Shown: piece after piece, positions 1 to 33,404 of the stretch
Layout: every line of letters starts with the position of its first letter
How positions within the stretch are numbered: the stretch's first letter is position 1
Origin: Flavobacteriales bacterium
GTDB taxonomy: Bacteria > Bacteroidota > Bacteroidia > Flavobacteriales_F > PHOS-HE28
NCBI GenBank assembly: GCA_017987115.1
Contig: JAGNUG010000001.1
Span: 1-33,404 of the forward strand
Length of the DNA: 33,404 bases
Direction: 5' to 3'
The notes under the pieces: generated by a model
The model's database searches: none
Told to the model about the DNA's origin: nothing
What the model saw: only the letters and a program-made list of their open reading frames with translations
Program-made: the position numbers and the translations under genes

Positions 1-340
1 TAAGGTCCTTGATCACTGGAAATGCTTCTGCACGCCATGGCTCCACATGAATGGTGTCGCCATCGTTGAATTTGCGCATGTGCAATTGACATGTGGTAAT
101 GCCACGTCCTGGGCCATGCGCTTCTCCATCAATGAACAAACTGCAACTTCCGCAGATCCCTTCGCGACAATCGTGATCGAACGCTATCGGGTCATCGCCT
201 TTGCGCACAAGGTCGTCATTCAACACGTCCAACATTTCAAGGAATGACATATCCTCAGATACATCGTTCACCGGATAGTTAACGATCTTTCCCTTGTCCT
301 TCGGGCCATTCTGGCGCCAGATCTTAAGGTTTAGTTTCAT
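1..340 (-). CDS. sdhB: Succinate dehydrogenase/fumarate reductase iron-sulfur subunit, N-terminal part (cut by window edge)
   Basis: This is the electron-transfer subunit of complex II, which passes electrons from the FAD of SdhA through Fe-S clusters to the membrane subunit. About 113 N-terminal residues are present and the rest lies beyond base 1. The plant-type ferredoxin [2Fe-2S] ligands are visible as Cys58, Cys63 and Cys66 in CREGICGSC, and Cys84 in TTCQLH. The start chosen is the ATG at 340 (MKLNLKIW), which matches the usual family start. An in-frame ATG at 349 would add only three residues (MGN), and neither has a clear ribosome binding site. It is the third gene of sdhC-sdhA-sdhB, 88 bases downstream of sdhA, and that spacer holds a perfect palindrome. 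The family call is very safe. Confidence 0.95.
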
Positions 341-377
341 GTTGCCCATGGTGCTTTACTGTCTTGTTGTGCCGTGT

Positions 378-397
378 GTCGACCCCGTTGGGTCGAC
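378..397. repeat. GTCGACCC/GGGTCGAC palindrome in the sdhA-sdhB spacer
   Basis: Arms GTCGACCC (378-385) and GGGTCGAC (390-397) are perfect 8-base inverted repeats around a 4-base loop CGTT. The same arms recur at 31908-31926 between sufC and sufD with a 3-base loop. In both places the element lies between co-directional genes of one operon. It could fold as an RNA hairpin, for example an mRNA processing or partial termination site, or be a member of a dispersed REP-like family. Function is not known. Confidence 0.75.
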
Positions 398-428
398 GCT
401 ACGGATGCGGCGGGTAATACTGTGCGTC

Positions 429-2429
429 CTATTTGTACGAACGTTGTGTCAACTTGACCACGTCGAATTTCATTTCCTCTTTGTGGCGATTGGATGTTCC
501 AGGGTCGCCGGTCCATTCCCAAGCAGCTGCGTGTGCAAAGTTCTCATCGTCACGCATGGCTTCACCTTCTTCGGTCTGATACTCCTCGCGGAAGTGACCA
601 CCACAGCTTTCATTCCGCTCCAATGCATCCTTGCACATCAATTCTCCAAGCTCCAGAAAATCGGCTACGCGGCCTGCTTTTTCCAATTCCTGGTTGAAGG
701 CATTTGCTTTCCCAGTGACACGAACGTCTTTCCAGAATTCCTCGCGGATCTGGCGGATCTCAACAATGGCTTCTTTCAACCCTTTCGCGTTACGCGCCAT
801 ACCGCACTTCTCCCACATCACCTTGCCCAACCTTCGATGAAAATCATCTACGGGCTTGGTGCCTTTGTTGTTCATGAAATGGCTGATCCGATCCGTAACC
901 GCTTTCTCTGCTTCATCGAACGCGAGGCTATTCGTGTCGATAGCACCAGTACGGATATCGTCAGCGAGGTAATCGCCAACGGTGTAGGGCACAACGAAAT
1001 AACCATCGGCCAAGCCTTGCATCAATGCCGATGCACCTAAGCGATTGGCACCGTGGTCACTGAAATTCGCCTCACCCAAACAGAACAGACCAGGAACGGT
1101 AGTTTGTAAATTGTAATCCACCCAGAGGCCGCCCATTGTGTAGTGGACCGCAGGGTAGATCTTCATGGCGTGCAAGTAAGGATCCTCGCCAACGATGTTC
1201 TCGTACATGTCGAAGAGGTTACCATACTTCTCGCTCACAACTGCGGTACCCAACTCCTTGATCTTCTCGGCCGAAGGGTTCTCCAAATTCTGGATATTGG
1301 CCTGTAATTTTCCGTAACGCTCAATGGCAGCGCCGAAGTCCAGATAAACGGCTTCACCGGTCTTGTTCACGCCGTAGCCGGCATCGCAACGCTCTTTTGC
1401 AGCTCGGCTTGCAACATCACGTGGTACCAGATTACCGAAGGCAGGGTAACGGCGCTCCAAGTAGTAATCGCGGTCCGCCTCAGCAATGTCGTTACCCTTC
1501 TTACGACCTTCGCGAATGGCTTTAGCATCTTCGAGGTTCTTTGGCACCCAGATCCTCCCATCGTTGCGCAATGACTCGGACATCAACGTCAGCTTGCTCT
1601 GATGCGTACCACTCACAGGTATGCACGTCGGATGGATCTGCGTATAGCAGGGGTTTGCCATGTACGCACCGCGTTTGTGTGCTTTCCATGCCGCAGTTAC
1701 GTTACTACCCATGGCATTCGTGCTCAAGAAGAATACGTTGCCATAGCCACCTGTGCAAAGTAGAACTGCATGCGCACCGTGGCGTTCAATTTCACCTGTG
1801 ATCAAGTTACGGGCAATAATTCCGCGTGCTTTTCCATCCACAACAACCACATCCAGCATTTCGTGACGGTCGAACATCTTCACGGCGCCCTTACCAACTT
1901 GGCGCATAAGCGCACTATACGCTCCAAGCAACAACTGTTGTCCGGTCTGGCCACGTGCATAGAATGTGCGACTTACTTGCACGCCACCAAAACTGCGGTT
2001 GTCCAATAATCCACCGTAATCACGCGCGAATGGAACGCCTTGAGCAACACATTGATCAATGATGTTAGCGCTTACCTCGGCAAGCCGATACACATTGGCT
2101 TCACGGGCACGATAGTCACCACCTTTGACGGTATCGTAGAATAGACGGAAGGTGCTATCGCCATCGTTCTGGTAGTTCTTCGCTGCATTGATCCCGCCCT
2201 GCGCAGCAATGCTATGTGCACGTCTGGCGCTGTCCTGAAAACAGAACGCCTTTACGTTGTAGCCCATTTCAGCCAGCGATGCAGCAGCTGCACCTCCGGC
2301 AAGACCGGTGCCAACAACGATCACATCGATCCGGCGCTTATTCGCTGGTGCGACAATACGGATGTGGTCCTTGTGCTCGGTCCACTTCTTCTCGATCGGG
2401 CCTTCGGGGATCTTACTCTCGAGTTTCAT
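429..2429 (-). CDS. sdhA: Succinate dehydrogenase/fumarate reductase flavoprotein subunit
   Basis: This catalytic subunit of complex II oxidises succinate to fumarate on the cytoplasmic face, or runs in reverse, using covalently bound FAD. It has 666 residues, longer than the roughly 590 of E. coli SdhA, as is usual for the Bacteroidota type. The dinucleotide-binding motif GTGLAGG is at residues 40-46. The FAD-linking histidine is His72 in AHSIAAQGG. Further conserved elements are HPTCIPVSG (266-274), PRDVASR with the catalytic arginine (336-342), HYTMGG (429-434) and [10 protein letters not shown] (460-469). It lies 52 bases after sdhC and 88 bases before sdhB on the same strand, so the three are probably co-transcribed. 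A long plus-strand reading frame inside it is a composition shadow. Confidence 0.97.
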
Positions 2430-2481
2430 TCTTTGAACGGTTGTCAGTTGTTTCTTGTCATTTGATAAGGAATACCCTTTT

Positions 2482-3165
2482 CTACTTTATCCAACCGAGG
2501 AACATGGTAATTGGCATCAATGCGAAAACAAATGGAACTATAATACTGAATGCGGTACCGGTCGCGGCAATGATCGGATTATACCGTTTGTGGTTCAGAC
2601 CAAGACTCTGGAATGCGCTCTTGAAACCGTGCAACAAATGCCAGAAAAGACTTATACACCCAAGCACATAGACCAGCACAACGATAGGATTCTGAAAGAT
2701 CTCGACCATTACAGCAAATAGGTTCTCTTGCCCTTCCGCATCAAGACCGTATTCGTGCAAGCCCGTAAAGCGGCTCTTCACCCAAAAATGCCAGAGATGG
2801 ACGATCAGGAACAAAAGGATCAAACTGCCTAGTATACCCATGCTTGCGCTGTACCAAGTGCGATTAGCACTCCCCTTTTCCATGGCATACTTCACTGGAC
2901 GTGCAGCGTGGTTCTGGCGCCACAATAGTAGGCCATCAACGACGTGTGCGATCAACCCCAAAAAGAGAACGATCTCCATGGTACGGATAAGGATATTGGT
3001 ACCGAAGAAATGTGCCACACTGTTGAATGTTACGCCACCATCGTTATAGAAGATCATGGCATTCACAGTTGCATGAACCACTAGGAAGGTGATCAAAAAA
3101 ATGCCCGTCAGGGCCATCCAATACTTCTTTGCGAGTGACGAGCCGAATAGTCCTGTAGATGCCAT
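2482..3165 (-). CDS. sdhC: Succinate dehydrogenase cytochrome b558 membrane subunit
   Basis: This is the membrane anchor of complex II, expected to bind two b hemes and the quinone site. It has 227 residues with five hydrophobic helices. The histidines placed like the heme ligands of the single-subunit b558 type (Wolinella FrdC, B. subtilis SdhC) are His31, His74, His123 and His176 or His179. The frame stays open upstream to 3252. I chose the ATG at 3165 ([14 protein letters not shown]) because family members begin at this point, and because a perfect TAnnTTTG promoter box lies at 3208-3215, inside the would-be extension. It is the first gene of the sdhCAB operon and is divergent from the aminopeptidase gene. 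Confidence 0.93.
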
Positions 3166-3207
3166 GCCGATGCGTTGTTGAACGGAATTGCGCCGTTCGG
3201 TGGTCGG

Positions 3208-3215
3208 CAAAAGTA
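3208..3215 (-). promoter_or_regulatory. Bacteroidota -7 box TACTTTTG for the sdhCAB operon
   Basis: Read on the minus strand, TACTTTTG matches the Bacteroidota -7 consensus TAnnTTTG exactly and lies 42 bases upstream of the sdhC ATG. No convincing TTTG -33 element is seen 19-21 bases further upstream. The position fits a short leader for sdhC and argues against any start codon upstream of 3208. Confidence 0.55.
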
Positions 3216-3354
3216 AGGGGTGGACGGTTGGGGAGAACATGAAAGAGATCATGTTTTACACCGAGTGATGGGAATCCTTGGAGTTAGTTACACTTTACCG
3301 CGGATGAATCGATAATGGTCCGATCTCGGGTCAATGCCTTTCACATCGGCTACC

Positions 3355-3362
3355 TACCTTCG
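3355..3362 (+). promoter_or_regulatory. Candidate -7 box TACCTTCG directly before the aminopeptidase start
   Basis: TACCTTCG differs from TAnnTTTG by one base and ends 4 bases before the ATG at 3367. If used, the transcript would be leaderless or nearly so. The minus-strand genes thiL and the WYL regulator show similar arrangements. Confidence 0.35.
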
Positions 3363-3366
3363 CAGC

Positions 3367-4674
3367 ATGCGTTACACACCCCTCAAAGCCACTACCTACC
3401 GCGAACATCGAGCACGTTTCTGCAAGGCAATGGTGGAAGGTGGACTTGCCACCTTCCACAGCAATGACATCATGCCAACGAGTGCAGATGGTTCCATGCC
3501 GTTCAAACAAGCTACGGATATCATGTACCTTACGGGCATCGACCAGGAGGAGAGCATTTTGTTGTTATTCCCGAATGCACAAGATCCCAAGGACCGTGAG
3601 ATCCTTTTCGTTCGTGAGACCAATGACCACATCGCTGTATGGGAAGGTGCTAAATTCACCAAGCAAGAAGCAACGGATCTTAGCGGGGTTGCAACGGTTC
3701 TCTGGACCAGCGCTTATGAAGCTACATTGAAACGACTTGTGCCACAGTGCGATAGCCTCTACCAGAACAGCAATGAACACCTACGTCAAGGCAACGAAGT
3801 GGAAACGCGTGAGGAACGTTACAATAAGAAATTACGAATTCAGTTTCCATTACATGCGGTAAAGCGAAGTGCACCGATCATGCACCGCATCCGCAGTGTA
3901 AAAACTGCAGAAGAGATCGCGCAGATGCGAAAAGCGGTTGCTATTACCGGCAAGGCCTTTGCGCGTGTCTGTGACTTCATCAAGCCGGGTGTTATGGAGT
4001 ATGAGATCGAGGCCGAGATCACGCACGAATTCCTGCGGAACGGCTCACGTGGACATGCATACACACCAATACTTGCCAGTGGATACAATGCCTGTGTGTT
4101 GCATTACATAACAAATGATCAGAAGTGCAAGGACGGCGATGTGATCCTGATGGACTTCGGTTGTGAATACGGAGGATATGCAAGTGACCTATCGCGCAGC
4201 ATCCCGGTGAACGGCAGGTATACCAAAAGGCAACGTGCGGTGTACGATGCCGTATTGCGTGTAAAAACCGCTGCTACAAAGTTGCTCCGCCCCGGCACCA
4301 TGCTCGGTGAATACCACAAGGAAGTGGGCAAGTTGATGGAGAAAGAATTGTTAGCGTTGAAACTGATCGATAAGACCGACATCAAGAACCAGGACCCTGC
4401 ATGGCCGGCCTACAAAAAGTACTTCATGCACGGCACCAGTCACTTCATTGGTCTCGATGTGCATGATGTGGGCCTATGGAACGAACCGATCAAAGAAGGC
4501 ATGTGCTTCACGGTGGAACCCGGCATCTACGTTCCTAAGGAGAATCTGGGGATCCGCATAGAGAACGATATTCTGGTAACCAAGAAAGGCCATGATGATC
4601 TGTTCAAGGATATTCCGCAAGAGGCGGAGGCTATTGAAGAGATGATGAATTCAGGAAAGAAAGGAAAGAAGTGA
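3367..4674 (+). CDS. pepP: Xaa-Pro aminopeptidase (M24B, PepP type)
   Basis: This cytosolic metallopeptidase removes N-terminal residues that precede proline. It has 435 residues: an N-terminal creatinase-like domain (about 1-170, including NSNDIMPTSADG-like sequence) and a C-terminal pita-bread catalytic domain. The two-metal ligands can be read as Asp263, Asp274, His359, Glu384 and Glu399. They occur in LMDFG, YASDLS, GTSHFIG, TVEPGIY and IRIEND, with spacing close to E. coli PepP. An in-frame ATG at 3334 would add 11 residues; I chose 3367 because homologues begin MRY-P and a promoter-like box sits at 3355-3362. The lysine-rich tail is unremarkable. It is monocistronic and divergent from sdhC. 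Confidence 0.93.
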   Translation: MRYTPLKATTYREHRARFCKAMVEGGLATFHSNDIMPTSADGSMPFKQATDIMYLTGIDQEESILLLFPNAQDPKDREILFVRETNDHIAVWEGAKFTKQEATDLSGVATVLWTSAYEATLKRLVPQCDSLYQNSNEHLRQGNEVETREERYNKKLRIQFPLHAVKRSAPIMHRIRSVKTAEEIAQMRKAVAITGKAFARVCDFIKPGVMEYEIEAEITHEFLRNGSRGHAYTPILASGYNACVLHYITNDQKCKDGDVILMDFGCEYGGYASDLSRSIPVNGRYTKRQRAVYDAVLRVKTAATKLLRPGTMLGEYHKEVGKLMEKELLALKLIDKTDIKNQDPAWPAYKKYFMHGTSHFIGLDVHDVGLWNEPIKEGMCFTVEPGIYVPKENLGIRIENDILVTKKGHDDLFKDIPQEAEAIEEMMNSGKKGKK

Positions 4675-4791
4675 AGCTTGGCCGTAACAGAACACAGAAA
4701 ACGCTGATAGAATTGACAAACGGGAATCTTAGAAGCTAACAGACAATAGGTTCGTGCACAGCATTTCGCAATTGATAAGACACAAAAAAAA

Positions 4792-4819
4792 GCCCGGTCA
4801 GTTCCTCAACTGACCGGGC
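4792..4819 (-). terminator. Strong intrinsic terminator acting on the minus strand
   Basis: GCCCGGTCAGTT (4792-4803) and AACTGACCGGGC (4808-4819) form a perfect 12-bp stem with a 4-base loop. Read on the minus strand, it is followed at once by a run of eight T (the A run at 4784-4791). On the plus strand no T run follows, so it does not terminate the aminopeptidase transcript. The only candidate upstream on the minus strand is the small unit starting near 4992. Confidence 0.9.
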
Positions 4820-4897
4820 AACCACCAAACCAAAAATCCAAAAAACAAGGGGCGCTCAACTCCCTTTATTGTTGCGGGCAGGTTACCCGCGTTTCAT

Positions 4898-4966
4898 TCA
4901 ACTACCTTGGTCGTTAAAGATCCAGAGGTTCGTGTTCGAAGTCGTATTCAAGTTCGTAGTTTTCAT
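4898..4966 (-). CDS. Possible 22-residue small protein or leader peptide
   Basis: A minus-strand ORF of 22 codons begins MKTTNLNTTS and ends LWIFNDQGS, with TGA at 4898-4900. It is rich in Asn and Thr and has no membrane segment. It lies 32 bases downstream of a TAGCTTTG promoter box and about 80 bases upstream of a strong terminator. Downstream of its stop are two small predicted hairpins: GCGGG/CCCGC around 4875-4891, and an AAGGG/CCCTT pair just before the T-rich stretch near 4840. No downstream gene on this strand could be controlled by attenuation, because the next one leftward is convergent. It may be a genuine small protein, a chance ORF inside a small RNA, or a dual-function RNA. I do not recognise a family. 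Confidence 0.4.
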   Translation of the reverse strand: MKTTNLNTTSNTNLWIFNDQGS

Positions 4967-4998
4967 CGCAACGAGGGGGTTTTGATTTCTTACTTGAC

Positions 4999-5029
4999 CA
5001 AAGCTACGCCTATGTCCAGTTGCATAAAA
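4999..5029 (-). promoter_or_regulatory. Candidate promoter TTTT-N19-TAGCTTTG
   Basis: On the minus strand TAGCTTTG (4999-5006) fits TAnnTTTG perfectly. TTTT (5026-5029) sits exactly 19 bases upstream where TTTG is expected. It points into the short ORF and terminator described for this spacer. Confidence 0.55.
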
Positions 5030-5070
5030 GTGGTGAACGAGCAACGGCGGATGTCAATGAATGAACGGTA

Positions 5071-5154
5071 CGCGCCCTACGGTCGTATTGCTCGCTTTGC
5101 TCGATTCCTGATTCCTGATCGCGCCCTGCGGTCGTATTGCTGATTCCTGATTCC
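5071..5154. repeat. Imperfect direct repeat in the spacer before the response regulator
   Basis: Copy 1 has CGCGCCCTACGGTCGTATT at 5071-5089 with GATTCCTGATTCC at 5103-5115. Copy 2 has CGCGCCCTGCGGTCGTATT at 5120-5138 with GATTCCTGATTCC at 5142-5154. The copies differ by one base in the first block and by a 10-base insertion between the blocks. The rest of 5030-5254 holds no convincing gene. A plus-strand frame across it is an artefact of the repeat. Confidence 0.75.
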
Positions 5155-5254
5155 GGAATTTAAAGATACCGTTGCTGAGCCACGACCAACCGTTCACTGG
5201 TCTAACCATTCCTACTACATTGCACGATCTATCTTATCCCCAAATCTGAACACC

Positions 5255-6007
5255 ATGGCATTGCGCGCACTGATCGTAGATGATGAAGCCGACGCACGGG
5301 AAAACCTGCGGATGATGCTTGAAGCCCACTGCCCGGAAGTGGAGGTCGTGGGCGTTGCGGCAAGCGCACCGGAAGCACGGGATAAGATCAAAGAGCTACA
5401 ACCCAATGCGCTCTTCCTGGATATAAAAATGCCCGGAGAGGATGGTTTCTCGCTGTTGACGTCGATCGCAGAACTTGATCTTCCCGTGGTCTTTACTACG
5501 GCATACGATGAATTCGCATTGAAGGCTTTCAAACAGAATGCATTGGGCTATTTGGAAAAACCGATCGATATTGATGAATTGCACCGGGCAGTGAAAATGC
5601 TCATGAAGCAAACGGGTGAACTGGGATCAACTACCCCATCCGCGATCGCAGCATTGATGAAGGACCCGGCATCACCTTTGAGCAACAGGGTTGCTATACC
5701 TGGCCGCGACGGGTTGGTCCTACTAAAGCACAAGGACATCTTGTATTTGGAAGCCAACGATAGTTACACGACCATCCATACCGTAGATGGCAAACGTTCG
5801 GTCAGCAGCAAGCATATTCGTGTGTTCGAGATGAACTTGGACCCAAAAAGTTTCTTCAGGGTGCACAAATCCTATATTGTAAACCTCTCTCACCTTAAAG
5901 AATTCAGTCGCGCTGAAGGAAATATGGCAGTGCTGGACAATGGAGCATTGGTGCCTGTTTCCCGGAGAAGATTACCGGACTTCCTCGCGTTGATCAATAC
6001 GTTCTAG
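5255..6007 (+). CDS. LytTR-family response regulator
   Basis: This cytoplasmic DNA-binding response regulator of the AlgR/LytR type has 250 residues. The receiver domain (about 1-120) has acidic residues Asp9 and Asp10, phosphoacceptor Asp56 in LFLDIKMPG, Thr81/Thr82 and Lys102 in EKPID. The C-terminal LytTR domain (about 148-247) carries the typical YLEANDSYTTIHT, FFRVHKSYIVNL and VPVSRRR segments. It is followed after 128 bases by a LytS-type histidine kinase gene, an unambiguous cognate pair by position and domain type. Its target genes cannot be told from the window; LytTR proteins usually bind pairs of short direct repeats. Confidence 0.95.
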   Translation: MALRALIVDDEADARENLRMMLEAHCPEVEVVGVAASAPEARDKIKELQPNALFLDIKMPGEDGFSLLTSIAELDLPVVFTTAYDEFALKAFKQNALGYLEKPIDIDELHRAVKMLMKQTGELGSTTPSAIAALMKDPASPLSNRVAIPGRDGLVLLKHKDILYLEANDSYTTIHTVDGKRSVSSKHIRVFEMNLDPKSFFRVHKSYIVNLSHLKEFSRAEGNMAVLDNGALVPVSRRRLPDFLALINTF

Positions 6008-6135
6008 GAGACTGATGGTTGCTGGTAATTGTTTGGGCATTTCCAAGAACCTTGATCGATCGGTTGGAATAACTTAGCGTTGTTGTAGCGATACAACGTG
6101 CACCTCACTTACTTTTCCGCTAGTTTCAGCAACGC

Positions 6136-9100
6136 ATGTTCAGAATCGGTCGAAGTATGTCGATCATGAAAAAATGGATCTCAGCATTCGATCTCACCGT
6201 GAATGGAGGTCTATTCTCATGCGTTTTTAGGTTCATACTTGCGTTTGCGATCCTCAATGTATGCGGCCCTGGTCTTTTCGCCCAACAATACGCCTTTACG
6301 CAAGTAACACCCAGTGACGGTCTTGCACAGAGTCAAGTGCGGACCATTGCCCAGGATGGCCGGGGCTATTTATGGTTCGGAACACTCGGTGGCGCGAGCC
6401 GATTTGACGGTGCGCGATTCCTGAACTATTCGTTGCAAGATGGATTGCCGGATGCCCAAGTGAGCGCAATGTCCATTGATGGCGATGGTAATTTGTGGAT
6501 GGGTTGCGGTGCAACCATTGTGCATCGCAATGGCCTCACTTGGATCAACGAACCATTACCCAAAAGCAATGGGGGCGCCAGGATCCAGAGCATGGTCTTT
6601 TCCGGAAATGGAAAGCTTTATACCGGAACGGATGGCGGTGGATTATGGGTGCGTGACTCGGATGGGATCCACGCCGTGGAAGGTTATCCAACAGATACCG
6701 CGGCCAGCATACGTTCCTTATTAGCACTGAGCGATGGTCGATTGTTGATCGGATTGCGCAATGGTCTCTTGCTTTGGGATAATGGCCAATGCAAGCGCGT
6801 CGTACTTAATGCGGATGAACCCGAAGCAATTTCCGCCTTGGCGGAAGGCGCGGACGGATCTTGGTGGGTCGGCACATACTTGGATGGTCTGTTCCGTATG
6901 GAACCGAACGGTGTACTGACCCATTTCAGCGAAGAAACCGGCCTGATGCGAAATAACGTTCGGAGCATTTTGGTAGACAGGACCGGGCGTGTATGGGTCG
7001 GAACGAAGTTGGGATTGAATGTCTTCGACGGTGACCGTATACGGGTATTCACCATTCACCAAGGCATGCCGAACGACAATATTTATTGCTCGTTCCAGGA
7101 TAATGAAGGGAATATCTGGTTCGGAACGGATGGCGCCGGTGCCATCAGATTCCTAGGTGATCGTTTCGTGACCTATACGGTAAAGGACGGTATGTGCAGT
7201 GACCTGGTGATGACCATTGTTGCCGATGGCCAAGGTGATCGCTGGCTAGGAACTTATGACAACGGTGTTTGTCGCATGGATGGAATGGCGATCGTCACCA
7301 CCCGGGAGGGATTACCGAACAACACGATATGGTGCGGACTAAAGGATAGGAACGATGCGCTTTGGTTCGGAACGAACGAAGGCCTCGCAAAGATCGAACG
7401 AGGTGTTCCAGTTCTACTTCCTCCGAAAATAGCAATGCCCGAACTACGCATCCTGTCACTTTTGGAGGATGCGCAAGGTCGTATCTGGTGTGGAACTCGT
7501 GAAGGGTTGGCCGTTGTAAATCCCGACGGAACTACGAAAAGATACCCGGCCGGAACAAATGGACCTGGACGAAGCATACGCGGGATCATTGCCGATAAGA
7601 AAGGCCGACTGTGGTTCGGCTCAGATCATGGGATCGGTGTTCTTAACGGCAACGCGTTCGGTAAATATGGGGTCAAAGATGGTCTCTGCGATAGCACTGT
7701 ACAATGTTTGTTGCACGACGACGATGGCAGATTATGGATCGGCACCAACAACGGTCTTTCCTGTTTCGAGTCTGGCAAATTCAGGACCTTTCGTTTCGCT
7801 ACGGATTTCGGATCGAATTTTTTTGGTCTGCTTCAATACGATCAAACCGGAAGAATATGGGCAGGGACCAACAATGGGCTATTCCTCTTTCAACCAGATA
7901 GCCTACTGAATGATCCTTTGGCCTACGAACACATAACGAGGAGCGCTGGCCTGGTCAATCTGGAATTCAATTTGAACGCTGGATATCTGGATGATAATGG
8001 CCGGTTATTTCTGGGTAGCGCAGGCGGACTGGTATTTCATGATACCCGCCGTTACCCGAACTCTCCTGTCGTAAAGGCACCTCAAGTACACATAACCGGA
8101 GTGCGCTCATTCCTTCAACAGACGGATTGGAGCAAGCAAAGCGACAGTATCTCGCCAAAAGGTCTGCCCATCGGACTGGACCTTGAATACCGAAAGAATT
8201 ACCTCACATTCGATTATACCGGCATAAGCCTCAGCGATCCGGACCGGGTGCAATACCGTTACAGACTTGAAGGATTCGACCCCGATTGGCTACCCGTGAC
8301 CGATGCACGTTTCGCCAGCTATAGCAACTTGCCGAACGGAGAGTATACGTTCCAGGTCATTGCTGCGGTAGGTGATAAGGACTGGAGTGCCCCAGACACG
8401 TTCACATTCAGCATTGCTCCGCCTTTCTGGTTACGTTGGTGGTTCTTCTTGACCGTTGCGACCGTAATTGCTGCAGCAGCATATGGCGTTATCCACGCTC
8501 GCTCTTTAGTGCGCCAACGCCACGAACGAACGCGCCAATTGATGTTGAGATCACGCATGTTGCAATTGGAACAACAAGCACTGAATTCCAATATGAACCG
8601 CCATTTCGTATTCAATGCGCTGAATAGTATCCAATACCATATCAATAAGCAGGACCGGGAGACCGCTAGCCGCTACTTGAGCAGCTTTGCGAAGCTGATC
8701 CGTAAAAATCTGGATGCCAGCCAAAGCGATACGACGACATTGGAAGAAGAACTGGAACGACTGGAACTTTACCTCACCCTGGAGCACATGCGCTTCAAAG
8801 ACAAATTCCGCTATGAAATTATCGTTGCTCCTGATGTGAACACGGCGGAAGTAAGACTTCCAGCTATGATGTTACAGCCCTATGTGGAGAACAGCATTTG
8901 GCATGGAATACTGCCAATGGAAGATCAGGGATTGGTCCGTATTGAAGTCTCCAAGGCGCGTCCAGGACGGGTCCTTGTGCGCATAGATGATGATGGAATC
9001 GGATTTGATCGAAGTATGGAGAATAAAGAGAAGAACGACCATATATCCCGCGGGATCGAGATCACCAAGGGTCGAGCGGACGTCCTTAGGAAACTGGATC

Positions 9101-9243
9101 TCACTGATATTCGTATTACAGGACCTGAACAATGGCACGAAATAGGCACCAATACCGTTATAGGTACACGGGTGGCGATCGAGCTACCTGCTGTAGGCAG
9201 CTTGAATAAAATGGAAGAACAGTTGCATAACGACGTCAAATGA
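6136..9243 (+). CDS. Two-component propeller sensor histidine kinase (Reg_prop, Y_Y_Y, His_kinase)
   Basis: This is a membrane sensor kinase of 1035 residues. A signal or anchor segment (about 1-48) is followed by some 14 propeller blades with W-x-G-T-like motifs (GYLWFGT, GRVWVGT, GNIWFGT, GRIWCGT and others, about 50-650). These are enough for two seven-bladed Reg_prop propellers in the periplasm. A Y_Y_Y domain (about 686-755), one transmembrane helix (about 763-788) and a LytS-type kinase core follow. The phosphorylated histidine is His823 in NRHFVFNALNSIQ, where the usual NPHF proline is Arg. The ATP-binding N box is VENSIWHG (about 915) and the G box is DDDGIGF. In-frame starts at 6157 and 6166 are possible; the latter gives a more ordinary signal peptide. 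Its TGA overlaps an upstream ATG of the lipoprotein frame. Confidence 0.94.
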   Translation: MFRIGRSMSIMKKWISAFDLTVNGGLFSCVFRFILAFAILNVCGPGLFAQQYAFTQVTPSDGLAQSQVRTIAQDGRGYLWFGTLGGASRFDGARFLNYSLQDGLPDAQVSAMSIDGDGNLWMGCGATIVHRNGLTWINEPLPKSNGGARIQSMVFSGNGKLYTGTDGGGLWVRDSDGIHAVEGYPTDTAASIRSLLALSDGRLLIGLRNGLLLWDNGQCKRVVLNADEPEAISALAEGADGSWWVGTYLDGLFRMEPNGVLTHFSEETGLMRNNVRSILVDRTGRVWVGTKLGLNVFDGDRIRVFTIHQGMPNDNIYCSFQDNEGNIWFGTDGAGAIRFLGDRFVTYTVKDGMCSDLVMTIVADGQGDRWLGTYDNGVCRMDGMAIVTTREGLPNNTIWCGLKDRNDALWFGTNEGLAKIERGVPVLLPPKIAMPELRILSLLEDAQGRIWCGTREGLAVVNPDGTTKRYPAGTNGPGRSIRGIIADKKGRLWFGSDHGIGVLNGNAFGKYGVKDGLCDSTVQCLLHDDDGRLWIGTNNGLSCFESGKFRTFRFATDFGSNFFGLLQYDQTGRIWAGTNNGLFLFQPDSLLNDPLAYEHITRSAGLVNLEFNLNAGYLDDNGRLFLGSAGGLVFHDTRRYPNSPVVKAPQVHITGVRSFLQQTDWSKQSDSISPKGLPIGLDLEYRKNYLTFDYTGISLSDPDRVQYRYRLEGFDPDWLPVTDARFASYSNLPNGEYTFQVIAAVGDKDWSAPDTFTFSIAPPFWLRWWFFLTVATVIAAAAYGVIHARSLVRQRHERTRQLMLRSRMLQLEQQALNSNMNRHFVFNALNSIQYHINKQDRETASRYLSSFAKLIRKNLDASQSDTTTLEEELERLELYLTLEHMRFKDKFRYEIIVAPDVNTAEVRLPAMMLQPYVENSIWHGILPMEDQGLVRIEVSKARPGRVLVRIDDDGIGFDRSMENKEKNDHISRGIEITKGRADVLRKLDLTDIRITGPEQWHEIGTNTVIGTRVAIELPAVGSLNKMEEQLHNDVK

Positions 9244-9260
9244 TGTACTTTTGGTCTACG

Positions 9261-9545
9261 ATGAACGCCTACGTCACAAAACTTCGTCTCCTCACCGGCC
9301 TGTTATTGGTTGCTGTTCTGGGGTTCACTTCGTGCACGAAGGACGAGTTAGTGGCGCCGCATTGTCCGCAGGAGAATAGCGATGCTGTAAGCAAATCACT
9401 GGGTTCCTCGAATTTTGTAACCGATGGTAAGCCATCCGCGACCATCAAGTCGGGAGATGGTACCGTGAGCGATGGAACGGATTCCGCGATCAGCGATGAT
9501 GGCGATGACCTTTCCGGCTCAGAAGGCCGTAAGCCGAAGAACTAG
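9261..9545 (+). CDS. Small acidic lipoprotein next to the two-component system
   Basis: This predicted lipoprotein has 94 residues. The signal peptide runs MNAYVTKLRLLTGLLLVAVLG, with a lipobox-like FTSC, so the mature protein would start at the Cys and be acylated. The mature part is about 70 residues, low in complexity, rich in Ser, Asp and Gly, with a lysine-containing tail (GRKPKN). An ATG at 9240 overlaps the kinase stop codon and would add seven residues, but 9261 gives the better signal peptide. It is very probably co-transcribed with the kinase and is followed by a hairpin terminator. No family recognised. A sensing or accessory role for the kinase is only a positional guess. Confidence 0.7.
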   Translation: MNAYVTKLRLLTGLLLVAVLGFTSCTKDELVAPHCPQENSDAVSKSLGSSNFVTDGKPSATIKSGDGTVSDGTDSAISDDGDDLSGSEGRKPKN

Positions 9546-9567
9546 GTCACATTTTTTTAACAATTCT

Positions 9568-9593
9568 GAACGCCCGAGCCATCTCGGGCGTTC
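9568..9593 (+). terminator. Hairpin terminator after the two-component operon
   Basis: GAACGCCCGAG (9568-9578) and CTCGGGCGTTC (9583-9593) make a perfect 11-bp stem with loop CCAT. The following ATCTTTC is only weakly T-rich, and the seven T just upstream (9552-9558) do not form a minus-strand tail next to the stem. It is placed 22 bases after the lipoprotein stop. Confidence 0.75.
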
Positions 9594-9714
9594 ATCTTTC
9601 ATACCATTCCTGAAAGGCTACCGTTCGTTGACCCTTCCCGGCCGTTCCTCGCATTCAGTGTTCCAAGGCTCTGGTCATGGACTACTTTTCATTCGAAGTT
9701 CAATGAATTGACCT

Positions 9715-11280
9715 ATGTCCCACAAAGCCCACGACCACGTTCATCGCCTGATCCGCTCCATGGATCGAGCGGAGAAGCGGTATTTCAAGCTTTATGCAGG
9801 AAGACATGGTACTACAGGGCAGAACAATGCGCAATTGCTCTTTGATGCCATTGGTGCCATGGATGTCTACGATGAATTGTTCCTGTTGAAGAAATTCAAA
9901 CGTGAATCGTTTGTCAAGCACTTCGCCATAACGAAAAGGCGGTTGTACGAACAGGTGTTGCAAAGCTTGGACGCCTATCATGCGAATAGCTCGGCAGATG
10001 CCAAAGTGCACCGCCTCCTTCATCAGGTCGAATTACTCTTCGGAAAGGCGCTCTATGACGACGCTGAAAAGATCCTGAACAGTACCCGCAAGCTTGCACG
10101 ACAACTCGACAACCAAGCTGCTTTGATCAACGTTCTACAATGGGAACGACGGCTGATCGAAACCGCGAACTACAGTCGTAGTAGTTTGAAGGAGTTGGAT
10201 CGTATTGCTGCTGAAAGCGCAGCTTTGATCGTAGAGCAAACTGAACTGGACCAACTCTGGGACCTGAAGAGCCGTGTGCTCATTGAACTCTACCGACAAG
10301 GTCAGACCAGGAGTGCGGTAAGCAAAAAGGAGTTAAGCCATGTGCTCAAGCATCCTATTCTGAGGAAGGATCCAAAAACTTTACGAACTGCCCGCGCTAA
10401 ATTCCTTTTCCATCATATTCAAAGTGCTGCGGCATTCGCAAATGGCGGATTGGATGATTGTAAAGAACACCTTACCACCAACTTCGCCTTGCTCCTGAAT
10501 GAACGTGACCGGTTCGAGGATGAACCGAATCTGGTGATCTCAACCTTGAGCAATTTGATATATGTGCATGTGCGCCTAGGCTTGTATGATGATGCATTCA
10601 CTTTGCTGGATCGTTTCCGGACCATTCCCGGTGAATGGAAAATGCCAGAAACGGAAGACCTTGACCTGAAACTATTCAGCACCAGTACCAGTCTGGAGTT
10701 GACGATCCATGCACAAATGGGGGCGTTCGATAAAGCGGTTGAGCTGGTTCCATGCGTTGAACGAGGGTTGGCGCATCACAACGAACGCATCAGTCCGGTG
10801 CGAAAGGCCGGATTCTTTTACCAATTGGCCTACGCATATTTTGGTGTTGGCGAGCCGGACAAAGCGTTGAAATGGAGCAACCGTTTGTTGAACGATGTGC
10901 ATATCGATGATAGTGCTGAGATCGTATGCTTTGGTCGTGTGTTGAATTTAATGGCGTATATCGAATTGGATCAACCAGAGCAAATACCATATGCTTTACG
11001 AAGCACTGAACGCTACTTCGCAACACGCCAACGCGCCTATAAGTTCGAACCGTATTTCCTGGAGTTGATGCACGCGATAGTTAAAGCCAAGAACGGGACA
11101 GATCTTAGGGTAGCGTATCAACACTACCATGATATGCTCATACCTCTGGAACACGACCCGATGGAGCATGCGGTGTTCGATCATCTGGACCCGATCGCTT
11201 GGGCGCAGAGCAAGTTAACGGGACTTCCCTTTGCGAAGTTGGTGAAACAGCGTGCACAGAACGCAGGTCGAGCGGCTTAG
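9715..11280 (+). CDS. Uncharacterised helical repeat (TPR-like) protein
   Basis: This protein of 521 residues has no signal peptide or membrane segment and appears almost wholly alpha-helical. Paired amphipathic helices (for example LGLYDDAFTLLDRFR, MGAFDKAVELVPCVERGLAHH, GVGEPDKALKWSNRLLND) resemble divergent tetratricopeptide repeats. The N-terminal 90 residues (AEKRYFKLYAGRH, KHFAITKRRLYEQVLQSLDAY) look like a separate conserved helical module. No catalytic motif was recognised. It is flanked by a terminator-bounded operon upstream and by the convergent WYL regulator gene downstream, 36 bases away, so it is probably expressed alone. A cytoplasmic scaffold role is the most one can infer. 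Confidence 0.8.
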   Translation: MSHKAHDHVHRLIRSMDRAEKRYFKLYAGRHGTTGQNNAQLLFDAIGAMDVYDELFLLKKFKRESFVKHFAITKRRLYEQVLQSLDAYHANSSADAKVHRLLHQVELLFGKALYDDAEKILNSTRKLARQLDNQAALINVLQWERRLIETANYSRSSLKELDRIAAESAALIVEQTELDQLWDLKSRVLIELYRQGQTRSAVSKKELSHVLKHPILRKDPKTLRTARAKFLFHHIQSAAAFANGGLDDCKEHLTTNFALLLNERDRFEDEPNLVISTLSNLIYVHVRLGLYDDAFTLLDRFRTIPGEWKMPETEDLDLKLFSTSTSLELTIHAQMGAFDKAVELVPCVERGLAHHNERISPVRKAGFFYQLAYAYFGVGEPDKALKWSNRLLNDVHIDDSAEIVCFGRVLNLMAYIELDQPEQIPYALRSTERYFATRQRAYKFEPYFLELMHAIVKAKNGTDLRVAYQHYHDMLIPLEHDPMEHAVFDHLDPIAWAQSKLTGLPFAKLVKQRAQNAGRAA

Positions 11281-11316
11281 TTCACCGTGATCGACATGGA
11301 TCCACTTTGAGAGGAT

Positions 11317-12204
11317 CTATTTCTTGTAATGCTTATGCGATCGCTTTACCACTTTCCGGATCTCTTTCACAAACGCTTTTGGCCCTAGAACCTGAGCATC
11401 TGCGCCATACCGAAGGATCCTTTCCACCAAGTCTTTGTTCGTACGCAGTTTCCAATGGAATGTCGTGCGATCTCCTTTACGCTTTCCCTCACGTTGCGAA
11501 TTATGCCAAGGACGCAACCGCAGGTCATTCGCCGCTTCTGATGCAAAACGCACTTTCACTTTATCAACTTTTGCGGTCGTCGCATCAACACCGACGATCT
11601 GCGTAAACCGCTTTCGGATCTTACCCACTTGTTCCTTGGTGACGGTAGCGGACCCGTTAACCACAAGAATGACCTCATCCAAGCTGCATGAAACAAGCCT
11701 GTTCTTCTGGGTTGTTACTCCCAATACGTACCATCGGCTTTGGTACTCCCTAATGCTCACAGGATGGATCAAGCATTCTTTCACCTTTCCTTTCTTGCCT
11801 GTCCGTGTTGTCAGCACCACTTCCTTGTATTCACGGATTGATCGGAGGATCACCGGTATGTGGCTCAAACCCTTCAAGGATCCTTCCAACTCAAGTTGCG
11901 CCGGTAACTCCTTTACCGTTGTCTGATCTTGAAACAACTTGATCAATTGCGCTCTCTCCATCAACTGAGAAAGCACAGCGGTTCCTTCGGTCTTGGAAAC
12001 GATCTGATACGTGTTCTCCTCACGATCATATGCTACTTCCACTCCAAGGTCCACGCGTATCTGTTCAATATCTCGCTGCAATGTGCGCGGACTTAATTCA
12101 AATCCGTGTGAAGACATGTACTCATGCAACTCGGCGAATGATGTGCGCTGTTGCACACGCTCAATAATTTGCAGGTAACGTTGGAGCTTCGTTGAATTAG
12201 CCAT
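11317..12204 (-). CDS. WYL-domain transcriptional regulator (YafY type)
   Basis: This cytoplasmic regulator has 295 residues. The N-terminal winged helix-turn-helix (about 5-65) includes TSFAELHEYMSSHGFELSPRTLQRDIEQIR, the DeoR/HTH_11-like fold of YafY proteins. A WYL domain follows (about 125-215), with SIREYQSRWYVLGV standing in for the W-Y-L core. The C-terminal WCX-like part is rich in Arg and Lys, and the tail (VKRSHKHYKK) is strongly basic. WYL domains bind nucleic acid or small ligands in DNA-damage and phage-response regulators. Nothing in the neighbourhood identifies its target. The gene begins right after a GATATTTG box (12209-12216), so its mRNA may have almost no leader. Confidence 0.88.
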   Translation of the reverse strand: MANSTKLQRYLQIIERVQQRTSFAELHEYMSSHGFELSPRTLQRDIEQIRVDLGVEVAYDREENTYQIVSKTEGTAVLSQLMERAQLIKLFQDQTTVKELPAQLELEGSLKGLSHIPVILRSIREYKEVVLTTRTGKKGKVKECLIHPVSIREYQSRWYVLGVTTQKNRLVSCSLDEVILVVNGSATVTKEQVGKIRKRFTQIVGVDATTAKVDKVKVRFASEAANDLRLRPWHNSQREGKRKGDRTTFHWKLRTNKDLVERILRYGADAQVLGPKAFVKEIRKVVKRSHKHYKK

Positions 12205-12208
12205 GGTG

Positions 12209-12216
12209 CAAATATC
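12209..12216 (-). promoter_or_regulatory. Candidate -7 box GATATTTG next to the WYL gene start
   Basis: On the minus strand GATATTTG (one mismatch to TAnnTTTG) is separated from the ATG by just CACC. This suggests a leaderless or near-leaderless message, as for thiL. Confidence 0.3.
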
Positions 12217-12283
12217 GGTACGACACGGATCGACGTTGCCAGTAGCTGATCAAGAATCCCAAATTATTAGAGAGCAAACGTGA

Positions 12284-13315
12284 TCACACCTTTCCTAGGA
12301 ACGCATCCCAACCCTGCGCACGAAGTTCGTGGAGGCCACCTTGCTTATCCACCAAGTGGTAACCACTGGCCTTGTCGATCATATGACCGATGATGCTGAG
12401 GCTCGGATTTCCTTTGATCTTTTCGAAATCCGCTTGGGCTACGGTGAAAAGTAGCTCGTAATCCTCCCCGCCATTGAGCGCACACGTTGAAGGATCAAGG
12501 TTGAATTCTCGCGCTGTCTTGTACGTCTCCGGGTCGATCGGCAACTTCTCATCGTAGATGCGAACGCCGATATTCGACGACCTTGCAAGATGCATTGCTT
12601 CGCTGGCGAGACCGTCGCTGATGTCGATCATGCTTGTTGGCCGTACATCCAACTCTTTCAATAGTGCTGTAATGTCCCTACGCGCTTCGGGTTTCAATTG
12701 TCGTTCCAATATGTAATCGTGGCCTGCAAGATCAGGTTGTGAGTTGGTGTCCTTAAAGACCTGTTTCTCGCGCTCCAGAATTTGCAATCCCATGTATGCA
12801 CCGCCTAGATCACCACTTACGACCAAGAGGTCATTATCGCTTGCCCCGCCTCGGTAAATAATGTTCTCCTTCTCCGCTGCACCTATCGCAGTAATACTAA
12901 TGATCAGTCCGCTGGTGCTACTGCATGTATCTCCTCCTACCAGGTCCACGCCGTAATTCTTACAGGCAAGCAACATGCCTTCGTACAACTCATCCACTGC
13001 TTCAACGGGAAAACGATTGCTGAGGGCCACAGCTACTGTCACCTGACGCGGTTCGGCATTCATGGCATACACATCGCTAAGGTTCACAACAATGGCTTTG
13101 TATCCCAAGTGCTTCAACGGCATGTAGCTCAGGTCGAAGTGGACACCTTCCACTAGCATATCCGTGGTGACGACCTGGTGTAAGTTCTGGGGATCGATGA
13201 TCGCGGCATCATCTCCAATGCCTTTAATGCTGCTTTTTTGTACCAGATGAATGCGGCTGGCCAACCGCTCTATTAGACCGAATTCGCCAAGGGCTGAAAG
13301 TTCTGTGCGAGACAT
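12284..13315 (-). CDS. thiL: Thiamine-monophosphate kinase
   Basis: ThiL phosphorylates thiamine monophosphate to thiamine pyrophosphate with ATP, the last step of cofactor synthesis in the cytosol. It has 343 residues, the usual length. ThiL/PurM-fold motifs are visible: GIGDDAAII (32-40), TTDMLVEGVHFD (50-61), VNLSDVYAMNAEPRQ (77-91) and GGDTCSS (127-133). Later come the IDISDGLASEAMHLA segment and GGEDYELLFT. It lies 79 bases upstream of the WYL gene on the same strand, so the two may be partly co-transcribed, although the WYL gene has its own promoter-like box. No thiamine riboswitch (THI element) is apparent in the 300-base spacer upstream. Confidence 0.96.
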   Translation of the reverse strand: MSRTELSALGEFGLIERLASRIHLVQKSSIKGIGDDAAIIDPQNLHQVVTTDMLVEGVHFDLSYMPLKHLGYKAIVVNLSDVYAMNAEPRQVTVAVALSNRFPVEAVDELYEGMLLACKNYGVDLVGGDTCSSTSGLIISITAIGAAEKENIIYRGGASDNDLLVVSGDLGGAYMGLQILEREKQVFKDTNSQPDLAGHDYILERQLKPEARRDITALLKELDVRPTSMIDISDGLASEAMHLARSSNIGVRIYDEKLPIDPETYKTAREFNLDPSTCALNGGEDYELLFTVAQADFEKIKGNPSLSIIGHMIDKASGYHLVDKQGGLHELRAQGWDAFLGKV

Positions 13316-13320
13316 GGGTG

Positions 13321-13328
13321 CAAAGGTG
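13321..13328 (-). promoter_or_regulatory. Candidate -7 box CACCTTTG next to the thiL start
   Basis: On the minus strand CACCTTTG (one mismatch to TAnnTTTG) is followed by CACCC and then the thiL ATG, so transcription would begin at or next to the start codon. Confidence 0.35.
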
Positions 13329-13330
13329 GC

Positions 13331-13382
13331 AGGAATTTGACACTTCGATCTAACTCCGTGCGAGCGATCAGGAAATTGACAC
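13331..13382. repeat. Short direct repeat AGGAA(T/A)TTGACAC upstream of thiL
   Basis: AGGAATTTGACAC (13331-13343) and AGGAAATTGACAC (13370-13382) differ at one base, with starts 39 bases apart. Both are followed by CGATC after 2 and 5 bases. They lie in the divergent thiL/sufA spacer and could be a binding site for a dimeric regulator or chance. Nothing else was recognised in 13383-13565. Confidence 0.35.
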
Positions 13383-13565
13383 GAAAACGATCACAGACCA
13401 TGTGGATCTAGCTGACCCACCTATATACTCAGCACCAACGGCCTTGGAGTGAACGAGTTAGACATATATTGGGTTGACAAGCCAATTCATGTGGTTCTTT
13501 ATCTGGACATGACAAAATCCCAGCTTTGAATATGGCTTGCTGCTACTTCTTTTATAACTGAGCCT

Positions 13566-13602
13566 TACCTTTGTTGCAAGTCTTGTTTAGACCCATTCTA
13601 AA
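13566..13602 (+). promoter_or_regulatory. sufA-sufB promoter box TACCTTTG with operator TTTAGA-N5-TCTAAA
   Basis: TACCTTTG (13566-13573) fits the Bacteroidota -7 consensus. Twelve bases further, TTTAGA (13586-13591) and TCTAAA (13597-13602) form a perfect inverted repeat with spacer CCCAT, then TAAG. The same box, the same 12-base distance and the same inverted repeat occur before sufC at 31018-31054. The operator would lie just downstream of the transcription start and 14 bases before the sufA ATG, a position suited to repression. The regulator is not identifiable here; an iron or Fe-S sensor (Fur, DtxR or Rrf2/IscR family) is the obvious class to test. The -33 element is unclear. Confidence 0.75.
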
Positions 13603-13616
13603 TAAGAAGCGATAAT

Positions 13617-13943
13617 ATGATAAAAGTTAGCGAGAACGCGAAGACAGAAGTTACCAAACTGCTTGGTATGGAAGGTCGAGGAAAAGACCATTTCGTACGG
13701 GTCGGTGTGAAGGGCGGCGGTTGTAGCGGTCTGATGTACGATCTGGATTTTGATGACAAGATGAAAGATGGCGATAAGGTGTTTGAGGACAACGGAGTTA
13801 AGGTGGTCATCGATAAGAAAAGCATGCTCTATCTATTGGGCACTACATTGGAATTCAGTGGCGGATTGAACGGTAAAGGTTTCCAGTTCGTTAATCCGAA
13901 CGCAAGTCGGACTTGTGGGTGTGGAGAGAGTTTTTCGATCTGA
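13617..13943 (+). CDS. sufA: A-type iron-sulfur carrier protein (SufA/IscA/ErpA family)
   Basis: This small cytosolic scaffold or carrier takes Fe-S clusters from the SufBCD complex to client proteins. It has 108 residues, the standard length. The three conserved cysteines are Cys36 in GGGCSGLMY, and Cys100 and Cys102 in the C-terminal TCGCGESF. It is first in the sufA-sufB-msrB group, 51 bases before sufB. The shared operator upstream links it to the distant sufCDS group. The symbol sufA is preferred over iscA or erpA because of this context; the sequence alone does not distinguish them. Confidence 0.93.
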   Translation: MIKVSENAKTEVTKLLGMEGRGKDHFVRVGVKGGGCSGLMYDLDFDDKMKDGDKVFEDNGVKVVIDKKSMLYLLGTTLEFSGGLNGKGFQFVNPNASRTCGCGESFSI

Positions 13944-13994
13944 CCAATTTCTAATTGCTGATCGAAATAATTGCTAATTGCAGATAGTGGAAGT

Positions 13995-15443
13995 ATGGCA
14001 CAAGAGACAGACGATATCCTGAAGGAAGTTACCGAGAAGGAGTACGCCTACGGGTTTGTTACCGACATTGAAAGCGAGAAGGCCGAGAAAGGGTTGAGCG
14101 AGGAGATCGTGAGATTCATCAGTGCGAAAAAGAACGAACCGGAGTGGATGTTGGCTTGGCGACTAGAGGCTTATCGCTTATGGCTGAAGATGGAAGAGCC
14201 GCACTGGGCCCACGTGAACTACCCCAAGATCGACTACCAGAATGCTTACTACTACAGTGCTCCGAAAAAGAAACCGCAGCTGAACAGTTTGGACGAGGCC
14301 GATCCGGAGTTGGTGAAGACCTTCGAGAAATTGGGTATCTCATTGGAGGAACAAAAGCGCTTGGTCGGTGTTGCAGTGGATGTGGTGTTCGATAGCGTAA
14401 GTGTGAAGACGACGTTTCAAGCGGCGTTGAAAGAGAAAGGGATCATCTTTTGCAGTTTCAGTGATGCAGTGCTGAACCACCCGGATCTGATCAAGAAATA
14501 CTTAGGAAGTGTTGTGCCGCGCACCGATAATTATTTCGCGGCCTTGAATAGCGCGGTATTCAGCGATGGTAGCTTTTGCTACATCCCCCCCGGCGTGCGT
14601 TGCCCGATGGAGTTAAGCACGTATTTCAGGATCAACGAGGCAATGACCGGTCAATTCGAACGAACGTTGTTGATCGCAGATGAAGGCGCCTACGTGAGTT
14701 ATTTGGAGGGCTGTACAGCGCCCATGCGCGATGAACACCAACTGCACGCAGCAGTAGTTGAATTGGTTGCACTGAAGGATGCGGAGATCAAATACAGCAC
14801 GGTGCAGAATTGGTATCCCGGCGATAAAGAAGGGAAAGGCGGGATCTACAACTTCGTTACGAAACGTGGCCTCTGTGCTGGCGATAACAGCAAGATCAGC
14901 TGGACCCAAGTCGAAACCGGTAGTGCGATCACCTGGAAGTATCCGAGCTGTGTTCTGAAAGGCGACAATAGCACAGGTGAATTCTACAGCGTGGCAGTTA
15001 CCAACAACAAACAACAAGCCGATACCGGAACGAAAATGATCCACATCGGCAAAGGCACGAAAAGCACGATCATCAGCAAGGGTATCAGTGCAGGCCTCAG
15101 TAACAACAGTTATCGCGGGTTGGTCAAGATCGGTCGCGGTGCGAAGGGAGCTCGGAATTTCAGCCAGTGCGATTCGTTGCTATTGGGTGATCGTTGTGGT
15201 GCGCACACATTTCCGTACATCGAGAGTGAGAATCCCAGTGCAATGGTGGAACACGAAGCCACTACAAGCAAGATCGGTGAGGACCAGATCTTCTACCTGA
15301 ATCAACGCGGTATCGAAACGGAAAAAGCTGTTTCATTGATCGTTAACGGATATTGCAAGGAGGTGCTGAATCAGTTGCCGATGGAATTTGCTGTTGAAGC
15401 ACAGAAGTTACTAGCTGTTTCGTTGGAAGGCAGTGTAGGTTGA
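13995..15443 (+). CDS. sufB: Fe-S cluster assembly scaffold SufB
   Basis: SufB is the scaffold of the SufBC2D complex, on which sulfur from SufS and iron are assembled into clusters in the cytosol. It has 482 residues, the usual SufB length. The start is the ATG at 13995 ([17 protein letters not shown]). The core beta-helix region includes [10 protein letters not shown] with the conserved Cys known in E. coli SufB to take part in sulfur transfer, then [12 protein letters not shown] and NFVTKRG. The C-terminal part includes [21 protein letters not shown] and ends with the VNGYCKEV helix. Its partner genes sufC and sufD are not next to it but about 15.6 kb downstream, which is unusual for Bacteroidota, where sufBCDS is normally contiguous. 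Confidence 0.97.
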
Positions 15444-15471
15444 TCATTGTTCCAAGCCCTGTGATCATACC

Positions 15472-15912
15472 ATGAACTGGAACGATGTAATACGGTTTGC
15501 CAACAACGGCAACCCGGAGCCACCTCGCCGCGTTGAGAAAACGGAAGCGGAATGGAAAGCCATATTGTCCGACGAGCAGTTCCGGGTGACACGCATGAAG
15601 GGTACCGAGCGCGCTTTCAGTTCTGAGACCTGCGCTTTGTTTGAACCGGGTATCTACAAATGCGTTTGTTGCAAGACCGAACTATTCGATGCCAGTTCGA
15701 AATTCGAGAGCGGAACCGGTTGGCCGTCATTCACGCAACCGATCACCGAGAATGTGATCGCACACCACATGGACAAGAGCCATGGTATGACACGGATAGA
15801 GACCACATGCAATGTTTGTGATGCCCATCTTGGACACGCATTCCCCGATGGACCAGCCCCGACCGGGTTGCGTTTCTGCATGAACTCTGTGAGCTTGGAG
15901 AAACTGAACTGA
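15472..15912 (+). CDS. msrB: Peptide-methionine (R)-S-oxide reductase
   Basis: MsrB reduces the R form of methionine sulfoxide in proteins. It has 146 residues without a signal peptide, so it is probably cytosolic. The catalytic cysteine is Cys136 in RFCMNSVSL, the usual RxCxN context. Four cysteines in two CxxC pairs (Cys64/Cys67 and Cys113/Cys116) make the structural zinc site. SGTGWPSF (80-87), AHLGHAFPDGP and the His residues of the active site are present. It lies 28 bases after sufB on the same strand with no terminator between, so co-transcription with sufA-sufB is likely. That would tie protein oxidation repair to Fe-S cluster demand. Confidence 0.95.
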   Translation: MNWNDVIRFANNGNPEPPRRVEKTEAEWKAILSDEQFRVTRMKGTERAFSSETCALFEPGIYKCVCCKTELFDASSKFESGTGWPSFTQPITENVIAHHMDKSHGMTRIETTCNVCDAHLGHAFPDGPAPTGLRFCMNSVSLEKLN

Positions 15913-15954
15913 GCAAGGACAACCAACGCTTTCCTGCCATCTCTTGATCAGAAA

Positions 15955-16566
15955 TCAATACTTCACGAATCTTCCAGTGAATATTTTTCCATCACCACTT
16001 GCGCGATAGGAATAGACACCTGCTTTTATAGTTGGCAATGACAGACTAATATTGCCGCCGTTGTTAAGCTGTTGATGGACCAACTGACCATTGCTATTCC
16101 AGATCGTGAGCTCTACTGCGGTGCCGAATGGTACTTTCAACAATAGTGTGGCCATCTCATCCATCGGTGATGGGAAGAATCTCTGGTCACTGGATTCGAT
16201 CTGTTCGTATACTACTGACTTTACTGAACTATAGCCTTCAAAGCCCAATTGTATTCGGTAAAAAACAGTGCTTAGCTCAGGTGGTGATGCATCGAACCAT
16301 TGGTACGGGACGGCATTGAGAGGATCTCCACAAATACCCTCGATGATATGTACCTCAGTGAAACTGACCCCATCTGTCGATCGTTCAACAGCCTGACCAT
16401 TGCATGTACTGCCACCCTGAATGGTCCAATCCACACGGATCCCACCAGTGAGTTCAATGAGTTCATAGTGCGCAATAAACGGATGTTCCTGAGCTAGTAT
16501 GGTACCATTGCCACACAAAACCAACACCAAGCTGCACACTAGTGTATTGATCTGAAGAACTGACAT
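15955..16566 (-). CDS. Secreted protein with type IX secretion C-terminal sorting domain
   Basis: This exported protein has 203 residues. The signal peptide is MSVLQINTLVCSLVLVLCGN up to about residue 26 (ILAQ/EH). A middle beta-rich domain (about 27-115) contains the ERSTDGVSFTEV and FYRIQ pattern common in fibronectin-like segments that precede T9SS tails. The final 75 residues are a type A sorting domain: FFPSPMDEMATLLL, LTIWNSNGQLV, LPTIKAGVYSYRASGDGKIFTGRFVKY-like ending. The frame is open back to 16653, but the ATG at 16566 gives a proper signal peptide. It is 96 bases downstream of the GH113-like gene on the same strand. Its own function is unknown; it has almost no domain beyond the sorting machinery. 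Confidence 0.82.
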   Translation of the reverse strand: MSVLQINTLVCSLVLVLCGNGTILAQEHPFIAHYELIELTGGIRVDWTIQGGSTCNGQAVERSTDGVSFTEVHIIEGICGDPLNAVPYQWFDASPPELSTVFYRIQLGFEGYSSVKSVVYEQIESSDQRFFPSPMDEMATLLLKVPFGTAVELTIWNSNGQLVHQQLNNGGNISLSLPTIKAGVYSYRASGDGKIFTGRFVKY

Positions 16567-16662
16567 AACGAGTTGGTCGCTGAGTGAACGCAACCCTGAT
16601 GGTTTTCGTATTTCGTTTTTAAAAGCACCACCGCTAAAGATACGAGAGAACAAGTGCTGGAA

Positions 16663-17664
16663 CTAGTTGAACTGGTGTTTGAGAACATTGATAGCCACCT
16701 TCCCTTGTGGAGAGAACCCGATCCCATTCCGACTCTCAAGCACGCCACCTTCGGCAAACCATTTCCAGATGAAACAGCCGGAGTACCAATGCTCATTACT
16801 GAATACACTGAAGAACGCTTCGAACGCCAGTGCCTGAGCGGTTTCATTCAGCACTGCATTCGGGTCTTCGGCCCACGGTTCCTTCGCACACGTAGACGTG
16901 TTCGTGTATCCCATTTCAGTGAAGAGAACAGGGCGGTCCATGCGAAGGCTCAACTCCTGTAACATTGTTACATGCGGTTCCCAACCAGTCCGCAATTCTG
17001 CCATTGTTGGGTCACCTTTCCGGCAGAGCGGGAAATAGCCATCCACTCCGATATGTGCCATCCGTTTCCATAATGGGAAACGCTCGACCTCATCCCAATT
17101 CGCCGCATAGGTCAATGGCCCATTGTATTCTTCTGAAATGCGATCGATCAACACCTGCCAATAGTTCGTGCGCTGGGTCACGAACCGTTCCATTTCCGTA
17201 CCAATGCAGAACAGGTCAACATCCAGTTCCGATGCCAACTTCGCGAAATAAAGTACGTATTCCGCATAGCTCTGTTCGAATGGTTCCCATCCGACAGTTG
17301 GATCCGGTTCGTACGTTCCAGTAAATTGACCATGGCCTAACCAGAGGTGTGGTTTCAACATCACTTTCAACCCACGTGTTTTGGCCATGGCGACCATAGC
17401 GCGTATTCCAATTGGACGCTCGCCCCACCATTGGTGACCATTTGGATCGAAGATGATGCGCCCCGTACTTTCAGGGCCATAGGCATACGGAATAAAACAG
17501 ACCCACTCCGCCCCAATGGCTTGGACCTGTGCTATGCATGTATCACCTACTTCGCGCGGCGGGGCACTGAAGCATACGCCTTGGATCTTTTGCGCATGCG
17601 TACTTTGGCTCACCGCAGAAATGCCGATCACAAGCACTATGAACCGTAAACGATCAGTCAGCAT
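16663..17664 (-). CDS. Exported glycoside hydrolase, GH113-like TIM barrel
   Basis: This protein has 333 residues, with a signal peptide (LRFIVLVIGISAVSQSTHAQ) and no C-terminal sorting domain, so it is predicted periplasmic. The rest fits a single TIM barrel of the GH113 (beta-mannanase-like) group. The likely acid/base is Glu157 in CIGTEMER and the likely nucleophile Glu250 in VLFTEMGYT. GLKVMLKPHLWL (98-109), TYAANWDEVERFPLW and IGVDGYFPL are further barrel strands typical of this group. The substrate is not determined by sequence; mannan or another beta-linked glycan is plausible. It is divergent from the FAD oxidoreductase gene with only 49 bases between the two start codons. Confidence 0.8.
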   Translation of the reverse strand: MLTDRLRFIVLVIGISAVSQSTHAQKIQGVCFSAPPREVGDTCIAQVQAIGAEWVCFIPYAYGPESTGRIIFDPNGHQWWGERPIGIRAMVAMAKTRGLKVMLKPHLWLGHGQFTGTYEPDPTVGWEPFEQSYAEYVLYFAKLASELDVDLFCIGTEMERFVTQRTNYWQVLIDRISEEYNGPLTYAANWDEVERFPLWKRMAHIGVDGYFPLCRKGDPTMAELRTGWEPHVTMLQELSLRMDRPVLFTEMGYTNTSTCAKEPWAEDPNAVLNETAQALAFEAFFSVFSNEHWYSGCFIWKWFAEGGVLESRNGIGFSPQGKVAINVLKHQFN

Positions 17665-17713
17665 CTTACTATTTCACGACCATTCTCTTTACAAAATTGA
17701 ACATCAGAACTGA

Positions 17714-19009
17714 ATGGAGCGCATCGTGATCATTGGTAACGGCATTTCGGGGATCACGGCAGCTCGCCATATCCGGAAGAGGAGCGACACAAAGATCACG
17801 GTGATCAGCGAGGAAAGCGAACATTTTTTTAGTCGCACTGCACTGATGTATGTGTTCATGGGGCATATGCGGTACAAGGATGTGAAACCCTACGAGGATG
17901 AGTTCTGGGCGAAGAACCGAATCGACCTGGAACATGACCGGGTTGACAGAATTGATGCTGACAATAAGCTCTTGGAATTGAAAAGTGGTGGCAAGATCGA
18001 GTACGATAAAGTGATCATTGCGACGGGTAGTGTGAGCAATACATTTGGTTGGCCGGGACAGGATCTGCCTGGTGTGCAAGGGCTATACAGTTTGCAGGAC
18101 CTTGAGTTGATGGAGGCGAATACGAAAGGCATTTCGCATGCGGTGATCGTGGGTGGTGGATTGATCGGTGTGGAAATGGCCGAGATGCTTTTGTCTCGAA
18201 ACATCAATGTTACGTTCCTTGTTCGTGAAGAAACTTTCTGGGGTGGAGTGTTGCCAAAGCAAGAAGCGGAACTGATCTCCAGGCATATGCGCGAACACCA
18301 TGTTGATCTGCGATACGGCACGGAACTACAAGAGGTACTCGGAGGGCCGGACGGTCGGGTTCGTGGTATTCTTACAAAGGCTGGAGAATCGATGGACTGC
18401 CAGTTCGTTGGACTTACCGTTGGTGTAAGTCCGAATATTGCGTGGCTGAAGGATAGCCCTGGAATTGCTACAGACAAAGGAGTGCTGGTAAATGAATTTC
18501 TCGAAACCAATGTTCCGAACATCTATGCAATTGGCGATTGCGCGCAGTTCCAAGAGCACCCGGATAAGCAGCGAAGATCGATCGAACAGGTTTGGTATAC
18601 CGGTCGCATGATGGGAGAGACGATTGCCCGAACGATTACTGGAGAACGGACGCCTTATTCCCCTGGTCAGTGGTTCAACAGTGCAAAGTTCTTCGACATT
18701 GAATACCAGACCTATGGATGGGTGCGCAATGAACTTGGAGATGGAGAAGCCGAACATTATTGGGAACACCCCAATGGAAAGATCGCGATCCATCTTGTAT
18801 GGGATGCGGAAACGAGGACCTTCCACGGTGTGAACAGTTTCGGGTTCCGGTTACGACACGAAGTTTTTGATCGCTGGTTGAATGATCAAGTAACGGTGGA
18901 TCACGTGGTGGATCACTTGTATGAAGCGGCCTTCGATCCGGAATTCTACGAACAGTGCGCATCCACGATCAAGGGTTCTTTCAATCAAAACTCCACCGTT
19001 CCTGCATGA
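17714..19009 (+). CDS. NAD(P)H/FAD-dependent oxidoreductase (disulfide-reductase fold)
   Basis: This cytosolic flavoprotein has 431 residues. FAD binding is shown by IGNGISG (7-13) and the later NIYAIGDCAQF. The NAD(P)H domain carries VIVGGGLIGVEMAEML. The ATG fingerprint is IIATGSVSN. It resembles the rubredoxin or nitrite reductase NAD(P)H-dependent subfamily and lacks the redox CxxxxC of glutathione reductases. A C-terminal extension of about 110 residues (from GQWFNSAKF) is conserved in this subgroup. The stop codon overlaps the ATG of the next gene (ATGA), implying translational coupling with a membrane 4Fe-4S protein to which it may hand electrons. Confidence 0.88.
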   Translation: MERIVIIGNGISGITAARHIRKRSDTKITVISEESEHFFSRTALMYVFMGHMRYKDVKPYEDEFWAKNRIDLEHDRVDRIDADNKLLELKSGGKIEYDKVIIATGSVSNTFGWPGQDLPGVQGLYSLQDLELMEANTKGISHAVIVGGGLIGVEMAEMLLSRNINVTFLVREETFWGGVLPKQEAELISRHMREHHVDLRYGTELQEVLGGPDGRVRGILTKAGESMDCQFVGLTVGVSPNIAWLKDSPGIATDKGVLVNEFLETNVPNIYAIGDCAQFQEHPDKQRRSIEQVWYTGRMMGETIARTITGERTPYSPGQWFNSAKFFDIEYQTYGWVRNELGDGEAEHYWEHPNGKIAIHLVWDAETRTFHGVNSFGFRLRHEVFDRWLNDQVTVDHVVDHLYEAAFDPEFYEQCASTIKGSFNQNSTVPA

Positions 19010-20577
19010 ACCCGGTCGACCATAGCCTTTCGTTGTCGGATACACACAGTGGTCCTTTGGATAGTGTTCAAAAAGCGGCACTGACCCTTGCTTCCATTGG
19101 AGTTCTTGGGCTGATCGTCAGCATTCCCATGAACTCCATTCCCAACCCTGGAATTTGGTTGACCATGGCGCTAGCAGCGATAGTTACAGGCACCGTGATC
19201 TATGCACGACGCTCATATCTCACACGACCCGAAGGGATCCAGAACAATGGTGTTTGGCATCGCGGTATTTCAACAAGAGGTGTAGCGGGTTGGGTCATCG
19301 GGATCCTACTGACCGGGTTCTATGTGTTACTGTATTTCTATCCGGAGTACCTCGGTCTTGGCGCTGACGGAAAAATGAATTCAGGGATCATCGCATTGTT
19401 CGATCCATTAAGCCGAATTCTCAGTGGTAATTCGGCTTCGCAGTGGTTCGTGTATGGCACGATCTATACCGTTGCAATTCTCACGATGGGTTACAAGTTC
19501 ATCTTGAAATATAGGCACAACAAGTACCAGATCATTCGCACCATTTCGGTCATGTTCTTTCAATTGGGATTCGCATATCTGATCCCTGAACTGCTTGCAC
19601 GCCTGAGCCTACCTTACAACGACTTCAAGAACATGTGGCCATTGAATTATTCATTCTTTGATGAATGGAACTTGAAAGGCTTGATCGATGCTGGTGGTTT
19701 TGGTCTGTTCATGCTCCTGTTCGGTGTTGCCATGGTCTTCGTGATCTCACCTATACTCACTTACTTCTACGGAAAGCGTTGGTATTGCTCTTGGGTATGT
19801 GGTTGTGGTGGTCTTGCCGAAACCGCCGGCGATCCTTTCCGGCACCTCAGTGATAAAAGCACAACCGCGTGGAAGTTCGAGCGTTGGATCATTCATTCCG
19901 TTCTCGTTTTCTCCGTGATCATGACCGTTGCATTGGTGTACAGTTACCTCGGTGATGATGCGAATGGCTTCTGGGTAACGCGTGGTATGTTGCTCGGCAT
20001 TGTTGCACTGGTACCAGGGTTCGTTGCAACCGTCCTCATTGTTCGTCCGTCCATGATGAAAGAGATGAACAATACCGTGCGGATCTTTGCGCTTACCATT
20101 GTATTGTTGATCATCGGTTTTACGGCGCACGCTTACTTGACCGGTCGTGGAGATGTCTTCTTTGTAGAGAGCTATCCACTGCGCAAATGGTATGGGTTTG
20201 CGATAGGCGCCGTGTTCAGTGGCGTGATCGGTGTGGGTTTTTACCCATTGATGGGAAGCCGCGTGTGGTGCCGTTTTGGTTGCCCTATGGCCGCAATACT
20301 CGGATTACAACAACGTTTCTTCTCGCGTTTCCGGATCACTACGAATGGCGGTCAATGCATAAGTTGTGGCAATTGCAGCACGCATTGTGAAATGGGGATC
20401 GATGTACGCAGCTATGCACAACGGGGCGAAAATATCGTTCGTTCCAGCTGCGTAGGGTGTGGTATATGTGCAGCAGTTTGTCCGCGTGGTGTATTGAAGC
20501 TGGAGAACGGCAAGGTTCAAGGACGAGTGAGCAGTGACCCGATCACGGTGGGTAGAACAGGAGCTACATTGAAGTGA
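19006..20577 (+). CDS. Polytopic membrane 4Fe-4S protein (NapH/NosR/CcoG-like)
   Basis: This membrane electron-transfer protein has 523 residues with about eight hydrophobic helices. Two CxxxC-type motifs lie at membrane boundaries: WYCSWVCGCGG and VWCRFGCPM, as in NapH and NosR. Near the C terminus are two ferredoxin-like clusters: CISCGNCSTHCEMG, with Glu replacing the usual Pro after the fourth Cys, and CVGCGICAAVCPRG. The start at 19006 overlaps the flavoprotein stop by four bases, although the frame is open from 18955. Together the pair resembles an NAD(P)H-to-membrane electron conduit. The final acceptor is unknown, and no nitrate, nitrous oxide or cytochrome oxidase genes are next to it. 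Confidence 0.85.
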   Translation: MNPVDHSLSLSDTHSGPLDSVQKAALTLASIGVLGLIVSIPMNSIPNPGIWLTMALAAIVTGTVIYARRSYLTRPEGIQNNGVWHRGISTRGVAGWVIGILLTGFYVLLYFYPEYLGLGADGKMNSGIIALFDPLSRILSGNSASQWFVYGTIYTVAILTMGYKFILKYRHNKYQIIRTISVMFFQLGFAYLIPELLARLSLPYNDFKNMWPLNYSFFDEWNLKGLIDAGGFGLFMLLFGVAMVFVISPILTYFYGKRWYCSWVCGCGGLAETAGDPFRHLSDKSTTAWKFERWIIHSVLVFSVIMTVALVYSYLGDDANGFWVTRGMLLGIVALVPGFVATVLIVRPSMMKEMNNTVRIFALTIVLLIIGFTAHAYLTGRGDVFFVESYPLRKWYGFAIGAVFSGVIGVGFYPLMGSRVWCRFGCPMAAILGLQQRFFSRFRITTNGGQCISCGNCSTHCEMGIDVRSYAQRGENIVRSSCVGCGICAAVCPRGVLKLENGKVQGRVSSDPITVGRTGATLK

Positions 20578-20672
20578 GGTAGAACCCGCAGAACCTTATC
20601 GTCAGTAACCACAACAACATCGACAAACACTTCGTGCTGCATGGCATGATCACCGCCGCTGCCTCATTCACT

Positions 20673-21368
20673 ATGACTTCCCACCCTATCATCGATGTGA
20701 TCATTCCCGCCTTCAATGAGGAGGAAGCAGTAGCACTTGTGATCGGCGATATTCCGAAGGATCTGGTGCGACATATCGTGGTGGTCAACAACGCGAGCAG
20801 TGATCGGACAAGTGAAGAAGCGCACAAAGCCGGGGCTATCGTTGTTGATCAACCCCATCGCGGTTACGGCAACGCTTGTTTGAAAGGGATCGAAAAAGTA
20901 GCTACACATCGACCACCTCCGGATATCGTGGTCTTCATCGATGCTGATCACAGCGATCGCCCCCAACAGATGACGGATGTTGTAGCACCGATCGTGCGGA
21001 ACGAGGCCGACTTCGTGATCGGGTCACGCGCCCTTGGAGATCGTGACGAAGGCAGCATGATGCCCCAACAGATCTTCGGGAATTGGCTCGCAACGCGTTT
21101 GCTCAGATCATTCTATGGCGTACGTTACACCGATCTGGGCCCCTTCCGTGCCATACGCTGGCAATCACTCCGTAATATGCACATGCAGGATCGTACATTT
21201 GGCTGGACCGTAGAAATGCAACTGAAAGCCGCCAAACAGAACCTTCGCATCACCGAAGTGCCGGTTGATTACCGCAAGCGCATCGGTTTCTCCAAGATCA
21301 GTGGCACGGTGAAGGGTTCCGTACTAGCAGGTTACAAGATCATTGCAACCATTTTCAAATACCGCTAA
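20673..21368 (+). CDS. GT2 glycosyltransferase, polyprenyl-phosphate sugar synthase type
   Basis: This cytosolic GT-A fold enzyme has 231 residues. VIIPAFNEEE (about 9-18), VVNNASSDRT and the metal-binding FIDADHSDRP are characteristic of the dolichyl/polyprenyl-phosphate glucose or mannose synthase group. GFSKISGTVKGSVLAGYKI at the end is also typical. It lacks the C-terminal membrane helices of the ArnC/GtrB type. The frame is open from 20634, but ATG 20673 (MTSHPIIDVIIPAFNEE) places the first strand at the usual distance. Its stop overlaps the next ATG by one base (TAATG). The likely product is a lipid-linked sugar used by the downstream GT-C protein. Confidence 0.88.
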   Translation: MTSHPIIDVIIPAFNEEEAVALVIGDIPKDLVRHIVVVNNASSDRTSEEAHKAGAIVVDQPHRGYGNACLKGIEKVATHRPPPDIVVFIDADHSDRPQQMTDVVAPIVRNEADFVIGSRALGDRDEGSMMPQQIFGNWLATRLLRSFYGVRYTDLGPFRAIRWQSLRNMHMQDRTFGWTVEMQLKAAKQNLRITEVPVDYRKRIGFSKISGTVKGSVLAGYKIIATIFKYR

Positions 21369-22837
21369 TGGCAGTTGCGATCCTTGTGGTATATGCCCTG
21401 TTATTGAGTTTCATCGTGTTGTTCAGTTTCGTGCAACTTCGACTTGCATTCGCCTATTTGAATAAGGAGAAGTACACCCGGATGATGCCACCGCCCAGCT
21501 TCGGTCCGCTTCCCGTAATTACCATCCAATTGCCCCTGTATAATGAACGCCATGTCGTGGAACGATTGATCGATCAGGTTGCAAAAATGGATTGGCCTCA
21601 TGACCGTCTTGAAATACAAGTGATCGATGACAGTACCGATGAAACCATTGATCTCGCAGCTGCTCGAATTGCCCATTGGCAGGCACAAGGCATTGATATG
21701 ATCCACGTCCGCCGGGCCGACCGGGAAGGATACAAAGCAGGCGCATTGGCATACGGTCTAAAGATCGCAAAGGGTGAATACATCGCCGTATTCGATGCTG
21801 ACTTCATGCCACCTACGGACTTGTTGCAAGTGATCACCCCGTGGTTCAATGATCCAAAGATCGGCATGGTACAAACGCGTTGGGCCCATCTGAATCGCTC
21901 GAGCAATTTGCTTACAGAGCTACAGGCGTTCGGTCTCGACGCCCACTTTTCCGTTGAACAAGTTGGTCGCAACGGCCTACGACATTTCATGAATTTCAAT
22001 GGCACCGCAGGTGTTTGGCGAAAGTCGTGCATCATCGATGCCGGTGGTTGGCAAGCCGATACGTTGACCGAAGATCTTGATCTCAGTTACCGCGCTCAAC
22101 TTAAGGGTTGGCAATTCCACTACATGGAAGATGTTGCATCACCCGCCGAACTACCAGCCGCGATGAATGCCCTGAAGACCCAGCAATATCGTTGGAACAA
22201 AGGCGCTGCGGAATGTGTTGTGAAGAATCTACCCCGCGTGTTGCGCAGCAGCTCGGTGCCTTTCGGAACAAAGCTGCATGCTGTCTTTCACCTGATGAAC
22301 AGTACCGTCTTCGTAAGCATACTTGGAACAGCATTGCTAAGTATTCCCCTACTCTTGCTGAAGCAAACGCATCCCGAATTCCGGATCCTGTTCGATATCG
22401 CCATTGTGTTCACATTCGCTTTGCTGGCGCTGGTCTTCTTTTATTGGATCGCCCATCGCCAACGAATGAGCGGCTGGCGTGGAGCTTTCCGTTTCATGTG
22501 GACATTCCCTGTTTTTCTTTCCGTGAGCATGGGACTTTCGCTTCATAATGCGGTTGCCGTTATTGAAGGGTATTGTGGCCGACGTACACCGTTCCTGCGT
22601 ACTCCTAAACTCGGATCATCCGGTGGCGATAAAGCGATCAAGCGCGACGCCTATTGGAAGAGTGCAGTATCGCCCATGACGTTTTTGGAAGCAGGTATTG
22701 CCGGGTATGCGGTGTGGGGCATCGTCATCGGTTTCCGTGTTGGCGACCTTGGGCTCCTCCCTTACCATACCATGCTCGCAGTTGGCTTCGGCCTGGTCAG
22801 TTATTACAGCTTCGTCCATTCGTTGCGTACCGCGTAA
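21368..22837 (+). CDS. Membrane-bound GT2 glycosyltransferase, cellulose-synthase-like
   Basis: This protein has 489 residues. An N-terminal membrane helix (about 3-28) is followed by a GT-A domain with Asp88 (DDSTDE), DAD (143-145), TEDLDLSYR (234-242) and QQYRW (272-276). The last is the QxxRW signature of processive or ceramide-glucosyltransferase-like enzymes. Four to five C-terminal helices follow. There is no PilZ domain. The sequence is closest in pattern to the CESA-like A2 group widespread in Bacteroidota, whose products are mostly uncharacterised. It is coupled to its neighbours by one-base stop/start overlaps on both sides, so the three genes form one cassette. Confidence 0.88.
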   Translation: MAVAILVVYALLLSFIVLFSFVQLRLAFAYLNKEKYTRMMPPPSFGPLPVITIQLPLYNERHVVERLIDQVAKMDWPHDRLEIQVIDDSTDETIDLAAARIAHWQAQGIDMIHVRRADREGYKAGALAYGLKIAKGEYIAVFDADFMPPTDLLQVITPWFNDPKIGMVQTRWAHLNRSSNLLTELQAFGLDAHFSVEQVGRNGLRHFMNFNGTAGVWRKSCIIDAGGWQADTLTEDLDLSYRAQLKGWQFHYMEDVASPAELPAAMNALKTQQYRWNKGAAECVVKNLPRVLRSSSVPFGTKLHAVFHLMNSTVFVSILGTALLSIPLLLLKQTHPEFRILFDIAIVFTFALLALVFFYWIAHRQRMSGWRGAFRFMWTFPVFLSVSMGLSLHNAVAVIEGYCGRRTPFLRTPKLGSSGGDKAIKRDAYWKSAVSPMTFLEAGIAGYAVWGIVIGFRVGDLGLLPYHTMLAVGFGLVSYYSFVHSLRTA

Positions 22838-24144
22838 TGCTCAACAGTAAACGCTTCTTTGTTGCGGCGCTTATCACGTTGTTCTCTGCTGTTGTCTTTT
22901 TGGCTTACGGCCCTTCACGTTCCGACTCCAACGCCTTATTGATCGGCTTCACTGTAGCGTTCGTAGCATACATCCTCGTCGCGCGCAAGCCGTTCTTTTC
23001 ATGGTATCAATTGCTTGTCATAGCTATAGGACTGCGCGTGGTACTGCTCTTCGCACCTATCACCTGGACAGATGACCATTACCGTTATATCTGGGATGGG
23101 CTCTGTTCCACTCACGGTATATCACCATTGGCATTTACGCCTGAAGAACTTGTAACAACACAACCGGAGATCTTCACACCGGAACACTTCGAAGAACTCA
23201 ACTCTCCCGAATTCTACTCCGTTTATCCACCTGTATCACAACTTGTTTTCGCCGCTGCGACAAAGATCGGCGGTGGAGATATCCGGCGATCCAGTCAGGT
23301 ACTTCGATTGATCATCATCGCGTTCGATCTCCTTACATTACTTGCATTGGGAGCACTACTGAGATCACACTTGAACCGCATCCACCTGGTCGCTCTCTAT
23401 GCATTCAACCCATTGGTACTGACGGAATTTTCCGTGAACCTTCATACAGAATCCCTAATGATCGCGCCCTGTCTTGGTGCGATCCATTTCTTCAAGGAAC
23501 AGCGCTATGACCTCTCCGCAACACTACTCGCAATAGCAGTTTCAACGAAGCTTTGGCCGTTCCTCTTTCTTGCCTGGATACCATCCGTTCCGGGAATTGG
23601 ACGAAGTGCGCGATTCATCGCGATCACGCTTCTTGTTTTTATCATATCATGGATCCCGATCTACACGACAAACCTCCTTCAACATTTTTCGAGCAGCCTG
23701 AAACTCTACGTTAGTTATCTCGAATTCAATGGGCCTTTTTTCGAATTGATCCGATCCACACTTGGTGACCATCTTGTAAAAGGAACGGGCCTTCTCTCCA
23801 TCCTAACATTGTTGGCATTAGGACTCTACGCGGTTCATCTCTTTAGATCAAAACGTACCAATTGGCCGAATGCCATGCTTTGGCTTCTCGCCATTTACCT
23901 CTTCGGCGCGCAAGCCGTGCACCCGTGGTACATTCTGCCGCTTATTGCTTTCGCAGTCCTCACTGAGTGGCGGTGGCCGATCCTATGGTCGCTGCTTATC
24001 GTGCCTACATACCTCACATACTCCCAAGACCCATTCACACAGCCGTATTGGTGGTTGATAATTGAGTACAGCCTCCTTGCGATCTTCATCGCTTGGGAAA
24101 TTGTTGATCGACCCCGGATCAATGCATCGCACTCTCCTGTTTAA
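22837..24144 (+). CDS. GT-C fold polyprenyl-phosphate-sugar-dependent glycosyltransferase
   Basis: This integral membrane protein has 435 residues and about 11-12 hydrophobic segments. The first outward loop contains WTDDHYRYIWDG (about 77-88), with the Asp79/Asp80 pair expected of GT-C enzymes. FNPLVLTEFSVNLHTESLMIAP and AVHPWYILPLIAF are further patterns of the mannosyltransferase/DUF2029-like group. The start ATG at 22837 overlaps the upstream stop codon (TAATG). The frame open upstream to 22654 is inside the previous gene and is not used. GT-C proteins take lipid-linked sugars on the outer side of the membrane, which fits the first gene of this cassette as the donor maker. Confidence 0.83.
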   Translation: MLNSKRFFVAALITLFSAVVFLAYGPSRSDSNALLIGFTVAFVAYILVARKPFFSWYQLLVIAIGLRVVLLFAPITWTDDHYRYIWDGLCSTHGISPLAFTPEELVTTQPEIFTPEHFEELNSPEFYSVYPPVSQLVFAAATKIGGGDIRRSSQVLRLIIIAFDLLTLLALGALLRSHLNRIHLVALYAFNPLVLTEFSVNLHTESLMIAPCLGAIHFFKEQRYDLSATLLAIAVSTKLWPFLFLAWIPSVPGIGRSARFIAITLLVFIISWIPIYTTNLLQHFSSSLKLYVSYLEFNGPFFELIRSTLGDHLVKGTGLLSILTLLALGLYAVHLFRSKRTNWPNAMLWLLAIYLFGAQAVHPWYILPLIAFAVLTEWRWPILWSLLIVPTYLTYSQDPFTQPYWWLIIEYSLLAIFIAWEIVDRPRINASHSPV

Positions 24145-24272
24145 CTGATCAATAGACCCTTGGATCGCGCATCCGTTCGGTGATGGAACTCACGATCCGA
24201 GATTTACGTTCATGGTAGCTTTGGCTTGGCAATAATGGAGCACTTTATTGCTGCAACCCATTACTATACAAA

Positions 24273-24503
24273 ATGAAAAACCCATTGAACGACTGGAAAT
24301 TCCTTTTAGCAGCATGTGCCTTCTTGGGCTTCGCGCCGTTCTTTCCAGAACCACACCTATGGGGAAAATTAAAGTGGGTCGCCGGTGGTGCAGTTGGTAT
24401 GAAACCATTGGACTGGCTGGACCTTTTGTGGCATGGTGCCCCATTCATCCTGTTTGCTCGAGTTGGCATATTGCACTTGCGTGATAAACGTGTAAGGAAT
24501 TGA
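24273..24503 (+). CDS. Small conserved-looking membrane protein
   Basis: This protein has 76 residues and two hydrophobic stretches: FLLAACAFLGFAPFF (10-24) and WLDLLWHGAPFILFARVGIL (48-67). Between them is the motif PEPHLWGKLKWVAGGAVGMKPLDW, whose Pro, Trp and Gly pattern looks like constrained, selected sequence. I recall similar short proteins in Bacteroidota next to sulfur- or metal-related genes, but no function is established. It is 37 bases before the rhodanese gene on the same strand and probably in the same operon. Confidence 0.7.
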   Translation: MKNPLNDWKFLLAACAFLGFAPFFPEPHLWGKLKWVAGGAVGMKPLDWLDLLWHGAPFILFARVGILHLRDKRVRN

Positions 24504-24539
24504 TGCGAACTTGCGACGCTATACCGTTGAACGTTCTGA

Positions 24540-25031
24540 ATGAAAGCACTTTTCCATTCCGCACTAGTCTTTTTGTGCACATGCACCGCAGTATCAGCGC
24601 AGACCGTTGGCGATACTGCCTTCGCTGAAGAACTGAATAGCATACTGGATCGCGATGTACCCGTTGTGGATGTTGCGCATGTTGTCTCTCCGACGGTTTT
24701 TCTTGATGCTCGTGAACCAGAAGAGTACAACGTGAGCCATATCCGTGGTGCACGTTTCATTGGCTACAAGGAACTTGACCTTGGCATGATCAAAGACCTT
24801 TCCAAGGATACAATGATCGTTGTGTATTGCTCCGTTGGTTACCGCAGTCAGCAGGTTACGGAGAGACTGATCGAAGCTGGATATACGAACGTCCACAATC
24901 TTTACGGAGGCATTTTCGAATGGGTGAATAGCGGAAACACTGTTGTCGACCAGAAAGGAAGGACCGATCGCGTACACACCTACGACCGGAATTGGTCGAA
25001 GTGGTTACGAAAAGGAGAAGCCGTGTATTGA
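24540..25031 (+). CDS. Exported rhodanese-like sulfurtransferase domain protein
   Basis: This single-domain rhodanese has 163 residues and a signal peptide (MKALFHSALVFLCTCTAVSA), so it is predicted periplasmic. The active-site loop is Cys97-Ser-Val-Gly-Tyr-Arg-Ser, and FLDAREPEEYNVSHIRGA (54-71) carries the conserved Asp and Arg of the family. The catalytic Cys is present, so sulfurtransfer is possible. It is placed between a small membrane protein gene and a beta-barrel-like protein gene (16 bases downstream). The natural substrate is unknown. Confidence 0.88.
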   Translation: MKALFHSALVFLCTCTAVSAQTVGDTAFAEELNSILDRDVPVVDVAHVVSPTVFLDAREPEEYNVSHIRGARFIGYKELDLGMIKDLSKDTMIVVYCSVGYRSQQVTERLIEAGYTNVHNLYGGIFEWVNSGNTVVDQKGRTDRVHTYDRNWSKWLRKGEAVY

Positions 25032-25047
25032 ACAAAATAATTGAACG

Positions 25048-25869
25048 ATGCGAACCAAGTACTTTTTTAGAACTTTCAGTTGTATGGCTGTTTCTCTGGC
25101 ATTGTTATCCGTGCATGCTCAAGTGGATGGCTTCAACAAAGGCAAAGGCAACATGGACCTTGTTGCTTCCTTGAGCTACGAGCAAGGACTTAATTATTTC
25201 CTAGCTGATGGTACGGCGAACATTAAACGGAACAGGATCGCATTGTCGCTCTTCGCGGCAAGGGGCCTGACGGATGATCTTGACGTGCAACTGAGCATTC
25301 CATTCATAAGCACAACCGGCACTTCCAGTTTTCAGGATGCTCAGCTCTTCTTAAAATGGTTACCTGTAAAGGCGGCCGTTGGTAATGGAAAGATCACCTT
25401 CGGCGCAGCGATCGGCGGAAGTACTCCTATGCTGGATTACGAGACGGAAACCGGCAGTGCCATAGGACAACAAGCCTCAAGTTTGACCCCGATGGGTGTG
25501 TTACAATACATGTCTGGTAGCGGGTGGTTCACAAGTATTGTAGCTGGACAGCAAGTGGTTTCGGCACCTACGCCTGATGCATTAACCGGTACGTTCCGGT
25601 TGGGACATGCAAGTGATAAGCACTACGTGGAAGCCTATGTGGAAGCGCAAGAGGCATATGGCGGGAAGAATTATCTCGGTCAAGGCGACCTCGCACCATC
25701 AAGCTTCAAAGAACTTGGCGTAAGCTTTCTACGAGTAGGTGCCAAATACTATAAACCGATCGGCAGCCGATCCGGGATCGTGGCGGGTGCCAGCTACGTA
25801 GTGTCCGGCCGGAATGTGGACCAAATGGTGATGGTGGCTGGATCGTACATCCTGCATTTTCGCAAATAA
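25048..25869 (+). CDS. Outer-membrane beta-barrel-like protein
   Basis: This protein has 273 residues, with a signal peptide (MRTKYFFRTFSCMAVSLALLSVHAQ). The mature part alternates polar and apolar residues in about ten strand-like segments: GNMDLVASLSYEQGLNYF, RNRIALSLFAARGLTDDLDVQLSIPF, KITFGAAIGGSTP, HYVEAYVEAQEAYG, SGIVAGASYVVSG, and a final VMVAGSYILHF. The last segment ends in HFRK rather than the classical terminal aromatic residue. The pattern resembles the MetA-pathway/transporter-like porin group, but I cannot assign it firmly. Its 3' end overlaps the convergent broken DUF1569 gene by 76 bases. It is likely in an operon with the rhodanese. Confidence 0.72.
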   Translation: MRTKYFFRTFSCMAVSLALLSVHAQVDGFNKGKGNMDLVASLSYEQGLNYFLADGTANIKRNRIALSLFAARGLTDDLDVQLSIPFISTTGTSSFQDAQLFLKWLPVKAAVGNGKITFGAAIGGSTPMLDYETETGSAIGQQASSLTPMGVLQYMSGSGWFTSIVAGQQVVSAPTPDALTGTFRLGHASDKHYVEAYVEAQEAYGGKNYLGQGDLAPSSFKELGVSFLRVGAKYYKPIGSRSGIVAGASYVVSGRNVDQMVMVAGSYILHFRK

Positions 25870-26339
25870 CCTTTGCGCCATCCACCGAATTGGGTCAAGT
25901 GATGATCCAAATGTTTGTAGAACATGTTGTTCCTCTCCGCTGATCTCAGTGGACCAAAAGAATGTGACTCCTTGCCCTCGAAATGGCTCCCGACAAGTTG
26001 TTGGGTCTTGTTGATGAACCCTACCAGTCGATCTAACTCCGCATCGAATTCGCGTTCTCCGGTAATCAAGAATTGCGGTGCAGTGAGTGAGTTTCTCTTG
26101 TATCCCTTCTCGCCCACAACCGGTTTCTTCACGAACACATTCATTAGCATTCCCATCATCATCCCCGGCTTTGGATGTTTGTCCTCGTAAACTATTTCAT
26201 AGGTCACATTGCAATGGGCCAACATTTGGCCAACGCTCATCTTGCCCCAAAGTGGCTGTGTATCCTACCTTAACTTTTGAATGCGAGTAACCACTTCATT
26301 ACTTACTTCCTTAACGAAGATGTCTTCATTTTTCTTCAT
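25794..26339 (-). pseudogene. DUF1569/DinB-like gene interrupted by an in-frame amber codon
   Basis: The family start MKKNEDIFVKEV is at the ATG at 26339. Codon 25 is TAG (26265-26267), and the frame then resumes without shift as DTQPLWGKMSVGQMLAHCNV, the standard beginning of DUF1569 proteins. An ATG at 26240 could restart translation to give 148 residues that contain the HKHLDHH-type end (FYKHLDHHLTQFG). Family members, as I remember them, stop close to this point. Here about 28 more residues follow and run into the 3' end of the beta-barrel gene. So both ends are abnormal. Decay is the simplest reading; re-initiation or a sequence error at one base remain possible. Confidence 0.7.
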
Positions 26340-26657
26340 CTCACATTGATGTGCAAATTGGATTCGCTGTCAGCTATGCACGATCGAATGCGATCTCTGA
26401 TCAACGATCAAACGCCTCTGTCCACCAATGTGGCTCCAAACATAACCTGCCATTATGTGCATTTAGCTTCGGCATCTTTCGTGTTGCTCTTGATCTGGAT
26501 ACAGGATAACGTTTCGCGAATGTAATAGATGTCTCTAGTGCGTATTATTCAAATGTTCTGGTCAGGAAGTCGTTAAACGGTCGACCACAATTATTCTAAT
26601 GAATCAGAGACCCCATCAATGAAAGTCAACATGCTCCTTTGGAATACATAGAGAACA
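26340..26657. other. 318-base spacer before egtB without a recognisable gene
   Basis: No convincing coding frame, RNA gene or repeat is seen. A plus-strand frame from 26277 to 26525 partly lies opposite the DUF1569 start and has no recognisable features. CTCCTTTG at 26632-26639 is a poor match to a -7 box, 18 bases before the egtB ATG. The span presumably carries the egt promoter. Confidence 0.5.
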
Positions 26658-27851
26658 ATGGTCAGAACCGATCTTTCATTTGAGCAAAATGCTACGGCAT
26701 TGGCATCCTTTCATGAGCGATATTCACAGGTACGAAAACGCACCGTTTCCCTTTGTGCGCCTTTGCGAATTGAAGACCATGTTGTTCAACCCATTGTGGA
26801 TGTTTCGCCCCCCAAGTGGCATTTAGGCCACACCACATGGTTCTTCGAGCAGTTCGTGTTGAGCGAAATGGAAGGTTATGTCAAGTTCAATGACGATATG
26901 GCCTTCATCTTCAATAGCTACTACGAAACCGTTGGAAAGCGCGTACTACGCACGGACCGTGGGAACATGACCCGGCCATCGTTGGATGAAGTGCATGCCT
27001 ATCGCGCTTATGTTGACGCGAACATGGCTGCATTCATCACAAGTGGAGACCCAACCGAAGAAACCTTGCGCATTCTGGAATTGGGCCTGAACCACGAAGA
27101 ACAACATCAAGAATTATTGGTGACGGACCTGAAGTACATCCTTGGACATAACCCGCTATTCCCGGTTTATGGCGATTACAAAGAGAGCGAACGTGAACGA
27201 ACCAAAGGTGAACTCATTCCCATAGAAGGTGGCGTGAAGCAGATCGGTTTCGAGGGCGATGGTTTCAGCTTCGACAATGAACACGGCCGGCACGCGATAT
27301 ACGTGGAGGACTTTGCGATCAGCGATCGGTTGGTGACCAACGGAGAATATTTGGAATTCATGCAGTCCGGGGGGTACGCCGATTTCAACCATTGGCACGC
27401 CGAAGGATGGCAATGGGTTCAGGATAACCGCGTGCACTCACCGATGTATTGGCACACGATCGATGGAGTTTGGCATCATTACACATTGCAGGGTCTGCGC
27501 ACTATAGATCCGGATCTTCCGCTCGGTCATATCTCATTCTTCGAAGCATTCGCGTTTGCAGAATGGAAAGGTATGCGCCTGCCAACTGAGCAAGAATGGG
27601 AAGTTGCGAACGAACAATTCCAGTGGGGCCAGCGTTGGGAATGGACACACAGCGCATACCTCCCCTACCCGGGCTATACCCGTGTTCCGGGCGCCTTGGG
27701 CGAGTACAATGGAAAATTCATGGTGAACCAAATGGTCTTGCGCGGCGCTTCGGTTGCAACAGCACCGGGGCATTCACGTGCCACGTATCGTAACTTCTTC
27801 CACCCACATCTGCGCTGGCAGTACACTGGACTTCGACTCGTACTGAAATGA
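26658..27851 (+). CDS. egtB: Ergothioneine biosynthesis sulfoxide synthase EgtB
   Basis: EgtB is a non-heme iron enzyme that uses oxygen to join trimethylhistidine (hercynine) to a thiol donor, giving a sulfoxide. It has 397 residues. The N-terminal DinB-like domain (about 10-165) has His58 in KWHLGHTTWFFE, and His146 and His150 in HEEQHQE. These are the expected iron ligands by comparison with mycobacterial EgtB. The C-terminal formylglycine-generating-enzyme-like domain (about 195-395) includes FAEWKGMRLPTEQEWE, FVMNQ-like MVNQMVLRGAS and RATYRNFFHPHLRWQYTGLRL. No egtA or egtC is adjacent, so cysteine rather than gamma-glutamylcysteine may be the donor (inference). The stop overlaps egtD by four bases. 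Confidence 0.95.
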   Translation: MVRTDLSFEQNATALASFHERYSQVRKRTVSLCAPLRIEDHVVQPIVDVSPPKWHLGHTTWFFEQFVLSEMEGYVKFNDDMAFIFNSYYETVGKRVLRTDRGNMTRPSLDEVHAYRAYVDANMAAFITSGDPTEETLRILELGLNHEEQHQELLVTDLKYILGHNPLFPVYGDYKESERERTKGELIPIEGGVKQIGFEGDGFSFDNEHGRHAIYVEDFAISDRLVTNGEYLEFMQSGGYADFNHWHAEGWQWVQDNRVHSPMYWHTIDGVWHHYTLQGLRTIDPDLPLGHISFFEAFAFAEWKGMRLPTEQEWEVANEQFQWGQRWEWTHSAYLPYPGYTRVPGALGEYNGKFMVNQMVLRGASVATAPGHSRATYRNFFHPHLRWQYTGLRLVLK

Positions 27852-28831
27852 CCACATTGACCGATACTACCACTGATACTGCGACGGAGCAATTCCGAAC
27901 ACATGTGGTCCGTGGCCTTCAATTGAAGGAAAAAAAGATCAGCTCGCGCTACTTCTACGATGAAGAAGGCGATCGGCTTTTCCAAAAGATCATGGCCTCC
28001 CCGGATTATTACGTGACCCGCGCCGAAGAAGAGATCCTTCGCAATCAAACGGGTGCTGTTCTGGAAGCATTGATCAACGGCCATGAGCAATTCTCGCTTT
28101 TCGAATTGGGAGCTGGTGATGGCACCAAGACCAAGCACTTGCTGGGGACCGCATTGGACATGAGAAAGCAGCCAACGTATCTCCCTATCGACATTTCGGC
28201 GCATGTGCTGGAAGAACTCGGTGATGCCCTACAGAAGGAATTTCCCGCATTGCACTATGAACCGATGCAAGGTGAGTACTTCGATGCGATCAAACGTGGT
28301 TTCTCCGATCGCCCCGGCCCAAAAGCAGTGCTCTTCCTAGGTAGCAACATCGGAAACTTGGATCGGAATGAGGCGATCGCTTTGCTCAAAGGGGTTGCGG
28401 AACATTTGGGCCCGAACGATCGGTTCCTAGTGGGTTTCGACCGCAAGAAAGACCCAGCCACGATCCTGCGCGCATACAATGATCGCGAAGGCCACACACG
28501 CGATTTCAACTTGAATTTACTTCGCCGAATGAATGTTGAACTCGGTGCGGATTTCGATCTTGATCACTTCATCCACGCTCCCGTTTATGACCCACTGAGC
28601 GGTCGTGCATTGAGCTACCTCGTTAGCACTGTAGAGCAAACGGTCAACATTCCTGGTGCCGATGGACCTATACACTTCCAAGCGTGGGAAGCGCTGCACA
28701 CCGAGATCAGTCAGAAGTACGACAAGCCCATGATCGATGACCTCGCTTTGCATGCAGGGCTTCGCCGAACCGCAACATTTACGGATAGCAAGGAACATTT
28801 CAGGTGCGTTGTTTTCGCACCTAACACATAA
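27848..28831 (+). CDS. egtD: L-histidine N-alpha-methyltransferase EgtD
   Basis: EgtD trimethylates the amino group of histidine with SAM to give hercynine, the first committed step to ergothioneine. It has 327 residues, the usual length. The family opening SSRYFYDEEGDRLFQKIM (32-49) and YYVTRAEEEIL are present. The SAM-binding motif is FELGAGDGTKTKHLL (85-99), and FLGSNIGNLDRNEA follows, as in other EgtD proteins. The ATG lies inside the end of egtB (ATGA overlap), which implies translational coupling. A DUF427 gene follows after 14 bases. Cytosolic. Confidence 0.96.
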   Translation: MTTLTDTTTDTATEQFRTHVVRGLQLKEKKISSRYFYDEEGDRLFQKIMASPDYYVTRAEEEILRNQTGAVLEALINGHEQFSLFELGAGDGTKTKHLLGTALDMRKQPTYLPIDISAHVLEELGDALQKEFPALHYEPMQGEYFDAIKRGFSDRPGPKAVLFLGSNIGNLDRNEAIALLKGVAEHLGPNDRFLVGFDRKKDPATILRAYNDREGHTRDFNLNLLRRMNVELGADFDLDHFIHAPVYDPLSGRALSYLVSTVEQTVNIPGADGPIHFQAWEALHTEISQKYDKPMIDDLALHAGLRRTATFTDSKEHFRCVVFAPNT

Positions 28832-28845
28832 GCTCATCGAACAAA

Positions 28846-29127
28846 ATGAAAGCAACCTGGAACGGACAATTGATCGCGGAAAGCGACAATACCATCATGG
28901 TCGAACACAACCAGTATTTCCCCGAAGCTTCGATCAAGAAGGAATATTTCAAACCCTCTGCTACGCATAGCACGTGTCCTTGGAAAGGCGTTGCATCGTA
29001 TTACACGTTGCAAGTTGATGGGAAGGAGAACAAGGATGCTGCGTGGTATTACCCTCAAACGAAAGACGCGGCGAAAAATATTGAAGGGTACGTGGCTTTT
29101 TGGAAAGGCGTGAAGGTGGAGAAGTGA
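28846..29127 (+). CDS. DUF427 domain protein
   Basis: This single-domain protein has 93 residues and no signal peptide. The DUF427 pattern is visible: MKATWNGQLIAESDNTIMVE, then YFPEASIKKEYF, the STCPWKGVASYYTL core with its conserved Cys-Pro-Trp-Lys-Gly, and AAWYYPQTKDAAKNIEGYVAFW near the end. The fold is a small beta-barrel and the biochemical role is not established. It lies 14 bases downstream of egtD and is very likely in the egtB-egtD transcript. Whether it matters for ergothioneine is unknown. Confidence 0.9.
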   Translation: MKATWNGQLIAESDNTIMVEHNQYFPEASIKKEYFKPSATHSTCPWKGVASYYTLQVDGKENKDAAWYYPQTKDAAKNIEGYVAFWKGVKVEK

Positions 29128-29270
29128 TGGCATTCGAGATCGCGGTGGATCAAGACGTCTGGTATTCGCCCGCTATAAGTTCATAATTTGGCTGTAGGTC
29201 GTTCCGCAACTGGTGGATGCGTGTAAAATGAAGGACCAACGACATTTCTGAATCAATGATAGTGCTGAGA

Positions 29271-30350
29271 CTATTTCATCGCATCCACCAACCGATCAAT
29301 GTCTTCCTTGTTGTTGTAAAAGTGCAATCCGACCCGGATCCCTGATCCACGTAGTACGGCTTGAACGTTGCGTGCTTCAACCTTCTCCAATCGCGATCGG
29401 TCACCCTCTATGATCAGTATGCCTGCGCGGTGTGCGCGGTCCCTACCATTGAGCACAGGGATCTTAATTGCATCCAATTGCTCTAATGCATAGGTACATA
29501 GCGCGTGAACGCGTTCCGCTATTTCCTGTGGGCCGATCTGCTTGTATCGAAGCAAAGCATCGTTCAACCTGTAAAAAGAAACAGGGTCGGTATGACCCAG
29601 CATGAGTTGGTCGACCACATCCAGGTTCTGCATCTTCTTGATCTCGGCTCGTAGTATATCCGACACGAACATGAACCCATTCCCGAAACCTGCCAAGGGC
29701 CATTTATAACCACTGGCCCCGATCACATCGACATCGATCGTCGTTGCATCCAGTGGCACACAGCACCATGATTGCGTAGCATCCACGACCGATAGTGCAT
29801 CGTGTTCTCGACACAGCTCCGCAACAGCTCTCACGTCGATCGCATAACCACTGCTCCATTGGACATGACTGATCGCAACAATATCCGGTTTCTCTCGAAC
29901 GATGGCTGCCTCGATCAATTGCATCGGTACCGTCCCATCCGCAAGTGGCTCGATGATGACGGGATGAAAAGGTGACCTTTTGAAAGGTGCCAATAGTGTC
30001 GGGTAATCACCTTTCAACATCAGAACCTTTGGGCGCTGTACGAGGAATGGAGCAAGCAATCCCATGCCTTTCGAAAAACCAGGCACCAGCGCAACGTTCT
30101 CGATATTCGTACCCAGGTTTTCCGCAATGGTCGTGCGCACTTCAGCTTTGCCTGCATCCAACCAATTCATGAAACGTGGTGCACCTTCTACCATCAATCG
30201 CTCTTGCTCCGCAGCAGCCGTTTCTACGGAAGAGCGGGCCATGGCACCGCACGTTGGTGTGTTCACATAGGTGCAGGACCGCAACGCTGGGTATTCATTC
30301 CGTAGTTGATCCCATTTCGTTTCATTTGTAGATGATCGGCTTCTCGACAT
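29271..30350 (-). CDS. Class V aminotransferase-fold PLP enzyme
   Basis: This cytosolic PLP enzyme has 359 residues in the class V (cysteine desulfurase, kynureninase, isopenicillin epimerase) fold. The PLP lysine is Lys216 in GASGYKWPLAGFG. Asp190 in SVVDATQSW contacts the pyridine nitrogen, and SHVQWSSGYAID (161-172) precedes it. The N terminus (YVNTPTCGAMARS) is the substrate-loop pattern of the group. It does not have the reactive cysteine loop of SufS. It is convergent with the egtB-egtD-DUF427 genes. The ergothioneine C-S lyase EgtE belongs to the same fold, so this is a positional candidate for that missing step, but an unrelated amino-acid function is equally open. Confidence 0.85.
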   Translation of the reverse strand: MSRSRSSTNETKWDQLRNEYPALRSCTYVNTPTCGAMARSSVETAAAEQERLMVEGAPRFMNWLDAGKAEVRTTIAENLGTNIENVALVPGFSKGMGLLAPFLVQRPKVLMLKGDYPTLLAPFKRSPFHPVIIEPLADGTVPMQLIEAAIVREKPDIVAISHVQWSSGYAIDVRAVAELCREHDALSVVDATQSWCCVPLDATTIDVDVIGASGYKWPLAGFGNGFMFVSDILRAEIKKMQNLDVVDQLMLGHTDPVSFYRLNDALLRYKQIGPQEIAERVHALCTYALEQLDAIKIPVLNGRDRAHRAGILIIEGDRSRLEKVEARNVQAVLRGSGIRVGLHFYNNKEDIDRLVDAMK

Positions 30351-30440
30351 GCAGCGAAGATCGGAAGAAGTAAGCTAATATATTCACTGGCCCACGTTCC
30401 GCATTGTGTATCATCTTTACACATCCAAGAAAACAACACG

Positions 30441-30887
30441 GTGAATAAAGCCGACCTTCTCGTTCATCTAAGATCATTGCTCAACACAAAGATCGATGCA
30501 ATGGAACGCGACATTGAATCAACATACATTTCCCGCAATAGCGACTCAAAAAGCAGTGCAGGTGATAAGCATGAGGTCGGAAGGGCGATGATCCAACAAG
30601 AACTGGATCAGCAAGAAGCACGGCTTGCAAGAACGTTCTTGCTCCTTCATGAATTGGAGCGTATTCCATTGACCCGAAGTACTGATCGCATTGGATCCGG
30701 ATCGCTCGTGGAAACCACCAACGGTATCTATTTCATCAGTATCGGACTTGGTAAAGTGACCTTCGATAAGAACCCTGTATTCGTGATCTCACAGGCCTCA
30801 CCAATTGGAAAACTATTGGAGAATAAAGCCGTTGGAAACACAGTCACGTTCAATGGCCGCGAATTTAGGATCCTGTCGATCGCGTAG
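30441..30887 (+). CDS. GreA/GreB-like C-terminal domain protein
   Basis: This protein has 148 residues and a GTG start (GTG AAT AAA GCC). The N-terminal half is a likely coiled coil: LRSLLNTKIDAMERDIEST, then EVGRAMIQQELDQQEARLARTFLLLHELERI. The C-terminal half resembles the FKBP-like domain of transcript cleavage factors, with GSLVETTNGIYFISIGLG, then SPIGKLLENKAVGNTVTFNG, which matches the SPIG-(x)-L-(x)-G/NK-x-VGD-type end of GreA. The acidic tip of a real GreA coiled coil is not obvious. Similar short proteins are common in Bacteroidota and often carry misleading names. It could modulate RNA polymerase. It stands alone between the PLP enzyme gene (divergent) and sufC. Confidence 0.72.
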   Translation: MNKADLLVHLRSLLNTKIDAMERDIESTYISRNSDSKSSAGDKHEVGRAMIQQELDQQEARLARTFLLLHELERIPLTRSTDRIGSGSLVETTNGIYFISIGLGKVTFDKNPVFVISQASPIGKLLENKAVGNTVTFNGREFRILSIA

Positions 30888-31017
30888 GGTCCGATCACAC
30901 TTCGCGTTCCACAGCATTTAACCCATTTTCAGGACTGCTTCCACTTTCTCCAAGACGTCCGGATGAACGAGATGAAATTGAGCGCCATTCTCTCTTGGAC
31001 CCCACCCCATTGCTGAT

Positions 31018-31054
31018 TACCTTTGCGCCTCACGCTGTTTAGATTGATTCTAAA
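31018..31054 (+). promoter_or_regulatory. sufC-sufD-sufS promoter box TACCTTTG with operator TTTAGA-N5-TCTAAA
   Basis: TACCTTTG is at 31018-31025. After 12 bases come TTTAGA (31038-31043) and TCTAAA (31049-31054) with spacer TTGAT, then TAAGAA. A TTGG at 30995-30998, 19 bases upstream of the box, can serve as the -33 element. The box, spacing and inverted repeat are the same as before sufA (13566-13602), while the surrounding sequence is not, so this is not a simple recent duplication. AGGAAG at 31071-31076 lies just before the sufC ATG as a Shine-Dalgarno-like sequence. Confidence 0.8.
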
Positions 31055-31081
31055 TAAGAAAAGCCACCGTAGGAAGAAGCA

Positions 31082-31822
31082 ATGCTGAAGATCGAAAACC
31101 TCCACGCCCGCATCGAGGGCAAAGAAATACTTAAAGGTTTGAACCTCAACGTTAAAGCTGGAGAAGTACACGCCATTATGGGACCGAACGGCTCCGGAAA
31201 AAGTACTCTTGCGAACGTACTTGCTGGACGTGAGGAATATGAAGTCACAGGAGGCAGTGTAACCTACTTCGGAGAGGACCTACTGGAATTGGCCCCAGAG
31301 GAACGTGCATGGAAAGGTGTGTTCCTCGCGTTTCAATACCCCGTGGAAATACCGGGCGTGAGCAACATGAACTTCCTTCGGACCGCCTTGAACGAATCGA
31401 AAAAAGCACGCGGTGAAGCAGAATTGAGCGGCAAGGATTTTCTGACGCTTGTTCGCGAACGTGCCAAGTTGGTGGAGATGGACCCCGACCTGATGAACCG
31501 CAATCTGAATGTTGGATTCAGCGGTGGTGAAAAGAAACGGAACGAGATCTTTCAAATGGCCATGCTTGAGCCGAAGCTTGGCATATTGGATGAAACCGAT
31601 AGCGGTTTGGACATCGATGCGCTGCGTATAGTTGCTGGCGGTGTGAACAAATTGCGAAGTAAGGAGAACGCATTCATTGTGGTGACACACTACCAGCGCT
31701 TGTTGGACCATATCATCCCGGATGTTGTGCATGTTATGGCCGATGGGAAGATCATCAAGAGCGGTCCAAAGGAATTGGCGCTGGAGCTGGAGGAGAAGGG
31801 ATATGATTGGGTCAAAGGTTAG
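31082..31822 (+). CDS. sufC: Fe-S cluster assembly ATPase SufC
   Basis: SufC is the ABC-type ATPase of the SufBC2D complex and drives conformational change in the scaffold. It has 246 residues, the standard length, and is soluble. The Walker A motif is GPNGSGKST (34-42), the Q loop Gln85 in FQYP, the ABC signature FSGGEKKRNE (146-155), Walker B and catalytic region LGILDETDSGLD (166-177), and the H loop His203 in VVTHYQRLL. The FSGGEKKRNE form with GLD at the D loop is the SufC hallmark. It is first in sufC-sufD-sufS, preceded by the shared operator, with a 114-base spacer before sufD that contains a palindrome. Confidence 0.97.
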   Translation: MLKIENLHARIEGKEILKGLNLNVKAGEVHAIMGPNGSGKSTLANVLAGREEYEVTGGSVTYFGEDLLELAPEERAWKGVFLAFQYPVEIPGVSNMNFLRTALNESKKARGEAELSGKDFLTLVRERAKLVEMDPDLMNRNLNVGFSGGEKKRNEIFQMAMLEPKLGILDETDSGLDIDALRIVAGGVNKLRSKENAFIVVTHYQRLLDHIIPDVVHVMADGKIIKSGPKELALELEEKGYDWVKG

Positions 31823-31860
31823 AGAATGGAACGCTGATGACGCTGAAAGAACTGATCTTT

Positions 31861-31873
31861 ATGATCAGAAAAT
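31861..31873. repeat. ATGATCAGAAAAT element in the sufC-sufD spacer
   Basis: The 13-mer ATGATCAGAAAAT occurs here and again at 33229-33241 in the sufD-sufS spacer, where ATCAGATGATCAG is itself directly repeated (33208-33220, 33224-33236). Such TGATCAG-rich filler is seen only in spacers in this window. Confidence 0.5.
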
Positions 31874-31907
31874 GAAATGCACTGTACTTTCTGCTCGCAC
31901 CTGTAAC

Positions 31908-31926
31908 GTCGACCCATTGGGTCGAC
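31908..31926. repeat. GTCGACCC/GGGTCGAC palindrome in the sufC-sufD spacer
   Basis: Perfect 8-base arms GTCGACCC (31908-31915) and GGGTCGAC (31919-31926) surround loop ATT, 10 bases before the sufD ATG. The arms are identical to those at 378-397. A hairpin this close to the start codon could hide or expose the sufD initiation site, or reduce read-through from sufC. Confidence 0.75.
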
Positions 31927-31936
31927 CTGTGATATA

Positions 31937-33208
31937 ATGAACACCATAACCATAACTGACCCTAAAGCAACAGTACTGCCTTTGCTGGAAGGAAGCACTT
32001 GGCCCAACGCCACTGAAGCCTTGAGGCATGTCATGGCATTACCCATCCCGAACAGCAAGACCGAAGCTTGGAAATACACACGTGTTGGCAAACTGTTCAA
32101 CACGAATTACTCAGCGCCTGTTGGTAATGTAGCTGTTGAATTACCTGCTCGGTTGGGCTTTGACACTACGCGTATTGTTTTCGTGAACGGCCATTTCCGC
32201 GCAGACCTGAGTGACGGCCTGAAAGCACAAAAAGGGTTGGTGATCGACAGCCTACAGAAACATCTTGCGCACGGACCGGTGAAAGAGAATTACGGCAACA
32301 TAGCTGCAAGCAACGAGCGCTTCTTCACTGCTTTGAACGGCGCTTCACCCACTGACGGATTGATCCTTCTTGTTACAAAAGGTGTGAGAGTGGAAAAGCC
32401 AATACATTTCCTGCATGTTGTAACAGATGCGCACGCATTGATCCAGCCACGTGACCTGTTCATGTTACACGAAGGAGCAGAAGCTGAAGTGATCGTTGAG
32501 GCTACTTCGACATCGATCGACGTATCGAATGCTTTGATCAACAGTGTCCGCGAATCACATGTTGGTGTAAATGCGAAACTAACGATCCACGTGTTGCAGA
32601 ACGCTGTTCATTGCCCGTCAATGATCGGATCGGATGGTGTGAAGATCGAAGAGAATGGCAACTTCAGCATTGATACCACAACCTTGGAGGGCTCTTTGAT
32701 CCGGAACGAAGTGAACGTGGAACTCGCAGGTCCGAATGCACATGCCGAATTGAATGGAGTATACATATTGAACGGCTCCACACATTGCGATAATCATACC
32801 TACATCGGGCATGATGTACCCGATTGCACGAGCGACGAATTATACAAAGGACTGATCGTTGAGAAAGGTACGGGTGTATTCAATGGCAAAGTGTACGTAA
32901 AGCAAGATGCGCAGCGCACACGGGCCTATCAGAGCAATGCCAATATTCTACTAGGTGATGACGCGAAGGTGTACACCAAGCCCGAACTGGAGATCTACGC
33001 CGATGATGTGAAATGCAGCCATGGATGTACCATCGGCCGATTCGATGTACAAGGTCTTTTCTATTTACGATCTCGCGGTGTTAGCGAAGCCGAAGCGAAA
33101 AAAATGATGGCACACGCTTTCATTTTTGATGTGTTGGAACGGATCGGGAATGAAGATTGGAGGGAGCATTTGGCGGGGTTGATCGATGCTAAGCTGGCGA
33201 CTCTTTGA
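31937..33208 (+). CDS. sufD: Fe-S cluster assembly protein SufD
   Basis: SufD is the SufB paralogue that completes the SufBC2D scaffold and is needed for iron acquisition. It has 423 residues, typical length. The N-terminal helical part includes SKTEAWKYTRVGKLF (about 35-49), the usual K-x-E-x-W/F-K/R-YT signature. The beta-helix ends with KCSHGCTIGRFDVQGLFYLRSRGVSEAEAKKMM, carrying the SufD-type CSHG with the conserved histidine. It is placed between sufC and sufS. A 78-base spacer with TGATCAG-rich repeats separates it from sufS. Confidence 0.96.
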   Translation: MNTITITDPKATVLPLLEGSTWPNATEALRHVMALPIPNSKTEAWKYTRVGKLFNTNYSAPVGNVAVELPARLGFDTTRIVFVNGHFRADLSDGLKAQKGLVIDSLQKHLAHGPVKENYGNIAASNERFFTALNGASPTDGLILLVTKGVRVEKPIHFLHVVTDAHALIQPRDLFMLHEGAEAEVIVEATSTSIDVSNALINSVRESHVGVNAKLTIHVLQNAVHCPSMIGSDGVKIEENGNFSIDTTTLEGSLIRNEVNVELAGPNAHAELNGVYILNGSTHCDNHTYIGHDVPDCTSDELYKGLIVEKGTGVFNGKVYVKQDAQRTRAYQSNANILLGDDAKVYTKPELEIYADDVKCSHGCTIGRFDVQGLFYLRSRGVSEAEAKKMMAHAFIFDVLERIGNEDWREHLAGLIDAKLATL

Positions 33209-33241
33209 TCAGATGATCAGCAAATCAGATGATCAGAAAAT
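33208..33241. repeat. TGATCAG-rich direct repeat in the sufD-sufS spacer
   Basis: ATCAGATGATCAG is present at 33208-33220 and 33224-33236, three bases apart. It is followed by AAAAT, giving a 13-mer shared with the sufC-sufD spacer. Most of the unit is also self-complementary around TGATCA. Confidence 0.6.
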
Positions 33242-33286
33242 TCGGTCCTGGCCAACTTGGACTGAGCTCTCGACAACTAAAATATC

Positions 33287-33404
33287 ATGAGCACCAAAGC
33301 TGAAATAGCGACCTCAAAAACATTCGATGTCGAGGCTATTCGTGCACAGTTCCCGATCTTGAAGGAGAAGGTACACGGTAAGCCCTTGGTGTATTTCGAT
33401 AACG
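33287..33404 (+). CDS. sufS: Cysteine desulfurase SufS, N-terminal part (cut by window edge)
   Basis: SufS takes sulfur from cysteine and delivers it, usually through SufE or SufU, to SufB. Only 39 residues are present: MSTKAEIATSKTF, then DVEAIRAQFPILKEKVHGKPLVYFDN. The FPILKEKVHGKPLVYFDN segment is the characteristic start of SufS-type class V PLP enzymes (FPxL-x-N/G-x-PLVYLDN). The catalytic Lys and Cys lie beyond the window. It is third in sufC-sufD-sufS. Confidence 0.9.
   Translation, partial: MSTKAEIATSKTFDVEAIRAQFPILKEKVHGKPLVYFDN

Follow-up and report, generated by a model that had tools for sequence, protein, structure and literature searches.

A 22-codon ORF on the minus strand of the window (the whole stretch of 33,404 nucleotides that was analysed) is probably the first cistron of an operon for T9SS-secreted proteins under the control of a LytTR two-component system, orphaned in this genome, and its peptide would mimic the signature of the BIG and C8 proteins. 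The assignment as an orphaned leader cistron is close to certain, because nearly all relatives carry this ORF as a first cistron, and reading the same place in the relatives explains what had been annotated initially as an orphan mini-gene. A function at the level of the peptide in the genus is considered highly likely; on the codon comparison, action via the peptide appears clearly more likely than action via the RNA. That the mimicry acts in trans is a tentative proposal, somewhat short of an even chance; the complete picture, in which a free micro-peptide copies the eight-residue signature of a T9SS family, serves as a trans mimic under the two-component system that also drives the secreted proteins and survives alone here, is possible, if rather doubtful.

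The promoter-like box, the 22-codon ORF, the small hairpin and the 12-bp terminator with eight T, all reported in the initial annotation, were recovered on the minus strand where it had placed them (Table 1). TTTT at 5029–5026 (−) is followed after a spacing of 19 nt by TAGCTTTG at 5006–4999, and in a strict pattern scan this pair was the sole match to TTT[TG]-N18-20-TAnnTTTG in the 33-kb window; to this extent the TTTT-N19-box promoter of the annotation holds, whereas TTTT at −33 is not conserved in the relatives, in which a direct repeat of the LytTR type is conserved instead. The terminator stem (4819–4792, −) has 12 perfect pairs followed by eight T and should end the transcript. The minus strand between the mini-ORF and the convergent pepP (3334–4674, +) holds no gene, in agreement with the statement that no larger gene follows on that strand. 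The 212-nt RNA is more stably folded than its shuffles (z = −2.4; 3/200 shuffles at least as good), and the unit gave no match to the curated covariance models of Rfam, just as no known class had been recognised before. ATG ORFs of 15–30 codons are frequent (197 in the window), so the 22-codon ORF by itself proves nothing and the case rests on comparison with relatives.

Table 1: Features of the locus, with positions in the window.
Feature	Position	Strand	Remarks
Xaa-Pro aminopeptidase (M24), pepP, convergent	3334..4674	+	flanks the locus in several relatives too
Terminator: 12-bp stem, loop of 4, eight T	4784..4819	−	position of the covarying 14–17-bp leader hairpin of relatives
GGTTTGGTGG motif ahead of terminator hairpin	4822..4831	−	common to relatives
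GCGGG/CCCGC hairpin	about 4874..4890	−	not seen in relatives
22-codon ORF MKTTNLNTTSNTNLWIFNDQGS	4898..4966	−	ATG 4966, TGA 4898; C-terminus found in 34/39 readable genus loci
Codons of conserved octapeptide WIFNDQGS	4901..4924	−	pS 0.61, pN 0.089 (32 loci)
5' UTR element AAAACCCCCTCGTTGCG ahead of ATG	4967..4983	−	common to leaders of relatives and some C8 genes
−7 promoter element TAGCTTTG	4999..5006	−	relatives TAG[TC]TTGG; Bacteroidetes consensus TAnnTTTG (PMC6847099)
LytTR-like repeat 2 CCGTTGCTCGTTC, 21 bp from repeat 1	5035..5048	−	at −41 in 28 loci; CCGNT in 23/28
Upstream LytTR-like half-site ACCGTTCATT (repeat 1)	5060..5069	−	at −62 from −7 box in 28 loci; exact CCGNT in 17/28
Divergent LytTR response regulator (RR)	5255..6007	+	Pfam Response_reg and LytTR; adjacent in all loci examined
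Sensor histidine kinase (HK; Reg_prop propeller, Y_Y_Y, His_kinase)	6136..9243	+	Pfam; conserved neighbour

The DNA search of relatives returned weak matches clustered on the end of the mini-ORF, and reading them showed an ORF that ends in WIFNDQG[S/N]-stop or a near variant. A degenerate pattern for WIFNDQG[SN] matched once and only once in 28 of the 45 genomes of the genus, the reversed-pattern control giving 0 matches, and this conservation lifts the mini-ORF above chance; at the same place, 34 of the 39 readable genus loci, a count that takes in loci found via neighbours and not via the motif, carry an ORF of 16–24 codons with this ending or a close variant. In a sample of 345 genomes from across the class, no match to the stricter motif pattern fell outside this genus. 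The five exceptions (G060, G061, G065, G067, G001) have kept decayed remnants of the motif; the RR+HK tree includes four of these five and groups them in a single clade. At L160, L161, L163, L168 and L091 gene A and the leader hairpin are kept and the mini-ORF is lost, with motif DNA remnants recognisable; from the five ORF-less genomes with gene A it follows that the peptide and the operon are separable.

For the codons W to G the pN/pS ratio was about 0.14 (32 loci; most sequences were gathered by the motif itself, which biases pN downward), and for the six codons just upstream it was about 1 (pS 0.68, pN 0.67; 32 loci). All 32 loci have the W and the G, D, Q, F and I are almost as constant, and the synonymous variation in the motif codons was GAC/GAT, CAA/CAG and GGN; the variants WILSEQGS, WVFNDQGN, WLFNDLGN and WIFVDQGS, found by synteny, fit the same pattern of selection. 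As judged from these codons, apparent protein-level selection acts only on the last eight codons of the mini-ORF.

In all loci examined, the genes divergent to the mini-ORF are those for this LytTR response regulator and this propeller kinase, and CCGNT (−62) and CCGTTGCTCGTTC (−41) stand at a constant distance from TAG[T/C]TTGG (28 loci). The binding sites of LytTR regulators consist of 9-bp repeats set 12 bp apart (PMC6193735). The promoter is predicted to be LytTR-controlled, with 9-bp direct repeats and a 12-bp spacer upstream of it and a LytTR regulator present; like the promoters regulated by AgrA and HdrR/BrsR (PMC6193735) it has these repeats just upstream and a LytTR regulator at its side, here a divergent one, and unlike them it has a −7 element of the Bacteroidetes type and a regulator paired with a propeller histidine kinase, not with a membrane inhibitor. 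Promoters of Flavobacterium johnsoniae seldom have a G as the third base of the −7 box (PMC6847099); its presence here would suit an activator-dependent promoter. As a marker of the regulon CCGTTGCTCGTTC was discarded, most of its other genomic copies being without the tandem repeat.

Behind the mini-ORF the relatives carry gene A (about 85 aa), usually a small gene B and often C8, which encodes a T9SS-secreted protein, and in 33 relatives the mini-ORF lies before gene A, gene B or BIG. The order in G021 is RR, mini-ORF, BIG, gene A, C8; in G057 gene A comes after BIG; in G030, which is without gene A, gene B is kept behind the mini-ORF. Gene A was present in 29 of 30 good genus genomes, the window genome being the sole exception, and no relics of A, B or C8 were found around the mini-ORF of the window. 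The earlier view of a stand-alone gene rather than a leader is therefore right for the window genome, where the ORF has a promoter-to-terminator unit of its own, and fails for nearly all relatives, where it is the first cistron.

In one large clade a hairpin of 14–17 bp lies behind the mini-ORF, between it and gene A. It covaries strongly, both partners having changed at 10 of 16 pairs (31 cells; 0/500 shuffles). It has no good U tract, does not occur in the other clade, which has kept the ORF, and is kept in relatives that have lost the mini-ORF; as a dispersed repeat it was ruled out, since nearly all copies are at this locus. The window stem at this position has become a strong terminator. 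A U-tract terminator between leader ORF and gene, as in a transcription attenuator, was not found: U8 occurs only in the window, and no gene lies behind it. Of the elements whose conservation in close relatives the initial annotation had proposed to check, the ORF is conserved, the GCGGG/CCCGC hairpin is not, and the terminator is so in part, its stem having a counterpart in the covarying hairpin and its U8 tail none.

When 301,670 nine-mers (859 ORFs) were scored with a PSSM built from the nine residues at the C-terminus, the best-scoring one was WWIFNDKGN, which belongs to large secreted proteins. The pattern W[IV]FNDxG[N/D/S] had a match in 44 of 58 genomes (control: 0), and in 30 loci that were read every match was either the mini-ORF or a member of one secreted family of about 1400 aa (BIG), whose signature resembles GDQNIWWVFNDKGNTHTESGGQPIGMEIRAQAFAF. 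C8 and the BIG family are homologous. A chance likeness is possible (for the best PSSM match we estimate an expectation of about 0.02 per genome), but the shared locus makes it less likely. Most of the sampled class members have roughly one BIG gene each, with W[IV]FNDKGN near-invariant (examples: L243 (G000:C146, window genome), L245, L246, L247 and others). The mini-ORF as a shrunken remnant of BIG, which is upstream of gene A in G021 and G057, was rejected, as G021 has the mini-ORF and a full-length BIG in series. A further motif match in the window genome is a second mini-ORF, MRRPRHTWVFNDQGDL-stop (L244; G000:C194, about 5217–5240, minus); it is intergenic, before a secreted-looking ORF of 1326 aa and away from gene A, RR and BIG.

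Gene A is predicted to fold as an Ig-like beta sandwich (pLDDT 88), and the closest folds to the model were the CTD of PorZ (Z 10.1, rmsd 2.3, 81 aligned), DUF3244 proteins and T9SS CTDs. Pfam and NCBIfam gave nothing at threshold for gene A of the genus; the kinship to T9SS tails surfaced only with a wider profile, TIGR04183 being found in 5 of 13 gene A homologues (best 1.1e-9). By fold and, via the wider homologues, by sequence profile, gene A of the relatives is like the T9SS type A CTD (TIGR04183; CTDs of PorZ and RemZ); unlike that CTD, which is the C-terminal tail of a secreted protein, it is an ORF of its own without a signal-peptide-like start, and it is thus classed, on its model, as a stand-alone T9SS-CTD-like protein. 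All nine C8 proteins (9/9) matched the T9SS tail profile, and the C8 motif is predicted to lie on a confident beta strand (residues 200–207); outside its CTD the C8 model had weak fold matches only (TM about 0.2–0.3), and Pfam gave nothing on BIG and C8. Several C8 genes have their own repeat, −7 box and similar 5' UTR (CAAACCCTGTTGCCATG).

The following mechanism would account for these data. The phosphorylated LytTR regulator would activate the promoter through the direct repeats (21 bp), and the transcript would be translated into a soluble peptide of 16–24 residues, the peptide and not the RNA being the product. Its C-terminal W-I-F-N-D-Q-G-[S/N] would, as the most likely mechanism, mimic the strand and turn that make up the signature of the BIG/C8 secreted proteins, with which it is co-regulated; the peptide might then bind whatever handles the BIG/C8 motif, possibly the putatively cytoplasmic T9SS-CTD-like protein A, and so tune the handling or the expression of the BIG/C8 products. 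In the window genome it could act only in trans, on the unlinked BIG, or else would be a late relic. Against mimicry stands the lack of a signal peptide, which would make the peptide cytoplasmic, while the proteins that bear the motif are secreted.

A leader peptide acting in cis, the nascent WIFNDQG[SN]-stop of which stalls or slows the terminating ribosome and thereby controls the hairpin or the translation of gene A, with a leftover in the window, is a serious possibility, over which trans mimicry is rated slightly above. In TnaC and SpeFL, nascent-chain stalling of the ribosome controls downstream expression. The mini-ORF shares with TnaC, SpeFL and peTrpL the place directly after the promoter as first cistron, a C-terminus conserved up to the stop, by sequence comparison, with a free N-terminus, and in some relatives a hairpin behind; the clustering of ORF lengths at 18 and 21–22 (34 loci) and the covariation of that hairpin in one large clade speak for the same reading. 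Unlike these leader peptides, the mini-ORF ends in the signature of a secreted family and persists here without an operon, so that its place in the 5' leader of a regulated gene, seen in 33 relatives, has no counterpart in the window genome. We know of no arrest motif that matches the end of the peptide. The independent presence of hairpin and ORF, the varying downstream gene (A, B or BIG), the BIG-like ending of the peptide, which arrest in cis leaves unexplained, and the intact ORF with nothing behind it in the window genome argue against the cis reading; trans mimicry is preferred because the peptide shares its motif with the co-regulated cargo, because hairpin and ORF can occur one without the other, and because the ORF has stayed intact here. 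For peTrpL, action of a leader peptide in trans is documented (PMC7298713).

For the window genome alone, a neutral relic, left by a recent loss of the operon genes and yet to decay, is unlikely. The downstream genes are gone, retention of the mini-ORF after loss of the operon was seen in one good genome only, and this genome sits on a long branch; but no damage is seen in the eight motif codons, the start codon, the 5' UTR element, the repeats or the −7 box, and the hairpin has a perfect stem with U8 whereas A, B and C8 have left no trace. A stand-alone regulatory small RNA of about 210 nt, for which the promoter, the terminator and the low folding energy would speak, is very improbable and was rejected, because selection falls on the codons: the RNA beyond the motif codons and the hairpin is hardly conserved, synonymous codon variation is a mark of coding, and the Rfam match is absent; of the alternative left by the initial annotation, small RNA or small protein, the latter is retained, the peptide and not the RNA being conserved. 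Least credible of all is a secreted pheromone for the adjacent kinase (Agr/ComC-like), suggested by the position of the peptide gene next to a histidine kinase and a LytTR regulator and by the LytTR-like boxes of its promoter, since none of the 34 peptides read has an export signal or a hydrophobic or double-glycine leader, no exporter or processing gene was seen beside the mini-ORF, and the conserved end lacks the variation between species that is typical of peptide pheromones.

We found no described system in which a LytTR/propeller-kinase switch goes together with a stand-alone T9SS-CTD-like protein and with a peptide that repeats the signature of the secreted products; in the literature there was no paper with the motif and none joining LytTR with leader peptides or with T9SS in Bacteroidetes. 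To our knowledge, few leader peptides or micro-ORFs have been described in Bacteroidetes, and the locus offers a testable starting point for asking how type IX cargo may be tuned in these bacteria.

Gene A homologues in other families (L151, L152, L281, L284, L285) are also near LytTR regulators, propeller kinases or C8-like genes; in the upstream DNA of L151 and L152, which was read, no mini-ORF was seen. Between the promoter and the response regulator gene (5071–5155) the window has imperfect direct repeats (GCGCCCT.CGGTCGTATTGCT, GATTCCTGATTCC). An ORF of 101 aa (9240–9545, +) overlaps the end of the kinase gene, and a homologous small ORF, in one case lipoprotein-like, comes after the kinase in several relatives.
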